A stretch of 64,000 nucleotides of DNA, taken from contig CAMLSG010000002.1 of NCBI GenBank assembly GCA_946482635.1, positions 1 to 64,000 on the forward strand, given 5' to 3'. Positions 1 to 64,000 of this stretch are shown in pieces (the first letter of the stretch is position 1; every line of letters starts with the position of its first letter). The notes under the pieces were generated by a model. That model was not told the origin of the DNA. It saw only the letters and a program-made list of their open reading frames with translations, and made no database searches. Made by a program: the position numbers and the translations under genes. The stretch is from an uncultured Duganella sp. (GTDB lineage Bacteria > Pseudomonadota > Gammaproteobacteria > Burkholderiales > Burkholderiaceae).

Positions 1-1525
1 ACAGGCCGGAGTTCGCCTTGATGGTGATCTTGTTTTCCTTGCCGGTGGCCTTGTCTTTCGCGCCCACGTGCAGGATGCCGTTGGCGTCGATGTCGAAGGT
101 CACTTCGATCTGCGGGGTGCCGCGTGCTGCCGGCGGGATGCCTTCCAGGTTGAATTCGCCCAGGCCCTTGTTGCCCGCTGCGATTTCACGCTCGCCCTGG
201 TACACCTTGATGGTCACGGCCGGCTGGTTGTCGTCGGCGGTCGAGAACACTTGCGAGAACTTGGTAGGAATCGTGGTGTTCTTGTGGATCATCTTGGTCA
301 TCACGCCGCCCAGGGTTTCGATACCCAGCGACAGCGGGGTCACGTCCAGCAGCAGCAGGTCCTTGCGGTCGCCCGACAGCACGGCGCCCTGGATCGCGGC
401 GCCAACGGCCACGGCTTCGTCAGGGTTCACGTCCTTGCGTGGGTCCTTGCCGAAGAACTCTTTCACTTTTTCCTGCACCTTAGGCATACGGGTCATGCCG
501 CCGACCAGGATGATGTCGTCGATGTCGGACACTTTCACGCCGGCGTCCTTGATCGCGGTGCGGCAAGGCTCGATGGTGGCGGTGATCAGCTCCTCAACCA
601 GGGACTCCAGCTTGGCGCGGGTCATCTTCAGGTTCAGGTGGACTGGAGCGCCGTTCGCCATGGCGATGTAAGGCTCGTTGATTTCGGTCTGCTGCGAGGA
701 CGACAGTTCGATCTTCGCGCGCTCGGCCGATGCCTTGATACGCTGCAGGGCGATTGGATCCTTCTTCAGGTCCAGGCCGTTGATCTTCTTGAACTCTTCG
801 ATGATGTAGTCGATCACGCGCTGGTCGAAGTCTTCGCCGCCCAGGAAGGTGTCGCCGTTGGTCGACAGCACTTCGAACTGCTTTTCGCCGTCCACGTCCG
901 CGATTTCGATGATCGAGATGTCGAAGGTACCGCCGCCCAGGTCATACACGGCGATCTTGCGGTCGCCCTTGTCGGTCTTGTCCAGGCCGAAGGCCAGTGC
1001 AGCTGCGGTAGGTTCGTTGATGATGCGCTTGACGTCCAGGCCCGCGATACGGCCGGCGTCCTTGGTTGCCTGGCGCTGCGAGTCGTTGAAGTATGCCGGC
1101 ACGGTGATGACCGCTTCGGTCACGTCTTCGCCCAGGTAGTCTTCAGCGGTCTTCTTCATCTTGCGCAGCACTTCTGCGGAGATCTGAGGAGGAGCCAGCT
1201 TCTTGTCACGCACGCCGATCCAGGCGTCGCCGTTGTCGGCCTTGGTGATTTCGTAAGGCATCAGGGAGATGTCCTTCTGGACTTCCTTCTCCTGGAACTT
1301 ACGGCCGATCAGGCGCTTCACCGCGAACAGGGTGTTTTTTGGGTTGGTGACGGCCTGGCGCTTGGCAGGTGCGCCAACCAGGATTTCGCCGTCGTCTTGG
1401 TAGGCGATGATCGAAGGGGTGGTACGCGCGCCTTCTGCATTCTCGATGACCTTCGGCGTGCCATTTTCCATGATGGCGACGCAGGAGTTGGTGGTGCCCA
1501 GGTCAATACCGATGATTTTGCCCAT
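1..1525 (-). CDS. dnaK: Chaperone protein DnaK (Hsp70), 3' end outside window
   Basis: ATP-dependent Hsp70 chaperone that folds and refolds cytoplasmic proteins with GrpE and DnaJ. The reverse strand from the ATG at 1525 opens with [15 protein letters not shown], the phosphate-1 loop of the actin-like ATPase domain. It continues through [33 protein letters not shown] and [12 protein letters not shown], and then the start of the substrate-binding domain ([18 protein letters not shown]). About 508 codons are present; DnaK is normally about 640 aa, so the lid domain lies beyond base 1. An AAGGAAG Shine-Dalgarno sits about 7 nt before the start. It follows grpE by 70 bp on the same strand and shares its heat-shock promoter. 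dnaJ would be expected next, outside the window. Confidence 0.97.
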
Positions 1526-1595
1526 GATTTGTTCTTCCTTGTGTACTAAGTTTAATTACTTCTTATATGTGGAATTCGTGTTTCTTTTCAAGTGC

Positions 1596-2144
1596 TTACT
1601 TTGGCTGGGCAGCCGTCACGATGGCGGGACGCAGCAGGCGGTCCGCAATCATGTAACCCTTTTGCAGCACGGCGACAACGGTGTTCGCTTCCTGCTCGGC
1701 AGGCACCATGGCCACGGCCTGGTGCTTGTTCGGATCGAGTTTTTCGCCGGCCGCCGGCATCACTTCCACCAGGCGGTTGCGCTCGAAGGCGGAATTCAGC
1801 TGCTTCAGGGTCATTTCGACGCCTTCTTTCAGCGATTCCAAGGTCGGGTTTTCGACTTTCAGGGCCATTTCCAGACTGTCTTTCACCGGCACCATGGCTT
1901 CGGCGAAGCTTTCAACGGCAAATTTGTGGGCCTTGGCAACGTCTTCCTGGGCGCGACGGCGGATGTTCTCGCCTTCGGCCTTGGCGCGCATGAAGGCATC
2001 ATGCATTTCGGCCAGTTTCGCCTCGGTCGCGGACAGCTGCGCTTCCAGGTCGGTCATCGCTGGAGCTGCGTCTGCTGGAGTCGTTTGCTCTTCTGCCTGT
2101 TCCACTTCCGGGTTCTGGCTTGGCTGGTTTTCCTGGTCTTGCAT
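1596..2144 (-). CDS. grpE: Nucleotide exchange factor GrpE
   Basis: GrpE exchanges ADP for ATP on DnaK. The 182-aa product has an acidic, Q/E-rich disordered N-terminus (about 1-30). A long helix follows (about 30-85, with the [16 protein letters not shown] stretch typical of GrpE), then the beta-wing domain ending in the [15 protein letters not shown] C-terminus. Length is normal for the family. It is the first gene of a grpE-dnaK transcription unit. A near-consensus sigma-32 promoter lies 62-87 bp upstream of the start and a CIRCE operator lies further upstream, so heat-shock induction with possible HrcA control is expected. Confidence 0.96.
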
Positions 2145-2205
2145 CTAAAAGACTCCTACAAAATCGTGTTTATCTGACATCTGTTGCTGAATGCACGAGC
2201 AAGAA

Positions 2206-2231
2206 ATGGGGCTTGCCCCTATCTTTTCAAG
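2206..2231 (-). promoter_or_regulatory. Sigma-32 (RpoH) heat-shock promoter of grpE-dnaK
   Basis: Read on the minus strand, CTTGAAA (2231-2225) is followed after 13 nt by CCCCAT (2211-2206). These match the RpoH -35 and -10 consensus and spacing. Transcription would start near 2199 and give a leader of about 55 nt before the grpE ATG. Confidence 0.85.
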
Positions 2232-2394
2232 GGGTATTCTGCCCCTCGGTGCAAAGGCCCGGCGCACGCCGGAGGGAGTGTTGTTGTAACTGTAGAGTTA
2301 CAAATTTTACAAAGCCCAGAGATACGTAAACCGGGGGTTTTGACTAAGATGAATCTATGCGGTGCCTGGACACCGCGTCCCCTCGGAGCGCATC

Positions 2395-2481
2395 ATGAAG
2401 TTGCCATTTATTACAGCGTCGATCATCGCGTGGAGCTTCCTTGCTACAGCGGTGATCGTCTTCAGCGAACTCTTCCCCTAA
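2395..2481 (+). CDS. Candidate 28-aa single-pass membrane peptide
   Basis: A short frame opposite the grpE leader. Its ATG at 2395 is preceded by GGAG at 6-9 nt. The peptide starts MKLPFITASIIAWSF, has one hydrophobic segment (about 5-24) and ends ELFP. It lies between a CIRCE site and the sigma-32 promoter, in a 398-bp region otherwise without genes. No family is recognised and no clear plus-strand promoter was found. It could be chance, so confidence is low. Confidence 0.3.
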   Translation: MKLPFITASIIAWSFLATAVIVFSELFP

Positions 2482-2498
2482 CCAGTTATTTTAGCAGG

Positions 2499-2525
2499 TT
2501 AGCACTCCTCACCCGCAAGTGCTAA
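2499..2525. promoter_or_regulatory. CIRCE element (HrcA operator)
   Basis: The sequence TTAGCACTC, then 9 nt, then AAGTGCTAA differs from the CIRCE consensus (TTAGCACTC-N9-GAGTGCTAA) at one base. On the minus strand it is followed by a TAAAAT box about 12 nt downstream, so it may cover a vegetative promoter giving a leader of about 300 nt ahead of grpE. It starts 18 bp after the hemH stop codon. HrcA represses CIRCE promoters in other bacteria. No hrcA gene is present in this window. Confidence 0.85.
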
Positions 2526-2542
2526 CAACGGGGCTACCTGGG

Positions 2543-3595
2543 TTACCTGCGCAGCTTGCGCATGGACGACATGGTCGGCCAGCCGATCATGTGTTGCTCG
2601 GCAACCTCAGTCAGCGCTGCGATCCAGGCCGGATGGCTGTTCAGGCAGGGAATGTAATTGAACTCCTTGCCGCCATTGGACAGGAAGTCGTGGCGCACTT
2701 CCATTGCAATTTCTTCCAGGGTTTCCAGGCAATCGCTGGTAAAGCCCGGACAGATCACGTCCAGCTTGCGCACGCCGTCTTTTGCCAATTGCGCCACAGT
2801 CGGCGCGGTGTAGGGCTGCAGCCATTCAGCCTTGCCGAAGCGGGACTGGAAGGTGACCAGGTACTGGCTTTCGTTCAAGCGCAGCTTGTCGGCCAGCAGG
2901 CGGGCGGTTTCCATGCATTCACGCTGGTAGGTGTCGCCCAGGTCGATGGTGCGCTTGGGCACGCCGTGGAAGCTCATCACCAGCTTTTCGCCGCGGCCGT
3001 GGGTTTCCCAATAGGCCAGCACGGTCTTCTTCAGCGCATCGATATAGCCGTCGTGGTCGTGGTAGTCGCGCACGAACCGCAGCTCGGGAATATTGCGCAC
3101 CTTCTTATAGTGGTCGAACACGGCGTCGCTGACCGAAGCGGTGGTGGTGCCGGAGTATTGCGGGTAGGCCGGCAGGATCAGGATGCGGTCGTGGCCGTCG
3201 GCTTTCAGCTTGCCCAGCACCTCAGGCAGGGATGGCGCGCCGTAGCGCATGGCCATCGCCACTGTCACGTCGTTGTGACCGCGCTCGCCGAGCAGGCCGC
3301 GCAGCAGCTTGGCTTGTGCTTGCGTGTGGTATTTCAATGGTGAACCGTCGCTGGTCCAGATCGAGGCGTACTTCTCCGCCGACTGCCTGGAGCGGAAAGG
3401 CAGGATGATGCCGTTCAGGATGAACCACCAGACCGCTTTCGGAATCTCGACCACGCGCGGGTCGGACAGGAATTCCTTCAGGTAGCGGCGCACGGCGGCG
3501 GGCGTCGGCTCATCGGGAGTGCCGAGGTTGACCAGCACCACAGCGGTCCTGGAGACAGTGCCTGGTGCGAGTTGGGGTTCTTTGGCGAACGGCAT
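2543..3595 (-). CDS. hemH: Ferrochelatase
   Basis: Inserts ferrous iron into protoporphyrin IX, the last step of protoheme synthesis. The 350-aa protein has the N-terminal [21 protein letters not shown], an [12 protein letters not shown] segment (about 140-152), the metal-site histidine in MSFHGVP (H210), and the signature [13 protein letters not shown] (about 283-295). Length is normal for beta-proteobacteria. It is transcribed towards grpE. Related Burkholderiales usually have heat-shock genes around hemH; here the upstream side is occupied by unfamiliar genes. Confidence 0.96.
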
Positions 3596-3668
3596 CTTGG
3601 TTACTTTTTGTTATTCGTAGGCGCGCCATTATAAACTGGGCAAAGCCTGAGCCTTGGTAGCGGCGGCG

Positions 3669-4154
3669 CTAAGGCCGAACCCGGACATAGATAAGGCACC
3701 GGCCTGATTGCAGTGCTTCGTCCAGCGCAGCAATTTGAGATTTAAGAAACGAAAAGAAACTTGACTCGTGAGAACCCTCTTCTGCATCGACAAATTGCGA
3801 TTCAGTCGCTTCTGCAATTTTTCGAACAACGTCTTCACCAGACAGGCGCAATGAATCAGCGTAAGCTGCGGGATTCTGTTTGATTGCATCAACCAAGCCC
3901 TCGATTGCCTTACGTGCTTGCACAAGGTCTTCGCCACGTAGGACACATAGCTCTTCAGTCAAGTACGAAGCCCGGTCGAAGCCGGGATAATCGTGCAACA
4001 AGCGGACGACATAGGCTAAATACTCCCCACCACGAGAGCTGCTTCCCCACAAATTCTCACCAAGCAGGCTTAATGCGCCGTCGTATGTGACTCCATTCAA
4101 CGGAATGGCGGAAACTTCTACCAGGGAAGAAAAGACGAAAATCGTATCAGCCAT
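3669..4154 (-). CDS. Hypothetical protein (161 aa), second gene of a two-gene unit
   Basis: The family is not recognised. The product is a soluble 161-aa protein starting MADTIFVFSSLVEVSAIP, with no signal peptide or membrane segment and a helical, charged middle and C-terminus. It starts 5 bp after the stop of the 4160-4621 gene, so the two are probably co-transcribed and possibly translationally coupled. Base composition is visibly less GC-rich than the flanking housekeeping genes, and together with the atypical neighbours this suggests acquired DNA. Paired small unknown proteins of this kind are sometimes immunity or contact-dependent accessory genes, but nothing here shows that. Confidence 0.7.
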   Translation of the reverse strand: MADTIFVFSSLVEVSAIPLNGVTYDGALSLLGENLWGSSSRGGEYLAYVVRLLHDYPGFDRASYLTEELCVLRGEDLVQARKAIEGLVDAIKQNPAAYADSLRLSGEDVVRKIAEATESQFVDAEEGSHESSFFSFLKSQIAALDEALQSGRCLIYVRVRP

Positions 4155-4159
4155 CGCGA

Positions 4160-4621
4160 CTACCGCAGTCCGAACAATTCTCGCTCGACTTCAGCGAGCA
4201 ATTTCCCAAGTGCGCGAGGCGCTGGCTCCGCGACGTAAGCGGCAGCCACTTCAAATGGATCAAGCATCAACGCCCGCTGGCTCGGGATATCGAATTTTCC
4301 GACGACGAATCGAGCAAAGTAGCGTGAGTTTGGTATGTCATTCACATACCAGCAACCCGAGTACTTTTGTGCGAAGTACTCGCCAATAAAATATCCCATG
4401 CGTGCAACCAGCCAAGTCCGGTCATCTTCACCTTCAATGACAAAATCCGCTGTCGCCTGAGACACGTATGGCTCGAATTGGGCTGCATGCTTCAACACTT
4501 CGTGTGCGGGTTGAATCCCCAGCCTGCCCACAAAATCGACAAGTGCCGGAATCAACTCCTCATAGAAATCCGAAAAATCCCTTTGTCGTTTCTGAAGCAG
4601 CAGAAGTTCTTCGGACGTCAT
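4160..4621 (-). CDS. Hypothetical protein (153 aa), first gene of a two-gene unit
   Basis: The family is not recognised. A soluble, mixed alpha/beta-looking 153-aa protein with no signal peptide. Visible segments include a helical N-terminus (LLLLQKRQRDFSDFYEELIP), a central YFIGEYFAQKYSGCWYVND stretch rich in aromatics, and a helical C-terminus. The ATG at 4621 follows TAAGGCAATT, an acceptable ribosome site. It overlaps nothing and is followed after 5 bp by the 161-aa gene. GC content is lower than in hemH or recN. Confidence 0.7.
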   Translation of the reverse strand: MTSEELLLLQKRQRDFSDFYEELIPALVDFVGRLGIQPAHEVLKHAAQFEPYVSQATADFVIEGEDDRTWLVARMGYFIGEYFAQKYSGCWYVNDIPNSRYFARFVVGKFDIPSQRALMLDPFEVAAAYVAEPAPRALGKLLAEVERELFGLR

Positions 4622-4755
4622 AATTGCCTTACTTTTTAGGAATCCATCGGTGCACTGTGCCGGGCATTGGCTCCTCAGGGGTGTGCGTCAGTATAAAGCC
4701 GGCAAGTCCGGGCCTCGGAAAAAGCAAATGGACTTCCGGCTCACATGCCCCAAAT

Positions 4756-5154
4756 TCATTCCTGAGGCGCCATCCAGACCAGGTTCCACAGGTGCCCATC
4801 CAGATCCTCAAAACCTTGGTCATACATGAAACCGTGGTCCTCAGGAGGATGAGGTATGCGGCCGCCTGCGGAAGCTGCCTTGGCGATCAGGCTGTCGACC
4901 TCTTCCCGGCTTTCGCAGTTCAGGCAGATAACCACCTCGTTGGCTTCCTTCGCCTGCACGACAGGTTTATTGATGAGCGACCTGAAGAAGGCTTCGGTCG
5001 TCAACATGACATCAATAGCGCCGTCGACGATGGTGATGAATGCGGCGTTCTCGTTGCTGAATTGTGGCTTGGGACTGAAACCAAGGGCGGAAAAGAAAGC
5101 CTGGGATTTGTTCAGGTCTTTTACAGGCAAGTTAAATATGACCGACTTGTTCAT
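4756..5154 (-). CDS. VOC (glyoxalase/bleomycin-resistance) family protein
   Basis: A 132-aa single-domain vicinal-oxygen-chelate protein. The start at 5154 (MNKSVIFNLPVKDLNKSQAF) is chosen over the longer frame because GGAGG lies 6 nt upstream. It has the beta-alpha-beta-beta-beta pattern of the family, with the typical end DLDGHLWNLVWMAP and the PEDHGFMYDQGFED loop. Proteins of this subgroup (PhnB/YaeR-like) often annotate as glyoxalase-like with unknown substrate; substrate cannot be inferred here. Confidence 0.88.
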   Translation of the reverse strand: MNKSVIFNLPVKDLNKSQAFFSALGFSPKPQFSNENAAFITIVDGAIDVMLTTEAFFRSLINKPVVQAKEANEVVICLNCESREEVDSLIAKAASAGGRIPHPPEDHGFMYDQGFEDLDGHLWNLVWMAPQE

Positions 5155-5317
5155 AGCGCCTCCATGAAGTTTGGATGAGGTAAAGGGTGATACCTCTTTA
5201 CGACGGATGACGGCATGTGAATTCGACATTGCTGATGCACTGCCCCAATCGGCATTTCCTGCGAGCGCCGGCCCTGTGCGGGTTTTGCAGCATGCCAGGC
5301 CAATTGTCAACAGCAGG

Positions 5318-5728
5318 TCATTCTCGCATTGACTGCGCTAGCTGCCATTTGGTTTCGTTGGGCCTCAGAAGCCATATGTGTTTCCATGCATTGCGCTTTG
5401 TCCCAGCAAGCTGGTTGAGCAGGCATGCTGGCGATATTGCTTGGCCGTTGAAAATAATCTGGTCGCCGACCACAGCTGCATGGAATGTCTTGCGCTTGAC
5501 TACGATTCGCAGTTTGGTTCCCTCTGGCAGGAACACACGCTTCCATTGATACCCGCCCAGCAGAGATGAGGACTCTTCCGGTGGTGGTGCACTTTGCTGC
5601 TCGATCCATGCTGTGATTGCTTTGCTTGCCACTGCTGCGACTTCTTCACTCACGGTCGATCCATCGAGAAATTTACAAAGGTTCTCGAACACGGTGAATG
5701 TGATGGGGATGCTGATGGTCGGTTCCAT
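5318..5728 (-). CDS. Hypothetical protein with a possible RAMA/DUF2924-like C-terminal domain
   Basis: A 136-aa protein. The start at 5728 (MEPTISIPITFTVF) has a perfect AAGGAGG 6-7 nt upstream. The N-terminal half is helical (ENLCKFLDGSTVSEEVAAVA). The C-terminal half (about 70-130) has the layout FLPEGTKLRI, KTFHAAVVGDQIIFNG, then ISPACLL and RNAWKHIWLLRP. That order (G-x-L, A-x-V, G, SP-S, N-x-W) resembles small DNA-associated domains such as RAMA or DUF2924. This is a visual comparison only. Just upstream lies a large phased inverted repeat, and the frame remains open through it, so a longer form with a repeat-encoded N-terminus is possible. Confidence 0.65.
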   Translation of the reverse strand: MEPTISIPITFTVFENLCKFLDGSTVSEEVAAVASKAITAWIEQQSAPPPEESSSLLGGYQWKRVFLPEGTKLRIVVKRKTFHAAVVGDQIIFNGQAISPACLLNQLAGTKRNAWKHIWLLRPNETKWQLAQSMRE

Positions 5729-5781
5729 TTTTCCCTCCTTCTTCGGGTTGTTGCGCAATGCTGCGCAATCGTGCGCAAAAT

Positions 5782-6020
5782 GCCTCTTTGCTGCTCTTTC
5801 GCTGCTCCTTTGTGCTCTTTTGTTGCTCCTTTGTGCTCTTTTGTTGCTCCTTTTTGCTCTTTTGGTGCGCTTTTTTGCTCCTTTTCTGCTCTTTTTTCTC
5901 CCGAGTCCAAGAGCAAAAAGGAGCAGTGAAAGAGCACAAAGGAGCACCAACAGAGCACAAAGGAGCAATGAAAGAGCAAAAAAGAGCAGCGAAGGAGCAA
6001 GAAAGAGCAACAAAGAGCAG
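5782..6020. repeat. Helically phased 21-bp-period inverted repeat
   Basis: The left arm (about 5782-5900) carries GCTC starting at 5793, 5804, 5814, 5825, 5835, 5846, 5856, 5877 and 5888, with a GCGC variant at 5867. The right arm (about 5911-6018) carries GAGC starting at 5911, 5921, 5932, 5942, 5953, 5963, 5974, 5984, 5995, 6005 and 6015. Spacing alternates 10 and 11 bp, a mean of 10.5 bp. The two arms are complementary copies around a centre near 5905. T-tracts or A-tracts fill most of the gaps. It could form a long imperfect hairpin and should be intrinsically curved. It occupies most of the gene-free stretch 5729-6196. Confidence 0.85.
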
Positions 6021-6196
6021 CTCTGCGCGGGTTATTCGAGTAAAAGTAAAAGATTCGGAATTGGGAAGGACATCCCGGAATCCTCCGATTAACTGCAACT
6101 GCTTAGATGGGCGTGCATGGCAATTGTTCCGGCGACGATGAGTTCATGCTTCGGGCTTCCCGATCCAGGCGCGAACGTCAGGTTTGCCGCAGTGGA

Positions 6197-6976
6197 TCAC
6201 AGGCCTGCGTGTACTGTTAGCAGGCCGTACCCTGAATCCGCAGCTCGCTTGACGCGATCGGCGAATAAGGGATACGCGTCGCATTCGACCAATGCACGGC
6301 TCTCCCAACGATCCAGCTCGTCGCAAAGACGCATTACTTCGCCAGGTGACAGGTACCCGGCGAAAGAGAGATCGTCATACCCTGGCCATACCGGTGACTC
6401 GGATGGAGACCAAACGCCCGGAATTATTTGCTGATAGAGGAACAGCGATTCAAATAGCTGCTGGAGCTGATTGGACGTGCCTTCCTCGCGACGCGAGTAC
6501 CTGTAGTGTGACGTTTCAGGGCACCAGTTCACGTGGAATGCAGTCTCCAGGAACGAGTATTTGTTCTTCGTCCCCGCGACCTGTTTTTTTACGAAGTGAA
6601 CGTCGGTGCTGGCGTAATAATTCCCAGCGAAAGGGTCGCTCCCCTTTAAATTGACTGCCGCAGACTGCTTGATCGCTTCCGCAAGCAAATACGAAATGGA
6701 GTCAGGGGCATGGCAATGCTCGGGATACCCGGAGTATTCGTGAAACTTGGCGCGAGAGTACGGCGGATGCAACGGTGCGGGGAACAACGATAAGTACTTG
6801 GCTGGCGCAACGAAATGATCTTCAAGCAAATCCCCGTACATATCGCCAGCAGGAACGTACCGCGCGTAGAACTCAGCCGGCGTGATTGCCCCTGCAAGAA
6901 GCGACAGCCAGGCAGGGAGAACGTCCTCCCAAAGCAATTGCCAATCCACAGGTAGCACGCAGCTGTAGGAAGACAT
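6197..6976 (-). CDS. Hypothetical protein (259 aa) downstream of recN
   Basis: No family recognised. The likely start at 6976 (MSSYSCVLPVDWQLLWEDVL) lies 7 bp after the recN stop, giving a 259-aa soluble protein. A longer frame overlaps recN in another phase and is not preferred. It is rich in aromatic residues (W, Y, F), with segments such as AGDMYGDLLEDHF, KFHEYSGYPEHCHAPD and a C-terminal RAADSGYGLLTVHAGL. No signal peptide or membrane segment is seen. Position suggests read-through from recN, although the ribosome site is weak. Confidence 0.7.
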   Translation of the reverse strand: MSSYSCVLPVDWQLLWEDVLPAWLSLLAGAITPAEFYARYVPAGDMYGDLLEDHFVAPAKYLSLFPAPLHPPYSRAKFHEYSGYPEHCHAPDSISYLLAEAIKQSAAVNLKGSDPFAGNYYASTDVHFVKKQVAGTKNKYSFLETAFHVNWCPETSHYRYSRREEGTSNQLQQLFESLFLYQQIIPGVWSPSESPVWPGYDDLSFAGYLSPGEVMRLCDELDRWESRALVECDAYPLFADRVKRAADSGYGLLTVHAGL

Positions 6977-6983
6977 GCCGCGG

Positions 6984-8630
6984 TCAAGAGGCCAGCAGCT
7001 CGCGGGCGTGCTTGCGGGTGGTGGCGGTAATTTCCAAGCCACCCAGCATGCGCGCCACTTCTTCGATGCGCGCCTTTTGGTCGAGCACTTCGATGCGCGA
7101 GGCTGTGCGGCCATTGTCCGACGTTCCCTTGGCGACCTGGAAGTGCTGATTGCCCTGGCTTGCGACTTGCGGCAAGTGCGTCACGCACAGGACTTGGCGC
7201 TCCTGGCCGAGGCGCTTGAGCAAGCGGCCCACGACTTCGGCCACGCCGCCGCCGATGCCGCTATCGACTTCATCGAAGATCAAGGTCGGCACCGTCGTTG
7301 CGTGCGAGGTGATGACTGAGATCGCCAGCGAGATACGCGCCAACTCGCCGCCCGAAGCCACTTTGGCCAGCGGACGTGGCGCTACGCCGGCATGGCCGGC
7401 GACCAGGAACTCTACTTGCTCCACGCCGTAGGCAGTCGGCTCGCACGGTCGCAGCGCAATCTCGAAACGGCCGCCGGACATGCTCAATTCCTGCATGCCC
7501 TGGGTGACGGCGGCGCCCAGTGCTTGCGCGGCCGCCGCACGCGTCGCAGACAAATCCGCAGCCAATGCAAGATAGGAGGCTTTCAGCTTTTCTTCCTGCT
7601 TGCGCAAGCCTTCCAGGTCGGCCGCATCTGCCAACTGCGCCAGCTTTTCCGACAAGCGTTCGTGTTCGTCCGGCAGGTCATCGGCCTGCACGCGGAATTT
7701 GCGCGAGGCCGAATGCAGCGCTTCCATGCGCGCGTCGACTTGGCGCAGGCGCTCAGGATCAAGCTCCACGCGGTCCATGTAGTTGCTCAAGGCGTAGACG
7801 GATTCCTGCAACTGGATGCGCGCCGATTCCAGCATTTCAACCACGGGCTGCAGCTCGGCATCGACCGATACCAGCTTGCCGAGCCGCGTGCCGATTGCCG
7901 TGACTTGCGACAGCACCGGGTTCTCGTCCGATTCGGACAGCACGCCCAGTGCCTCTTGCGCGCCTTCCAGCAAGCTCGCCGCGTGCGACAGGCGCGAATG
8001 CTCGTTGCCGATCTCCGCCCATTCGCCTTTTTTCGGCGCAAGCTTGTCAAGCTCCGTCACCTGCCACTCCAGGCGCTCACGCTCGAACTGCAGGTTGGCC
8101 GCATTGGCCTCGTACTCTTCCAGCTGTTTCGACAATGCGCGCCAGGCACGGTAAGCAGCAGTGACGTCGCGCACGTTGGCGCCACACTGGTTATCCAGCA
8201 GCTCGCGCTGCGAATCGGTTTTCAAGAGCGACTGGTGGGCGTGCTGGCCGTGGATGTCCACCAGCATGTCGCCGAGCTCGCGCAGTTGTGCAGCCGTCGC
8301 GGCCACGCCGTTGATGAAGGCTTTGGAGCGGCCGGCATTGTCGATCACGCGGCGCAGCAGCGCCCCGCCCTCTTCGACCGCGAACTCGTTCGCCACCAGC
8401 CAGGCCTGGGCCTGCTCGGTCAACGCGAAATCGGCGGTGATGTCGGCCTTGGCCGCGCCTTCGCGCACCATGCTGCCATCGCCCCGGCCACCCAGCGCCA
8501 GCGTCAGTGCATCAATCAGGATGGATTTACCGGCACCGGTTTCGCCGGTGAAGACTGTGAAGCCAGGGGAAAATTCCAGTTCAATCGAATCGACAATAAC
8601 GAAATCGCGGATGGACAGGGTTCGAAGCAT
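6984..8630 (-). CDS. recN: DNA repair protein RecN
   Basis: SMC-like ATPase involved in double-strand break repair. The 548-aa protein begins with the RecN motif MLRTLSIRDFVIVDSIELEF. The Walker A is GETGAGKS (29-36), a central coiled coil runs about 160-400, and the C-terminal signature/Walker B has KVASGGELARISLA and LIFDEVDSGIGGGVAE. Length is normal. The ATG overlaps the nadK TGA by one base, indicating translational coupling. The nadK-recN order is common in proteobacteria. In many bacteria recN is SOS-induced; no LexA site was identified here. Confidence 0.97.
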   Translation of the reverse strand: MLRTLSIRDFVIVDSIELEFSPGFTVFTGETGAGKSILIDALTLALGGRGDGSMVREGAAKADITADFALTEQAQAWLVANEFAVEEGGALLRRVIDNAGRSKAFINGVAATAAQLRELGDMLVDIHGQHAHQSLLKTDSQRELLDNQCGANVRDVTAAYRAWRALSKQLEEYEANAANLQFERERLEWQVTELDKLAPKKGEWAEIGNEHSRLSHAASLLEGAQEALGVLSESDENPVLSQVTAIGTRLGKLVSVDAELQPVVEMLESARIQLQESVYALSNYMDRVELDPERLRQVDARMEALHSASRKFRVQADDLPDEHERLSEKLAQLADAADLEGLRKQEEKLKASYLALAADLSATRAAAAQALGAAVTQGMQELSMSGGRFEIALRPCEPTAYGVEQVEFLVAGHAGVAPRPLAKVASGGELARISLAISVITSHATTVPTLIFDEVDSGIGGGVAEVVGRLLKRLGQERQVLCVTHLPQVASQGNQHFQVAKGTSDNGRTASRIEVLDQKARIEEVARMLGGLEITATTRKHARELLAS

Positions 8631-9529
8631 CAGATTTTGCCGTCAGTAGATGGGTATTCGTTCCAGTGCAGTTTTTCGCGCAGGGTGTTGTAGTAGCTCC
8701 AGCCTTCCGGATGCAGGAAGGTGATGGTGTGCGGCGACAGGCGGATGTGGATCTGGTCGCCGTTGGCCAGGCTGGCGAAGGTCTGCATGTCAAAGTTCAC
8801 GGTGATGTCCTTGCCGCGCTTGATCTCGATCACGATCTCGCTGGAATCGGGCAGCACGATCGGGCGGTTGGACAGCGCGTGCGGTGCGATCGGCACCATG
8901 ACGATGCCGCCCAGCGTCGGGTGCAGCAGCGGGCCGCCGGCCGACAGCGCATAGGCGGTGGAGCCGGTCGGGGTCGAGATGATCAGGCCGTCCGAGCGCT
9001 GGTTGTACATGAACTGGTTGTCGACATCGACGCTCAGTTCCACCATGCCGGCGCCGGCGCCGCGCGAGACCACCACGTCGTTGACGGCGGTGCCGAAGAA
9101 GATCGCCTTCCCTTCGCGCATGACGCGGCCTTCGAGCAAGGTGCGGCGCTCGGCCTTGTGGGTGCCGCCGAGGATGCGGCCCAGCACCGGCAGCATGTCT
9201 TCCTGGCGGATGTCGGTCATGAAGCCGAGGCGGCCCTGGTTGATGCCGATCAGCGGGGTGTCGTAGGAAGCGAGCTGGCGAGCAATGCCCAGCATGGTGC
9301 CGTCGCCGCCCATCACCACCACGGCATCGGCGCGTTCGCCAATGCCCTGCACGCTCATTGAGGGGATATCCGAGATGGCGAGGTGCTCGGCCGTATCCGA
9401 CTCCAGCACCACGCTGTAACCGCCCTGCTTCAGGAAGTCCAGCACATCGCGCACCGGCTCTTCGATGCCGGTGGTGTTGGGGCGGACAACCAGGGCAATC
9501 GTGTTGTACATCGGATGCGTAACGGACAT
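8630..9529 (-). CDS. nadK: NAD kinase
   Basis: Phosphorylates NAD to NADP with ATP or polyphosphate. The 299-aa protein has the diagnostic GGDGT (74-78). It also has NQGRLGFMTD, the NDVVVSRG motif, and SDGLIISTPTGSTAYALSAGG, followed by PIAPHALSNRPIV. I chose the ATG at 9529 (MSVTHPMYNTIALVV) because the upstream extension is not NadK-like; the downstream Met in MYNTIAL is an alternative. The gene is coupled to recN. Divergently upstream, where related genomes often have hrcA, there is instead a VOC gene. Confidence 0.96.
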   Translation of the reverse strand: MSVTHPMYNTIALVVRPNTTGIEEPVRDVLDFLKQGGYSVVLESDTAEHLAISDIPSMSVQGIGERADAVVVMGGDGTMLGIARQLASYDTPLIGINQGRLGFMTDIRQEDMLPVLGRILGGTHKAERRTLLEGRVMREGKAIFFGTAVNDVVVSRGAGAGMVELSVDVDNQFMYNQRSDGLIISTPTGSTAYALSAGGPLLHPTLGGIVMVPIAPHALSNRPIVLPDSSEIVIEIKRGKDITVNFDMQTFASLANGDQIHIRLSPHTITFLHPEGWSYYNTLREKLHWNEYPSTDGKI

Positions 9530-9668
9530 ATCAATCTCGGTCAAAATATGGGGGTGGCAACACGCAGCAGAGTAACCCATAATGCTTGCTCATGCCATGC
9601 ATTGCGACGCTGGCCGATACGCTAATAAATACTGTATGTTTGCACAGTATATAACAAGGGAGACTGGA

Positions 9669-10046
9669 ATGGCAAAAGCATTGGGCATCGGCGGGATTTT
9701 CTTCAAATCCAAAGACCCGCAAGCGCTGATGGCCTGGTACCAGGCCTGCCTTGGCTTGCCGGATGAGGCCAAGGAGTATGCCTCCTTCGCGCCGGCCACC
9801 ATGCCAGCAAATGGCGCTACCGTATTCAGCCCGTTCAAGAGCACCACTTCCTACTTCGCCCCGTCCAAGCGCGAGTTCATGATCAATTTCATCGTGGATG
9901 ACCTGGATGGCGCGCTGAAACAGGTGGCCGATGGCGGCGGCACGCTGGTGGGCGATGTCCAGTCCTTCGACTACGGCCGCTTTGGCTGGTTCATCGATCC
10001 GGACGGGAATAAGGTCGAGCTGTGGCAGCCGACTGCTGCGGAGTGA
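9669..10046 (+). CDS. VOC family protein (glyoxalase-like)
   Basis: A 125-aa vicinal-oxygen-chelate protein. The start ATG at 9669 (MAKALGIGGIFFKSKDPQAL) follows AAGGGAGACTGGA. Visible family features are AWYQACLGLP near residues 20-30, MINFIVDDLDGALKQV, and the end GWFIDPDGNKVELWQP, where the final Glu is the usual metal ligand. Substrate unknown. It is divergent from nadK with about 140 bp between them. The sequence is only distantly like the VOC gene at 4756-5154. Confidence 0.9.
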   Translation: MAKALGIGGIFFKSKDPQALMAWYQACLGLPDEAKEYASFAPATMPANGATVFSPFKSTTSYFAPSKREFMINFIVDDLDGALKQVADGGGTLVGDVQSFDYGRFGWFIDPDGNKVELWQPTAAE

Positions 10047-10183
10047 GGTACTGACCGGGCGCGGTTGGCTTTCCCCACCTTAGCAGGACCGTGAGCAAGC
10101 GCAAACCTTCGGCAGAGTTTCATTTCCATCTGGCAAGATTGATGTAAAATTTAAATCATCGACGATTGCCGCCACCTGCCGCC

Positions 10184-10618
10184 ATGGATTCCGTATCAGA
10201 AGCACAATTCGAGCTTGACCAGTTGCGCCTCCAGGCCAAGCGTCAGCTGCTGGGGACTGTGCTGCTGGGCGTCATGGCGGGGCTGCTGGCGTTTGTCGGC
10301 CAGAGTGCGCTGGGGCAGGCGCGTCCCCTGCTGGAGGGCTCGTTCGGGTCTTGGCAATCGTTCTACACTTTCGTGCTGTGGGCTTTGGCGATTGCCTGGG
10401 TGGTGGCCCTGGCCCAGCAAGCCATCCACTTCCAGAACATCAGCGAGCGCTTCGAGTCGCAGCGCCGCCTGGATACTGTCTACGCCGAGCGCGCCGCCAA
10501 GGCACAAGCCGCCGAAGAAGACCGCCAGCGCCAGCGCGCCGAGACCGAAGCCCGCCAGGCAGCCGAGCGCATCAAACGCCAGAACAAAAATGCCCGCAGC
10601 ACTAAGTTCGACTACTGA
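10184..10618 (+). CDS. Hypothetical membrane protein with coiled-coil tail
   Basis: About 144 aa from the ATG at 10184 (MDSVSEAQFELDQL); a TTG 18 bp upstream could extend it. Two membrane segments are seen (about 22-42 and 62-82). A long charged, Ala/Arg/Gln/Glu-rich helix (about 95-135, ERAAKAQAAEEDRQRQRA) follows and probably forms a cytoplasmic coiled coil. It is followed after 6 bp by another small membrane protein on the same strand, so the pair likely acts or is expressed together. No function recognised. Confidence 0.7.
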   Translation: MDSVSEAQFELDQLRLQAKRQLLGTVLLGVMAGLLAFVGQSALGQARPLLEGSFGSWQSFYTFVLWALAIAWVVALAQQAIHFQNISERFESQRRLDTVYAERAAKAQAAEEDRQRQRAETEARQAAERIKRQNKNARSTKFDY

Positions 10619-10624
10619 TCGCAA

Positions 10625-10951
10625 GTGGACAAGATCGTCAACAAACTGATTGTGCCTGCAGCAGCGCTTCTGCTGCTTCTCATTCTTTTTTCGCTCAACT
10701 ATGCGCTGATTCTGGCGGCCGTGACTTTCGCGGTGGGGCTGGCGATTGCCGGTCCTGCACACTGGTTCAAGTGGACCATCACTTTCCTGGCAGCCAGCAC
10801 ACTGCTCGGCGCAATCGCAGGATATTTTTTTCGGCAGGTTCCGGACGGAGTCGTGGGCGGCTTGATCATGTGTGCCCTCATGCCGCTCGTGCCCGCTTTC
10901 CTGCTCTGGCTGGCTCACCTGATTAACGCCCGTTCCAACAAAGCTCGCTAA
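10625..10951 (+). CDS. Hypothetical small multi-pass membrane protein
   Basis: A 108-aa protein with a GTG start at 10625 (MDKIVNKLIVPAAALLLL). Four hydrophobic segments are visible (about 10-25, 27-43, 50-68 and 76-100), with short loops and a basic C-terminus (INARSNKAR). No family recognised. It starts 6 bp after the previous membrane-protein gene and ends 18 bp before an alpha/beta-hydrolase gene, so the three probably form one unit. Confidence 0.65.
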   Translation: MDKIVNKLIVPAAALLLLLILFSLNYALILAAVTFAVGLAIAGPAHWFKWTITFLAASTLLGAIAGYFFRQVPDGVVGGLIMCALMPLVPAFLLWLAHLINARSNKAR

Positions 10952-10969
10952 CGCCGGCAAGCTGCGCGC

Positions 10970-11662
10970 ATGCAGGACTCAACCCTTTCGAGACCTACCC
11001 TCATCCTTCTTCCCGGAATGGATGGCACCGGCGAATTGTTTGCGCCCTTCGTCGCAGCGCTTGGGGCCGGGTTTGAGGTGCGAACGGTGCGCTATCCCGG
11101 CGACCACTGTGGCGGCTATCGAGAGCTGGAAGAAATCGCGCGGCAGGCAATCCCGGCCGACCGACCATACATCCTGCTGGGCGAATCCTTCTCGGGGCCG
11201 ATTGCGATTTCGATCGCTGCATCGGCGCCAGGTCAGTTGCGGGGGCTGGTGCTGTGCTGCACATTTGCGCGCAATCCAAGGCCAGCACTGGCGGCGCTGA
11301 AGCCCTTCATCGGCGCGCTGCCGTTCAAAGCGTTGCCAGCGAGCTGGCTGGTGGATGCGTCGATGCGCAAGGCCTTCAAACAAGCGCTGGATCACGTAAC
11401 GACGCCAGCACTGCGTGCACGGATGCGCGCAGTGCTGGCCGTCGATGTCAGCGACCGGCTGGCGGCATGTGGTGTGCCTATCCTTTATTTGCGTGCGAAG
11501 CGCGACCGGCTGGTGCCGCGAACAGCGGCGGAACTGGTCGCAAAAACCAAGCCGTCAACCAAGGTGGCCGAACTCGACGCGCCGCACTTTCTCCTGCAAA
11601 CGGTACCTGCGCAGGCCGCGCGCGAAATCGCTGCCTTTGTCCGGCTTAATGTGCGGACATAA
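10970..11662 (+). CDS. Alpha/beta-fold hydrolase
   Basis: A 230-aa serine hydrolase. The oxyanion region LLPGMDGTG is near 13-21 and the nucleophile elbow is GESFSG (S73). The acid is D179 in RAKRDRLVP, and the likely catalytic histidine is H206 in DAPHFLLQ. There is no signal peptide and the lid is short. This arrangement suits an esterase or thioesterase, but the substrate is unknown. The 3' end overlaps the end of the convergent DUF3667 gene by 17 bp. Confidence 0.85.
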   Translation: MQDSTLSRPTLILLPGMDGTGELFAPFVAALGAGFEVRTVRYPGDHCGGYRELEEIARQAIPADRPYILLGESFSGPIAISIAASAPGQLRGLVLCCTFARNPRPALAALKPFIGALPFKALPASWLVDASMRKAFKQALDHVTTPALRARMRAVLAVDVSDRLAACGVPILYLRAKRDRLVPRTAAELVAKTKPSTKVAELDAPHFLLQTVPAQAAREIAAFVRLNVRT

Positions 11663-12527
11663 TCCCCAGTCCCATCACGCCCATAATTGCGATCACCAGT
11701 GATATCCCGTGCAGCACGCCAAGCAGTGCCCAGCGCCAGAACGTGCCCCACTTGCCCTTTTGATAGACGCGTTGCATGGCCCACGGCAGGTAGCCAGCGA
11801 CCCAGCAGAACGCTACAAACTTCAGGAAGCCATCGGGCAGGAAAATGAACACGCCGAGCATGACGAACGCAAATGCATTGGTGTGCAGCGCGAACAGCAT
11901 ATGCTCGCCATACTTCTTGCCGGTGCCGAGATACAGCACCTTCATCCATAGCGCAAAGATTGGCATCAGCAGGAAGATCGCGTACGGCGCGTACTTGTAA
12001 AAGCCCGCTTGCATCACAGCGCTCTTCTGGCGGTCGTCCATCTTCTCGAAGCGGTCGACGGCGTGGTAAATGCCCGGGTATTTCTGCTGCAGCGCCCGTT
12101 CCAGCTTATCGTTCACGATCGGCGGATGATCTTCCTGGTTCGCCTTCACTTCGGCCATGGCGCGTTCGGCCTGCTGCCTGACGGCCGGCGGCGTCGGACG
12201 CGGATCGACCGTCGCCACGTCGGCATCGCTGAACTTCAATACAGCGAAAAAGATGATGCTCAGCGAGAGGTAGAGCCGCAGCGGCTCGACGTAGCGCTTG
12301 CGGCGTCCCGCCAGGTACTCGGTGGTCAGCAGGCCGGGACGGAACAGCAGGCGCGAGATCGTGCCCCACAGGCGCCCTTCCAGCGCAACGTAGTGGCCAA
12401 TGAACTCGTGCATGAACTCACTGAAGCTGGGTGCGTGCAGGTGGGTCTCCTGTCCGCACATATGGCAGAAGTTCCCGGAAGTGGTGGCGCCGCAATTGCG
12501 GCAAGTATTGTCGGTGGCGATATCCAT
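11646..12527 (-). CDS. DUF3667 family zinc-ribbon membrane protein
   Basis: A 293-aa protein. The N-terminus has two CxxC knuckles (CRNCGATTSGNFCHMCGQ, about 9-26) forming a zinc ribbon. A helical segment with the family pattern LEGRLWGTISRLLFRPGLLTTEYLAGRRKRYVEPLRLYL... follows (positions about 48-90), then about five membrane segments. DUF3667 proteins have no assigned role. It stands alone on its strand, convergent with the hydrolase and divergent from the 85-aa gene at 12617. Confidence 0.88.
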   Translation of the reverse strand: MDIATDNTCRNCGATTSGNFCHMCGQETHLHAPSFSEFMHEFIGHYVALEGRLWGTISRLLFRPGLLTTEYLAGRRKRYVEPLRLYLSLSIIFFAVLKFSDADVATVDPRPTPPAVRQQAERAMAEVKANQEDHPPIVNDKLERALQQKYPGIYHAVDRFEKMDDRQKSAVMQAGFYKYAPYAIFLLMPIFALWMKVLYLGTGKKYGEHMLFALHTNAFAFVMLGVFIFLPDGFLKFVAFCWVAGYLPWAMQRVYQKGKWGTFWRWALLGVLHGISLVIAIMGVMGLGIMSAH

Positions 12528-12616
12528 ATTGCAATGCTACCGGTGGAATTGCTTCTATTCAAGCTGGCGACCATCGCCCCTCGCCTTCGCTACCATGAAT
12601 TGAGGAGGACCACACC

Positions 12617-12874
12617 ATGGAACCGAACAGCAAGGACCGCAAGGTCAATACGCAGGCGCCCGTGGACCGCAGCGGCGGCAAGCGCCTGCCGCACGAGCGC
12701 GACGAGTCGCCGCAGGGCGAAACGCAGCAAAAGACGCGCAGCGTGATCCGCCAGGCCGCCGAGGACATCGAGCAGGGCCTGGTCGACACCGACCTGCACG
12801 GCAAGCCGGGCCTGCAAAAGCCGCAAGGCAACGAATCGAAAGCCAATCCCCTGCCCGGCACCAAACGCGATTGA
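12617..12874 (+). CDS. Small hydrophilic hypothetical protein (85 aa)
   Basis: Very polar and low in hydrophobics, probably disordered ([20 protein letters not shown] at the start, [16 protein letters not shown] at the end), with one likely helix ([16 protein letters not shown]). The ATG is preceded by GAGGAGG at about 10 nt, a strong ribosome site, which supports a real gene. It is followed after 8 bp by the sugar dehydrogenase-like gene. Function unknown. Confidence 0.72.
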
Positions 12875-12882
12875 GGCCTACT

Positions 12883-14199
12883 ATGCGAACCGCCATCCTT
12901 TCCCTTGCCGCTTGCATTGCCGCCGGCGCCGCGCTGGCGCAATATGCACTGGCGCAGAGCTACCCGCCGGGCTGGGGCCCGAATCCCAGCCTGCCGGAGC
13001 CGAACAAGAAACTGATCCCGACTGTCAACGTGGCGCCGGTCGAGCGCTGGAAGGGCGACGACAAGCCCGTGCCGGCCGCCGGCTTCAGCGTCAGCGCCTA
13101 TGCGCGCGACCTCGACCACCCGCGCTGGCTGTACGTGCTGCCGAACGGCGACGTGCTGGTCGCCGAGACGGCCGCACCGCCCAAGCCGGAAGACGGCAAG
13201 GGCATCAAGGGCGCGATCATGAAGCACGAGATGAAGAAGGCCGGTTCGGTCACGCCATCGGCCAACCGCATTACGCTGCTGCGCGATCTCGATGAGCGCG
13301 GCCTGGCCAAGACGCGCAACACCTTCATCAAGGACCTCAACTCGCCGTTCGGCATGGTGCTGGTCGATAAGGACCTGTACGTCGCCAACACCGATGCGGT
13401 GGTGCGCTACCCCTACACCGAGGGTGCGACCTCGATCAGCGCCGCCGGCATCAAGGTGCTCGACCTGCCGGCCGGCCCGCTCAACCACCACTGGACCAAG
13501 AACATCACGGCCAGCCCGGACGGCCGCTTCCTGTACGTCACCGTCGGGTCGAACAGCAACGTCGCCGAGAACGGCATGGACAAGGAAGAAGGCCGCGCCG
13601 CGATCTGGGAATACGAGCGTGCCAGCGGCAAATCGCGCCTGTTCGCAACCGGCCTGCGCAACGCCAACGGCATGGCATGGGAGCCCAGGAGCAAGGCGCT
13701 GTGGACCGTGGTGAACGAGCGCGATGAACTGGGCGAGGACTTGGTGCCGGACTACCTGACGTCGGTGAAGGACGGCGGGTTCTACGGCTGGCCCTACAGC
13801 TATTACGGCCAGCGCGTCGACACGCGCGTCAAGGAGCCGCGCCCGGACCTGGTGGCGAAAGCCATCATGCCGGACTACGCGCTTGGCGGGCACACGGCAT
13901 CGCTCGGCCTCGCCTTCTATGACGCCAAGCTATTCCCGGCCAGCTGGCAGGGCGGCGCCTTTATCGGCCAGCACGGCTCGTGGAACCGCAAGCAATTCAG
14001 CGGCTACAAGGTGGCTTTCGTGCCGTTTGCCGAGGGGCGTCCTTCCGGGCCGCCGGTGGACTTCCTGTCCGGCTTCCTGACGCGCGACGGCAAGGCCAAG
14101 GGCCGCCCGGTCGGCGTGGCGGTGGACAAGGCGGGCGCCCTGCTGGTGGCCGACGACGTGGGCAATGTGGTGTGGCGTGTGACGCCGGCGGCGCGCTGA
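12883..14199 (+). CDS. Exported PQQ-type sugar (sorbosone) dehydrogenase-like beta-propeller protein
   Basis: A 438-aa protein starting [19 protein letters not shown] (signal peptide, cleaved near 20-25), so periplasmic. The rest is a six-bladed propeller with blade motifs [80 protein letters not shown] and [11 protein letters not shown], and ends [14 protein letters not shown]. These are typical of the soluble glucose/sorbosone dehydrogenase family, which oxidises aldoses with PQQ. No PQQ synthesis genes are seen nearby, so cofactor and substrate are inferred. Confidence 0.87.
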
Positions 14200-14211
14200 T
14201 ACAATAAACCC

Positions 14212-14622
14212 ATGCGTATCCTACACACGATGCTGCGGGTTGGTGACCTGCAGCGATCCATCGACTTCTACACCAAGGTGCTGGGCATGAAACTCTTGCG
14301 CACCAGCGACAATCCCGAATACAAGTACACGCTGGCCTTCCTCGGCTACGGGCATAACCCGGAGCACGCGGAGCTGGAGCTGACCTACAACTACGGCGTT
14401 GAAAAATACGATATGGGCAATGCCTACGGCCATATCGCGATTTCCGCGACCGACATCGTGGCAGCGTGCGAGGCGGTGCGCACCAATGGCGGCAACGTCA
14501 CGCGCGAGCCGGGCCCGGTCAAGGGCGGCACCACGGTGATCGCTTTCGTCACCGATCCGGATGGCTACAAGATTGAACTGATCGAGCGCAGCTTCGACGG
14601 CCAGGGCGGCGGCCTGCGCTGA
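14212..14622 (+). CDS. gloA: Lactoylglutathione lyase (glyoxalase I)
   Basis: Converts the hemithioacetal of methylglyoxal and glutathione into S-lactoylglutathione. The 136-aa protein matches GloA closely ([50 protein letters not shown]). All four metal ligands are visible: H5, E56, H74 and E122. Length is normal. It starts 12 bp after the sugar dehydrogenase-like gene, so it may be co-transcribed. A strong GC hairpin follows the stop. Confidence 0.96.
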
Positions 14623-14630
14623 GGAGATCC

Positions 14631-14658
14631 GCCGCGGCGCCTTCAGCGGCGCCGCGGC
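14631..14658. terminator. GC-rich hairpin between convergent gloA and tolC
   Basis: Arms GCCGCGGCGCC (14631-14641) and GGCGCCGCGGC (14648-14658) are perfectly complementary around a 6-nt loop. They lie between two convergent stop codons. No T-tract is present, so it may act as a bidirectional stabiliser or a factor-assisted stop rather than a classic terminator. Confidence 0.6.
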
Positions 14659-14669
14659 AGCATTGATGC

Positions 14670-15977
14670 TTAGTGCTGCAGCAGGGCGTTGATCGGCTCC
14701 AGGTCTTCTTCCTTGAGCGAACCAGCCGCCGACTTCAGGCGCAGGCCATTCATGATGGTGTCGTAGCGCGCCTTCGACAGGTCCTTCTGCGTGGTGTACA
14801 ACTGGCGCTGTGCATTCAGCACGTCGATGTTGATGCGCACGCCCACCTGGTAACCCAGCTTGTTCGATTCCAGCGCGGACTTGGACGACACTTCCGCCGC
14901 TTCCAGCGCCTTGACCTGGGCCAGGCCGCTGTTCACGCCGAGGAAAGCCTGGCGCGCGGTCTGCGCAGCCTGGCGGCGCGAGGCTTCCAGGTCGTTGCGG
15001 GCCTTGTCTTCCAGGGCGATCGATTCGCGCACCTTGCTGGTCACGGCGAAGCCGTTGAAGATCGGGATATTCCAGCTCACGCCGATGGCGTTGTTGTTGC
15101 CCAGGGAAGCGCCGCTCACCGAATTGCGGGTCTTCTGCGCAACCAGGTCCAGCGTCGGCATGTGGCCGGCGCGCTGCTTGCTGATTTCGCGCTTGGCAAT
15201 TTCCACATTCAGCTTGGCGCCGGTCACGCCGTAGTTCTGTTCTTCTGCCGCCGACACCCAAGGCTCCAGCGTTGCCGGCTGCGGGCTGGCGATGGTGACG
15301 CCGGTGCGCAGCGGCGCCAGCGCGCCCGGCGCCTGGCCGATCACCTGCTGCAGCGCGGTGCGCTTCACTTCCAGGTCGTTCTGCGCGGCGAATTCCTGCG
15401 CCACCACGAGGTCGTACGCCGCTTGCGCTTCATGCGTGTCGGTGATGGTCTGGGTGCCCACCTCGAAATTGCGCTTGGCCGATGCCAGCTGCTCGGTGGT
15501 GGCTGCCTTCTGCGCCTGGGTCGCGGTCAGGTTGTCCTGCGCGGTCAGCACGTCGAAGTAGGCCTGCGACACGCGCAGGATCACGTCTTGCTGCGCTTGT
15601 GCAAACACGGCTTCCGCGGCGGCGGCGGACAGCTTGCTCTGCTGGTAGTTTTCCCAGTTGGCCCAGCGGAACAGGGGCTGGGTCAATTGCAGCTGCATCG
15701 TGTGGCTGTAGTTTTCCGTGTCGCCCGAGATGCCTTTGAGGCGGTCGGTCTGGTCACCGTCGTTTTTCAGGGCGGTGCCGCTGAGGCCTATGGTTGGAAG
15801 CAATTGCGAACGTCCCTGCACCGTGCGTTCCTGGCCAGCCGCCAGTGCGGCGCGGGCGCTGGCATACGTGGCGTCGTTGGCGAGCGCCTGTTTATACACC
15901 TGGACCAGGTCGGCCGCCTGGGCATTCAGCGAGAACAGGGCGCTGGATACCAGCACGGCGAGGAGGGGTTTCTGCAT
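14670..15977 (-). CDS. tolC: TolC family outer membrane protein
   Basis: Trimeric outer-membrane channel of type I secretion and RND efflux systems. The chosen start at 15977 (MQKPLLAVLVSSALFSLNAQA, a clear signal peptide) has GGAG 6 nt upstream; an in-frame ATG 6 bp earlier touches the ribosome site. The 435-aa protein shows the two OEP repeats, each with long coiled-coil helices (about 40-220 and 230-420). It has SQAYFDVLTAQDNL in repeat 1 and LGYQVGVRINIDVLNAQRQLY in repeat 2, matching TolC. It lies downstream of the rhodanese and methyltransferase genes in one operon. Confidence 0.92.
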   Translation of the reverse strand: MQKPLLAVLVSSALFSLNAQAADLVQVYKQALANDATYASARAALAAGQERTVQGRSQLLPTIGLSGTALKNDGDQTDRLKGISGDTENYSHTMQLQLTQPLFRWANWENYQQSKLSAAAAEAVFAQAQQDVILRVSQAYFDVLTAQDNLTATQAQKAATTEQLASAKRNFEVGTQTITDTHEAQAAYDLVVAQEFAAQNDLEVKRTALQQVIGQAPGALAPLRTGVTIASPQPATLEPWVSAAEEQNYGVTGAKLNVEIAKREISKQRAGHMPTLDLVAQKTRNSVSGASLGNNNAIGVSWNIPIFNGFAVTSKVRESIALEDKARNDLEASRRQAAQTARQAFLGVNSGLAQVKALEAAEVSSKSALESNKLGYQVGVRINIDVLNAQRQLYTTQKDLSKARYDTIMNGLRLKSAAGSLKEEDLEPINALLQH

Positions 15978-16020
15978 TTGCATCTCCGTTGGAGTCGTCA
16001 AAAAGGATTAGTTTTCGTGC

Positions 16021-16344
16021 CTAGTACTGCGGCATTGAGCTGTCTACCTGCACAGCCCAGGCGTGAATCCCGCCTGTCAGATTGCTTACCTTGCTGAAAC
16101 CGTGATGCTCGAGGAAGGCTGCCACCTTGAGGCTGCGCGCCCCGTGGTGGCAGATGCAGACAATCTCTGCATCCTCGTCGAGATCGTCGATGCGGGCCGG
16201 GATGGTCTGCATCGGCATCAGGGCCGAGCCTGCGATATGGCAGGTCTCGAATTCCCAGTTCTCGCGCACGTCCAGCAGGAAAGGCTTGGCGCGGCTCTCG
16301 TCATTGAGCCAGCCTGCCAGTTCCGGTGCGGTCAAGTGCTGCAT
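16021..16344 (-). CDS. Rhodanese-like sulfurtransferase
   Basis: A 107-aa single rhodanese domain, probably cytoplasmic. The active loop is CHHGARS with the catalytic cysteine at C65. Family motifs LLDVRENWEFETCHIAGS (23-40) and LTGGIHAWA (near 89-97) are present. Single-domain rhodaneses of the GlpE type transfer sulfane sulfur; the acceptor is unknown. It sits between the methyltransferase gene (10 bp gap) and tolC (43 bp gap). The same three-gene order is familiar from other Oxalobacteraceae. Confidence 0.92.
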   Translation of the reverse strand: MQHLTAPELAGWLNDESRAKPFLLDVRENWEFETCHIAGSALMPMQTIPARIDDLDEDAEIVCICHHGARSLKVAAFLEHHGFSKVSNLTGGIHAWAVQVDSSMPQY

Positions 16345-16354
16345 TGGCGTTCCC

Positions 16355-17008
16355 TCAGAAAGTGAACGCCGAAGGTTTCACCGCCAGGTCGAGCGGCTTG
16401 ACATCGGTCTCAAACAGTTTGACGGTGTCATAGCCGTGGTCGCCGGTGCGGGTAATGCGGTGCGCGGACATCACTGGCGAATCGCCGATGATGGCCACGA
16501 TGCGGCCGCCTACCTTCACTTGCTGCAGCACTGCTTCAGGCAGTACCGGCAGCGAGCCGGAGAACACGATCACGTCGAACGGTGCGCCGTTGGCCCAGCC
16601 CTGGGCGCCATTGCCCAGTTCCACGGTCACGTTGGCGATGCCGTTCGCCGCCAGGTTCTTTTCCGCCAGCGCCTTCATTTCAGGGGCGATCTCGACGGCG
16701 GTAACGTGGCGTGCACGGTGCGCCAGCAGCGCGGCCAGGTAGCCGGTGCCCGCGCCGACCAGCAGCACGTTTTCATGTTTCTTGATTTGCGCGTCTTGCA
16801 CGATGCGTGCTTCCAGCTTCGGGGTCAGCATTTGCTCGCCGCCCGCCAGTGGAATGAAAGTGTCGACAAAAGCCAGGTTCTTGTAGGCTTCTGGCACGAA
16901 ATTCTCGCGTTTTACGACCAGCAAGAGATCGAGGATGTCCGTATCCAGCACATCCCAAGGGCGGATTTGCTGTTCGATCATATTGAAACGGGCTTGTTCG
17001 ATATTCAT
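16355..17008 (-). CDS. Protein-L-isoaspartate O-methyltransferase family protein
   Basis: A 217-aa SAM-dependent methyltransferase of the PCMT fold. The start at 17008 (MNIEQARFNMIEQQIRPWDV) is the usual one for this group. Motif I is VLLVGAGTGYLAALLA (about 81-96), with VTAVEIAPEM and FDVIVFSGSLP following. The second-cysteine or HP-type signature of true Pcm enzymes is not obvious, and this clade next to rhodanese and tolC is often annotated as Pcm-like. Repair of isoaspartate is therefore uncertain. First gene of the tolC operon. Confidence 0.88.
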   Translation of the reverse strand: MNIEQARFNMIEQQIRPWDVLDTDILDLLLVVKRENFVPEAYKNLAFVDTFIPLAGGEQMLTPKLEARIVQDAQIKKHENVLLVGAGTGYLAALLAHRARHVTAVEIAPEMKALAEKNLAANGIANVTVELGNGAQGWANGAPFDVIVFSGSLPVLPEAVLQQVKVGGRIVAIIGDSPVMSAHRITRTGDHGYDTVKLFETDVKPLDLAVKPSAFTF

Positions 17009-17151
17009 CTTTGTTGACTCGGTGAGGGATAAATAATCCGTCATTTTATCGTTTGTCTGGTCAGGTGGGCATATTAACGATTAAGACAACGGATCGCGGG
17101 AAATTGCGACAGTCTGCAGATTTGGGGGGGTGAACGACCGAAATCGGCAAT

Positions 17152-17802
17152 TTAAGCTGGTTTTTGCGGGGCCAGTCCCAGCTGCACCAGGCCGAGGAAG
17201 GTGTCCATGAAAGCGTCGGCGTCGATGCCCTCGTGGGTTTCGCAGGGGAAGAAACTGTGCTTCCACATCATCAGCGTCATCACCGGGGCGACCAGGACGT
17301 TGGTCATCATGACCGGGTCGAGCGGCCGGAATTCGCCGCGTGCCACGCCGCGTTCCAGAATGCGCGTCAGCAGCGCGCTGCCGCGTTCGATGACTTCTTC
17401 GTTATAGAACAGGGCCAGTTCGGGGAAATTGCCCGATTCGGCCATCATCAGCTTGGCCAGGCCGGCGGCCTTGGTGGCGCCGACCTTGGTCCACCAGGTG
17501 CGCAGCATCTGGCGCAGCAGCTCGTCGCTCGGCATGTCGCGGGCGGCGGCGGCATCGGTTTCGGCCTGGCCGATGGTCTGCACGATGGTGTCGCGCACCA
17601 CCGCCTTGAACAGTTCCTGCTTGTTCTCGAAATACAGGTAGAGCGTGCCCTTGGAGACGCCGGCGGCGCGCGCCACGTCTTCCAGGCGGGTGGCGGCAAA
17701 GCCGCGATCGACGAACAGCTCCAGTGCGGCGGCCAGCAATTCCTGCGGACGCGCATCCTTGCGCCGTTCCCAGCGGGGCTTGGTATCAGTCGGGTCTTGC
17801 AT
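17152..17802 (-). CDS. TetR/AcrR family transcriptional regulator
   Basis: A 216-aa repressor. The N-terminal helix-turn-helix (about 20-65) contains LLAAALELFVDRGFAATRLEDVA and GVSKGTLYLYFENKQELFKAVV, the TetR signature. The C-terminal ligand domain is mostly helical with a TetR_C-type pattern (MMAESGNFPELALFYNEEV). It precedes the methyltransferase-rhodanese-tolC operon by about 140 bp on the same strand, so it may control tolC and efflux. A 22-bp near-perfect palindrome 20 bp upstream of the start is a likely autoregulatory operator. Confidence 0.92.
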   Translation of the reverse strand: MQDPTDTKPRWERRKDARPQELLAAALELFVDRGFAATRLEDVARAAGVSKGTLYLYFENKQELFKAVVRDTIVQTIGQAETDAAAARDMPSDELLRQMLRTWWTKVGATKAAGLAKLMMAESGNFPELALFYNEEVIERGSALLTRILERGVARGEFRPLDPVMMTNVLVAPVMTLMMWKHSFFPCETHEGIDADAFMDTFLGLVQLGLAPQKPA

Positions 17803-17821
17803 ACTTAAAGTTGCGTTTCAG

Positions 17822-17843
17822 TAACTTACTCATGAGTCAGTTA
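17822..17843. promoter_or_regulatory. Palindromic operator upstream of the tetR-type gene
   Basis: Half-sites TAACTTACTCA (17822-17832) and TGAGTCAGTTA (17833-17843) are inverted copies with one mismatched pair. The 22-bp length and placement 20 bp before the regulator's start codon fit a TetR-type operator. Confidence 0.7.
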
Positions 17844-17943
17844 TCTTAGTTCCCGCGCCCGCCGGCGTCAAGTTTCAGGTCTTGACTTGGATTCGTAGCG
17901 GCGTAATAGTGAATGCGAACCCAACTCCGCTCGACCCAGGATC

Positions 17944-18675
17944 ATGGGACGCCTCTTTTACGCGCTATGCCTTGTGTTCGCCGCCTGGTGTGCGGACGTG
18001 CACGCCGACACGCTCAGGGTCGGCTTCTACAATTACCCGCCGATGATGATCGAAAGCGAGCAGGCGGGCATTTATCAGGAAATCCTGGACGAGCTGAGCA
18101 AAATTACCGGCCATCGCTTCCAGATCCGGTACTTCCCCTACGCACGCCTTGCCAAAGAGTTCGACCAGGGGCAGATCGACTTGGAACCTGGTGTCTTCCC
18201 CGGCTGGGTAAAGCAGCAACGGGTTCCTGGCCAGTTTTCAGTGCCGTTTGGCAAAGTGGTTGACGTGCTTGTGTTCGCCCCGGGCAAATATTTTCGGATG
18301 AGCACGCCGAGGGACCTTAGTGGCAGGACAATCGGATTGGTCAGGGGCTACACCTACCCGGACTTGCGCGAGCTGTTTGACAGTGGCCTCGTGCATCGCG
18401 CAGACGCCGTGAGCGAGGCGCAGCTCATGGCCATGCTCGCTGCCGGGCGGATGGACCAAATCCTGATCAACAAGGCGGTGGCGCAATACAACATGCTCCT
18501 GGTGCCCAAGTACCGGGAGTTCGTCCTCGGTGACATTCTGGGCTCGTTTGATGTATCGATGCGCATCCACCCCAACAAGAAAGCCTTGTTGCCGGAACTG
18601 GATGAAGCCATCCTGGCAATGAAGCGCTCGGGCGCCATCGCCAGAATCTACGCCAAGTACGGCGTAACTCTTTAG
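17944..18675 (+). CDS. Periplasmic solute-binding protein (family 3 type)
   Basis: A 243-aa exported protein. The signal peptide MGRLFYALCLVFAAWCADVHA ends near residue 21. The mature part starts DTLRVGFYNYPPMMI, like amino-acid and polar-solute binding proteins. Two lobes are seen, with the hinge near GRTIGLVRGYTYP, ending SGAIARIYAKYGV. No permease or ATPase gene is adjacent, so it may be an orphan binding protein or a sensor module; similar solitary proteins are common in beta-proteobacteria. Its stop overlaps the convergent M28 peptidase stop by 4 bp. Confidence 0.85.
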   Translation: MGRLFYALCLVFAAWCADVHADTLRVGFYNYPPMMIESEQAGIYQEILDELSKITGHRFQIRYFPYARLAKEFDQGQIDLEPGVFPGWVKQQRVPGQFSVPFGKVVDVLVFAPGKYFRMSTPRDLSGRTIGLVRGYTYPDLRELFDSGLVHRADAVSEAQLMAMLAAGRMDQILINKAVAQYNMLLVPKYREFVLGDILGSFDVSMRIHPNKKALLPELDEAILAMKRSGAIARIYAKYGVTL

Positions 18676-19658
18676 CCCCGGCTGAGCACCGCGTAGACCG
18701 ACTGCACGACCATCGCCATCCGCTTGTAATCGAGCTTGTCGAACGTATCGCCGGCGCGGTGGTAGTTCCGATTGCGCATGAATGCCGTGTCGGTCACCAT
18801 CAGCGCGGGATAGCCCTGCGCCCAGTAACTGCGGTGATCGGAAAAATCGACACCTTGCACAAAGGCTGGCGCGTTGAGCGAGTGGACCGGCAAGTCCGTC
18901 GCTCCAGACATTGCAGCTTTCACCGAACGGCTAAGGCCAAAGTCGCCAAACTGCCCCACCAAGGCAATGAAATTGCCGCGATCCGGGTAGGCAAGCTTCA
19001 TCGCGGCCAGCGGGTAGGCCTGGCTTCCCGGACTGTCGCTAAAGTAGCCGATCATCTCCAGCGACAGCATCAACTCCACATCACGCCCGTCTGCTTTCAG
19101 CGCGCGGGCATGCCACACGCTACCCATGTGGGGCGAGCGGAAGTGCGGCGGCTCTTCCAGGGTATATGCCACCAGTTCGACCGGGCGGCCTGGTGCGGAC
19201 TGGCCCAGCAAGTGCGCCAGTTCCAGCAAGCCAGCGATGCCACTGGCATTGTCGTCGGCGCCCGGTGTGCCGCCGTGGCTGTCGTAGTGCGCGCCAATCA
19301 CCAGCAGGCGCCCGCGCTCGGGACCAAAGCGGGCGACGACGTTCTTGTACCGTGCTTTGTCGACGATCACGTCCTGGATAGATACCTGCGCACCAGCTTC
19401 CTTGAATTGCTCTTCGATGTATGCCGCCGTACGTTGCAGGTTTGCGGCGTGATCGAACGAGCGCGGGTAAAAATCGACGCTCAGTTTTTTCACGTGTGCC
19501 TCGAGCCGGGCAGGATCGACAGAGGGAGGCGTGGATGGCACCGAGGCCACCATGGGCTGGCAGACCAATACGGTCAACATCAATATCCCCGCGCAGATGA
19601 CCGCTGACGTAACGATGAGGCGGCGGGAGCTACTTGTGAAGGACTGCAACAAATCCAT
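18672..19658 (-). CDS. M28 family metallopeptidase, membrane-anchored or exported
   Basis: A 328-aa zinc aminopeptidase-like protein. An N-terminal hydrophobic segment (about 14-35) acts as signal or anchor. The metal site is visible: IGAHYDSHGG (H124, D126), PGADDNASG (D135/D136), TLEEPP (E168/E169), and a late histidine in NYHRAGDTFDKLDY. It begins 15 bp after the pyrroline-2-carboxylate reductase-like gene and is probably in the same operon. That context suggests release of amino acids, possibly hydroxyproline, from peptides outside the cytoplasm. Substrate specificity is inferred only from location. Confidence 0.9.
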   Translation of the reverse strand: MDLLQSFTSSSRRLIVTSAVICAGILMLTVLVCQPMVASVPSTPPSVDPARLEAHVKKLSVDFYPRSFDHAANLQRTAAYIEEQFKEAGAQVSIQDVIVDKARYKNVVARFGPERGRLLVIGAHYDSHGGTPGADDNASGIAGLLELAHLLGQSAPGRPVELVAYTLEEPPHFRSPHMGSVWHARALKADGRDVELMLSLEMIGYFSDSPGSQAYPLAAMKLAYPDRGNFIALVGQFGDFGLSRSVKAAMSGATDLPVHSLNAPAFVQGVDFSDHRSYWAQGYPALMVTDTAFMRNRNYHRAGDTFDKLDYKRMAMVVQSVYAVLSRG

Positions 19659-19673
19659 TCCTGTGCCTTGTTA

Positions 19674-20588
19674 TCAAATCGCACATACTACCCGGGCGGC
19701 CGCCAGATCCCAAGCGGCCTGGCCGACCGTTTTGAAGACCGGTGCCAGCGGCCCGCGCGGCGCGGCGCTGGCGAGGATATCGGCAATCGGCAGTACCCGG
19801 TCCCAGGCGATGGCCGCTTGCAGCAGGTCGCCGGCTTCGTGCCGCGCCCCGGCCAGGTCGTCCACCACAACCTGGCGGGCATGCAGCAATGCAGGCGGCA
19901 GTTCAGCCATGCCAGGACGAAACGCACCCACGCCGATAGCCAGCGTATGCGGCGGTAACGCAGCGGGAACGACCGGCTGGCGCGAGGTCGTCAGCGCAAT
20001 GACCACATCAACGGCTGCGGCGTGCTGCTCCACCTCGCCCTCGCCGACCGGCACGATGGTCACGCCGGGATGGCGGGCGTGCAGCGCGGCGGCAAACTGC
20101 ACTGCTTTCGCCATGCTGCTGCCCGCGACATGCAGTTCCGCCACGCCGAAGTAGCCGACCAGCGCCTCGGCGTGCGCCGCCGCTTGGGCGCCAGTGCCGA
20201 TCAGCAGCACCGTTGCGGGCTTGCGCGGCGCCAGCGTGCGAATGCCAAGCAGCGACATGGCCGCTGTGCGGCGCTGCGTGACGGTGGGTCCATCCAGCAG
20301 CGCCAAGCGCTTTCCCGTCGCGGAATCGAACACCACCACTTCGCCCTGGATCGCCGGCAATCCGTGCCGCGCATTATCGGTATGGACGGTAACCAGCTTG
20401 GTGACGCCAAGATCGGGGGCGACGGCAGGCATGCAGAGCAGCGTGCTGCCCGCATCGATCCCGACCGCCAGTCGTTCCGGCGCCTTGATGATGCCTGAGG
20501 CCAGTTCAGTGGCGGCTTGGGCCAGTGCGTCGACCAGGTGGTCATAGGGCAAGGCCTGGGCGGTTTGCGTGGGATCGAAAATCTGCAT
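19674..20588 (-). CDS. Ornithine cyclodeaminase/mu-crystallin family, likely delta1-pyrroline-2-carboxylate reductase
   Basis: A 304-aa NAD(P)-dependent enzyme. The start at 20588 (MQIFDPTQTAQALPYDHLVDAL) is preferred over a longer frame overlapping the upstream gene. Key segments are the family lysine region GVTKLVTVHTDN, DGPTVTQRRTAAMSLLG, and the Rossmann motif VLLIGTGAQAAAHAEAL. The gene starts 4 bp after the trans-3-hydroxyproline dehydratase-like gene. In characterised bacteria and archaea that pair makes and then reduces delta1-pyrroline-2-carboxylate to L-proline. That assignment is favoured over ornithine cyclodeaminase on context. Confidence 0.85.
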   Translation of the reverse strand: MQIFDPTQTAQALPYDHLVDALAQAATELASGIIKAPERLAVGIDAGSTLLCMPAVAPDLGVTKLVTVHTDNARHGLPAIQGEVVVFDSATGKRLALLDGPTVTQRRTAAMSLLGIRTLAPRKPATVLLIGTGAQAAAHAEALVGYFGVAELHVAGSSMAKAVQFAAALHARHPGVTIVPVGEGEVEQHAAAVDVVIALTTSRQPVVPAALPPHTLAIGVGAFRPGMAELPPALLHARQVVVDDLAGARHEAGDLLQAAIAWDRVLPIADILASAAPRGPLAPVFKTVGQAAWDLAAARVVCAI

Positions 20589-20592
20589 GGCG

Positions 20593-21603
20593 TCAGCGGA
20601 AGAAGAAACCGGTCGGGAACGGGTCGGAGTCTTCCAGCACCCATTGGTTGAAGCCACTGATATGGGCGCTGCCTGTGACTTCGGTAATAGCGCCGTCGAA
20701 CTCGCCCACTTTCACTTTTTCGGTTACGCGCACGGTGAAGGCGCTGCCGACGATGCTGCCGTTCACATAAGGCTGTCCCAGCGGCAGTTGGCCGCGCAGG
20801 AACAACTGGGCCGCGCGGCCGGAAGTGCCGGTGCCGGTGGGCGAGCGGTCCACCTCGCGGTCGGCAAAGATGCAGACGTTCGACTGGTCCACGCCGGGAC
20901 GGTTCGGCGCGCCGTCGATGATGGTGCCGTACAGCTGGTCCAGGCCCGGCTCGAGGGGATGGCGAATGTGCGCCCTGGCGATGACGGCGGCCTTGGTTTC
21001 AGCGCCAAGCTGGATCAGGGCGCGCACCTGCTCCGGCCGCACTTCCAGGCCCGCTTGCGCGCCGTTGATGTAGTAATAGAAGGCGCCGCCGAATACGATG
21101 TCGCCGGTGATGCTGCCAAAGCCCGGCGTTTCCACTTCGAGGTCGCGCGCCAGGATGAACGCCGGCACGTTCCTGAAGGTCACCTCCCCTGCCCGCTGGC
21201 CGTCCCACGCCACGCGCGCTTCGATGAAGCCGGCCGGCGTATCGAAACCAATGCGGGTGACCGGGCTTTGGCGCTCGACGTGCCCCATTTCCACCAGCAC
21301 CTTGCCAAGGGCGATGATGCCGTGGCCGCACATATCGCTATAGCCTTCGTTGTGGATGAAGATGACGCCGAAATCCGCGTCTGCCGTGACAGGCGGCAGC
21401 AGGTAGGCGCCGTACATGTCGGCATGGCCGCGCGGTTCATTCATCAGGAAGCGCCGCAGGTCGTCGCGGTGCTCCTTCAACCACGCCCTTTTCTCGAGGA
21501 TGGTCGCACCGGGAATGGCGGGCAAGCCATTCATCAGGATGCGCAGCGGCTCGCCGCCAGTATGGGCGTCGATAGTGTGGATGGTACGGGAAAAGGTCAG
21601 CAT
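20593..21603 (-). CDS. Proline racemase family, likely trans-3-hydroxy-L-proline dehydratase
   Basis: A 336-aa protein. The first active-site residue is C92 in DMCGHG. At the second position, racemases and 4-hydroxyproline epimerases have Cys in DRSPCGTG. Here it is T256 in DRSPTGTGTSGR. The Cys/Thr pair is the known mark of trans-3-hydroxy-L-proline dehydratase, which makes delta1-pyrroline-2-carboxylate. The downstream reductase-like gene (4 bp gap) fits this. A FadR-type regulator is divergent. Length matches the family. The catabolic route would yield L-proline. Confidence 0.9.
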   Translation of the reverse strand: MLTFSRTIHTIDAHTGGEPLRILMNGLPAIPGATILEKRAWLKEHRDDLRRFLMNEPRGHADMYGAYLLPPVTADADFGVIFIHNEGYSDMCGHGIIALGKVLVEMGHVERQSPVTRIGFDTPAGFIEARVAWDGQRAGEVTFRNVPAFILARDLEVETPGFGSITGDIVFGGAFYYYINGAQAGLEVRPEQVRALIQLGAETKAAVIARAHIRHPLEPGLDQLYGTIIDGAPNRPGVDQSNVCIFADREVDRSPTGTGTSGRAAQLFLRGQLPLGQPYVNGSIVGSAFTVRVTEKVKVGEFDGAITEVTGSAHISGFNQWVLEDSDPFPTGFFFR

Positions 21604-21612
21604 GGTTGGCAG

Positions 21613-21668
21613 CAGGCTTGGTAAAATTGGTTCAGATTATAACCACATTGGATTATTAAAAAGACCAA
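21613..21668. promoter_or_regulatory. Divergent promoter region with inverted repeats
   Basis: The 66-bp gap between the dehydratase and the FadR-type regulator contains GGTT-N8-AACC and a TTGG-N13-CCAA arrangement, both of which are plausible operators for the adjacent GntR/FCD regulator. Exact sites cannot be fixed by eye. Confidence 0.4.
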
Positions 21669-21669
21669 A

Positions 21670-22386
21670 ATGAGCAAACTCGCTTCCGCCCTGCAGGCGC
21701 CGCAACTGTACGAGATCGTCGCCGACCGCCTCCAGGGCATGGTGCTGGCCGGGGAATATGCAACGGGCACGCGCCTGCCGGCGGAACGCAGCCTTTCGCT
21801 GGCGCTGGGCGTTGGCCGCGCCACGGTGCGCGAGGCGATTGCGGCGCTGGTCAACCGCGGCATCCTCGAAACCCGGCCCAATTCCGGCACTTATGTGCTG
21901 CCGGGTGCGCTGGACGCGATCCGCGCGGCAGGCGCGCCGCTGGCGGCCGATACCAGCCCAAGCGCAACCTTGGCCGCGCGCCTGGCTATCGAGCCGCTGA
22001 TCGCCGAGTTCGCGGCGGCGGTTGGCAAGCGCGATCGGGAAATGGAAGCTTTGCTGGACCAGATGGAGGCCATCAGCGACTGGGCCGATGCGGGCGCGCG
22101 CCAGCAATGGAATGAACTCGACCGCCAGTTCCACCAGCGCATTGCCGCGATGAGCGGCAACCCGGTCATGATTGCCATTGCCGGCGTCGTCGCGGGCGCG
22201 GTCGACGAGCCGCTATGGCGCCAGCTGCGCGATACCGGCATCCACGATCCGGCCCGCGCCCGCCTGTACGTCTACGAACACCGCCTGATCTACGAAGCCA
22301 TCGCCAGCGGCAACCAGGAGGCGGCGCGCTTTTACGTGCGCCAGCACCTGGAGCGCGTGCAGAAGGACATCCTCACCTACGCTTAA
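21670..22386 (+). CDS. GntR/FadR family (FCD domain) transcriptional regulator
   Basis: A 238-aa regulator. The winged helix is N-terminal (about 10-75: YEIVADRLQGMVLAGEYATG, LPAERSLSLALGVGRATVREA, ALVNRGILETRPNSGTYV). The FCD ligand domain is C-terminal, with metal-type residues in ELDRQFHQRIAAMSGN and YEHRLIYEAIASGNQEAARFYVRQHL. It is divergent from the hydroxyproline operon and most likely controls it in response to an acidic intermediate. The 3' end overlaps the DUF2149 gene stop by 4 bp. Confidence 0.92.
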   Translation: MSKLASALQAPQLYEIVADRLQGMVLAGEYATGTRLPAERSLSLALGVGRATVREAIAALVNRGILETRPNSGTYVLPGALDAIRAAGAPLAADTSPSATLAARLAIEPLIAEFAAAVGKRDREMEALLDQMEAISDWADAGARQQWNELDRQFHQRIAAMSGNPVMIAIAGVVAGAVDEPLWRQLRDTGIHDPARARLYVYEHRLIYEAIASGNQEAARFYVRQHLERVQKDILTYA

Positions 22387-22742
22387 GGGCGCGGGGCCGC
22401 TTCGGTCTTTGCGGGTTCGATCAGCACCAGCTGGCCGGTCTTGGGGTCGCGGAATACTTCGCCGACGCGGTCGTAACCGCTGCCGGCTTGCGTCACGCCG
22501 TCGGCGGGGCGCTCGATCTGGCGGCCCTTCTCCACCGGCTTGTGCTGGAGCGCGCCCTGGCTGCCCGCGATAGCTGCGATCAGGCCGCAGGCAAACACCA
22601 GCATCACGTCGACCAGGTTGACCAGGCTGGCGCGCGGGTCTTCATCGCTGTCGTCGAAGCGGGAGTCGAGGTGCCGGTACAGGCGCAGGCGCTTGCGGGC
22701 CGGGACGGCGGCATTGCCGGTGGCATTGGGCTGGTCCCTCAT
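22383..22742 (-). CDS. DUF2149 family protein, ExbD/TolR-like
   Basis: A 119-aa protein, third gene of the cobalamin-riboswitch operon. It has a basic N-terminus (PARKRLRLYRHLDSRFDD), then one membrane segment LVNLVDVMLVFACGLIAAI (about 40-58). Its D45 sits where ExbD and TolR carry the proton-relay Asp (the (V/I)DVMLVL motif). A short periplasmic tail (GQLVLIEPAKTEAAPRP) follows. The ATG overlaps the stop of the ExbB-like gene (ATGA). Together they look like a small ion-driven motor dedicated to the CobN-like protein. DUF2149 has no characterised role that I know of. Confidence 0.88.
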   Translation of the reverse strand: MRDQPNATGNAAVPARKRLRLYRHLDSRFDDSDEDPRASLVNLVDVMLVFACGLIAAIAGSQGALQHKPVEKGRQIERPADGVTQAGSGYDRVGEVFRDPKTGQLVLIEPAKTEAAPRP

Positions 22743-23182
22743 GCCGCGTGCTCCATGGCGTCGAGCGTTTCTTCGTACCAGCGGCGGCGCAGCTTGCCGA
22801 TTACCAGGCCGGCAATGCCGGCAACCAGCCCGAGGACCGTGGCGTCGAAAGCGACTGTCACGGCGCTGGCCAGTTGTGCGGGGTTGCCCTGTCCAAGGGC
22901 TGCCAGGCCCGGGCCAAGGGGGATGATGGTGGCCATCAGGCCCAGCATCGGAGGGATCCGGGCCAGCAGGTCGGCGCGCTCGAGGCGATGGCGGGCAAGG
23001 GCCTGGATGTGGGCGGCGTTGCCGGCTGCGCGCAGCTTTTTCAGGCCGCTGAAACGTTCGCCGGCGGCGATGCCTGCTTCCACCGCCGCAATGGCGCACG
23101 CGACGAGGAGTGCCAGCAGCGCCGGCGCGAGGAGGTAGCTGACGCCGTCGTGCAGCCAGGCGTAGGTTTGGTTGTCGATCAT
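22739..23182 (-). CDS. MotA/TolQ/ExbB proton channel family protein
   Basis: A 147-aa membrane protein, shorter than ExbB. Three hydrophobic segments are seen (about 15-40, 90-112 and 118-138). The TolQ/ExbB-like core is ARIPPMLGLMATIIPLGPGL followed by AFDATVLGLVAGIAGLVIG. It overlaps the stop of the CobN-like gene by ATGA and is itself overlapped by the DUF2149 start, so the three products are made together. By analogy with ExbB-ExbD it would couple ion flow to work on the large periplasmic partner. Confidence 0.92.
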   Translation of the reverse strand: MIDNQTYAWLHDGVSYLLAPALLALLVACAIAAVEAGIAAGERFSGLKKLRAAGNAAHIQALARHRLERADLLARIPPMLGLMATIIPLGPGLAALGQGNPAQLASAVTVAFDATVLGLVAGIAGLVIGKLRRRWYEETLDAMEHAA

Positions 23183-26100
23183 TGGTGTGCTCCTTTGAGG
23201 ATGGGTGTCTGGGTGCCGCGATGCACGCCCAGCGCAAACAGGGCCAGGCCGGCGGCCAGGGCGGCCAACAGGGCAAGCAGGCGCATGGCGCGCTCGGCGG
23301 GGGATTGCGTGGCTTCGGCAAGGTCGCGCAGCTCGTAGGCGCGCGGCTGCGCCGACTGGGCGTTTGCGCGCGCAACGGCGCCCATCTCGGCCACCTCCTG
23401 CGTGGTGCGCCGTTGCTGCGCTGGGCGGGCTGCGTCCGGCTCCGCGCTGTTGCGCGCAGCAGGGCCTGACGCGGCTTCGGCTTGCGCGGTAGCGGCGCTG
23501 GCTGGTGCAGAGCCGGGTTGCGCGTTGGCGGCAGCAGTAGCGCCGGCAGGAACGGCCGTGGCGTACGCCTCGGCGGCCAGCGCATCGCCGCGCGCCTTGG
23601 CAAGGGTGCTGGCCAAGGCCTGCGCGTCGGCCGGATCAAGCTGCGGCGACAGCCATTGCCACATCGGATGGTCAGGCGCGGTGTGGCCGCTGCCCGGCAA
23701 ACCGTTACTGGCAACCAGGCGGGCCAGCTCGCCGCCCATTTTGCTGATGGTGGCCTCGTCGGTTTTCCAGTAGCCCTTCTCGGCCGCCACCATGAAGATC
23801 GCCAGCATGTGCGCCTTGGCGTGCGCGTTGTGGCGCTGGCCGAGGAATTGCGGCAGGCCGAGCTTATGCGCATCGTCGAAGTAGACCGACTTCACTTCAT
23901 CCCAGGCCCAGTTCTTCACAAGGTCCGGCCGCGTGACCTGCCAGCCCCACAGGTTCTCCAGGAACTCCTGCCCCATGGTGCGGGCGCCCGCATAGCCGTG
24001 CCCCATCAGGGGCTTGATCCATGCCGGGTTGAGGAAACGGCCGCGCAGTTCGCCCAGCATGGCGGAGGCCAGCGGCTCTACGTCGGCGCGTCCCGGTTGC
24101 GCATGCTGCAGGATCAGCGCTTCCGGCACGCGGCCGGTGCGGCTCTCGACTGCCAGCGACAGGCCGCCAAGGTAATCGAAGGCGTCATTGTTATCGAGCA
24201 GGCCGTACAGGTTGCTGGCGCGGCCGTGGTAAGTGCGCGTGATGCCGTCCAGCGCCACGTCAAAGGCGGCATGGTTTGCCTCGCCGCTCGCATCGAGGCC
24301 ATAGGCGTGGCCCATGCGGTTGCGATAGGCCTTGCCGATCTCGTCGCGCTCGCGCCAGGCGCCGGAACGTTCGGTCAGGCGGTTGACGCCGGCGCCGTAA
24401 GCGCCAGGAGCGTCGCCGAAGATGCGCTGGGCGGCGGCGCGGCCGGCGTCGGCCAGCGGCATGCCGCCCGCTTGCAGCGCGCGCACGCGCACCAGCCATT
24501 CGCGCGCCACGCGATTGTTCGCAGTCGGCTCGTGGCCCCAGGCGGCGCTGGCGCCAGTGCTGCCGCCACCGGCGCCGGCGCTGCTGCCCAGCGGCGCCAG
24601 CGCGGATTCCAACGCCTCGCGCAATCCAGGTTCCTGCTCGGCGATACCGGCGGCGGAAGCAGCCAGCGACATGCGCCCCGCACGGTCAATCAGGCGGATC
24701 AGGTTCGGATACAGGTCACGAAACAGGCCGGACGTGGTCACCAGCGCATCGCGCCGCACGGCGCCCGGCACCAGCCGCACATCGTTGACGATGCCGCGCG
24801 CATTCCATACCGGCTCCGCGCCCATCATCGCCAGCGCAAACGCCACCATCACGCCTTCATCGCGCACCGCATCTGATGCCCACAGCAGGATGCCTTCGCT
24901 GCCGGCATCGGAGCGTTCGCGCGCCGAAGCTTTGGCCGCCAGGCTGGCGCCCATCTGGTAGCCGATTCTGGTCGGCAGGATATCGCCATCGACCGCGTGG
25001 AAATTGCGGCCCGTCGGCAGCGCTTCCGGCGAGCGCAAGGGGTCATTGCCCTTGCCCGGTTCAATGAAGCGGCCGTCCAGGCCCGCCAGCAGCGCGCGCA
25101 TTTCATTGAGCGGCGAAGCGGCCAGCTTGCGCGCCACCTCGGGATCGTCGATGCCGCCCTTCTTCATCGACTCCAGCATCAGGTCGATGGATTCCTGCTT
25201 CCATGGACGGCCAAAGATGTGCAGGCCGTGCGGCATGAATTTTTCCTGCAGCTTGGTCAGGTAGTGGCCCACTTCGTGCGCCAGCAGGTCGTCGTCGGCC
25301 GCGTCGAAGCCGATGCCGCGCACCGCCAGCACGTCCGCCATCGACGCTTCCAGTTCCGCCTTCAGGTTCAGGGCCACCACGCGCTCGCGCATCAGCTGCG
25401 CGGCTTTTGCCTTCAGCGTGTCGGAACTGGCGGCCTCGTAGCTCTCCACAATCTGGCGCAGCGACAGCAGTTCGTCGTACAGCGGCGTGGATGCCAGCGG
25501 CGGCGTCAGGTGGTCAACCATCACCGCCAGGCCGCGCCGCTTGGCCTGCGTGCCTTCGCCCACGCCGTCCACGATGTAGGGATAGATGCCGGGCAGGTCG
25601 CCCGCGATCAGGCTGGGAAAGTCGTCGCCCGACAGCCCGACCGCCTTCCCCGGCAAAAACTCATAGGTCGAGTGGCGGCCGATATGCACCAGCGCATCGG
25701 CCTTGAAGCGGTCGCGCAGCCAGTGGTAGAAGGCCAGGTACTGGTGCGGCGGCGGCACGCTGGTATTCGCATGCAGCAGCTCTTCGTCCACTTCCCAGCC
25801 GCGCGGCGGCTGCGGTCCAATGAAGACGTTGCCGAACTGGATGCCCGGCACCAGCAGCTTGCCGCTGTCGACCATGATCTTGCCCGGTGCGGGGCCCCAA
25901 CCCTTCAGGCCCTCGATGCCGTAGGACGCCACACGGCGGCGCAACGGTTCCAACGCGGAGCAGCGGCGCGGCGCCTTCGCCTGCAGGCAGCCCGCATAGC
26001 CATCGGCCAGCGCAGCCAGGTCACGGATCGCTGCCTCGCGCTGCGGATGATCGGCGCCTTCCACCAAGTGCTGCAGTTCCTTGATCACGACTTCCGCCTG

Positions 26101-27687
26101 CTTGCGGCCGAGCGCCCATTCGCCCGCAGTTTCCGCTTCCAGCACGTCGGCGTGCAAGCGGCCCAGCAGGCCGCTGGTCATTTCGCCCTGCACGCGCGGC
26201 GACAGCGTCGCGAACCACTTCGCATAATCGGCGGCGCTGACGCTGTTCACGGAGCCGGCCAGCTCGCGCAAGGCGCCGCGGTCCTCCGGCAGGTTGACGC
26301 CATGCGCCATGATGCGGTCAAGCAGCGCTTCCGGCGTGGCTGGCAATTCACCGACCGTGTAGCCGGCGTCCCTCAAGGCATGCAGCATGTCGAACAGCGA
26401 AGCCGGCACGTCCAGGTTGTCGGCGCCGATGTTCTGGCGGCCCGGCGGGTGGTTGTAGTAGACCAGCGCCACGCGTTTGTCGCGGTTGGACTTGGCGCGC
26501 AATGCCAGCCAGCGCTCGACGCGCGCCGCCAGGCGCTCCGCTTCCGCCGCCAGCACCACAGGCGGACGGTTCTCGATGCCGGTCAGCTTGTCGCGCTGCG
26601 GCTCGCCCAGTGCCGCCACCACGATGGGCTGGCCGATGCCCTGCAGCTCCGGCAACGCCACGCGGTATTGCACCGAATCCGGCGGCAAGCCGTCCGGCGA
26701 CAGGCGCCATTGCATGGCGGTGCGGTCGGACAGCCGGATCGCCTTGAACAGCGGGATGTCGAGCTTCTTGAACGCTTCGCTGACGGCTTCGCGCCCTTCG
26801 GCGGCGCCCACCACAAAGTCCTGCAGCACCACCATGGCGGCCGGCACGGCAGGCGCAATCAGTTCCGGCAAGCGCTCCAGCGCCTCGCGCGAGGCGCCGC
26901 CCCAGCGCGGCAGCACCTGCACGCATTGCTGGCCAATGCGTTCGACCTGCTTGCAGACCGCATCGGGCACCGTACCATCCATGTTCGACAGGTCCAGCAC
27001 CACCACGGTGGGACGCGCCTGCAGGCCTAGCTGCGCCGCCCTGCCCCATGCCGCCGCATCGTGCAGTTCGCGCTGGCCGGCGCGCAGGCGCAGCGTCGGT
27101 TCCGGTTGCGGCTCAGCCAGGGCGCGCGAAGGGTCGAGCAGGTGTGCGAACAGGGCTGCCGTGTTGTCGCGGCCACCGGCCTGCCAGACCTGGCGCGCAG
27201 CCAGCCACTGGCCCGCCGCCGGCCGCGCCCTGGCTGCCTGCAGCGCCGCTTCCGGCGGCTGCTCGCTCGAGAGCTGGCGCAGCGTTTCCGGCGAAAAGCC
27301 CTGCAGACTGCCTTGCCGCCCGCGCGACATCAGGCTGAGCGTGGCCTCGCCGTTCATGGCCAGCACGCTGGCCTGCGGGCGGGCGTGGCGCGGCAAGAAT
27401 TCCTTCAGGCGCCGCGCCGGGTCGCCGAACAGCGATACGGCCAGTATGCTATCGGCCTGCGCCAGCCACTGGGCCGCTTGCTTGTCGTCGGCCGCCATCC
27501 ATTGCGCGGGCGTGCGCAGCACGATGCGGTCCTGGGGATGACCGGCCAGGTGGCGATGGGCCGCCTCGATAGCGACGGGCGCGGCGCGTTCGGTCACGAT
27601 GGCAAACAGCACCGCGGCGTTGGCACGCGCGCAAGCGAACGCACATAGCAGGACCGCAATGGTCCGGGCAAAGGTAGTGGTAGGCAC
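23179..27687 (-). CDS. Exported, membrane-anchored CobN/Mg-chelatase H-like protein
   Basis: About 1,500 aa, related to the large subunit of cobaltochelatase (CobN), Mg-chelatase (ChlH) and HmuS. Unlike cytoplasmic CobN it begins with a signal peptide (FARTIAVLLCAFACARANA). It ends in a single membrane helix (RLLALLAALAAGLALFALGV) after an Ala-rich linker, so the body should face the periplasm. CobN hallmarks include VALVYYNHPPGRQNIGADNL, GNVFIGPQPPRGWEVD, ALVHIGRHSTYEFLPGK and WASDAVRDEGVMVAFALAMM. I favour the GTG at 27687 as start; a TTG at 27732 is possible. Cobalamin-riboswitch control and the ExbB/ExbD-like neighbours point to handling of corrinoids or other tetrapyrroles outside the cytoplasm. 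The CobS/CobT ATPase partners are absent here. Confidence 0.9.
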   Translation of the reverse strand: MPTTTFARTIAVLLCAFACARANAAVLFAIVTERAAPVAIEAAHRHLAGHPQDRIVLRTPAQWMAADDKQAAQWLAQADSILAVSLFGDPARRLKEFLPRHARPQASVLAMNGEATLSLMSRGRQGSLQGFSPETLRQLSSEQPPEAALQAARARPAAGQWLAARQVWQAGGRDNTAALFAHLLDPSRALAEPQPEPTLRLRAGQRELHDAAAWGRAAQLGLQARPTVVVLDLSNMDGTVPDAVCKQVERIGQQCVQVLPRWGGASREALERLPELIAPAVPAAMVVLQDFVVGAAEGREAVSEAFKKLDIPLFKAIRLSDRTAMQWRLSPDGLPPDSVQYRVALPELQGIGQPIVVAALGEPQRDKLTGIENRPPVVLAAEAERLAARVERWLALRAKSNRDKRVALVYYNHPPGRQNIGADNLDVPASLFDMLHALRDAGYTVGELPATPEALLDRIMAHGVNLPEDRGALRELAGSVNSVSAADYAKWFATLSPRVQGEMTSGLLGRLHADVLEAETAGEWALGRKQAEVVIKELQHLVEGADHPQREAAIRDLAALADGYAGCLQAKAPRRCSALEPLRRRVASYGIEGLKGWGPAPGKIMVDSGKLLVPGIQFGNVFIGPQPPRGWEVDEELLHANTSVPPPHQYLAFYHWLRDRFKADALVHIGRHSTYEFLPGKAVGLSGDDFPSLIAGDLPGIYPYIVDGVGEGTQAKRRGLAVMVDHLTPPLASTPLYDELLSLRQIVESYEAASSDTLKAKAAQLMRERVVALNLKAELEASMADVLAVRGIGFDAADDDLLAHEVGHYLTKLQEKFMPHGLHIFGRPWKQESIDLMLESMKKGGIDDPEVARKLAASPLNEMRALLAGLDGRFIEPGKGNDPLRSPEALPTGRNFHAVDGDILPTRIGYQMGASLAAKASARERSDAGSEGILLWASDAVRDEGVMVAFALAMMGAEPVWNARGIVNDVRLVPGAVRRDALVTTSGLFRDLYPNLIRLIDRAGRMSLAASAAGIAEQEPGLREALESALAPLGSSAGAGGGSTGASAAWGHEPTANNRVAREWLVRVRALQAGGMPLADAGRAAAQRIFGDAPGAYGAGVNRLTERSGAWRERDEIGKAYRNRMGHAYGLDASGEANHAAFDVALDGITRTYHGRASNLYGLLDNNDAFDYLGGLSLAVESRTGRVPEALILQHAQPGRADVEPLASAMLGELRGRFLNPAWIKPLMGHGYAGARTMGQEFLENLWGWQVTRPDLVKNWAWDEVKSVYFDDAHKLGLPQFLGQRHNAHAKAHMLAIFMVAAEKGYWKTDEATISKMGGELARLVASNGLPGSGHTAPDHPMWQWLSPQLDPADAQALASTLAKARGDALAAEAYATAVPAGATAAANAQPGSAPASAATAQAEAASGPAARNSAEPDAARPAQQRRTTQEVAEMGAVARANAQSAQPRAYELRDLAEATQSPAERAMRLLALLAALAAGLALFALGVHRGTQTPILKGAHQ

Positions 27688-27740
27688 AGCAGGATTCCGA
27701 GCACGCAAAACCACACCCCGGGCTTCGCACAATCAAAAGT

Positions 27741-27930
27741 GACTGGCCGGTCTTCTGGCTCGCCTTCATCCTCCGCTGGCCTGGCCTTCCCGTGCGATGC
27801 ACAGTGGCGTTGGTCAGCTTCGTCCGGCTTACAGCAGCGGGGGCTGCGCCGGACTGGCGCAAGATGGCTATCCCGCGCGGCACCGGCTTCCCGTTTCACC
27901 TCCCGGCAGGCTTGCAGGAAGGCACCAATC
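27741..27930 (-). promoter_or_regulatory. Cobalamin (AdoCbl) riboswitch
   Basis: The minus-strand RNA shows the conserved order GGTGCC, then GGGAAGCCGGTG. Next come the core GCAGCCCCCGCTGCTGTAA (27829-27847), CCACTG, GGGAAGGCC, GATGA, and the B12 box AGCCAGAAGACCGGCC (27760-27745). It sits just upstream of the CobN-like gene. About 54 nt separate it from the favoured start codon, so ribosome-site occlusion is a likely output. B12 would lower expression. Confidence 0.93.
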
Positions 27931-28094
27931 ACATAACGTGCGCCATTCTAACAGACTGCACTTGGCCAACAATCTAGCCAGAAGAACAACGACTGTTGTT
28001 ATAAAGATCCACTTCTTAGAAATGATTGGTAATTCGTGAGAATTAGGTATTTACTGCTAAGTACGCGTCAAAGAACGTGTCTGGGAGAGTAAAA

Positions 28095-28400
28095 ATGCAT
28101 AACAAGACAACATTACAAGTCCTGGCAGCCGCCTCCGGACTTGGGGATGAGCGCATCCAGGAACTCTGGGAGGGGGCGGATATGTATGCCCGTGCCCAAG
28201 CCGGAAATCCGGATTCGCCGCGCTACCAGCAAGTGCTGCACGAGCGCATGGCGGCCATGGTCGAACGTGAAGTGGCCAAGCGCCATGCCACGGACGGCGA
28301 ACCCTGGGTGCTGGCTGACGCCCACCTGGGACAGATCGAAGTGTCGCTGTCCGACGCCCTCAAAGCCTTCGGCGGCCGCACGCACCACGTTATCCATTAG
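28095..28400 (+). CDS. Hypothetical protein (101 aa)
   Basis: Soluble, helical 101-aa protein. The start at 28095 (MHNKTTLQVLAAASGLGDERIQ) follows GGGAGAG about 9 nt upstream. Segments LWEGADMYARAQAGNP and RMAAMVEREVAKRHATDGEPW suggest a small all-helical fold. No family recognised. It is divergent from the CobN-like gene and followed by two YkgJ genes on the same strand. Confidence 0.65.
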   Translation: MHNKTTLQVLAAASGLGDERIQELWEGADMYARAQAGNPDSPRYQQVLHERMAAMVEREVAKRHATDGEPWVLADAHLGQIEVSLSDALKAFGGRTHHVIH

Positions 28401-28424
28401 CAAGGCAAAGCCGCCCGCACGGCT

Positions 28425-28682
28425 GTGAACCGCACCCCGATCCCGTGCCGTCCACAATGCGGCGCCTGTTGTACGGCGCCCGCAATCTCCAGCCCGATTC
28501 CCGGCATGCCTGAAGGCAAACCGGCGGGCGTGCCCTGCATCCAGCTCGATTCACACATGCGCTGCAAGCTGTACGGCTTGCCCGAACGCCCCCTCGTGTG
28601 CGTCGAATTCAGGGCCGACGAGGCAGTGTGCGGCGAGTCGCGCGAGCAGGCGATGCGCTGGCTGGGGTGGCCGAAGCTGTAA
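28425..28682 (+). CDS. YkgJ family cysteine cluster protein, copy 1
   Basis: An 85-aa protein with a GTG start ([16 protein letters not shown]). Cysteines are arranged C-x3-C-x2-CC near 8-16, with later ones in VPCIQL, MRCKLYG, PLVCVEF and [10 protein letters not shown]. This is the YkgJ/zinc- or iron-binding cysteine cluster family. The protein is short and complete. About two thirds of its positions match the next gene, indicating tandem duplication. Metal and partner are unknown. Confidence 0.85.
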
Positions 28683-28696
28683 AATACTGCCCCACC

Positions 28697-28957
28697 ATGA
28701 GTTTCCAATGCCGCCCAGCCTGTGGCGCCTGCTGCACGGCGCCCTCGATTACGTCCCCGATTCCCGGTATGCCTAACGGCAAACCGGCCGGGGTGCGCTG
28801 CGTCCAGTTGGGCGACGATCAGCTGTGCAAGATCTTCGGCAAGCCGGAACGCCCGGCATTTTGCGGCGGCCTGCAGCCTTCGGCCGAGATGTGCGGGGAA
28901 ACGCGCGAACAGGCCATGCACTGGCTGACGACGCTGGAACGCGCCACCGCTCCCTGA
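28697..28957 (+). CDS. YkgJ family cysteine cluster protein, copy 2
   Basis: An 86-aa paralogue of the preceding gene ([18 protein letters not shown]). The same cysteine spacing and the shared PIPGMP, GKPAGV, PERP and CGE-REQAM segments are present. It starts 14 bp after copy 1 ends. The two copies differ mainly between the cysteines, so divergence of partner or target is possible. Confidence 0.85.
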
Positions 28958-28965
28958 TGGCAGAG

Positions 28966-28981
28966 ATGGAAACGGTTCCAT
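28966..28981. promoter_or_regulatory. LacI-type operator candidate before MFS gene
   Basis: ATGGAAACGGTTCCAT is a 16-bp near-palindrome with a central CG, ending 17 bp before the MFS start codon. Size and central CG are typical of LacI/GalR operators. No LacI gene is in the window. Confidence 0.45.
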
Positions 28982-28997
28982 GCTAGAATCTTCAGCC

Positions 28998-30140
28998 ATG
29001 AACCAAACCATCGACCACCGCCACCGCCTGTCCACCCGCCTTGCTTTCCTGACTGCGGGCCTTGCCATGTCTGCCTGGGCGCCGCTGGTGCCCTACGCGA
29101 AGGAGCGCCTGCAGCTGGCGGAGGGTCCGCTTGGCCTGCTGCTGCTTTGTCTCGGCCTCGGCTCGCTGCTTGCGATGCCGCTGACCGGCGCGCTGGCGGC
29201 GCGCTTTGGCTGCCGCAAGGTGGTGCTGTGGTCGGCGACGGTGGTCTGCCTGTCGCTGCCGGCCCTGGCGCTGGCGCCAACCCCGCTGCTGCTTGGCCTG
29301 GCGCTGTTCGTCTTCGGCGCCTCGCTCGGCACCATGGACGTGGCGATGAACGTGCAGGCGGTGATTGTCGAAAAGGCCAGTGGCGGCGCCCTGATGTCCG
29401 GCTTCCACGGCATGTTCAGCCTGGGCGGCTTTGCCGGCGCCGGCGGCATGGCCCTGTTGCTGTGGCTTGGCAGCGGCCCGCTGGGCGCCTGCCTGGCCAT
29501 CGTGGCCCTAAGCGCCATCCTGCTGTGGCGCGCCAGTCCCGACATGCTCCACGAGCCGGAAGCGCGCGACGGCAATACGCCAACCTTCGTCATGCCGCAC
29601 GGCGCCGTGATCTTCATCGGCGTCCTGTGCTTCATCGTCTTCCTGGCCGAAGGCGCGATGCTGGACTGGAGCGCGGTGTTCCTGACCGCCGAGCGCGGGC
29701 TGCAGGAAGGCCGCGCTGGCCTCGGTTACGCCGCCTTTGCCGTCGCCATGACCGTCGGCCGCCTGACCGGCGACCGCGTGGTGCGCCGTTTCGGCGGGCG
29801 CCGCGTGCTGCTGGCGGGCGGCCTGTGCGCCGCCGCCGGCTTTTTCACGGCGGTGGCCTCGCCGTCGCCGGCCGCGGCCCTGGCCGGTTTTGTCCTGGTC
29901 GGCCTGGGCGCCTCGAACATCGTGCCCATCCTGTTTACCGCCGCCGGCAACCAGCATGCGATGCCGGCCAGCCTGGCAATCGCCGCCATCACCACCATCG
30001 GCTACGCCGGCGTCCTGGCCGGCCCGGCCCTGATCGGCTTCATGGCACACCTGACCAGCCTGGAGCTGGCGTTTGCCGTCCTCGGCGGCGCGCTGTTGCT
30101 GGTTGCCGCCAGCAGCCGCCTGGTACGCGTTCACTCCTGA
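28998..30140 (+). CDS. MFS transporter
   Basis: A 380-aa major facilitator permease with about 12 membrane segments. The loop 2-3 motif GALAARFGCRKVVLW is near 60-75, and its repeat in the second half is GDRVVRRFGGRRVLL. The overall pattern resembles sugar-type YbjJ/fucose permeases (SGFHGMFSLGGFAGAGG). Start at 28998 (MNQTIDHRHRLSTRLAFL). A LacI-type palindrome lies just upstream, which would fit a carbohydrate substrate, but this is inference. Confidence 0.9.
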   Translation: MNQTIDHRHRLSTRLAFLTAGLAMSAWAPLVPYAKERLQLAEGPLGLLLLCLGLGSLLAMPLTGALAARFGCRKVVLWSATVVCLSLPALALAPTPLLLGLALFVFGASLGTMDVAMNVQAVIVEKASGGALMSGFHGMFSLGGFAGAGGMALLLWLGSGPLGACLAIVALSAILLWRASPDMLHEPEARDGNTPTFVMPHGAVIFIGVLCFIVFLAEGAMLDWSAVFLTAERGLQEGRAGLGYAAFAVAMTVGRLTGDRVVRRFGGRRVLLAGGLCAAAGFFTAVASPSPAAALAGFVLVGLGASNIVPILFTAAGNQHAMPASLAIAAITTIGYAGVLAGPALIGFMAHLTSLELAFAVLGGALLLVAASSRLVRVHS

Positions 30141-30154
30141 CGCAGCGCAAACCG

Positions 30155-30172
30155 GCGCCCCGGCAGGGGCGC
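30155..30172. terminator. GC hairpin after MFS gene
   Basis: GCGCCCC (30155-30161) and GGGGCGC (30166-30172) are separated by GGCA, 15 nt after the MFS stop. A weak pyrimidine stretch follows, without a proper T-run, so termination is tentative. Confidence 0.5.
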
Positions 30173-30275
30173 TACTCTTGACTCAAGTGCATCGGTGGGC
30201 CTCGCTCATGGTAAGCTTCGTGCCCGCGCAGCATCCCGCCCGCGTCCGCCTACCGACACACTTAACAAAATCACA

Positions 30276-31109
30276 ATGGATATCGTTCTCGCGCTGAAGG
30301 CTCTGATCATGGGTCTGGTCGAAGGATTTACCGAATTCCTGCCGATTTCTTCCACCGGCCACCTGGTGCTGGCGGGCAGCCTGCTGAATTTCACCGGCGA
30401 GAAAGCCAAAGTGTTCGAGATCGCCATCCAGGGCGGCGCGATGGTTGCCGTCATCTGGGAGTTCCACAAGAAGATAGGCGAGGTACTGTTCGGCATGTTC
30501 CGCGAAGCGCGCGCGCGCCGATTTGCGCTCAACGTGGCGGTGGGCTTCCTTCCTGCCGCGGGGCTGGGTTTCCTGTTCGAGCATAAGATCAAGGCCGTGC
30601 TGTTCGCGCCACTGCCGGTGGCGCTGGCCTTCATCATCGGCGGCCTGGTCATCCTGTGGGTCGAGCGCCGCGCCAGGGACAACCCGGTCGCCGTGCGCGT
30701 GCAGTCGGTGGACGACATGACGACACTGGATGCGCTGAAGGTCGGCTTCGCCCAGGTCTTCGCCCTGATTCCCGGCACCAGCCGTTCCGGCGCAACCATC
30801 ATTGGCGGCATGATGTTCGGCCTGTCGCGCAAGGTGGCCACCGAGTTCTCGTTCTTCCTCGCGATCCCGACCCTGCTGGCCGCAACTTTCTACTCGCTGT
30901 GGAAGGAACGCGCACTGCTGTCCGCGGCCGACCTGCCTTTGTTCAGCATTGGCGCCGTGGTGGCCTTCGTGTCGGCTTTCGCCTGTATCCGCTGGCTGCT
31001 GCGCTACATCAGCACCCATACCTTCACCCCTTTCGCCTGGTACCGCATCGTGTTCGGCATCGTGGTGATTGTTTCCGCCTATACCGGCGTGATCACCTGG
31101 GCCGAATAA
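30276..31109 (+). CDS. uppP: Undecaprenyl-diphosphatase
   Basis: Recycles the C55 lipid carrier by dephosphorylating undecaprenyl pyrophosphate in the inner membrane; overexpression gives bacitracin resistance in other bacteria. The 277-aa multi-pass protein has both signature motifs, [17 protein letters not shown] (13-29) and the [14 protein letters not shown] segment near 170. Start at 30276 ([15 protein letters not shown]); the longer frame upstream is not conserved. recQ starts 4 bp after its stop. Confidence 0.96.
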
Positions 31110-31113
31110 GAGA

Positions 31114-32908
<1,795 letters not shown>

Positions 32909-32934
<26 letters not shown>

Positions 32935-34948
32935 TACGCGCAAATCCCAGCAAGCCCAGGCCGGCCAGCAGCATCGCGCCCTGCGCCGGTTCCGGCACTG
33001 GCGATAGCAGGAAGGTGGCCCGCGCTTCCCACTCGCTGCCGGCCCTGGCAAGCACCTGGCCGCTGGCATTGATGTCCCACGCACTTTGCAAGAACCAGCC
33101 GGCGTATTGCTCCTCGTTCCATACATGGTCCATCACATAGGGGTGGCCCTGGTGCCACAGCATGGCGCGCCGGTAATCGGCCATTTCACCTACCGCGCTG
33201 CCCGCATCGTTGATGCCGTAAGCATAGCCTGACCATAGGTCCTGGTGTTGCCATTGGCCGTCGCCCATGAGCAGCGTGAATGCATTGCCATTATCCTGGA
33301 AGCCGGCCAGCCGCCCTTCGCTGTTCAGGGCGCGCACTTCAAAGTCATACGCCAGTTGATATTCGCCGAAAACACCATCCTGCCAGCTCCTGGCGCCAAA
33401 TTCGTCGCTACGGCCACCGATGACAAGGCCCAGGTCGTTGATCAGCCGCGGCCGGTAATCGTCGAACAGTTGCTGCGCGCTGCCGTCGCCCCACTGGATG
33501 AAGCCGATCGGACCGGAGCCGGCCTCGCCGGTGCTGTAGCCGACAATGTCGCCGCGGTTGTTAAGCCCTGCCGCATAGGCGTTCGATCCGGCGAAATGCA
33601 GCAGCTCCATCGCGCCGCCATTGCGCCATATGACCGGCTGCGACTGCGAAGAGCCCGGCACCGAGATATTGCCGATGATCGTCCCCTGGTTATTGAAACC
33701 GGTGAGGGTGAGCTCCCCGGCAACGCCTGCCAGGTGCACGAGCGAGCCGTCGGGATTCCAGATCATCGGCTTGCCGTCCTGGCCAATGCCCGCCACCTGC
33801 CCGGCGTCATTCAGGAACTTCGGCGCAAACTGGTCGTCGAACTTGAGTGCCCGGTAGGCAGGCGCTTGCTGTGCATACGCGGTACAGGCGAACAGCGCCA
33901 GCAACGAGGATGACAGCAGGCGCGCCGGCAGTCTTTTCTGCACCAGCCAGCGCGCTCCCAGCAGCAGCAGGCCGGCCAACAGTAGAGTGACGACCTGCGG
34001 CTCGGGCACAGGCGACAGCAGGAAAGTTCCGGACCCGCCCAGTGAGCCGATGCCACTGGCGAGAATTGCACCGCTGTCGTTGATGTCCCATGCATTGAGC
34101 AGGGTCCAGCCCGAGTACCGGGCGTCATGCCACAAGTGGTCCAGGTCATAGGTCCGGTCCTGGTACCACAACATGGCATGTACGCTGAGCTCAGTCTCCC
34201 CGACAATACTGCCGGCATCGTTCATGGCGTGGGCGAAGCCGGACCACATGTCCTGGATGTCGCGCTGACCGTCCCTGTCAATGAGCGAGAACGCCTGGTA
34301 ATTGTCGTGCCAGCCCGCCAGGCGTCCTTCGTTGTTGAGCGCACGGATGAATAAATCGCTATATGGGGATGCGCCGAATGCACCGTCCTGCCAGCTCCTG
34401 AGGCCATATTCACCGCCCACCTGCCCAAGGACGAGGCCATGGTCGTTGACCATCAGCGGTGCGTAGTTGTCGAACAGTTGCGGCGCGCTGCCGTCACCCC
34501 ACTGGATGAAGCCGACTTGCCCGGAGCCCGTGTCGGACGCGCCGACCATATAGCCGACAATGTCGCCACGGTTGTTGATGCCTGCCGTAGTGCCGCCCAG
34601 TCCTTGCAGCGGCAAGCGCTCCACCGCGCCACCATTGCGCCACATGACCGGCTGCTGCAAATTGTAGCCCGGCAGCAAGGCATTGCCGACGATCGTGCCC
34701 TGGTTGTTAAATCCTGTGATGGTGAGCTGGCTCACTGCGCCAGCCAGCTGTATGACCGAACCATCCGGATTCCAGATGACCGGCCTGCCATCCTGCCCGA
34801 TGCCGGCGACCTGGCCCAGGTCATTCAGCATTTGCGGCGCGAACTGGCCGTCGAACTTCAACGCCTGATACGTCGGCGCACCCTGCACGTAGGCGCTCCA
34901 TGCCAGCAGCGCCAGCAAGGACAAGAGCAAACGAACGAACCTGGGCAT
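32909..34948 (-). CDS. Tandem-fused HAF-repeat PEP-CTERM protein (two preproteins in one frame)
   Basis: A 679-aa frame made of two homologous copies about 338 residues apart. Copy 1 has a signal peptide (1-23). HAF-type repeats follow, such as GFNNQGTIVGN and INNRGDIVGY. It then has a complete PEP-CTERM signal: VPEP at 314-317, a hydrophobic helix and RWLVQKR. Copy 2 follows at once with its own signal peptide (about 340-361) and equivalent repeats (LNNRGDIVGYS), and ends with a second VPEP (651-654), helix and RIRPGRR. A GTG at 33943 with GGGAG upstream could start copy 2 separately. Such proteins are normally cut by an exosortase in the envelope; none is in this window. The 3' end overlaps recQ. 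Confidence 0.85.
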
Positions 34949-35050
34949 GGCAATCTCCCGTTAATTAAACAGGAGCCAATGCTGCGCCAACGCGGCAGGC
35001 CACGCGCGCGCCGGCTCAAATCGTGCGCAAGGGCGCGATAGCATTGCGCG

Positions 35051-36031
35051 CTATAGCGCGTTGCAAGCTGCTGCGCTGGTGAGCTGGCGATAGCGGCCGG
35101 GCGGTGCGCCGACTGCTGCAGTGAAACGGTGGGTGAAGTGGCTGAGGTCGGCATAGCCGCAGGCTTGCGCAACCTGCTGCAACGGCAGGTGTCCCGTACG
35201 CAGCAGGCCGCGCGCACGCTCGATGCGGTGCGCGGCAATCCATGCCGAGGGCGGCATCCCGAAGCTGATGCGGAACATGCGGGCCAGGTGGAATTCGGAC
35301 ATGCAGGCCAGCTGCGCCAGCATGCCAAGCGTGATGTTCTGGTCGAGGTGGGCCTCGATGTATTCGTGCAGGCGGCGGCGCACCAGCGGCGCCAGCCCGC
35401 CGCGCAAGCGCAGGCCGGGCTTGGTCATCGATTGCGATTGCAGCAGTTCGCTCAAGGCTTCGTGCGTGATTTCATTGGCGCGCAGCAGCTGGTCAGCGTC
35501 TTCCCACGGCTGCTGCAGCAAGTCGCCGCATAGCTGCACCAGGCGCTGGTTCTCAAAATAGGTCTTGTCCTGCAAGGTCAGCTCGCGCGGCTCGCGGTCC
35601 AGCTCCGCCACGGCGCGCTGCGTGAAGTGCTCCGGCATGAAATACACGTGCAGCATGCGCAACTGGCCGCGCACCACCCACTCCGACTCATGCCAGTCAG
35701 GCAGGGAGCACAGGCGCTGCGGCGCGCCATACTGCCCCGGCAAGCCTTCGCGTTCGACTTCATAGCCGCCGCCCAGGTAGCAGGACAAGGTGTGGTGGCC
35801 CGGCTGGCGATACTCGGTGAACGCCTCCGGCGTGCTGCGATGCCAGACGGCAGCGGCCAGCCCGTCCCCCAGCCACGCAAAGCGCTCCAGCGTCGCATCG
35901 GTGCCGGACATGGTGCGGAACACGGCGTGCGACATCGCATCGCCCGGCTGGCCAGCCAGCGCCGCGCGCGCCGCCGCCCCCACGCGCTTGCGCGGAACGG
36001 CGACCTCAAGTTGTCCATTCAGTGGCTTCAC
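35051..36031 (-). CDS. AraC family transcriptional regulator
   Basis: About 326 aa if the GTG at 36031 (VKPLNGQLEVAVPRKR) is used; a TTG at 36100 or the Met in DAMSHAVF (35935) are alternatives. The N-terminal part is a cupin-like sensor with SCYLGGGYEVER and LHVYFMPEHF. The C-terminal AraC domain has two helix-turn-helices (ITLGMLAQLACMSEFHLARM; LPLQQVAQACGYADLSHFTH), then a GAPPGRYR end. It stands alone; its target is not evident from the neighbours. Confidence 0.88.
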   Translation of the reverse strand: MKPLNGQLEVAVPRKRVGAAARAALAGQPGDAMSHAVFRTMSGTDATLERFAWLGDGLAAAVWHRSTPEAFTEYRQPGHHTLSCYLGGGYEVEREGLPGQYGAPQRLCSLPDWHESEWVVRGQLRMLHVYFMPEHFTQRAVAELDREPRELTLQDKTYFENQRLVQLCGDLLQQPWEDADQLLRANEITHEALSELLQSQSMTKPGLRLRGGLAPLVRRRLHEYIEAHLDQNITLGMLAQLACMSEFHLARMFRISFGMPPSAWIAAHRIERARGLLRTGHLPLQQVAQACGYADLSHFTHRFTAAVGAPPGRYRQLTSAAACNAL

Positions 36032-36244
36032 GCCGAAAAGTCTAGCACGGCCATTTTCGCCCTGCCGGCACCCGCCACGGATTTGCGCAAGATCAGACAA
36101 GTGTCGGTGAAATTTACAGTGCAGTCAGAGTCAGATACCAGGTATCCATAAGAATCAGTAACTTGCGGGTGAGGGGCATACAATTTGCTTATTGCCGTGA
36201 ACGCAATATTGTCAATAATGCTCCTAATTTGAAAGGAAGTGTCG

Positions 36245-36817
36245 ATGAAAAAGCTCGCTTGCCTTGCAGCCCTGGCGCTCTCGTTCTCCGCAGCACAGGC
36301 AGCCCCGATCCAGCTTGACCTGACCAGTGGCACCGACGCGAATAATAATGGCTCGGTGGTGTTCGACACCTATACGGAAGACGGTTTCCGTATCCGCATG
36401 ATGCCCCTCGGTGCTCACTACGATCGCAATTTTGTCGGTGATATCGGCATCCACAATGGCTTCTCGAATCCTGCCGACGTTAGCTGGGTACTCGATTTCT
36501 TTGGTGCCAGCTTCAGCCTGCTCAATATCAATATCGCTGCCTACACCGATGGCGCGACTTCCCTCACGCTAACCGGATCCAACGGCGCTACGCAGACCTT
36601 GTCGGGAACCGGCTTGCTCGCCATCGCCGGCATGGGCGACGTGACTTCCGTGGTTTTCAATATCGACCAGGACGCCGGCACGCAAGGCGTCGGCCTGACC
36701 GAGATCAACGTCGACACCACGCCTGCGCAGCAAGTGCCGGTGCCGGGCACGCTGGCGTTGCTCGGCCTTGGCTTGTCGGCATTGGGCATTTCGCGCCGCA
36801 AGCGCGCGGCGAAATAA
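36245..36817 (+). CDS. PEP-CTERM sorting domain protein
   Basis: A 190-aa exported protein. The start at 36245 follows AAGGAAG. The signal peptide MKKLACLAALALSFSAAQA is cleaved near AQA-AP. The middle is a beta-rich domain with many T/S/G/N residues. The C-terminus is VPVPGTLALLGLGLSALG followed by ISRRKRAAK, a PEP-CTERM-like anchor with P-G-T variation. An exosortase elsewhere would be needed to process it. No catalytic motif is seen; a matrix or surface role is likely by analogy. Confidence 0.85.
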   Translation: MKKLACLAALALSFSAAQAAPIQLDLTSGTDANNNGSVVFDTYTEDGFRIRMMPLGAHYDRNFVGDIGIHNGFSNPADVSWVLDFFGASFSLLNINIAAYTDGATSLTLTGSNGATQTLSGTGLLAIAGMGDVTSVVFNIDQDAGTQGVGLTEINVDTTPAQQVPVPGTLALLGLGLSALGISRRKRAAK

Positions 36818-36840
36818 GAAATACAGCAAGCTCAGACAAC

Positions 36841-36870
36841 TGCCAGTGTGCTGCAGGCGGCACACTGGCA
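36841..36870. promoter_or_regulatory. Perfect inverted repeat just before the exporter start codon
   Basis: TGCCAGTGTGC (36841-36851) and GCACACTGGCA (36860-36870) pair over 11 bp around an 8-nt loop. The second arm ends 5 nt before the ATG at 36876 and overlaps the ribosome-binding region. It has no T-tract. It could be a repressor operator, an mRNA stem limiting translation, or the end of the preceding gene's transcript. Confidence 0.55.
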
Positions 36871-36875
36871 GGACC

Positions 36876-37772
36876 ATGAATACTGCCCTCTACCTCACCA
36901 CGGTGCTCATCTGGGGCACCACCTGGATCGCGATCAAATTCCAACTCGGCGTCGTCGCAGCGCCGGTGTCGATCGCGTATCGCTTCTGGATTGCGGCGCT
37001 GGTGCTGATGCTGATCCTGCTGGTGCGCAGGCAGCAAATCCTGCCTCCGCGTTCCGCCTGGCGCTACCTGCTCGCGCAGGGGCTTGCGCTGTTCTGCTGT
37101 AATTTCCTGTGCTTCTACTACGCCACGATGTGGGTGCCGAGCGGACTGGTGGCCGTGGTGTTTTCGACCGCGCCGATCTGGAATGCGATCAATGGCCGCC
37201 TCTTCATGAACCGGCCGATCCGGCCGCAAGTGCTGGGCGGTGCGGTACTGGGACTTGCAGGCATCGTCATGTTGTTCCTGCCTTCGATGCAGGGGCACTG
37301 GAACGACAGCGGCATGCTGGCCGGCCTGGGACTGGCCCTGCTTGGCACGCTATGCTTCTCGACCGGCAACCTGCTCTCCAGCCGCATGCAGGCACTGGGC
37401 ATGCAGCCGTGGCTGACCAATACCTGGGCCATGTTGTGCGGAGCCACCATCCTGACGCTTGGCGCGCTGGCCCTCGGCATGCCGTTCAACTTCGACCCAA
37501 GCCCGCGCTACGTCGGTGCGCTGCTCTACCTGGCCGTGCCGGGATCGGTGGTGGCCTTCACGGCTTACCTGCTGCTGGTGGGGCGGATCGGGCCGGACCG
37601 CGCGGCTTACTGCACCGTGCTGTTCCCGGTAGTGGCGTTGACCGTGTCCACCTTCTTTGAAGGGTACCAGTGGAGCAGCATGGCGCTGGCCGGGCTGCTG
37701 TTGGTGATCGGAGGGAATTTGCTGGCCTTCATGCCGGCGCGTGCCAAAGCACAGGCGCCGGCGGCAGCCTGA
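36876..37772 (+). CDS. EamA/DMT superfamily transporter
   Basis: A 298-aa drug/metabolite-type transporter with ten membrane segments in two EamA repeats (about 5-130 and 150-290). It starts MNTALYLTTVLIWGTTWIAIKF, and WGTTW with YRFW is typical. Substrate unknown. It ends one base before the convergent trmB stop. An 11-bp perfect inverted repeat immediately precedes its start. Confidence 0.9.
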   Translation: MNTALYLTTVLIWGTTWIAIKFQLGVVAAPVSIAYRFWIAALVLMLILLVRRQQILPPRSAWRYLLAQGLALFCCNFLCFYYATMWVPSGLVAVVFSTAPIWNAINGRLFMNRPIRPQVLGGAVLGLAGIVMLFLPSMQGHWNDSGMLAGLGLALLGTLCFSTGNLLSSRMQALGMQPWLTNTWAMLCGATILTLGALALGMPFNFDPSPRYVGALLYLAVPGSVVAFTAYLLLVGRIGPDRAAYCTVLFPVVALTVSTFFEGYQWSSMALAGLLLVIGGNLLAFMPARAKAQAPAAA

Positions 37773-37773
37773 T

Positions 37774-38484
37774 TTACTTCTTGGTGAACACCAGGTCCCA
37801 AACGCCGTGGCCCAGTTTCAGGCCACGGTTTTCGAACTTGGTCAGCGGGCGGTACGCCGGCTGCGGCGCGTAGCCTTCGGCGGTGTTCTGCAGCGCCGGT
37901 TCGGCGCTCAGTACTTCCAGCATCTGCACCGCGTAATCTTCCCAGTCGGTGGCCAGGTGGATATAGCCGCCCGGCGCCAGGTGCTCGCACAGGGTTTTCA
38001 CGAATGGGGCCTGGATCAGGCGGCGCTTGTTGTGACGCGCCTTGTGCCATGGGTCCGGGAAGTAGATATGCACGCCCGCCAGCGAGCCGGCCGGGATCAT
38101 GTCGCGCAGCACTTCCACCGCATCGTGCTGGATCACGCGCAGGTTGGCCAGGCCTTCTTCGCCGATCAGCTTGAGCAGGCTGCCCACGCCAGGGGTATGC
38201 ACTTCCACGCCGATGAAGTCCTTCTCAGGCATCAGCTTGGCGATGTGGGCGGTGGTGCCGCCCATGCCGAAACCGATTTCCAGGATCACTGGCGCCTTGC
38301 GGCCAAAGGTCTTTTCGAAGTCCAGCGCTTCCTTCTTGTGCTCGACCATGAATTGCGGGCCGAGATCGCTCAGCGCACGCTCCTGTGCCGTGGACAGGCG
38401 TCCCGCGCGCGTGACGAAGCTGCGGATGCGGTGTTCGGTCGGGTCATAGAGCATTTTGCCCTTTGGCGTGGATTCGGAAGACAT
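37774..38484 (-). CDS. trmB: tRNA (guanine-N7-)-methyltransferase
   Basis: Methylates G46 in the variable loop of tRNAs using SAM. The 236-aa protein has the SAM motif [15 protein letters not shown] (about 68-82), the [15 protein letters not shown] segment, and the diagnostic [15 protein letters not shown] followed by the [10 protein letters not shown] region. It ends [16 protein letters not shown], as in TrmB. Length is normal. Divergent from the HIRAN-like gene at 38582. Confidence 0.96.
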
Positions 38485-38581
38485 GGCTAAACGTGCAAGG
38501 AAAAGGGGCGATTATACCATTCCGGTTTTCCGCGCCGGCCTGCGATAATAGCGGGTCTTGTCCCTTAGGAAGCCCACTGTA

Positions 38582-39085
38582 ATGGCCCTCGCACTGAATA
38601 TCCTGATCATCGTCCTGGCACTGGTAACGCTGTATTTCCTGCTGAAAGGCGGCCCGAAAGCCGTGCCTGCGCCAGTCGGCAAGCCGGCGGGTGGCTCCTA
38701 CACCCCGCTGCCGCAGGGCGAGCCGGTGCACCATTGGAGCGACGAAGGCCGCTACCAGCTCGAAGTGCTGGGCGAGTCGCGCTATTCCGACACCATCCGC
38801 GCCCTGGCCGGCGAGCATGGCGAGGCCGCGGCTGACACCCATCACAAGGCGCTGCTGCTGGCGGACGATAACAATCCCTATGAGGACAAAGCGGTCGCCG
38901 TCTTCCTCAACAACGAGATGGTCGGCTACCTGGCGCCGAAGGATGCCGTGGCTTTCCGCACCATGCTGGCGCGACAGGAAATCACCGGCCAGCTCACTTC
39001 CACCGACGCCGTGATCCGCGGCGGCCAAATGTACGAAGGCAAACGCCTGGCCTACACCGTGCTGCTCGACGTGAATGTTGCGTAA
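38582..39085 (+). CDS. HIRAN-domain-like protein with N-terminal membrane helix
   Basis: A 167-aa protein starting MALALNILIIVLALVTLYFLL (single membrane anchor). A short Pro-rich linker follows, then a HIRAN-like domain (about 55-160). Its core reads YQLEVLGESRYSDTIRALAG, KALLLADDNNPYEDKAVAVF and VGYLAPKDAVAF. In other proteins HIRAN domains bind damaged or unusual DNA ends, but membrane-anchored small versions are uncharacterised. Divergent from trmB. Confidence 0.78.
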   Translation: MALALNILIIVLALVTLYFLLKGGPKAVPAPVGKPAGGSYTPLPQGEPVHHWSDEGRYQLEVLGESRYSDTIRALAGEHGEAAADTHHKALLLADDNNPYEDKAVAVFLNNEMVGYLAPKDAVAFRTMLARQEITGQLTSTDAVIRGGQMYEGKRLAYTVLLDVNVA

Positions 39086-39092
39086 ATATCAC

Positions 39093-39107
39093 TTAGTAAC
39101 TTACTAA
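39093..39107. promoter_or_regulatory. Palindrome TTAGTAA-C-TTACTAA
   Basis: A perfect 7-1-7 palindrome 8 bp after one gene and 82 bp before the lipoprotein gene. It shares GTAACTTACT with the palindrome upstream of the TetR-type gene at 17822-17843, so it may be a second operator of that regulator. Confidence 0.4.
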
Positions 39108-39188
39108 ACCCCGCGCACGATTGAACGCAGGGCGGGTTTGTGACATCATCGGCGGCTTGTTGTTTTGATAATCAATAAGGGAGCCGTC

Positions 39189-39917
39189 ATGAAGACAAAA
39201 TACGCCTTGCTGTTACCCGCCCTGCTGCTTGCAGCCTGCGCCAAAAAGGCGCCTGCCCCGGCACCCACCTCTGAAGCGACTCCAGCGCCAGCCGCTGCAC
39301 CAGCCGCACCAGCTCCAGCCCCTGCGGCGGCACCGGCGGCACCTGCCGCCAACACCGCGGCCACCGGCAATGGCCCTCTGGCAACTCCGCAGCTGGACAT
39401 GGAGAACATGAGCACCGAGCAGAAGGAAATGGCCAAGCGCCAGGCCAAGCTCGATTACTCCAATATGGAAGACGGCTACATCAATGACGCCAGCGCGCAG
39501 TGGGCCAGCACCGCCAGCGCCACCTCCGAATACGGCGGCAGCAGCTACGAGCCGGCCAACGCGACCGGCAAGGTCGACGGCAAGAATTTTGCAACCAAAG
39601 GCAGCGACGTCGGTTTCGATTCGCTCGAAGTCGGCTTCCAGAATCCCGTCAACGCAACCCAGCTGCGTGTCGCAATCAGCGATGGCTATGGCCTGGAAGG
39701 CATCACCAAGGTTGAGCTGCAAGACACCGATGGCAAATGGAATACGGTCTGGAGCGGCATCAACACCGTCAAGGTCGACCGCCGCGGCGCCCGCACCTGG
39801 TTCGTGCAGCCAATCGAAAAGACTACTTACAAAGCCAAGGCGGCCCGCATCACCAAATCCAACAACCTGAGTACCGACCGTCTCTATGTGGACGCCGTAC
39901 AACTGGTAGGTTCCTGA
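39189..39917 (+). CDS. Lipoprotein with Ala/Pro-rich linker and discoidin-like domain
   Basis: A 242-aa lipoprotein. The signal peptide ends in the lipobox LLAAC (C17) and GGGAG precedes the start. An Ala/Pro low-complexity linker (about 20-65) follows, then a short helix (STEQKEMAKRQAKLDY). A beta-sandwich C-terminus (about 95-240) resembles a galactose-binding (F5/8 or discoidin) fold, with SSYEPANATGKVDGKNFATKG and ISDGYGLEGITKVELQD. It is likely anchored in the envelope. Ligand unknown. A palindrome lies upstream. Confidence 0.85.
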   Translation: MKTKYALLLPALLLAACAKKAPAPAPTSEATPAPAAAPAAPAPAPAAAPAAPAANTAATGNGPLATPQLDMENMSTEQKEMAKRQAKLDYSNMEDGYINDASAQWASTASATSEYGGSSYEPANATGKVDGKNFATKGSDVGFDSLEVGFQNPVNATQLRVAISDGYGLEGITKVELQDTDGKWNTVWSGINTVKVDRRGARTWFVQPIEKTTYKAKAARITKSNNLSTDRLYVDAVQLVGS

Positions 39918-39978
39918 CCGGGCGCCCTGCCTTTCCCGACAGGCGTATCATGGTTGCTGCTGCTTGCAGGAGGCAATC

Positions 39979-40212
39979 ATGGAACGCGAACGGGCAAAGG
40001 CAGGGGATGCGGTGCGGCCGATCGGCTGGCGCCATAAGATGCTGGTGATTCGTACCACGCCGGGCCGCTCGGGCCGGAACGATGACGAGGATGTGCTGTG
40101 CCGCTGGCACGATGCCGACGGCGAGCACCAGCAAACATTCAAATCAGGACAGCTTGAAATCCTGAACTCAGCCGCGCAAGCCCGCAACCCGCGCGGCCGG
40201 ACGCTTATTTGA
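39979..40212 (+). CDS. Small DUF2158/YodC-like protein
   Basis: A 77-aa soluble protein with GGAGG 5 nt before the ATG at 39979. The GDAVRP, KMLVI, VLCRWHDADGEHQQTF and L-E-I elements fit the small DUF2158 pattern (GDxVxLxSGGPxMTV, CxW). The match is partial. Its 3' end overlaps the convergent DUF4197 stop by 8 bp. Function unknown. Confidence 0.65.
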   Translation: MERERAKAGDAVRPIGWRHKMLVIRTTPGRSGRNDDEDVLCRWHDADGEHQQTFKSGQLEILNSAAQARNPRGRTLI

Positions 40213-40894
40213 GCAGGCCGAAGACTTTGGAAATCGCCTTGCTGCCGTAGGAAATCGGATTCTCGCGGATCTTCTTCTCTTCTTCCCCGATCATCAGGAA
40301 CAGGCCATCCAGCGCGCGCTGGGTGACGTAGCTTTCCACCGTCGCCTGTTCTTCGGTGGCCAGGCCGAACTTGGTCGCTTGCGCCATGGCGCTGTTGAAC
40401 TGGCCGGACAGCTTGGAGCGATCCGTCACGCCTTTCACGATCGGCTTGAATTTCACCGCCAGCGGCGCCGCGGTCTTCTCCTTGAAGAAATCGGTGACCG
40501 AGGTTTCGCCGCCGGTCAGGATGGCCTTCGCGTCGCTCAGCGTCATCGACTTCACGGCATTGATCAGCAACGGCTTCGCCAGCGGGACTGCTTGCTCGGC
40601 AGCGCGGTTCATCGCAGTTTCCAGTTCGTCCAGCTGTTCACCGCGGCCGGTCATTTCCAGGATCGGGCGGGCTTTCTCCAGCACGCGGGGCAACTTGATG
40701 CGCACCGCATCGTTGTTCATGAAACCGCCTTCAACGCCCAGCTTGCCCACGGCGGCCACCGAACCGGCTTCCAGCGCAGCTTTCAGGCCGCCGCCGGCTT
40801 CCTTCTCGGTCAACGCGTCCAATGGATTTGCAAAAGCGCTGGCGGCGAGCGCCAGGCCGGCCAGCAGGGTGGATAGTTGTTTTGTGATGCTCAT
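40205..40894 (-). CDS. DUF4197 domain protein
   Basis: A 229-aa exported protein with a signal peptide (MSITKQLSTLLAGLALAASAFA). The DUF4197 pattern is seen: LKAALEAGSVAAVGKLG, VRIKLPRVLEKARPILEM, MNRAAEQAVPLAKPLLINAVKSM, and a C-terminal RALDGLFLMIGEEEKKIRENP with a conserved Tyr/Gly end. AAGGAGGT precedes the start. The family is common in proteobacteria and uncharacterised. It follows an exporter gene by 15 bp. Confidence 0.92.
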   Translation of the reverse strand: MSITKQLSTLLAGLALAASAFANPLDALTEKEAGGGLKAALEAGSVAAVGKLGVEGGFMNNDAVRIKLPRVLEKARPILEMTGRGEQLDELETAMNRAAEQAVPLAKPLLINAVKSMTLSDAKAILTGGETSVTDFFKEKTAAPLAVKFKPIVKGVTDRSKLSGQFNSAMAQATKFGLATEEQATVESYVTQRALDGLFLMIGEEEKKIRENPISYGSKAISKVFGLLK

Positions 40895-40909
40895 GGCGCA
40901 CCTCCTTGG

Positions 40910-41818
40910 TTACAAAGTCTCAACCCTACCATAAGGAGTACGCTTCCAGGCAACACTCGCCACCGCCGCCAACACGCAGGCCATGCCCGCCAGTTGCGGC
41001 GGCGTGATGGCTTCGTGCAAGAAGGTATTGGCGAGCAGCGTGGCGGAGATTGGCGACAAGGCCGTGAACAAGGCGGCCTCCGTCCCGCTCACGCGCGCCG
41101 CGCCGGCGTACCACAGCACGAAGCCAAGCACCGTCGGCACCAGCGCATAATACAGCACCGCCTGCAGCGCACTGGCGTCGACGGCGATCTGCCACGGCCG
41201 CTCCATGGCCAGCGATGCAGCGCCTGCCAGCAGCAGGCCGAGGGCGCACATCAGCGTCGACAGCGGCAGCGCTTCAATCGGCGTGCGCAGCCGCTTGTTC
41301 AGCAGGATGAAGAAAGCCTCGCAAGCCACTGCCGCCAGCACCAGCGCTATGCCAAACAACCGCCCGGTTCCCATAGCGCCATCCGCCCCGGCGACTGGCC
41401 AACTCACTCCGCTCGCGATCAAGACTCCGATTGCAGCCAGGGCGACCGCCCCCAATAGCCTCAGCGTCGGGCGCTCGCCAAGCCCCACCACCGCGAATGC
41501 CGCACACACGATCGGCAGCGTGCCGACCAATACGCCAGCGGTAGCCGCGCTGGTGAACGACATGCCCGAGATCAGCAGCACCGTATAGCCAACGCTTCCC
41601 GCGCCTGCCTGCAGCACCAGCAGCGCTGCATCGTGGCGGCCGATTCGCGGCCAGCGCGCCCGCAACAGCCAGCACATAACCAGGAACACCGGCAACGCCA
41701 CCATGAAGCGCAATGCCGTCGCAGTGAACGGTGGCAGTCCCGCTGCAATCACCTTGCTGGCCACCACCGTGCTGCCGACTGTCACCATCGCCAGCGCGCA
41801 ATACAGATATCCCACCAT
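40910..41818 (-). CDS. EamA/DMT superfamily transporter
   Basis: A 302-aa protein with ten membrane segments in two EamA repeats. The start at 41818 (MVGYLYCALAMVTVGSTVVASK) has GGAGG about 8 nt upstream; the frame extends further but without membrane-protein character. The sequence SGMSFTSAATAGVLVGTLPIVC is in the first repeat. Substrate unknown. It is preceded by a broken AraC regulator gene on the same strand, which may have controlled it. Confidence 0.9.
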   Translation of the reverse strand: MVGYLYCALAMVTVGSTVVASKVIAAGLPPFTATALRFMVALPVFLVMCWLLRARWPRIGRHDAALLVLQAGAGSVGYTVLLISGMSFTSAATAGVLVGTLPIVCAAFAVVGLGERPTLRLLGAVALAAIGVLIASGVSWPVAGADGAMGTGRLFGIALVLAAVACEAFFILLNKRLRTPIEALPLSTLMCALGLLLAGAASLAMERPWQIAVDASALQAVLYYALVPTVLGFVLWYAGAARVSGTEAALFTALSPISATLLANTFLHEAITPPQLAGMACVLAAVASVAWKRTPYGRVETL

Positions 41819-41865
41819 TTGCAGCCTCCAGGAACAAAAGCTGCATGTTAATTGCGCAGTGCCGG

Positions 41866-42675
41866 TCAGGTCTTGAATGAAATTGCAAAGGCGCCGGGCG
41901 AGACGCCGTATTTGCGGGTGAATACGCGCGTCATATGGCTCTGGTCCGCGAACCCGCTGGCAGCGGCGGCATCGGCCAGCGCCATGCCGCCGGCAATCAG
42001 GCGGCGTGCCAGCAGGATGCGGCGATGCAGGAGGAAGGCATGGGGCGTAAAGCCCGTATTGCGCGAAAAAGACCGCACCAGCTGGAAGCGGCTCAAGCTG
42101 CAAGCATCGGCCAAATCGGCGAGCGACCAGTCAGCCAATGGGTCGTCCTCCATCATCGACTGGGCGACCGCGGTGGGTGCGGCAGCACGCGTGGCGGCCA
42201 CGCGGCGACGGAGCAAGGTCTGCGCCATCAGGTCGAGCAGGTGGTGTTCGGCCGCCAGGCGGGCGCCCGGCAATGCCGAGGTGGCAGCGGTACAGGCCCG
42301 CACAAATATCGCCGCCAGGCCCGCGTCCTGCAGTACCGGCGCCTTGAACTCAAGCGATGCTCCGTCAACGCCGGTATCCGCATCGCGCAGCAGTTCCGAA
42401 GCAAAGCCAGGCTCCAGATACAGCATTTTTCAGCTACGCCCACCGTCGCCAAGCGGCGCACCGTCGTGGACTTCGTTCGGATTCACGGTGATCACATCGC
42501 CCGCGCAAGCCTCCACCATGCCGCAGCCGCTGAATGACTTCGATGCGCCGTGCGTGAGCAGGCCGATGCCGAATTGTTCGTGGGTATGCCGGGAAAAGGA
42601 TTGGCTGCTATGCGCTTCCACCGCCTGGATGCGTGTGTCGCCGCACGGTAGCACCTGGAAGTTCGCTTTGGCCAT
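41866..42675 (-). pseudogene. AraC family regulator interrupted by an in-frame stop
   Basis: From 42675 the frame encodes an AraC-type cupin sensor (MAKANFQVLPCGDTRIQAVE, SFSRHTHEQFGIGLLTHG, PNEVHDGAPLGDGGRS) and then meets TGA at 42432-42430. The same frame continues immediately as KMLYLEPGF and encodes the rest, including both helix-turn-helices (SLADLADACSLSRFQLVRSF; ALADAAAASGFADQSHMTRV). The total would be 269 aa, normal for the family. Relatives usually have Trp at the stop position (TGG to TGA), so a single nonsense change is likely. An ATG at 42426 could restart a 186-aa DNA-binding fragment. Confidence 0.85.
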
Positions 42676-42689
42676 GGACAAAGGAGAGT

Positions 42690-42763
42690 TGGAGCGGGTG
42701 AAGGGAATCGAACCCTCGTATGAAGCTTGGGAAGCTGCCGTTCTACCATTGAACTACACCCGC
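42690..42763 (-). tRNA. tRNA-Gly (anticodon CCC)
   Basis: A 74-nt cloverleaf with CCA encoded. The acceptor is GCGGGTG/CACCCGC, the D arm is GTTC-AATGGTA-GAAC, the anticodon loop is TTCCCAA (CCC), and the T loop is TTCGATT. The anticodon stem GCAGC/GCTTC has one C-U mismatch; otherwise the match to bacterial tRNA-Gly(CCC) is good. Confidence 0.95.
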
Positions 42764-42952
42764 GTGCATCGCATTCTAAGCGGCTTCCCACTAGTTGACA
42801 AGATCGCAAACCGAAAGGATGGCATCGAAAATCATCGGCCTCAACGAGCGCATAGAAAAGCTCAATCCCGCTGGCGGGCCCCCCATGTTATGGTATCCCC
42901 CTCTCGAAATTCCTGACAGGTTACCAATCACTCGACAGAGGAGGAGGTAAGA

Positions 42953-43321
42953 ATGCTATCGGAATTAGATATTGAGGATCGCCGTGCTCTGGACGCTTTG
43001 GCCGGCGTAGTCGATGAGGGCCTCGACCTCGCCGAGCAATGCGGATGGCGCTATGCCCTCGCCTATCTCATCAGCGAACGCGTTCCACCAAATGTCATCC
43101 AACGATTGCTTTCGGGCGGCGGGCGCGTCCGGCACAAGCGAAGCCAGAACGAGCCAGGGACAGTTTTCCACGACCACAGTTTTGGCTGGACGGGGCGAAA
43201 CCGCGATGAAATGCTGCGATTGTTCGACGCACTCCGGCAACGCAGGGCTGCTGAGTCGAGCGGGGCGAACGATATACCGCTGGCATCGCGCGCCAGCGTG
43301 TCTTCCGACGAGAAAGATTGA
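42953..43321 (+). CDS. Hypothetical protein (122 aa)
   Basis: Soluble 122-aa protein with a very strong ribosome site (GAGGAGGAGGTAAG) before the ATG at 42953. The N-terminal half is helical (ELDIEDRRALDALAGVVDEG, LAEQCGWRYALAYLISERVPP) and the C-terminal tail is polar and basic. It includes FHDHSFGWTGRNRDEML. No family recognised. It lies between tRNA-Gly and the cold-shock gene, a common site for variable genes. Confidence 0.68.
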   Translation: MLSELDIEDRRALDALAGVVDEGLDLAEQCGWRYALAYLISERVPPNVIQRLLSGGGRVRHKRSQNEPGTVFHDHSFGWTGRNRDEMLRLFDALRQRRAAESSGANDIPLASRASVSSDEKD

Positions 43322-43528
43322 TGGGGTAAGGGGCCCGGGTTCAAAAAAGGGCTAGGGATGGCAGTGCATCCGGCCTACACTGAACTAGCATATCCTCAAG
43401 TCGAAGCATTGTCGGCCCCTTCCTGTCGCGCTCTACCCGAGCCATTTCAGATTGAATCCTTCAGTAAGCGCCTCTTGATAAGGGATGCTTCGCGGACAGC
43501 ATCGTCCGCCCCACCGAAGGAGATCATC

Positions 43529-43738
43529 ATGGCCGTACTGACTGGCACAGTAAAATGGTTCAACGACGCAAAGGGCTTCGGCTTCATTACGCCGGATGGC
43601 GGAGGAGCCGACGTGTTTGCGCACTTCCAGGACATCCAGAGCGACGGATTCAAGAGCCTGAAGGAAAATCAGCGCGTTTCGTTCGAAAAAGGCTCAGGTC
43701 CGAAGGGCGAGAAGGCTATCAACATCAAGGCCATCTGA
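43529..43738 (+). CDS. Cold-shock protein (CspA family)
   Basis: A 69-aa single cold-shock domain, an RNA/DNA chaperone. RNP1 (KGFGFI) and RNP2-like (DVFAHF) motifs are present, with [20 protein letters not shown] near the start. GAAGGAG precedes the ATG. A leader of about 200 bp separates it from the upstream gene, as is usual for cold-shock mRNAs. Its neighbour, convergent infA, is also a cold-relevant translation factor. Confidence 0.96.
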
Positions 43739-43749
43739 GTTCGTTGCCA

Positions 43750-44010
43750 TTAGCGGCGGCGTTGTGGCGCCGGTCCGGAAGGGCCGCGCTTCTCAATGTG
43801 ACGGAACACGATCCGGCCTTTGTTCAAGTCGTACGGTGAAAGCTCGAGGGTTACTTTATCGCCGGCCAGGATGCGGATGAAGTTCTTCTTCATGCGGCCA
43901 GCGGTGTAGGCGATCAGTTTGTGTCCATTGTCCAGGTCGACGCGAAAGCGCTGGTCAGGCAAGATTTCGACAACGACGCCGTTCATTTCAATCAATTCTT
44001 CTTTAGCCAA
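43750..44010 (-). CDS. infA: Translation initiation factor IF-1
   Basis: An 86-aa S1-like OB-fold protein that occupies the ribosomal A site during initiation. The sequence [37 protein letters not shown] and [13 protein letters not shown] is diagnostic. The start codon is TTG at 44010, with GAGGAG about 10 nt upstream; no nearby in-frame ATG gives the conserved N-terminus. It is slightly longer than the 72-aa type and resembles the second infA copy of Burkholderiales. Convergent with the cold-shock gene. Confidence 0.93.
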
Positions 44011-44101
44011 TTTGCTTGCTCCTCGGGTAATGCATGGGGGATGCAACTTGTCAGGCTGCGGCGTGGCGGCTGCCCGCAGTGTGGGGCGCCATCGAGAGAA
44101 T

Positions 44102-44127
44102 AAAAAAAAGCCCGCGTCATGCGGGCT
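44102..44127 (-). terminator. Rho-independent terminator upstream of infA
   Basis: Stem AGCCCGC (44109-44115) and GCGGGCT (44121-44127) with a 5-nt loop. On the minus strand it is followed by eight T residues. It ends minus-strand transcription before infA. Confidence 0.85.
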
Positions 44128-44294
44128 TCGTTTCAATGTAATGCCAATGCTTAAATCAGCGCTCCAGCCCGTGCTATCTGCGCGGTGCGGAGCTTGGGAG
44201 CCCATGCTATCTGCGTGGTGCCTCCAGTTGTGACCTACGAATTTGGTGCTACAAGGGCGAAGTACTCGAGAACTTCACCACGGAACGCAGTATA
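44103..44294 (-). ncRNA. Candidate small RNA (about 180 nt) with promoter and terminator
   Basis: In the 336-bp gene-free stretch 44011-44346 the minus strand has a TATACT -10 box (44294-44289) and a TTGTGC-like -35 (44319-44314, 19-bp spacing). It ends in a strong intrinsic terminator. The transcript would run from about 44282 to 44103. It contains a 23-nt direct repeat (two mismatches, period 33 bp, 44166-44188 and 44199-44221). No convincing ORF is confined to it, and no known RNA family was recognised. Confidence 0.4.
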
Positions 44295-44300
44295 GCACAG

Positions 44301-44323
44301 TATTTTGTGCGGTGCACAAAATA
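44301..44323. promoter_or_regulatory. Perfect 10-3-10 palindrome
   Basis: Arms TATTTTGTGC (44301-44310) and GCACAAAATA (44314-44323) are separated by GGT. It overlaps the -35 region of the candidate small RNA and looks like a repressor or activator operator. The cognate regulator is unknown. Confidence 0.6.
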
Positions 44324-44346
44324 TTTATCTGCTCCCTGATTTGGCG

Positions 44347-44754
44347 CTAAGGGCGTCCCAGGAGTCCGCCCAGGGCAGCGCCCAGGCCGCCGCCGGCATC
44401 CGGGAGCGAGCCGCCGGGCGTGAGCTTGTCGACCACTTGCGGCAGCAGCTGCGCCAGGTGGCCGGCGACATCTTGCGTGTTGAGGCCAAGGCGGCTGGCG
44501 ATCGCCTGCACTTGCTCGCTGCCCAGCACCGCCTGGATCTGCTCGGCGCTGATTGACTGGTTGGCGCCGGTACCGATCCAGGACGCGATCATCCCGCCCA
44601 TGCCGCCCTGCTCGAACATCGTCACCAGGCCTTGCAGGCCGCCGGTCTTTGGATCGTTCAGCATCGTGGTCACTGCATCCAGCATCCCTTCCGGGTGATT
44701 ACTGCCTGAGAACTGGCTCAGCACTTCGCCTGCCAGCGAATCGAGAATACCCAT
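44347..44754 (-). CDS. YidB/DUF937 family protein
   Basis: A 135-aa protein starting MGILDSLAGEVLSQFSG at 44754. It has the YidB pattern: MLNDPKTGGLQGLVTMFEQGGMGGMIASWIGTGANQ, then ISAEQIQAVLGSEQVQAIASRLG (positions about 31-90), and a Gly-rich tail (GGGLGAALGGLLG). Members are widespread and of unknown role. The start I chose leaves out a poorly conserved N-terminal extension. Confidence 0.88.
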   Translation of the reverse strand: MGILDSLAGEVLSQFSGSNHPEGMLDAVTTMLNDPKTGGLQGLVTMFEQGGMGGMIASWIGTGANQSISAEQIQAVLGSEQVQAIASRLGLNTQDVAGHLAQLLPQVVDKLTPGGSLPDAGGGLGAALGGLLGRP

Positions 44755-44837
44755 GGCACACCTCCTCAAATAATCGGCGACTACCAACAGTATCACAACG
44801 AGCTCAGCATTATCCGGCCGGGATGCGGAGCGATTCC

Positions 44838-46361
44838 TTACTTGATGAACGGCCAGCCGTCGGCAGTGAAGCCGAGCTGGTTGATGCCCAGCTTGGCGCG
44901 GCCGCCGTCATTGCCGTCGTAGTAGTGATAGACGTAGGTCGGCGTATTGTTGTTGCCGGCATCGGTGAACACGCTGCCGCCGCCCGGGCCGATGATATTG
45001 CCGTGGGTGCTGAGCAGGATGGTGCCGCCACCGGCGGTCAAGGCCACGCCGCCGCGATCCACATAAGGGCCGGTTACGCTGGTGGAGCGGCCGACGATGG
45101 TGCGGTAGGTGCTGGTCGAGCCCTTGCAGCATTCGTTGATCGGGGCGAAGTAATAGTAGTAGCCGTTGTAGTAGTAGATGAACGGGCCTTCCTCGCCTGC
45201 CGATGGGTTGCCGCGCTTGGCCACCGTGTACACCGGGGCATTCGCCTTGATCAGGCCATTGGCAGGGTCAAGCTGCACCAGGTGCGTGCCGTCGGTCCAC
45301 GAACCCCACGCCATCCACCAGTTGCCGGAGGCATCGCGGAACGGCGCCGGGTCGATCGCGTTGTCGGTGGTCGCCCAGAAGCCGGGCGGCGGCGCGGTGG
45401 TGGTGCTGTTCCAGGATTTGGTGACGAAGCCCTTGTCGGTCCACGGCCCCTGCGGCGACGAGCTGGTGGCGACGCCGATGACCGCTTCCGCGCCGGTGCT
45501 AGGCAGGTAGGGAATTGAGTAGTACTGGTAATAGGTTCCGTTCACCACCATCAGGCTTGGCGCCCAGACGTCGGTATTGGCGCCATTGTTCCATCCCTTC
45601 GGCGTCTGCAATCCGCTCCAGGAACTGAAGTCCGGCCCGATCGACGGGCAATTCGGTGCATAGCCGCCCATCTGGGCCGTGGTGCAGCTGGTGTAATTGG
45701 TGAAGTTGACGCCATCGGTCGACGTGGCCAGCGTCTGGTGCGAACCGTACAGCCAGTACTTGCCGCTGCCGTCCCGCAGCATGTAGGGGTCGTGCACGAA
45801 GATGCCGTTGCCGGTGACGGCGCGCGGCGCCGGGTACGGGCTTGCGCCGGAGTTCACCAACTGCCATTCCTGGCAGGTGCAGCCGGTCAGGCCCCACTGG
45901 TCGATGGTGGCGGTATTCGCGGTGCTCGCCATATACACTTCCAGATACTTGCCGCTATTGGCGTTCTGGATCAGGAAGTTGCCGCTGGCTGCCTGGGTGA
46001 CGATCCACAGGTGATCCGACGTACCGTTATCGGACCATTGCACTACCTGCGCGCCGTCGGAAGTGGAGGCATTGGTCACGCCCAGCACCTGGTGCGTCAG
46101 CATGTTCTCGATGTTGTAGCGCCCATTCCCCATGGGCATGAAGTGCCACAGGTGGTCGCTGGTGCCGTTATCGGCCCATTGGATCGCTTTGGCGCCAGCT
46201 GCCTGGCTGGCGCCATCGATGCCGAGAACCAGGCCGCTGTTGACGTTCTTTATCTTGTATTGAACGCTGGTGTTGATGGTGATGGGTGTTGCGGCTTGCG
46301 CGCCCGGCGCCATGCCGGCCAGGCTGGCCAGCATGGCGATACATGAAAGCAGTCTTTTCAT
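44838..46361 (-). CDS. Exported GH43 family enzyme with ricin-type lectin domain
   Basis: A 507-aa secreted protein: signal peptide (1-23), then an N-terminal ricin B-like beta-trefoil (about 30-170). The trefoil repeats WADNGTSDHLWH and WSDNGTSDHLWI. A five-bladed GH43 propeller follows. The catalytic base is D191 in FVHDPYMLRD. The transition-state Asp is in AIDPAPFRD, and the acid Glu is in GEEGPFIYYYNG. The HGNIIGPGGGSVF region is also typical of arabinan endo-1,5-alpha-L-arabinanases and related enzymes. AAGGAGA precedes the start. It probably attacks arabinan or arabinoxylan from plant cell walls; linkage is not proven. Confidence 0.9.
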   Translation of the reverse strand: MKRLLSCIAMLASLAGMAPGAQAATPITINTSVQYKIKNVNSGLVLGIDGASQAAGAKAIQWADNGTSDHLWHFMPMGNGRYNIENMLTHQVLGVTNASTSDGAQVVQWSDNGTSDHLWIVTQAASGNFLIQNANSGKYLEVYMASTANTATIDQWGLTGCTCQEWQLVNSGASPYPAPRAVTGNGIFVHDPYMLRDGSGKYWLYGSHQTLATSTDGVNFTNYTSCTTAQMGGYAPNCPSIGPDFSSWSGLQTPKGWNNGANTDVWAPSLMVVNGTYYQYYSIPYLPSTGAEAVIGVATSSSPQGPWTDKGFVTKSWNSTTTAPPPGFWATTDNAIDPAPFRDASGNWWMAWGSWTDGTHLVQLDPANGLIKANAPVYTVAKRGNPSAGEEGPFIYYYNGYYYYFAPINECCKGSTSTYRTIVGRSTSVTGPYVDRGGVALTAGGGTILLSTHGNIIGPGGGSVFTDAGNNNTPTYVYHYYDGNDGGRAKLGINQLGFTADGWPFIK

Positions 46362-46475
46362 TCGTTGGTCTCCTTATGGTTTTACTGCCTTTGCAGACTA
46401 ACCATGACAAGCGAAAGACACCAATCGAAAGATTAACGTGCTCAATATGGATTTCAGTATCAGGAAATCCTTATA

Positions 46476-47114
46476 TCAGTACGCGACTGTAAAGCGTTTG
46501 CGCGAGTGGGCAGGCTGCTCCAGCTCATCGATCATCGCGACTGCGTAGTCCTGCACCGAGATGCGGCTGTTGCCCTCGGCGTCCGTCAGCATCTGGTCGC
46601 CGCCAAGGCGGAATTTGCCGGTACGCTCACCCGGCTGGATCATCGCGGCGGGGCTCAGGAAGGTCCATTCCAGCGCCTGCTCCTTGCGCAATTTTTCCAG
46701 AGTGTCGCGTGCACCCAACGCAGAGGCCTTCCATTGCTCGGGGAATTGCGGCGTGTCGACTGCCTGCACACCCGGCGCAACTTCCAGGCTGCCGGCGCCG
46801 CCCACTACCAGCAGGCGCGGCACGCGGGCCTGTTTGGCGGCGCCGATGATCGCATCGGCGCCGCGGCCGTAGTAGCCGCGCACGTCTTCCTGGGCATGGC
46901 CGCTGAAGGCACTAATCACCGCATCGTGGCCTTCCAGCTTCGCCGCCAATTGCTGTTGATCGAGTACGTCAACGCCTTCAACCTTCAAGCCGGCTTGCGG
47001 CGCCAGCCGCTCCGGACGGCTGACCAGGGCGGTCACGCTGTGGCCGCGGGACAGAGCTTCGGCCAGCAGGCCGGAACCGATAAAGCCAGTAGCGCCGATC
47101 AATGCGATTTTCAT
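46476..47114 (-). CDS. NAD(P)-binding oxidoreductase (atypical SDR, YwnB-like)
   Basis: A 212-aa Rossmann protein with the nucleotide motif IGATGFIGSGLLAEAL (5-20), VVGGAGSLEVAPG in the middle and FLSPAAMIQPGERTGKFRLGG towards the end. This is the NAD(P)H-binding family (YwnB/NmrA-like). No catalytic Tyr-x3-Lys pair is seen. It is divergent from a LysR gene with 83 bp between, so it is probably under that regulator. Confidence 0.88.
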   Translation of the reverse strand: MKIALIGATGFIGSGLLAEALSRGHSVTALVSRPERLAPQAGLKVEGVDVLDQQQLAAKLEGHDAVISAFSGHAQEDVRGYYGRGADAIIGAAKQARVPRLLVVGGAGSLEVAPGVQAVDTPQFPEQWKASALGARDTLEKLRKEQALEWTFLSPAAMIQPGERTGKFRLGGDQMLTDAEGNSRISVQDYAVAMIDELEQPAHSRKRFTVAY

Positions 47115-47197
47115 GGAAATTCTCCGGGTTGGTTTAAGATGGACTCAGTATGCAGTCTTTACAGTGCCGTGATAAGACGGTCGAATTCGCAATCACT

Positions 47198-48115
47198 ATG
47201 AAGCCAGACTTAACAATCGACCGTTTAAAGCGCATGGCCGTCTTCGCCCGCGTGGTGGAAGCCAATTCGATGAGCGCTGCCGCGCGCGAACTGGGCATGA
47301 CCACATCGGCCGTCAGCCAGCAGATCCGCCAGCTCGAAGCGGAAACCGGCCTGGCACTGCTGCACCGTTCGACCCGGCGCCTGAATACCACCGAAGCCGG
47401 GCAGGCTTACTACGAAGACTGCGCGGCCATGCTGCATGCGGCGCAGGCCGCCGAGCAGCGCCTCTCCGATTTGCGCGACGAACCGCGCGGCGAACTGCGC
47501 GTCGCCTTTCCGGTCGGCTTCAGTGCGCACCTGGCGGCGGCACTGGCGCCGTTGCTGCGCGCGCATCCACGACTCACCTTGCGCCTGTTTGCGGAAGACC
47601 GCCGCGTCGACCTGATCGGCGAACGCATCGACCTTGCCATCCGCGCCGGTGCGCTGGCCGATTCGACACTGGTCGCGCGCCGGCTGGCCGAGTGGGGCCA
47701 CATCATGGTTGCATCAACCTCGTTCGCCGAGGAACACGGCCTGCCCCAGGCGCCGGAAGAGCTGACGCGGTATCCGGTGCTGAACCTGAGCGTCATGAAC
47801 CAGGCCGAATTCATTGAACTGCACAGGGCCGGCGAACCGGCGCGGCGCGTGCGCGTGAACGGCCACGTGGCCGGCAACAGTTTCATCGCGCTCCAGCACA
47901 TGATGCTGCAAGGCGCCGGCATCATGCGCATGCCGGGTCCCGATGCTGCGCCGTTGATCGAAGCCGGCCTGGCCGTGCAAGTGCTGCCGGATTGGTCGAT
48001 GCCGCCAATGGTGGTATATGCCATGACGGTGCAGCGGGATTCGCAGCCGGCGAAAGTGCGGCTCGCCATTGCCGCGCTACGCGATTACATGGAGAAGACG
48101 GAGTGGCGCGGCTGA
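47198..48115 (+). CDS. LysR family transcriptional regulator
   Basis: A 305-aa regulator. The start at 47198 (MKPDLTIDRLKRMAVFARVV) leads into the helix-turn-helix MSAAARELGMTTSAVSQQIR and FHRST-type end of the DNA-binding domain (LLHRSTRRLNTTEAGQAYY). The effector domain follows (about 95-300). It is divergent from the oxidoreductase at 46476, the common LysR target layout. Effector unknown. Confidence 0.92.
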   Translation: MKPDLTIDRLKRMAVFARVVEANSMSAAARELGMTTSAVSQQIRQLEAETGLALLHRSTRRLNTTEAGQAYYEDCAAMLHAAQAAEQRLSDLRDEPRGELRVAFPVGFSAHLAAALAPLLRAHPRLTLRLFAEDRRVDLIGERIDLAIRAGALADSTLVARRLAEWGHIMVASTSFAEEHGLPQAPEELTRYPVLNLSVMNQAEFIELHRAGEPARRVRVNGHVAGNSFIALQHMMLQGAGIMRMPGPDAAPLIEAGLAVQVLPDWSMPPMVVYAMTVQRDSQPAKVRLAIAALRDYMEKTEWRG

Positions 48116-48160
48116 ATGTGGCCGAATGTAACGCTCTTTATCGTAATGAAAAAAGCTCCC

Positions 48161-48182
48161 CTGCCGCAGGCGGCTGCGGCAG
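48161..48182. terminator. Hairpin between lysR-type gene and M28 peptidase
   Basis: CTGCCGCAG (48161-48169) and CTGCGGCAG (48174-48182) pair around GCGG. On the minus strand a run of six T follows at a short distance. It lies 45 bp after the LysR stop and may separate the two genes. Confidence 0.45.
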
Positions 48183-48216
48183 AATGTCCGAGCCATTCAA
48201 CTTCATGGACGTCCCG

Positions 48217-49464
48217 ATGAAACCTACCCTAGCGCTCTGCATCGCACTGGCCTTCGCGACAAACGCCGCGCATGCGCAAACGGCGCCCGCAGCCGATCCG
48301 ATTTCAACCCTGGTCAGCCAGCTCGAACTGGAAAAGTACAAGGCCACCATCAAGAGCCTGACCAAATTCGGCGACCGCCGCCAGGGCACGGAGCGCAACC
48401 GCCAGGCGCTGGACTGGATCGAAGCGCAGCTGAAGGCCTACGGCTGCTCCAACGTGGAACGCCTGCAGTACCAGTTCACCGAGCCTGCGGTGCGCGGCAA
48501 GCCGGCCGTGGCGGCAGGCGGCGGCGCCGGCGGTCCTCCGGGCCAGGGCGGCAGCACGCTGTTCGGCAACCGCGCGCCGACCGGCGTGAACACCGATCCG
48601 ATGAAGCAGCCGGACGAGCGCCTGCGCGCGCTCAACGCGGAACAGACGCCGCAAGGCACCTCGCTGCGCGAGAACGTCTACTGCACCAAGATCGGCAAGA
48701 CCCGTCCCGATGAAATGTACATCGTCAGCGCACACATGGACGGCATCGGTTTCGGCGAAGCAGCCAATGACGATGGTTCCGGCACCGCGCTGGTGATGGA
48801 GCTGGCGCGCATCTTCAGCGCGCCGGGCGTGGAAACCGATCGCTCGATCCGCTTCGCCTTGTGGAACAACGAGGAGACCGGCTTGAACGGCGCCGCCGCC
48901 TATGTCGAGCAGCGCAAGGACCTGCAGGGCATCGAGTCGCCGAAAGGCTCCGGCAAATATCCCGAACCGCGCTGGCTGGGCATGATCCAGCACGACATGA
49001 TGCTGTTCGACCATGGCATGCCGGTTCCAAAACTCGACGAGGCCGGCAAGCCGGTGCTGGACGCCAAGGGCCATCCGGTCTACGTGCTGCCGAAAGAACA
49101 GCGCGCCGAGGCGGACGTGAACATCGAATTCCAGTCCAACTCGAAACAGGCGGAAGGTTCGGCCAGGCTGGCGTGGAACTTCCGCGCAGCGAACGACAAG
49201 TACGCAACCAACTATCCCGCTGCCGTTGGCTTCCACATGACCAACACCGACTCCACGCCGTTCATGGACCTGGTGCCTTCGATTTCACTGCGCGAAAACG
49301 AGCGCGGGCAGCAGATCGGCTCCGGCTGGAATCCGCACTGGCACCAGCCGACCGACCTGTATTCGAACTATTCGGACAAGGACTTCCTGCTTGGCCTGAA
49401 CGCGGCGCAAACCACGCTGGCAGGCGTGGCGAAGCTGGCCGGCGCCAGGGTCGTCAAGCCTTAA
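48217..49464 (+). CDS. Exported M28 family metallopeptidase
   Basis: A 415-aa secreted zinc peptidase. The signal peptide MKPTLALCIALAFATNAAHA runs to about residue 20. The metal site is visible: SAHMDGIGFGEAANDDGSG, WNNEETGLNGA and the later HMTNTDSTPFMD. A Gly-rich insertion (GGGAGGPPGQGGS) follows the first beta-alpha unit. It is not closely similar to the M28 protein at 18672. It likely cleaves N-terminal residues from peptides in the periplasm or outside. The 3' end overlaps the convergent LysR gene by 4 bp. Confidence 0.9.
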   Translation: MKPTLALCIALAFATNAAHAQTAPAADPISTLVSQLELEKYKATIKSLTKFGDRRQGTERNRQALDWIEAQLKAYGCSNVERLQYQFTEPAVRGKPAVAAGGGAGGPPGQGGSTLFGNRAPTGVNTDPMKQPDERLRALNAEQTPQGTSLRENVYCTKIGKTRPDEMYIVSAHMDGIGFGEAANDDGSGTALVMELARIFSAPGVETDRSIRFALWNNEETGLNGAAAYVEQRKDLQGIESPKGSGKYPEPRWLGMIQHDMMLFDHGMPVPKLDEAGKPVLDAKGHPVYVLPKEQRAEADVNIEFQSNSKQAEGSARLAWNFRAANDKYATNYPAAVGFHMTNTDSTPFMDLVPSISLRENERGQQIGSGWNPHWHQPTDLYSNYSDKDFLLGLNAAQTTLAGVAKLAGARVVKP

Positions 49465-50360
49465 CGCCACAATGGGTCGCTGGCCATCAAGGCAGTGGCC
49501 CAGTCGGTAAAGGCGCGCACGCGCGACGACAGCCGGCGCGCATACGGGTAGACAAGGCTGATCGGCATGCTGCCCAGGTGCCAGTCGGGCAGCACTTCCA
49601 GCAGCGCGCCGCTGCGCAAGTGCGGTGCCGCTTCCGCACGCGGAATATTGAGTATGCCCAGGCCCGCCACGCCTGCCGCAACGTAGGCAGCAGCGCTGTT
49701 GAAGCGCATGGCAGGCTGTTGCTCGATCACGTAGCGCTGGTCGCCACGCTGCAGCGACTGGACGTGCTGGCGCCCTGTCGCGGCAAACACGAAGCCCAGG
49801 TAGCGGTGCGCGGGCAAGTCTTCCACTGACGCCAGCCGCGGGGCCGACGCCAGGTAGGATGGCGCCGCGCACAGGCAGAAACGCATATTCCCCACCGGCC
49901 TTGCCACCAGGTCCTGGTCCGCCACCGGGCCGCCGCGCAAGGCGCAATCGATTCCCTCCTGCACCAGGTCCACCACGCGCTCGCCGCAGCCGATGTCGAG
50001 CTGCACATCCGGGTAGCGCGCCGCGAAGTCCGGCAAGGCGGGGATGATCAGGCCCGTGCCGACCGGCGACGGCATTTCAACCCGCACCCGGCCGCGCGCA
50101 TCGTGGCGCGAGGACTCCAGTTCATCCAGGTCGTCGAGCAGCGCGCGGGCGCCTTCGTAATAAGCCGCGCCGTCGGTGGTGGGCGAAACGCGGCGCGTGG
50201 TCCGGTGCAGCAGCTTCATGCCGAGGTGCGCCTCCAGCCCCTGGATCTGGCCGGAGATGGTGGTCTTCGGCACGCCCAGCGCTTCCGCCGCGCCGACAAA
50301 ACTCCCCACTTCCACGATGCGGCAGAACGCGCGCATTGCCTCAAGACGGTCAAAGGCCAT
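49461..50360 (-). CDS. LysR family transcriptional regulator
   Basis: A 299-aa LysR protein: helix-turn-helix at about 3-62 (MRAFCRIVEVGSFVGAAEAL, GVPKTTISGQIQGLEAHLG, LLHRTTRRVSPTTDG), then the effector-binding domain with DIGCGERVVDLVQEGIDCAL. It is divergent from the AhpD-like gene with 102 bp between them and most likely regulates it. Confidence 0.92.
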   Translation of the reverse strand: MAFDRLEAMRAFCRIVEVGSFVGAAEALGVPKTTISGQIQGLEAHLGMKLLHRTTRRVSPTTDGAAYYEGARALLDDLDELESSRHDARGRVRVEMPSPVGTGLIIPALPDFAARYPDVQLDIGCGERVVDLVQEGIDCALRGGPVADQDLVARPVGNMRFCLCAAPSYLASAPRLASVEDLPAHRYLGFVFAATGRQHVQSLQRGDQRYVIEQQPAMRFNSAAAYVAAGVAGLGILNIPRAEAAPHLRSGALLEVLPDWHLGSMPISLVYPYARRLSSRVRAFTDWATALMASDPLWR

Positions 50361-50462
50361 GATTGTTCGACTTTCCGTACATTTAAAACGATAAAGACCA
50401 GTTTATCCGCAATCTCGTCCGGACTAAAGTGGATTCATCGAAACCCACTGGAGAAATTCATT

Positions 50463-50900
50463 ATGAAACGCATCAACTACTACGCCGCCGCCCCGACCGC
50501 CATGAAGGCCATGATGGGCCTCGAACGCGCCATCGCCGAATCGCTGCTGCCGCTTTCGCTGCGCGAGCTGGTCAAGATCCGCGCCTCGCAGATCAATGGC
50601 TGCGCATACTGCATCGACATGCACAGCAAGGACGCGCTCAAGAACGGCGAAGATGTGCGCCGCCTGATGGCGCTGCCGGCCTGGCGCGAAACGCCTTTCT
50701 TCGACGAGCGCGAACGCGCCGCGCTGCTGTGGACCGAAACGCTGACCGAGCTCTCCAAAAACGGCGCACCGGACGAGGTGTACAGCGCGGTCGCCGCCCA
50801 GTTCAGCGAACAGGAGCTGTCGGAGCTGACTTTCGTCATCGGCGCCATCAACGCCTGGAACCGCTTTGGCGTCGGCTTTGCGATGGAGTTGCCAGCTTAA
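50463..50900 (+). CDS. Carboxymuconolactone decarboxylase/AhpD-like protein
   Basis: A 145-aa all-helical protein. The CxxC and nearby histidine of alkylhydroperoxidase-like proteins are seen in CAYCIDMH (C47, C50, H54), preceded by LRELVKIRASQING. It ends INAWNRFGVGF, typical of the family. GGAG precedes the start. It could act in peroxide or organic hydroperoxide detoxification, but AhpD-like proteins of this length are diverse. Divergent from a LysR gene. Confidence 0.92.
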   Translation: MKRINYYAAAPTAMKAMMGLERAIAESLLPLSLRELVKIRASQINGCAYCIDMHSKDALKNGEDVRRLMALPAWRETPFFDERERAALLWTETLTELSKNGAPDEVYSAVAAQFSEQELSELTFVIGAINAWNRFGVGFAMELPA

Positions 50901-51016
50901 CTGCGCGACAACAGTTTTGGCGGAAAAACCACGAAATGGCCACGCTTTCGGCGCGGCCATTCGTCGATCTGCTAGTATGCTCTGCGATCTTTCCCAACTG
51001 AAACAAAGTGTCAAAA

Positions 51017-52612
51017 ATGCGCAGCACACTCACCGCAGCCGAACACGAAACCCTGCTTGAAGACGGCAAACCCATTGTCATCACCACCGACCTGCAGGGC
51101 CGCCTGACCTACACCAATTCGACGTTCATCGCAGTTGGCAACTACGCCGGCGAGGACCTGATCGGACGTCCGCAAAAAGCGTTCTATCACCCGGACATGC
51201 CGGCGCAAATCGACGAAGACATGCTGCACACCACCATGTCGGGCGAACCATGGCGCGGCCTGGTCAAGTATCGCCGCAAGGACGGCGGCTATTTCTGGTG
51301 CATTGCGAACGTCACGCCGGTGATCGAGAAGAACCGCACGACCGGCTTCATGTCGGTCTGCACCAAGCCAAAGCCGCAACAGGTCAAGGATGCTGAAGCT
51401 TTGTACCGCACAGTCAAGGGCCCGAACCCGGGCGGCGTGCGCATCGCGCGTGGTGGCGCCGCACCGAGCGGCCGCAAGAAGATCGCCAACGCGCTGCGCG
51501 ACATCTCCCTGTCGCAGCGCATGGCGCTCTGCTTCGGCAGCATGGCGCTGCTGGCGCTGTCGATGGCGCTGCATGCCGTGCTGCCTTACGCCGACGCTGC
51601 GCTGCACGTGCAGGCTTTGCTGCTGGCCGTGCTGGCGCTGTATGGCTGGTACAACCTGCACCGCGCCATCGTGGCGCCGGTCCAGGCCTGCATCAACGCC
51701 ACCCGCATCCTGGCCGGCGGCGACCTGACCACGCGCATGGCAGTCGACCGCCATGATGAACTGGGCCAGTTGCAGGCCTTCGTGCGCCAGTTGAACCTGA
51801 ACCTGGCGTCGATCCTCGGCGACATCCGCGGCAATTTTGCGCTGACCCGCAGCACCACCACGCAAGTGCGCACAGCCAATGTCGACCTGGCAGCGCGCAC
51901 CGAAGCGCAGGCGGCCAACCTGGAACAGACCACGGCGCATATGGGACTGATTACCGGCACGGTGAGCCAGACTGCCGACAACGTGAATACCGCCAATGGC
52001 GTGGCGACCGAAGCGACTGCCCTGGCCGAACGCACCGGCGTCGCCGTGGCGCAGGTGGTGACGGCGATGGACGAGATCCGCCAGTCCTCGCACAAGATCG
52101 TCGACATCATCGGCCTGATCGACGGCATTGCGTTCCAGACCAATATCCTGGCCCTCAATGCCGCCGTGGAAGCGGCGCGCGCCGGCGAAAGCGGCCGCGG
52201 TTTCGCGGTCGTTGCAAGCGAAGTGCGCAGCCTGGCGCAGCGCAGTGCATCAGCGGCGAAGGACATCAAAGCCCTGATCGACGCCTCGGCCGACAAGATC
52301 GAAGGCGGCGCCAGCGTGGCGACCACGGCCGGCAAGGACATGGATGCCGTGATTTCCGCGATCGGCCGCGTGGCCTCCATCATGGGAGTCATCCGCGGCG
52401 CGACGCGCGAACAGAGCGATGGCGTCAACCAGGTGAAAGACGCCATCGTGCAGCTTGACGAAGTGACGCGTCAGAACAGCCAGATGGTGGAGGAAGCTTC
52501 CGCCGCCACCGGCGTGCTGGACCTGCAGGCGCAGGCCGTCGCCAAGGCGCTGGAAGTGTTCAAGCTGCCGCCGCAAGCCGGCGCCGATGCAAAGCGCGCC
52601 AGGCTTGCCTGA
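51017..52612 (+). CDS. PAS-domain methyl-accepting chemotaxis protein
   Basis: A 531-aa Aer-type chemoreceptor. The start is the ATG at 51017; a GTG 9 bp upstream is possible. An N-terminal PAS domain (about 20-120) contains [30 protein letters not shown] and [18 protein letters not shown]. Two membrane helices (about 165-210), HAMP (about 215-265) and a cytoplasmic signalling domain follow, with the conserved tip [20 protein letters not shown]. Aer-like layout suggests sensing redox or energy state; cofactor binding is not proven. Confidence 0.93.
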
Positions 52613-52623
52613 AGCGGCGCCGC

Positions 52624-53610
52624 TTACTCAGGCGCCTCCACCTTGTAGCCCTTGGCCTGCAGTTCGGCCAGGGGGCCTTTCGGATCAAGCAGGCGCACCA
52701 GCGGCAGCACGGCGAAAGTCGAAGTATTGGCCTCCAGCGCACGCTCGGCGTTGGCCAGCCAATTCTTCTGCATCGTTTCCTTCACCTGCTTCAGCTTCTC
52801 GTTCGACTTGAACGCGTCGTTGTTCAGCACTGCGTCGGTGCACGCGGCTTCGCGGTCGGCAAAGCTCAGGGAAGAGATCTTCGACATGTCGCCGACCGCC
52901 CACGCGTTGGCGCGCACGCGCATCGCATCGAGATCGGACTCGAGACGCTCCACTGTCCTGGCAAAGCAAAGCACGTCCGTTCCCGGTGAATTCTTGAATG
53001 CGCGCAGGGCCTCGGTCGGGCTTTCGAGCTCAGTCTGGACGTTGCTGGACGTGACCTTCACCTTGTATTGCTTGACCAGCTTGTCGAGCTTCGAATAGAC
53101 GTCGGTGCGCATGGTCAAGCCATTCTTTTCCAGCCCTTGCTGGTACAGCGTGTCAGCAACAAACATCGGACGCTCACGTTCGATGCCGTCGTTCTTGCCG
53201 ATGTACTTGGTCTTGAGCGCTTGCCAGCGGTCATACGTATCGGCAGGCAAGACGTCGATCAATTTGCCGCCATCCGGGTTGTTCTTGATGCCGATGGCAA
53301 ATGGCAGCATCTTGATGCCGCCCCACCAGCCGACGGAAATACCGAAGGAAGGCCTGGGCAGGTATTCCTGCGACTTGGCGATGATGGCCTCCACTTCATT
53401 GGAGCGCCAGTCCATCTTGATCGGCAGCGGTGCATAATCGCCGAAGACGTACATCACATGTTCGCCTTTACTGACCTTCCACAGGCCCGGACCGGGGCGT
53501 TGGCCCGTGATCACAACCGTATCGCCTTCAGGCGCCTGGGCTTCTTCCTGCGCCCAGGCGCTTGCCGCCAGCAGGCTGAATGCCAGGGCGGATAGCACTT
53601 TCTTTGTCAT
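52624..53610 (-). CDS. TraB/GumN family protein
   Basis: A 328-aa exported protein with signal peptide MTKKVLSALAFSLLAASAWA. The family pattern is seen: GLWKVSKGEHVMYVFGDYAPLP, RSNEVEAIIAKSQEYL, and a C-terminal LLDPKGPLAELQAKGYKVEAP. Proteins of this family are tied to surface polysaccharide or protease-like functions, but most are uncharacterised. It lies 43 bp after the metallophosphoesterase gene on the same strand, so it may belong to the GalNAc operon or be separate. Confidence 0.87.
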   Translation of the reverse strand: MTKKVLSALAFSLLAASAWAQEEAQAPEGDTVVITGQRPGPGLWKVSKGEHVMYVFGDYAPLPIKMDWRSNEVEAIIAKSQEYLPRPSFGISVGWWGGIKMLPFAIGIKNNPDGGKLIDVLPADTYDRWQALKTKYIGKNDGIERERPMFVADTLYQQGLEKNGLTMRTDVYSKLDKLVKQYKVKVTSSNVQTELESPTEALRAFKNSPGTDVLCFARTVERLESDLDAMRVRANAWAVGDMSKISSLSFADREAACTDAVLNNDAFKSNEKLKQVKETMQKNWLANAERALEANTSTFAVLPLVRLLDPKGPLAELQAKGYKVEAPE

Positions 53611-53653
53611 CCTCTTACTCTTTCGAAATGGTTAAGAGAATGGCAATAGTACC

Positions 53654-54823
53654 TCAGCGACGTGAAGGAATGGTGAAGGTGCGGACCGCCACGCCTTTGT
53701 CGCTGGTCACCTTGACTGTCAGCATTCGCCCGGTGGCATCGATGCGCGCCAGTTGGTCCTGGCCCAGAATCAGGCGATGGTAAGCGTGCGCCTTGTCGGG
53801 CGGCTGGTAGGAAAAGGCGTGGTCATGCCCGGCGATCACCAGGTCAATGCCGGCCTCGTTGGCCAGCGCAGTCCAGGCGGCGCCGCTATCGGGCAACCAG
53901 CCCCAATCGCCCTGGTGCATCGCCACCACGCGGAACGGCGCACTGGCGAAGTGCTTGTCGCCGCCGGCCTGCCCGCGCAGCCAGGCCAGTTCGTCTTCGC
54001 GGTAAGGCGCGGTGCGGTTCAACTGGGCATAAACATTGGTGTCGTCCGGCTTGTCCTCGGCGGTGTCGAGTACCAGCAAGTGCACAGGGCCCAAGGCGCG
54101 CGCGTAATAGTATTTGCCTTCCGGCGTGGGCACGTAGCCGGCCAGTTGGCGCGCGAAGGACCCGCGCAGCTCGTGGTTGCCGCGTGCGAAAAGCAGGGGC
54201 TTGCCAGGTCCCAGCGCTGCAACCGTTGGCCGCAGCCATTTGGCCCACAACTGTTCTTCCGAATCGAGCCAATGGAAAGCATCGCCCAGGTGCAGCAGCG
54301 CGTCGGTATTGGTCCAGTCGACCATTTCCATCAGGCGGCCGATGCGTGCAGTGTCCTCGTGGGTATCGGTGACCACGCTGAACGAAATTTTGTCCTGCCG
54401 CGGGTTGAAGGTGGCGAAAGCAGCCGCCGGGCTGCTGGTGCTCAAGCCCTTGTCCGGCCAGTAGGGTTTCAGTTTCACGACGCGGGTGGAAATGGCCTCG
54501 TAAGAATAGCGCTTGCCGGGGGCCAGGCCGGTGATCGTCACCACATGCCGCTGGCCGACCGGCACCAGGCCGTCAACCTGGGGCTCGATTTCGCGCACTC
54601 CATCGCCGTCGCTCAGGCGCACCTTGGCGTGGCTCGGCGCATCGGTCATCCACACCACCGACACCGAGGTGTCGGACAGTGCGGACAGGTACGGGCCCTC
54701 GGTAATGACCGGCCTGGTGTCGAACACCTTGTAAGGCTCGGACTGGGCACTGGCTGTCGCATGGGCAGCCAGTGCCGCAGCGCCGAGGCAAATTGCACCG
54801 AATGCCTTAATAGCGGTCATCAA
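53654..54823 (-). CDS. Exported purple-acid-phosphatase-like metallophosphoesterase
   Basis: A 389-aa protein with signal peptide (about 1-27), an N-terminal fibronectin-III-like domain (about 40-130), and a calcineurin-like domain. The metal motifs are FSVVTDTHED, LLHLGDAFHW, FARGNHE, VVAMHQGDWGW and VIAGHDHAFSYQPP. This is the purple acid phosphatase/PhoD-like layout. Its start overlaps the end of the GH109 gene by 17 bp, which implies coupled expression. It might remove phosphate from sugar or glycan substrates imported with GalNAc, but this is inference. Confidence 0.9.
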   Translation of the reverse strand: MMTAIKAFGAICLGAAALAAHATASAQSEPYKVFDTRPVITEGPYLSALSDTSVSVVWMTDAPSHAKVRLSDGDGVREIEPQVDGLVPVGQRHVVTITGLAPGKRYSYEAISTRVVKLKPYWPDKGLSTSSPAAAFATFNPRQDKISFSVVTDTHEDTARIGRLMEMVDWTNTDALLHLGDAFHWLDSEEQLWAKWLRPTVAALGPGKPLLFARGNHELRGSFARQLAGYVPTPEGKYYYARALGPVHLLVLDTAEDKPDDTNVYAQLNRTAPYREDELAWLRGQAGGDKHFASAPFRVVAMHQGDWGWLPDSGAAWTALANEAGIDLVIAGHDHAFSYQPPDKAHAYHRLILGQDQLARIDATGRMLTVKVTSDKGVAVRTFTIPSRR

Positions 54824-56171
54824 TGGCGAAGATCGGCTTGCGCTTGCTCCACTGGCCGCGCGTGAAGTCAGGGAAGTCCAGCGTCTGGAAGTTCTGCGCG
54901 ATCGATTGCTCGGACAGCGGCGTGATGGCGCTCCAAGTCACCGCGTCGTAGATATCGATCGGCATCGGCGCACGCGCCTTCAGCGCTTCCACGAAAGCGT
55001 GGATCACGAAGTAATCCATGCCGCCGTGGCCCGCACCCGCCGCTTCGCTGGCGTACTTGCGCCACAGCGGATGGTCGTACTGGTCCTGGTAAGACTGGAA
55101 GTCGTCCCACTGGTGGGGCTTGCTCTTGCCTTCGATATGGATGGAATGATTTACGTCCATCCACAAGCCATTGGTGCCCTGCACGCGGAAGCCCAACGAG
55201 TAAGGGCGCGGCAGCGAGGTGTCGTGCTGCAGGATAATGGTCTCGCCGTTTTCGCAGGACAGCGTGGTGGTCACCACGTCGCCCAGGCTGAACTTCACTT
55301 TGCCGCTAGGATGCTCGGCGCCACCCTGCTTGACGATGTAGTCGTGCAGGCCGCGCGCCTTGGTGGAGAAGGTATTGATGCGGGTGAAGCGGTTGCCGCG
55401 GTTGATGTTGGTGTACATCGCGCACGGGCCGATGCCATGGCTCGGATAAAGTTCGCCATTGCGCTGCACCGAGTGCTCGGTGCGCCACTTCGCTTCCGAC
55501 CAGCCCTTGGCGCCGAACTCGATGCCGCTGCCGTACGGCTTGGCCGGATCGCCGTTGTTGAACTTCACGGCGCGCAGGTCGTGCTGGTAGCCGCCCTGCA
55601 GGTGCACCAGTTCGCCGAACAGGCCGGAGCGCACCATCTGCAGCACCGCCATCACGTCGCGGCGATAGCACACGTTCTCCAGCAGCATGTACGGCGTGCC
55701 GGTCTTGAGCTGGGTGTCCAGCACGTCCCAGTGATCCTTCAGCGTGATGCCGGCCACCACTTCGCAGCCGACAGGCACTTTGGCCTGCATGGCGTCGATC
55801 GCCATTTGCGCATGCCATTCCCAGGGAGTGGCGATGATCACGCCATCGAGCTGTTTCGCGTCCAGCATGCGGCGGTAGGCGTGCTTGTCGCCATCTTCGC
55901 CGAAGGTACGCGGCTTCGGCTTGCCTGCCTTGTCGAATTGCGCCAGGGCTTTGCCCAGCATGATCGGTTCGATATCGCACAGCGCTGCCACTTCCACGTC
56001 GTCGCGGCGCACCAGCTCGCGCAGCAGCACCTGGCCGCGCATGCCAGTGCCGATCATGCCGAGCCGGAGTTTCTCGCGGCCGCCTGCCGCAAAGGCGGAA
56101 GGCAGCAGCAGGCTGCCCGCCAGCGCGGCGCCGGCGGTGAGGAAGTGTCGTCGATTGAATTGCTTGTCCAT
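54807..56171 (-). CDS. GH109 family alpha-N-acetylgalactosaminidase (Gfo/Idh/MocA fold)
   Basis: A 454-aa Tat-exported enzyme (NRRHFLTAGA, twin arginine at 7-8). GH109 enzymes cleave terminal alpha-GalNAc by an NAD-dependent oxidation-elimination mechanism. The NAD-binding motif is LGMIGTGMRG (about 37-46). GH109 hallmarks follow: ALCDIEPIMLGKALAQF, IIATPWEWHAQM, GYQHDLRAV, then NGELYPSHGIGPCAMYTNIN and GHGGMDYFVIHAF. Length is normal. It is 31 bp after the TonB-dependent receptor gene. Tat export fits a protein that folds around its cofactor before crossing the membrane. Confidence 0.92.
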   Translation of the reverse strand: MDKQFNRRHFLTAGAALAGSLLLPSAFAAGGREKLRLGMIGTGMRGQVLLRELVRRDDVEVAALCDIEPIMLGKALAQFDKAGKPKPRTFGEDGDKHAYRRMLDAKQLDGVIIATPWEWHAQMAIDAMQAKVPVGCEVVAGITLKDHWDVLDTQLKTGTPYMLLENVCYRRDVMAVLQMVRSGLFGELVHLQGGYQHDLRAVKFNNGDPAKPYGSGIEFGAKGWSEAKWRTEHSVQRNGELYPSHGIGPCAMYTNINRGNRFTRINTFSTKARGLHDYIVKQGGAEHPSGKVKFSLGDVVTTTLSCENGETIILQHDTSLPRPYSLGFRVQGTNGLWMDVNHSIHIEGKSKPHQWDDFQSYQDQYDHPLWRKYASEAAGAGHGGMDYFVIHAFVEALKARAPMPIDIYDAVTWSAITPLSEQSIAQNFQTLDFPDFTRGQWSKRKPIFAIDDRY

Positions 56172-56202
56172 CTAGTCTTTGCCTCTTTGGTTGGATCGCA
56201 GG

Positions 56203-59175
56203 TTACCAGAATTTGTAGTTGGCCGAGAGCGAGAAGACGCGCCCGAACAGGTTTTGCTGGTGGTTGTAGCCCTCCCAGCCGTTCGGGTCGTAGTACGGCT
56301 TCTTGTTGGTCACGTTCTTGATGTTCAGGCCCAGGTCCAGGTTCTTGACCGGCTTCCAGTTGAAGCCCAGGTTGACCGTGTAGTACGAAGGCTGGCCGCC
56401 GCACAGGTTGTCCGGCAGCGCCACGCCGCCGGCGGTGCAGTTTTCAGGTGCGTTGTCGGTGTCGTACGCACCGTATGCCCACTTGGCCTTGCCGGTATAG
56501 TTCACGAACAGGCTGGTGACCAGGTTCTGGTAGGTCCAGTCGGCGTTGAAGGTGGCGCGCAGGCGCGGCGAATCGTAGTAGCCGACGTAGTTGCCCGAGA
56601 AGCCGCCGCCGTCTTCGTAGTTGTAGGTCTCGCGCTTGCGGATGGTGAACGCGGCGCCGGTACCCAGCTTGCCGTACTCGCCCAGCGAGAAGCGGGCACG
56701 CGCATCGATGTCGAAGCCGTCCAGCAAGGTACGGCCGCGGTTCGAGTACGAGTTGATCAGGCCACCCAGGTTGCCCACCGAGTACTTCGGCAGCGGGCCG
56801 CTGCAGGCTGTGGCATTGGCAGGATTGGCGCACATGGTGGCCACGGCTGCCATATTGGCGCGGTCGGCATCGGACAGGTCATTGCGGATTGCCTTGTCGG
56901 TGCCGGCCAGGCTTGGGCCGTACTGGTCGACCAGCGCGGTGAACAGCTGGTTGAAGTCCTGGCGCACGATCTCGTTGCGGCGATAGACGAACCAGTAGTC
57001 CAGCGAGATGCTGACGTCCTTGGCTGGCTGCAGCACCAGCCCAAGGGTCGAGATCTTGGCTTTTTCCGGCGTCAGGTTCGGGTTCGGCGGGGTCAGGCCG
57101 CCCACCGTGGTCGAGCAGTTGGAATTGAACAGGGTCTTGCCCAGGTCGCGGTCGGTCGCGGTGACAGACATCAGCAGCAGGCTGGCGATGGCATTGGTTT
57201 CGTCGCAGCGCACGGTGTCGCGAATGCCGCCTACCTGCGCAAACACGCCGCCGCTGCCCGATTCGGCCAGGTTCGGTGCCCGGAAGCCTTCCGAGTAGGT
57301 ACCGCGCAGCATGATCTCAGGACGCGCGCGCCATTGCACGCCGACCTTCGGCGCCAGGTTGGCGGAGAAGTGCGGGTATTTGTCCAGGCGGGCCGCGGCG
57401 TTGACTTCCAGCGTATCGGTGATCGGCACCACCACTTCGCCGAACAGCGCGCTGACGGTACGCTTGCCGTCGAACCAGGACCCGCCCTGCTGCGTGATCA
57501 GGCCATTGGCGGCATCCGGATTGCCCGGGGTGTCGAAGCTTTCGCGCATCAGGTTGGTGCCGAAGGCGGCGCGCACCTCACGCTCGCCCAGCTTGAACAG
57601 CGTGCCCTCCACCTTGGCGTCGAAGGTGATCAGCTTGGTCCAGGACTGGATGTCGAAAGTCGGGAAAGCTTCGCGGATCAAGGCCGCATTCGATTCGCTG
57701 ATTTCGCCGAACTTGAAAGCAGGATTGTCGGCAATGTAGACGCGGCCGGTGACCGGGTCTTTGGAGGTCGGGCCGAAGGCCTTCTCGAAGCCCTTGGTGT
57801 TGATGTTCGTGGTCTGGTACAAGGTCGAGTGGCTGCCTGCCACCGCAAGCGCGGTCTCGAAGTCCCAGCTACCGGTCAGGTGTCCGCGCAGGCCGGTCAG
57901 CACCCGGTAGTTGTCATCCAGGTTCTTCTGGCCGAAGTGGCCGACCGCGTCCTGCAGGATGTAGTTCAGGCCTGCCGCGCCGCCCATCTTGGCTGCCATG
58001 TCGGCGTCCAGCTTGCCCTGCAGGTAGACGTTGTTCGGGCCCAGGTAAGGGTTGACGAAAGTATTCAGCCTGGTGCCGGTGTTGCGCGAGAACCAGTTGC
58101 TGGTGGTGCCGCTATTGAAGCTGCGCGGGCCGTTCTCGCCGCGCAGCTTGATGTGGGTGAACGCTGCTTCGGCAAAGACTTCCAGGTCCTCGCCGAGCTT
58201 CTTGCGGCCGGACAGGAAACCGGTCGCGCGGTCGGAAGTCGGGCCGGTGTCCAGCGCATACGGCAGGTTGTTCCACACGCAGCGGGTGCCGGATGCTTCG
58301 GTGATCATGGTGGAGCAGCCGCTTACTGCGCGCTGGGTGCGCGCATTGTTCTTGGCCGGATCGAATACGAAGAACGTGCCCGGGTTGGGCTGGCCCGGCT
58401 CGCTGCCGGTGCCGATGCGGAAGTTGGAGATGAAGTTCGGATTGTTGACGTAGAAGTAGTCGGGCCGCTTGTCGTAGGTGTCGGCCAGCGCAATACGGTC
58501 GCGCTGGTACACGTTCAGGGAAGCCATCACGTTGTAGCCGTCGTTGGCAAAGTCGCCCTTGCCGTACACCAGGCTGGCCTGGTGCTCGCCGTAGGCCGAC
58601 ACTTCCTGCGAATGGTCGGTGCTGACTTTCGCTTCCAGGCCCTGGTAATTTTTCTTGGTGATGACGTTGATCACGCCGGCCACCGCATCGGAGCCGTACA
58701 CCGCGGAGGCGCCGTCGGTCAGGATTTCCATGCGCTCGATCGCCGCTGCCGGGATCGAGTCGATGTTGACGAACATGGTCTGGAAGCCGGCCGGCGCGCC
58801 GTAGAAGGACAGGCGGCGGCCGTTCAGCAGCACCAGCGTGCCTTGCGCGCCCAGGCCGCGCAGGTTGGCCTGCGAGGCGCCGTCGGAGCCGGTGAACATG
58901 GAACGGAAGTCTTGCTGCGCAGGGCGCGCGGCCGGCAGGTTGTCCAGCACCTGCATCAGGGTGCGGGCGCCCATGTTTTCGATCTGCTTGGCGTCGATCA
59001 CCTGCACCGGCGATGCGGTTTCGGCGTTGATGCGCTTCAGGCTGGAGCCGGTCACTTCGACGCGGTGGATCTTCTCGCCTTTCTCGTCCTTCTTGTCCTC
59101 CGCCCCATCGGCCGCCAGGGCGCCGCCGGCAAATCCAATAGCTGCCAGCGCAGCGATCAATTTCTTCAGTTCCAC
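56203..59175 (-). CDS. TonB-dependent outer membrane receptor
   Basis: About 990 aa. The signal peptide is at 1-22. The TonB box region lies near the mature N-terminus (HRVEVTGSSLKR). The plug domain (about 50-165) contains PVQVIDAKQIENMGARTLMQ and DGASAVYGSDAVAGVINVIT. A large beta-barrel ends in ANYKFW with a terminal aromatic. I favour the GTG at 59175: GGAG directly abuts the ATG at 59181 and leaves 6 nt before the GTG. The context with two alpha-GalNAcases suggests uptake of GalNAc-containing glycans. No SusD-like partner is present. Confidence 0.93.
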   Translation of the reverse strand: MELKKLIAALAAIGFAGGALAADGAEDKKDEKGEKIHRVEVTGSSLKRINAETASPVQVIDAKQIENMGARTLMQVLDNLPAARPAQQDFRSMFTGSDGASQANLRGLGAQGTLVLLNGRRLSFYGAPAGFQTMFVNIDSIPAAAIERMEILTDGASAVYGSDAVAGVINVITKKNYQGLEAKVSTDHSQEVSAYGEHQASLVYGKGDFANDGYNVMASLNVYQRDRIALADTYDKRPDYFYVNNPNFISNFRIGTGSEPGQPNPGTFFVFDPAKNNARTQRAVSGCSTMITEASGTRCVWNNLPYALDTGPTSDRATGFLSGRKKLGEDLEVFAEAAFTHIKLRGENGPRSFNSGTTSNWFSRNTGTRLNTFVNPYLGPNNVYLQGKLDADMAAKMGGAAGLNYILQDAVGHFGQKNLDDNYRVLTGLRGHLTGSWDFETALAVAGSHSTLYQTTNINTKGFEKAFGPTSKDPVTGRVYIADNPAFKFGEISESNAALIREAFPTFDIQSWTKLITFDAKVEGTLFKLGEREVRAAFGTNLMRESFDTPGNPDAANGLITQQGGSWFDGKRTVSALFGEVVVPITDTLEVNAAARLDKYPHFSANLAPKVGVQWRARPEIMLRGTYSEGFRAPNLAESGSGGVFAQVGGIRDTVRCDETNAIASLLLMSVTATDRDLGKTLFNSNCSTTVGGLTPPNPNLTPEKAKISTLGLVLQPAKDVSISLDYWFVYRRNEIVRQDFNQLFTALVDQYGPSLAGTDKAIRNDLSDADRANMAAVATMCANPANATACSGPLPKYSVGNLGGLINSYSNRGRTLLDGFDIDARARFSLGEYGKLGTGAAFTIRKRETYNYEDGGGFSGNYVGYYDSPRLRATFNADWTYQNLVTSLFVNYTGKAKWAYGAYDTDNAPENCTAGGVALPDNLCGGQPSYYTVNLGFNWKPVKNLDLGLNIKNVTNKKPYYDPNGWEGYNHQQNLFGRVFSLSANYKFW

Positions 59176-59255
59176 TTGCATCTCCTTTTTTTAGTTTGCA
59201 AAACGCCCTCCCCGGTCCGAAGAGGGGTTCGTTCTTAGTGACGAAAAATGTGCGG

Positions 59256-62200
59256 TCAGCGCGTCCGGATCGTGGCGCCCTCTGTGCCTAGCAGTACGGC
59301 ATTGGCCCAGTTGCCGCAAACCTGGGCTGGTTGGGCGCCGCGCGCACCCAGGGTCCGCAGGCTGAGTTGCCTCAACCCGCGTACATCGATTTCCGGCTTG
59401 ACGACAGCCGGCGCAGTCACCAGGCCGCTGTCGTACAGCAGGCGCTCGCCGCTCCAGACCTGGAACTGCAGGCCGCCGGCGCTACGGCAGCTATCGTCCA
59501 CGTCCAGGTCGGCGCGCAGCAGGCTCCAGTTGCCTTCCAGTTGCAGGTCGATGCGGCTGGCCGGGCCGACGCCCAAGCCCTTGCGGAACCATAGGCCGTT
59601 CATGCGCATTTCCTTGGCCTTGCCGGCAGGACGATCGCGTCCGACGCCCTTCGGCAACGGCAGGTCCGACAGGAAGCTTTGCAGCTCGGCGCCCTCTTTC
59701 GCGCGATGTTCGAGGATGCGGAAGGTGGACAGGGCAATCGGCCCCACTTCGGCCGGCTGCATGGCGTTGATTGCCTTGGCTGGCACTTGTGCGGCAGCCG
59801 TGACCATCGGGTCGGTCGATGCCGCGCCTTCGCCTTCCGGGTTTTGCGTGCTGAGCACGCGGAAGCGCAGCAGGCGGCCAGCGGTGGCCGGGAAGTTGAT
59901 GGTCTGCGTTTCCTTCTCCAGCTTCAGGCGGCCGGTGAAGCTTGGCTTGCCCCATTCGCCATTGGTGTCGGCGATGTAGATTTCGTAGTCGCGCACCTGG
60001 CCGTGCTTCCAGTGTTCATCGTTGCGCGGCGCGATCTCGATGCCGTCGACCAGGCGGCGCTCGGTGAAGCCGATGGTCCATTCGTGGGCGCCGGTGCGGA
60101 TCGACTGGTTGCGGGTGGTGCGGAACCAGGTTGCCGGCTTGTCGTCAAAGGCGTTTTCCAGCGGATGGCCAGGTTCTTCGGCGGGACGGTTGACCACCAG
60201 CAGCGCGTCGGGCGGCAGTGCGCGGCCCAGCTCCGGCGCTTGCGGGAAATTGTCGTCTTGCGCGGCCAGTGTTTGCGCGCCCTGCACCTTGATTTGCAGC
60301 GGCTGGCGGATATCCTGTTTGGCTGTCTTCACATACAGCGTGCCGGTGCGGTCTTGCGGGTCGTAGAACCAGCCCTCCGATGCCGCATCGTATGCCGCGC
60401 GGTCGGCATGGGCGGGCAGGCTGCGGCTTGCCGCTGCAACGGTGGCCGGGCGCTGGCGCGTCAGCATGCGCAAGGCATAGCTGCGGCGCGGCTCCTGGCC
60501 TGCGTAGCTGCCTTCGACCGCAGCGATGTCGACACTCACGGCGCCGCCCGATTCGCGCATGCGCAGCACTTGCTGGCTGAAGGCGCCTTTCTGGTACTGG
60601 CGCGTGTTGCCGTCGTCCTCGTACAGGGTGAACGAGGACTCGCCGTGCGGGTACAGGTCCAGCGTCAGCACGTCCTTGGGCTTTTCGCCGTCATACAGCA
60701 CTTCGGGGTACATCGGCAGGATCGCGCCGGCACGCACGAAGACTGGGAGCTTGTCGAGCGTGACCTGCAGGTCGAGATCACGGCCCGCAGCGCCGGCAGT
60801 CGCCTGGCGGCCATCCCAGTATTCGAACCACGTGCCTTGCGGCAGGTGGATGGCCTTGCGCCAGCCCTGCGACACCGCCTGGCTGCGGTACACCGGCGCC
60901 ACCAGCATGTCGCGGCCCAGCAGGAACTGGTATTTGTGCGCTTCGGTGAAGGCGGCAGGATCGGTGGCGTAATCCCACATCAGGCCGCGCACCAAAGGCG
61001 CGCCGGTCTGCTCCGCCTCGCGCGCCAGGGTGTACATATATGGCGTCAGGCGCAGCTTGAGTTTCAGGTAGCGGCGATTGATGCTGCGGTAAGGCTCGTC
61101 GAACCACCATGGATGCTTGCGCGCATTGGCCGACCAGCCCGACATACCCATCAGCACCGGCGTGAATGCCTTCCACTGCAGGTCGCGCGTATAAGTCTCA
61201 GGGCTGCCGCCAAAGATTGCATCGACGTCGCCAGTCGCATACGCCTGGCCGGACAGGCCGGAACCCACCAGCGTCGGCACATGCCAGCGGATATAGTCCC
61301 AGCTTGCGCTCTGGTCGCCGGTCCATGCCACCGCATAGCGCTGCGTGCCGGCCCAGCCCATCACGGTCCAGATGAACGGACGGCTGTCGGAGTTGTCCAG
61401 GATGCCGTCGTACGCCGACTTGTTGGCGTCCAGCGAGAACTGGTAGCCCTTGCCGGTCCAGGCCACGTCCAGCTTCTGCACGCGGCTGCCGGCGGTGCCG
61501 ACTTCCCACTTGATCTTGTCGACGCCGTTCTCGGTCCACAGCCCGGTGCGGAAGCCGTACTTGGCCAGGCCCTGCACGGTCTCCGGCAAGCTGGTGTAGC
61601 CGCAGCCGTAACCGTCGTTGGGCAAGATCCAGCCGCCGGGCATATCGTTCTCGCGGTATTTGCGCGCCACCGCATCGACAACGTCCGGCGTCTTGCCGCT
61701 TGGGCCATCGCTCCAGCCTTTTGGCACGGTGCCCGGCTTCTTCACGTTGTCGCCGTCGTTGTAGCAATCGGCGTCGCCGTATTCCAGCGCCCAGCGCGGC
61801 AGCATGCGCGCGCGGCCGGTCCACTCGGTGTAGCGCGCCAGGACGTCGCGCACATCCTTGCCGACGAAGTAGTAGGCATCGAAGCGCGGCTCGGCATGCT
61901 GCAGGGCCACCACGTCTTGCTGGCGCAGATCGTAGCTGCCGTCGGACCAGGTATTGCGCAGCATGCCCCAGCCGCGCGAGCTCATAAGGAAAGGCGCCGG
62001 ACTTGGGCGGTCGCCCTCCTCCCATCCACCCGAATACGACACGTCAAGCTGGCGGCCCTTGAATTCGAAGCGGCCATTCTGCTGCCCGCCGCCGAAGAAG
62101 CGTTCCGCCTTGTCGCTGGACAGGGTCTGCACGCTGGCTTTGTCGCCCAGTTCCAGCGGCTGCACTTCGCGCCACAGCGGCTGCGTTTCGCCGGCGCGGA

Positions 62201-62576
62201 ACAGGCTGAAACGCAAGGGGTTGCGGTCGATGCGCAAGGCCAGCTTCGCGGTGCGCAGCACAATATGGTCGGGCTGTTCGCTTACGCTATGCTCAATATG
62301 CGCAGCAGGCTTGCCGATCACGATGGCGGCCGCCTTGTCGCCGGCGCCGGTCAGCTTGCCCTTGGGGCCGGCCCAGATGCGCAACACGTCGTCCTGCAGC
62401 AGGCTGACACGCACGACGGCGCCGGATTCGGTCGCCAAGTCCCAGGATAAGCCTTCCGCAACGGCAGCCGGCGCGGCAGCGATGCTGCGCAGTTTTCCGA
62501 GCGGGGCTGCGAGGGCGGCGCCAGTGGCCAGGGCCAGCGCGGCAGCGGCGATTGCAGTGCGGGTGAGTCTCTTCAT
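59256..62576 (-). CDS. GH31 family alpha-N-acetylgalactosaminidase-like enzyme
   Basis: An 1106-aa secreted enzyme with signal peptide (1-23). The catalytic barrel (about 250-550) carries KLDVAW (probable nucleophile D370) and WTGDQSASWDYIRWH (probable acid/base D421), plus DGYGCGYTSLPETVQGL and SGLSGQ. These resemble the GH31 alpha-N-acetylgalactosaminidase group rather than alpha-glucosidases. Beyond the barrel are an F5/8-like domain (about 835-925) and a C-terminal NPCBM-like carbohydrate-binding domain with DDSCRSAGGLQFQVW. Start at 62576 with AGGCAGGC upstream. It heads the TonB-receptor/GH109 gene cluster on the same strand. Confidence 0.88.
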   Translation of the reverse strand: MKRLTRTAIAAAALALATGAALAAPLGKLRSIAAAPAAVAEGLSWDLATESGAVVRVSLLQDDVLRIWAGPKGKLTGAGDKAAAIVIGKPAAHIEHSVSEQPDHIVLRTAKLALRIDRNPLRFSLFRAGETQPLWREVQPLELGDKASVQTLSSDKAERFFGGGQQNGRFEFKGRQLDVSYSGGWEEGDRPSPAPFLMSSRGWGMLRNTWSDGSYDLRQQDVVALQHAEPRFDAYYFVGKDVRDVLARYTEWTGRARMLPRWALEYGDADCYNDGDNVKKPGTVPKGWSDGPSGKTPDVVDAVARKYRENDMPGGWILPNDGYGCGYTSLPETVQGLAKYGFRTGLWTENGVDKIKWEVGTAGSRVQKLDVAWTGKGYQFSLDANKSAYDGILDNSDSRPFIWTVMGWAGTQRYAVAWTGDQSASWDYIRWHVPTLVGSGLSGQAYATGDVDAIFGGSPETYTRDLQWKAFTPVLMGMSGWSANARKHPWWFDEPYRSINRRYLKLKLRLTPYMYTLAREAEQTGAPLVRGLMWDYATDPAAFTEAHKYQFLLGRDMLVAPVYRSQAVSQGWRKAIHLPQGTWFEYWDGRQATAGAAGRDLDLQVTLDKLPVFVRAGAILPMYPEVLYDGEKPKDVLTLDLYPHGESSFTLYEDDGNTRQYQKGAFSQQVLRMRESGGAVSVDIAAVEGSYAGQEPRRSYALRMLTRQRPATVAAASRSLPAHADRAAYDAASEGWFYDPQDRTGTLYVKTAKQDIRQPLQIKVQGAQTLAAQDDNFPQAPELGRALPPDALLVVNRPAEEPGHPLENAFDDKPATWFRTTRNQSIRTGAHEWTIGFTERRLVDGIEIAPRNDEHWKHGQVRDYEIYIADTNGEWGKPSFTGRLKLEKETQTINFPATAGRLLRFRVLSTQNPEGEGAASTDPMVTAAAQVPAKAINAMQPAEVGPIALSTFRILEHRAKEGAELQSFLSDLPLPKGVGRDRPAGKAKEMRMNGLWFRKGLGVGPASRIDLQLEGNWSLLRADLDVDDSCRSAGGLQFQVWSGERLLYDSGLVTAPAVVKPEIDVRGLRQLSLRTLGARGAQPAQVCGNWANAVLLGTEGATIRTR

Positions 62577-62595
62577 AAGCCTGCCTAAGGTGCAA

Positions 62596-62846
62596 TATTT
62601 TTCGTTTTGATAGTCATACTTTAGGAATAAAAGCAAAAAAGGTCAACAAAAAGAAAGAAAACAGCACTTTCGCACCGTTTTTTCCTAAATTATTCTTTCG
62701 TTTAACCGATATTGCGGCGCAATAGCTTTCGATTAGTAGCGTACACGCAACGTGGCATGCCGAAATACCGACACTTCCGGTGCGTTTCCGCCTACCGGAC
62801 GGGTAGCCATATCTTTCGTTTATCTTTCGTATTTGACTTTTCGAAA
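62596..62846. promoter_or_regulatory. Divergent control region with AgaR-like TTTCGTTT repeats
   Basis: The 315-bp gap between the GH31 gene and agaS holds several CTTTCGTTT-like copies: near 62599-62609, at 62694-62702, and as direct repeats ATCTTTCGT at 62811-62819 and 62822-62830 (11 bp apart), followed by CTTTTCGAAA. Known AgaR (DeoR family) operators in enterobacteria are built from such TTTCGTTT units. The repeats overlap the agaS promoter. Confidence 0.6.
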
Positions 62847-62861
62847 TATACTATTTATGCT
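62833..62861 (+). promoter_or_regulatory. Promoter of agaS
   Basis: TTGACT (62833-62838), 17-bp spacing and TATGCT (62856-62861) form a sigma-70 type promoter about 30 bp before the start codon. AgaR-like repeats overlap its upstream side. Confidence 0.6.
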
Positions 62862-62891
62862 TTCAGCCAACGAACAACTTTTCTTTTTTCG

Positions 62892-64000
62892 ATGACTACC
62901 CTCCTCCAGCGTGACCCGCAGTCCTGGCGCGATATCAACGGCCTCGATACCGCCGAAGAGATTGCGCAGCAGCCGGCCCTGTGGCGCGAACTGGGCGCCA
63001 GCCTGCAAAGCCGCGCCGCCGACGTTGCAGCCTTCCTCGGCGGCTGCCTGCACAATCCGCAGCAGCGCGTGATCCTGACCGGCGCGGGCAGCTCCTGCTA
63101 TGTGGGCGAAATCGTCGCCGATGAACTGAATGCCGCCTGGCCCGCGCAGGTACGCGCCGTGGCGACCACCACCCTGTTGACGCACCCGGAGCTGTACCTC
63201 GAACCGGACGCGCCAACCCTGCTGGTGTCCTTCGCCCGCAGCGGCAGCAGCCCGGAAAGCCTGGCCGCAGTGGACCTGGTGCGCGAACTGGTAGCCGACG
63301 CACGCTTCCTGAACATCACCTGCAATGCGCAAGGCCATCTGGCACGCAAAGGCGATACCGACGCGCGCACCTTCAACCTGCTGATGCCGGCCGCCAGCTG
63401 CGACCGCGGCTTCGCCATGACCAGCAGCTTCACCTGCATGCTGCTGGCCGCCTTATGCGTGCTGGGCAAAGGCGAATGGCAGGAGCGCCTGGCGGCGCTG
63501 GCGCAAGCCGGCGACGCCGCATTGCGCGACTGGGCGGCACCGGTGGCTGCGCTGGCGGCGCAGCCGGTGGAACGCGTGGTCTACCTGGGCAGCGGCCCGC
63601 TGGAAGCGCTGGCAAAAGAATCCGCCTTGAAGATCCTGGAACTGACCGGCGGCCGCGTGCTGGCCATGTCGAACACAGCGCTCGGATTCCGCCACGGCCC
63701 GAAATCGGCGCTGAACCAGCAATCGCTGGTGGTGCTGTTCCGCAGCAGCAAAGCGCTGGCGCGCCGTTATGAAGAAGACCTTTTGCAGGAGCTGCGCCGC
63801 GATGGCGTGGCCGGCTCGGTGGTCACCGTTGGCAGCGAAGCCGACATTTCGGTCGCCGCGCCGGCCCAGTTGTCCGATTCGTGGCTGGCGCCACTGTGGC
63901 TGCTGATGGCGCAGCAATACGCCCTGCACCAGTCGGCCGCGCTCGGCCTGACGCCCGACAATCCCTTCGCCGACGGCACCGTCAACCGCGTGGTGCAAGG
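62892..64000 (+). CDS. agaS: AgaS family sugar isomerase/deaminase (SIS domains), 3' end outside window
   Basis: An open frame from the ATG at 62892 to the window end, 369 codons. AgaS converts galactosamine-6-phosphate into tagatose-6-phosphate in GalNAc/GalN catabolism. Two SIS domains are seen: VILTGAGSSCYVGEIVADEL and LLVSFARSGSSPESLAAVDL in the first, then VVYLGSGPLEALAKESALKI, LELTGGRVLAMSNTALGFRHGPKS in the second (split here into short motifs). Full length is about 385-390 aa, so only the end is missing. It is divergent from the alpha-GalNAcase genes and probably opens the GalNAc catabolic operon. The ribosome site is weak. Confidence 0.93.
   Translation, partial: MTTLLQRDPQSWRDINGLDTAEEIAQQPALWRELGASLQSRAADVAAFLGGCLHNPQQRVILTGAGSSCYVGEIVADELNAAWPAQVRAVATTTLLTHPELYLEPDAPTLLVSFARSGSSPESLAAVDLVRELVADARFLNITCNAQGHLARKGDTDARTFNLLMPAASCDRGFAMTSSFTCMLLAALCVLGKGEWQERLAALAQAGDAALRDWAAPVAALAAQPVERVVYLGSGPLEALAKESALKILELTGGRVLAMSNTALGFRHGPKSALNQQSLVVLFRSSKALARRYEEDLLQELRRDGVAGSVVTVGSEADISVAAPAQLSDSWLAPLWLLMAQQYALHQSAALGLTPDNPFADGTVNRVVQ

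What the first reader, a model, noticed from the sequence alone, without database searches (positions are those of the whole stretch)
22383..27930. B12-riboswitch operon of an exported CobN-like chelatase with its own ExbB/ExbD-like motor
The sequence shows a cobalamin riboswitch followed by three genes joined by two ATGA overlaps. They encode a CobN-like protein of about 1,500 aa with a signal peptide and a C-terminal membrane helix, a 147-aa ExbB/TolQ-like protein, and a DUF2149 protein whose helix carries the ExbD-type DVML Asp. Normal CobN is cytoplasmic and needs the CobS/CobT ATPase. Neither gene is here, and the ion-channel pair could supply energy from the membrane instead. I infer a periplasmic machine that inserts or removes metal, or moves corrinoid or heme, during uptake. 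HmuS in heme loci is a related idea.
Basis: partly seen in the sequence, partly recalled or inferred. Interest (0 to 1): 0.85.

Follow-up and report, generated by a model that had tools for sequence, protein, structure and literature searches.

The report
Vitamin-B12-controlled exported chelatase with motor
A soil bacterium carries, under a vitamin-B12 sensor, an exported relative of the enzyme that puts cobalt into B12 together with what looks like its own small ion-driven membrane motor; the same set occurs in archaea, which hints at an untested way of powering metal handling outside the cell.

Summary
Observation confirmed (minus strand): B12 riboswitch 27944-27728, exported CobN-like protein 27687-23179, ExbB-like protein, DUF2149 protein, two ATGA overlaps. 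The kind is partly known: BtuS/HmuS chelatases, the Bacteroidota hmuSTUV operon, Pseudomonas PA1923-PA1925.

New here. (1) The ExbB-DUF2149 pair goes with the exported chelatase, not with TonB receptors: it sits beside exported CobN in archaea and in Coriobacteriia- and Veillonella-phylum genomes, and 0 of 33 such pair-bearing genomes has a TonB-receptor barrel. (2) The window's branch is corrinoid-linked: a B12 riboswitch precedes it in 38 of 43 related loci; it shares clusters with btuBCD, cobO, cbiA, bluB, cobQ; in 7 loci of three lineages an exported-looking CbiZ lies beside it. (3) Six relatives carry a second trio without riboswitch, one next to a heme-type receptor. (4) The 14 non-exported CobN/BchH proteins in my tree form one clade.

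Best reading: an inner-membrane, ion-driven class I chelatase handling scavenged corrinoids in the periplasm, the motor replacing CobST. Export features, gene partnership and B12 control are well supported; energy coupling and the reaction (cobalt insertion, removal, or transfer only) are inferred. Against direct coupling: HmuS works in vitro with NADH and without its motor.

The parts
27728..27944 (-). Cobalamin (B12) riboswitch aptamer
   Evidence: RF00174 116.5 bits, E 1.6e-28; home-made model R1 208 bits (the window was one of its 10 training sequences)
23179..27687 (-). Exported CobN-like class I chelatase (BtuS/HmuS type), about 1502 aa; start GTG 27687 preferred
   Evidence: PF02514 826 bits; below the cut-off of each of the nine CobN/magnesium-chelatase-H models that matched; leader conserved in L010-L012
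27616..27687 (-). Putative signal peptide MPTTTFARTIAVLLCAFACARANA
   Evidence: hydropathy and sequence reading
23221..23283 (-). C-terminal membrane helix of the CobN-like protein (approximate)
   Evidence: mean hydropathy 2.67 over 17 residues
22739..23182 (-). ExbB/TolQ-like channel protein, 147 aa, signature GLMxTxIPLGPG...FDxT
   Evidence: PF01618; AlphaFold2 pLDDT 87, Foldseek top hits ExbB/TolQ, best E 0.03
22383..22742 (-). DUF2149 protein, 119 aa, ExbD-like
   Evidence: PF09919 33.2 bits
22563..22631 (-). DUF2149 membrane helix carrying the conserved Asp45 (codon 22610-22608)
   Evidence: Asp in 120 of 121 aligned DUF2149 proteins, Glu in 1; Asn42 in 121 of 121; helix 38-64 in the model

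Best explanation
When B12 runs low the riboswitch lets the operon be expressed (standard behaviour of RF00174; inferred here). The CobN-like protein is exported and held to the inner membrane by its C-terminal helix (sequence evidence). The ExbB-like protein and DUF2149 form a small ion channel of the ExbB-ExbD kind, with Asp45 as the ion-carrying residue (conservation and fold; inferred). The pair is the dedicated motor of the chelatase, not of an outer-membrane receptor (gene partnership shown; physical coupling inferred), and takes the place of the CobS/CobT or ChlI/ChlD ATPase, for which there is no ATP outside the cytoplasm. The machine acts on scavenged corrinoids in the periplasm, next to or before BtuF-BtuCD and, in some relatives, next to an exported CbiZ and an amidase; CbiA, CobO, CobQ and the rest rebuild the cofactor inside. 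Most likely chemistry: placing or exchanging the metal in incomplete or cobalt-free corrin rings. Step estimates: exported 0.95; corrinoid-linked 0.8; pair partners the chelatase 0.85; ion flow drives it 0.6; cobalt insertion or exchange 0.35, corrinoid transfer only 0.3, metal removal 0.15.
For: Riboswitch upstream on the same strand in 38 of 43 window-like loci, 27 within 450 nt of the frame start and 11 at the head of the gene cluster. Seven of the 43 loci lent the model 9 of its 10 sequences, but Rfam's own RF00174 model finds 37 of 37 of these sites in the genomes it was run on (the 38th genome, L051, was not searched). Genomes carry only 1-8 such riboswitches each. Cluster partners BtuB, BtuC, BtuD, CobO, CbiA, BluB, CbiB, CobD, CobQ. 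CbiZ domain in an exported-looking protein beside the trio in L025, L026, L047, L048, L179 (Pfam), by BLAST also L029 and L052; in L179 it is fused to a BtuF-like domain. Five clusters in the Veillonella phylum have DUF2162-ExbB-DUF2149-CobN with a B12 riboswitch at the head (L165, L166, L168, L169, L170). Motor partnership: ExbB within 250 bp of DUF2149 in 117 of 121 cases; trio in 22 of 40 archaeal regions examined (18 of the first 20); TonB receptor barrel in 0 of 33 pair-bearing genomes while the positive control G005 gave at least 36 matches. The 14 non-exported CobN/BchH form one clade, support 1.0. His538 and Glu542 (HmuS numbers) kept in the window and 19 of 19 relatives aligned.
Against: HmuS strips iron from heme in vitro with NADH and no motor (PMC12583661 passages), so the motor may not be needed for the chemistry. 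The Marinobacter plasmid copy has no ExbB or DUF2149 in the 20 kb around it; its chromosome is not held. ExbB-DUF2149 also occurs without CobN in archaea and the Veillonella phylum, beside S-layer, beta-helix or binding proteins, so it is a wider module. A leaderless archaeal CobN lies 1 kb from a pair in L145. 12 of 42 genomes do carry the ring-synthesis marker CbiC. In diderms a receptor gene often lies near, so a receptor role there is not excluded. No complex was modelled; the DUF2149 model is poor outside its helix. No riboswitch was found in the archaeal or Coriobacteriia-phylum regions, so the corrinoid reading is not supported there. The HmuS His1209 position reads Asp in the window but also in the six second-type paralogues, so that residue does not tell the substrate.
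Confidence: 0.5

Rival explanations
1. The ExbB-DUF2149 pair is simply an extra TonB motor for the neighbouring receptor (as drawn for HmuU/HmuV in the Bacteroides papers), and the exported chelatase works unpowered.
For: Published assignment of HmuU/HmuV (PMC12583661, PMC10100974 passages); PA1924 annotated as energy support for the receptor (PMC9431628 passage); receptor genes near the trio in several loci; HmuS active in vitro without motor.
Against: 0 of 33 pair-bearing archaeal, Coriobacteriia-phylum and Veillonella-phylum genomes have a receptor barrel; the window's three-gene operon holds no TonB gene; in 41 of 43 window-like loci the pair follows the chelatase within about 1 kb whether or not a receptor is near.
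Confidence: 0.15
2. It is a heme de-chelatase like HmuS that happens to sit under a B12 riboswitch.
For: Same chelatase family and gene partners as HmuS; HmuS among the solved relatives.
Against: B12 riboswitch, B12 gene clusters and exported CbiZ; the HmuS heme ligand His254 has no counterpart in the window and 19 relatives in my alignment (gappy region); the heme-type receptor was found at a separate paralogous trio (L200).
Confidence: 0.1
3. A motor-driven corrinoid carrier or remodelling platform without metal chemistry: it takes corrinoid from the receptor and presents it to CbiZ, the amidase or BtuF.
For: Exported CbiZ, amidase and BtuF-CbiZ fusion next to the trio; salvaged corrinoids usually carry cobalt already (general knowledge).
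Against: The catalytic His538 and Glu542 are kept, which a pure carrier need not keep.
Confidence: 0.3
4. An ordinary biosynthetic cobaltochelatase with a misleading N-terminus.
For: PF02514 match; the Marinobacter copy sits between cbiA and cobO.
Against: Leader and C-terminal helix; scores below the CobN cut-offs (507.7 against 822.05 for TIGR02257); no CobS over cut-off in 42 genomes; 30 of 42 lack CbiC.
Confidence: 0.04

Closest known systems
BtuS / HmuS exported class I chelatases (Bacteroidota hmuSTUV; B. fragilis BtuS1/BtuS2)
   Same: Exported CobN-like protein with membrane anchors, followed in hmu operons by an ExbB-like and a DUF2149 protein (passages of PMC6460266, PMC10434189, PMC12583661, PMC13227078). 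Hmu-like operons with a B12 riboswitch were already noted in Bacteroides (PMC10100974 passages). PMC13227078 allows that HmuT, HmuU and HmuV may affect HmuS activity, and PMC6460266 proposes a complex spanning the periplasm.
   Different: No HmuY and no HmuT between CobN and ExbB here; HmuS heme ligand His254 absent and His1209 replaced by Asp; corrinoid gene context.
Archaeal BtuS (Methanosarcina barkeri MSBRM_0518, MSBRM_1640)
   Same: CobN-like BtuS copies in a methanogen (PMC10846266 passages).
   Different: Said there to lack the whole operon and read as heme iron reuse; the passages seen do not mention ExbB or DUF2149.
Pseudomonas aeruginosa PA1922-PA1925 (Zur regulon)
   Same: Receptor, CobN-like, a gene annotated exbD, and a DUF2149 gene in order (PMC9431628 passage).
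   Different: Zinc-regulated and called energy support for the receptor there; no B12 riboswitch stated.
Geobacter lovleyi pSZ77 cobN-exbB-exbD-tonB cluster
   Same: CobN with ExbB/ExbD-type genes beside cobalamin clusters and no CobS/CobT (PMC3403914 passages).
   Different: Has a tonB gene; role left open there.
CobNST cobaltochelatase and ChlHID/BchHID magnesium chelatase
   Same: Large subunit of the same family, key His/Glu kept.
   Different: Cytoplasmic, ATP-driven by AAA+ partners (PMC7689651 passages); separate clade.
ExbB-ExbD, TolQ-TolR, MotA-MotB ion-driven motors
   Same: ExbB fold; Asp in the partner's single helix within DVMLV (the E. coli ExbD motif is recalled).
   Different: DUF2149 does not match the ExbD family in Pfam; partner is a chelatase.

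Membership tests
BtuS/HmuS-type exported class I chelatase (as a type) | PF02514 chelatase | tested here: met
   826 bits
BtuS/HmuS-type exported class I chelatase (as a type) | Signal peptide and membrane anchor | tested here: met
   hydropathy at both ends; no dedicated predictor
BtuS/HmuS-type exported class I chelatase (as a type) | Adjacent ExbB-like and DUF2149 genes | tested here: met
HmuS heme de-chelatase | Heme axial ligand His254 at the head/neck site | tested here: not met
   gap in window and 19 of 19 relatives (region aligns poorly). Met79 not covered
HmuS heme de-chelatase | Central His538 and His1209 | tested here: not met
   His538 kept, His1209 is Asp
HmuS heme de-chelatase | hmuY/hmuR/hmuT neighbours | tested here: not met
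   the flanking genes scanned are a GntR regulator on one side and an MFS transporter on the other; small frames between riboswitch and transporter were not scanned
HmuS heme de-chelatase | Removes iron from heme | not testable with these tools
   -
CobNST cobaltochelatase | Score above CobN equivalog cut-offs | tested here: not met
   best 595.6 against 1619; 507.7 against 822.05
CobNST cobaltochelatase | CobS/CobT partners in the genome | tested here: inconclusive
   window genome not held; in 42 relatives CobS is over cut-off in 0, close below in 3; CobT not searched
TonB motor (ExbB-ExbD-TonB) | ExbB family channel | tested here: met
   PF01618 35 bits, cut-off 22.9; fold
TonB motor (ExbB-ExbD-TonB) | ExbD family partner | tested here: not met
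   only DUF2149 matched at E up to 0.1
TonB motor (ExbB-ExbD-TonB) | Serves TonB-dependent receptors | tested here: inconclusive
   for the wider ExbB-DUF2149 family not met in 33 of 33 receptor-free genomes; for the window's own organism untested
Cobalamin riboswitch | RF00174 over gathering score | tested here: met
   116.5 against 31.5

The most novel reading that the evidence does not exclude
Class I chelatases exist in a third, ATP-free form: an exported CobN-type subunit driven by the ion gradient through a dedicated ExbB-DUF2149 motor, shared by archaea and bacteria. In the window's branch it is the core of a periplasmic corrinoid remodelling line (with exported CbiZ and amidase in some relatives) that re-metallates or re-tailors scavenged corrinoids before import, and HmuS heme de-chelation is only one offshoot.
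Probability: 0.42. Interest if true: 0.88.

Novelty: new variant of a known kind. Interest (0 to 1): 0.74.

Why it matters
The EMBO J 2025 HmuS paper states that it is unclear how archaea use their CobN/HmuS homologues, since they lack complete hmu operons (passage). Here many of those archaeal genes turn out to stand in the order DUF2162-ExbB-DUF2149-CobN, in genomes where no outer-membrane receptor is found. That makes the role of HmuU/HmuV-type proteins testable without the TonB complication, would add an ion-driven mode to a textbook ATP-driven enzyme class, and points to B12 salvage steps outside the cytoplasm.

Tried and rejected
Rejected: (a) cytoplasmic biosynthetic CobN, by leader, anchor, cut-offs and missing partners. 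(b) My own early reading that seven genomes hold a second, cytoplasmic CobN: six of those seven are second exported trios (L200-L205); only L206 is cytoplasmic, with ChlI/D-like genes and CbiC. (c) Using HmuS His1209 as a substrate marker: Asp also stands in the six second-type paralogues. (d) DUF2149 fold comparison: the model is too poor, so no fold search was run.

Led nowhere: viral-contig scan (7 stretches, none confirmed); plasmid tblastn with DUF2149 gave 13 records, of which only the Azospirillum one is annotated as DUF2149; the HmuS position in the tree is unsupported (0.42). PF09919 misses the window's divergent DUF2149 type (G002 scored 0; it scores 1 with alignment A2, which contains its own sequence), so the proteobacterial PF09919 counts are lower bounds, and the PF09919 negative for the Marinobacter plasmid was re-tested on 20 kb with home-made models (none). 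The A2 survey found 21 of 369 genomes of the class; those loci were not read. HmuT against DUF2162 could not be compared: no Bacteroidota locus with the operon was in hand.

Dropped before counts: chelatase fragments under 900 aa, 49 ExbB alignment rows with gaps at the tested columns, which I take to be second fragments of the same proteins. The 40 archaeal regions were picked by me from the 91 positive genomes: the first 20 from the top of the list, the second 20 deliberately from low-scoring or second copies; the 18-of-20 and 22-of-40 figures are therefore not random samples. L208-L212 were picked because searches placed a riboswitch and amidase genes there.

Papers: passages only were seen of PMC12583661, PMC6460266, PMC10434189, PMC9431628, PMC13227078, PMC10846266, PMC3403914, PMC7689651, PMC10100974; the other papers in the listings were seen as listing and abstract start only. 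Rodionov 2003 is known here only as cited in PMC6460266. Statements that I found nothing in print on an ion-driven chelatase rest on the ten searches in an open-access library without most subscription journals or preprints.
Full report
WHAT IS THERE. The operon lies on the minus strand. A full cobalamin riboswitch (RF00174, 116.5 bits) at 27944-27728 is followed by an exported CobN-like gene (GTG 27687 to 23179), an ExbB-like gene (23182-22739) and a DUF2149 gene (22742-22383), joined by two ATGA overlaps. Nearly the same leader peptide is present in L010-L012. The flanking genes scanned (GntR regulator, proline racemase, ornithine cyclodeaminase-type, MFS transporter) look unrelated. The closest relatives returned are Duganella species, with CobN 91% identical. 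The whole genome of the window is not held.

RELATIVES. One scan of species genomes returned 49 loci, 43 of which hold window-like CobN genes (L010-L049, L051-L053; Beta- and Gammaproteobacteria by their titles). ExbB and DUF2149 follow CobN within about 1 kb in 41 of 43. In L018 the chelatase gene is in pieces lying at distant places of the contig and L022 runs off its contig.

B12 CONTROL. A covariance model from ten riboswitches found a B12 riboswitch upstream on the same strand in 38 of 43 loci: 27 within 450 nt, 11 at the head of a longer cluster. Nine of the ten training sequences came from seven of these loci, so those hits are partly circular; but Rfam's own model, run over the genomes, found 37 of 37 of the sites it could see (the genome of L051 was not searched). 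Missing are L018, L041, L042, L047 and L048; for the genomes of L041 and L047, RF00174 places a riboswitch just upstream of the N-terminal CobN piece. Genomes carry 1 to 8 B12 riboswitches, so the coincidence is not chance.

B12 GENE COMPANY. The eight Rhodocyclales loci (L024-L030, L052) read BtuB-BtuC-BtuD-CobO-[CobN-ExbB-DUF2149], with CbiA within 2.6 kb downstream in seven; L037-L040 and L042 (Methylobacillus, two of the four Pseudomonas loci, Arhodomonas, an Ectothiorhodospiraceae) add various of CobO, CbiA, BluB, CbiB, CobD, CobQ and BtuF; Massilia agri (L015) adds BluB. A Marinobacter plasmid has an exported CobN (45% identity) between cbiA and cobO; no ExbB or DUF2149 lies in the 20 kb around it. 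Between CobO and CobN in L025 and L026 (and by BLAST L029, L052) lies a protein with a leader, a CbiZ domain and a carbon-nitrogen hydrolase domain; in L047 and L048 separate CbiZ and hydrolase genes with leaders follow DUF2149; in L179 a BtuF-like domain fused to CbiZ lies between CobN and DUF2149 (leaders judged by eye). CbiZ is the adenosylcobinamide amidohydrolase of corrinoid salvage (Pfam name; role from general knowledge). This is the strongest pointer to corrinoids as substrate.

GENOME CONTENT. Of 42 genomes behind these loci, 12 have the ring-synthesis marker CbiC, but 40 have a strong GATase_3 match (E 1e-28 or better; weak only in G027, none in G039; this family is not B12-specific, it rings in 14 of 14 control genomes). 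In five of five Oxalobacteraceae regions read, picked for such matches and all from genomes without CbiC, BLAST places BtuB, BtuC, BtuD, CobO, CbiA, CbiB, CobD, BtuF and CobQ together (L208-L212). So many of these cells seem to salvage incomplete corrinoids. CobS is over its curated cut-off in 0 of 42, close below in G022, G039 and G040; CobT was not searched. A second full-length chelatase occurs in seven genomes: six are further trios with ExbB and DUF2149 (in L201 and L202 with 2-3 kb between CobN and ExbB; clear leaders in at least L200, L201, L202 and L205) near a TonB receptor, and one (L206) is a leaderless CobN with ChlI/D-like genes. The six have no riboswitch in the region; the receptor beside the one tested, L200, passes the heme/hemoglobin receptor cut-offs. 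Thus a corrinoid-type and a probably heme-type trio can live side by side.

BEYOND PROTEOBACTERIA. PF09919 is found in 91 of 294 genomes of the archaeal phylum of the Natrialbaceae genome G001, 6 of 246 (5 over cut-off) in the phylum of the Coriobacteriia genome, 19 of 249 in the phylum of Veillonella and 16 of 398 Pseudomonadota (a lower bound). In archaea the usual order is DUF2162-ExbB-DUF2149-CobN (L148 has CobN first), with one to three CobN frames of 1230-2484 aa, nearly all with a leader and a C-terminal helix: 18 of the first 20 regions and 22 of 40 in all. The same four genes, CobN first, occur in 3 of 5 Coriobacteriia-phylum regions; in the Veillonella phylum 7 of 15 regions hold the full trio, 5 of them with a B12 riboswitch at the head. 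All 17 Pseudomonadota survey loci hold CobN with the pair within 2.5 kb. No riboswitch was found in the 40 archaeal or 5 Coriobacteriia-phylum regions.

WHOSE MOTOR. Papers on the hmu operon give HmuU/HmuV to the TonB receptor (passages), though one leaves open that they affect HmuS. The receptor barrel family is not found in any of 33 tested genomes (23 archaeal, 3 Coriobacteriia-phylum, 7 Veillonella-phylum) and gives at least 36 matches in the control G005. All 33 have the pair; in two (G281, G160) CobN is broken or on the other strand. The pair can hardly be a receptor motor there. DUF2149 has ExbB within 250 bp on the same strand in 117 of 121 cases. Its Asn42 is present in 121 of 121 and Asp45 in 120 of 121; ExbB Thr85, Pro88 and Pro91 are nearly invariant. 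The ExbB model (pLDDT 87) has only ExbB/TolQ chains in the first 40 places of its Foldseek list, though no E-value is under 0.001. Against exclusivity: the pair also stands without CobN beside other exported proteins, and a leaderless CobN lies 1 kb from a pair in L145.

TREE AND RESIDUES. In a FastTree of 101 sequences and 1166 columns, the 14 non-exported CobN/BchH proteins form one clade (support 1.0); seven exported Veillonella-phylum proteins join them at 0.994, so the exported ones need not be one clade. The window lies in a proteobacterial clade of 26 (1.0) next to three Coriobacteriia-phylum proteins and one Veillonella-phylum protein (30 in all, 1.0); the six second-type trios fall in another proteobacterial clade of 18 (1.0); HmuS is unplaced. 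The window keeps His538 and Glu542 of HmuS, lacks His254 and has Asp for His1209.

HOW IT MOST LIKELY WORKS. See the best explanation: shown by sequence are export features, gene partnership and B12 control; inferred are ion coupling and the reaction. HmuS needs NADH but no ATP or motor in vitro (passages), so the motor may serve loading, release or transfer rather than the metal step itself.

NOVELTY. The exported chelatase, its trio in Bacteroidota and Pseudomonas, archaeal BtuS, and B12-riboswitch hmu-like operons in Bacteroides are in print. Not seen in the listings and passages of my ten searches: the archaeal and Coriobacteriia-phylum operons, the receptor-free argument for the motor, the exported CbiZ companion, and paired corrinoid/heme trios.

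Noticed in passing
L139, L140, L142, L144, L150, L152-L154 (archaea); L162, L163, L173-L176: ExbB-DUF2149 pairs without CobN; where neighbours were scanned they are S-layer (L153), beta-helix (L139), CARDB/TED (L150), BtuF-like PGF-CTERM (L144, L150), ABC_cobalt (L174) or Shr-like heme-binding proteins (L175, L176): a wider cell-surface energy module.
   Followed up: partly
L177:6810-8213 and L178:9920-11332: A 470-aa mini-CobN with helices at both ends next to the ExbB-DUF2149 pair.
   Followed up: partly
L050 and L054 (Veillonella): CobN without leader or pair, with ChlI/ChlD-like genes, inside a BtuF-BtuC-BtuD cluster: an ATPase-driven counterpart.
   Followed up: no
L198 (Azospirillum plasmid): CobN-ExbB-DUF2149 followed by a B12 riboswitch, ABC genes, a TonB receptor and nikR; hints at a nickel or cobalt link.
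   Followed up: no
L018 / G010: In Noviherbaspirillum denitrificans the CobN gene matches lie in three distant places of one contig: rearrangement or misassembly.
   Followed up: no
L087, L090, L097, L100, L101, L104 (archaea): Tandem exported CobN frames after one motor pair; one CobN frame of 2484 aa (L092).
   Followed up: no
L043-L046, L049, L053: A short B12 riboswitch match of 133-138 nt upstream of CobN in Pseudomonas, Azotobacter and Azomonas.
   Followed up: no
window 32909-34948 (-): A 679-aa PEP-CTERM protein that by eye is made of two similar halves, each ending in a PEP-CTERM-like tail.
   Followed up: no
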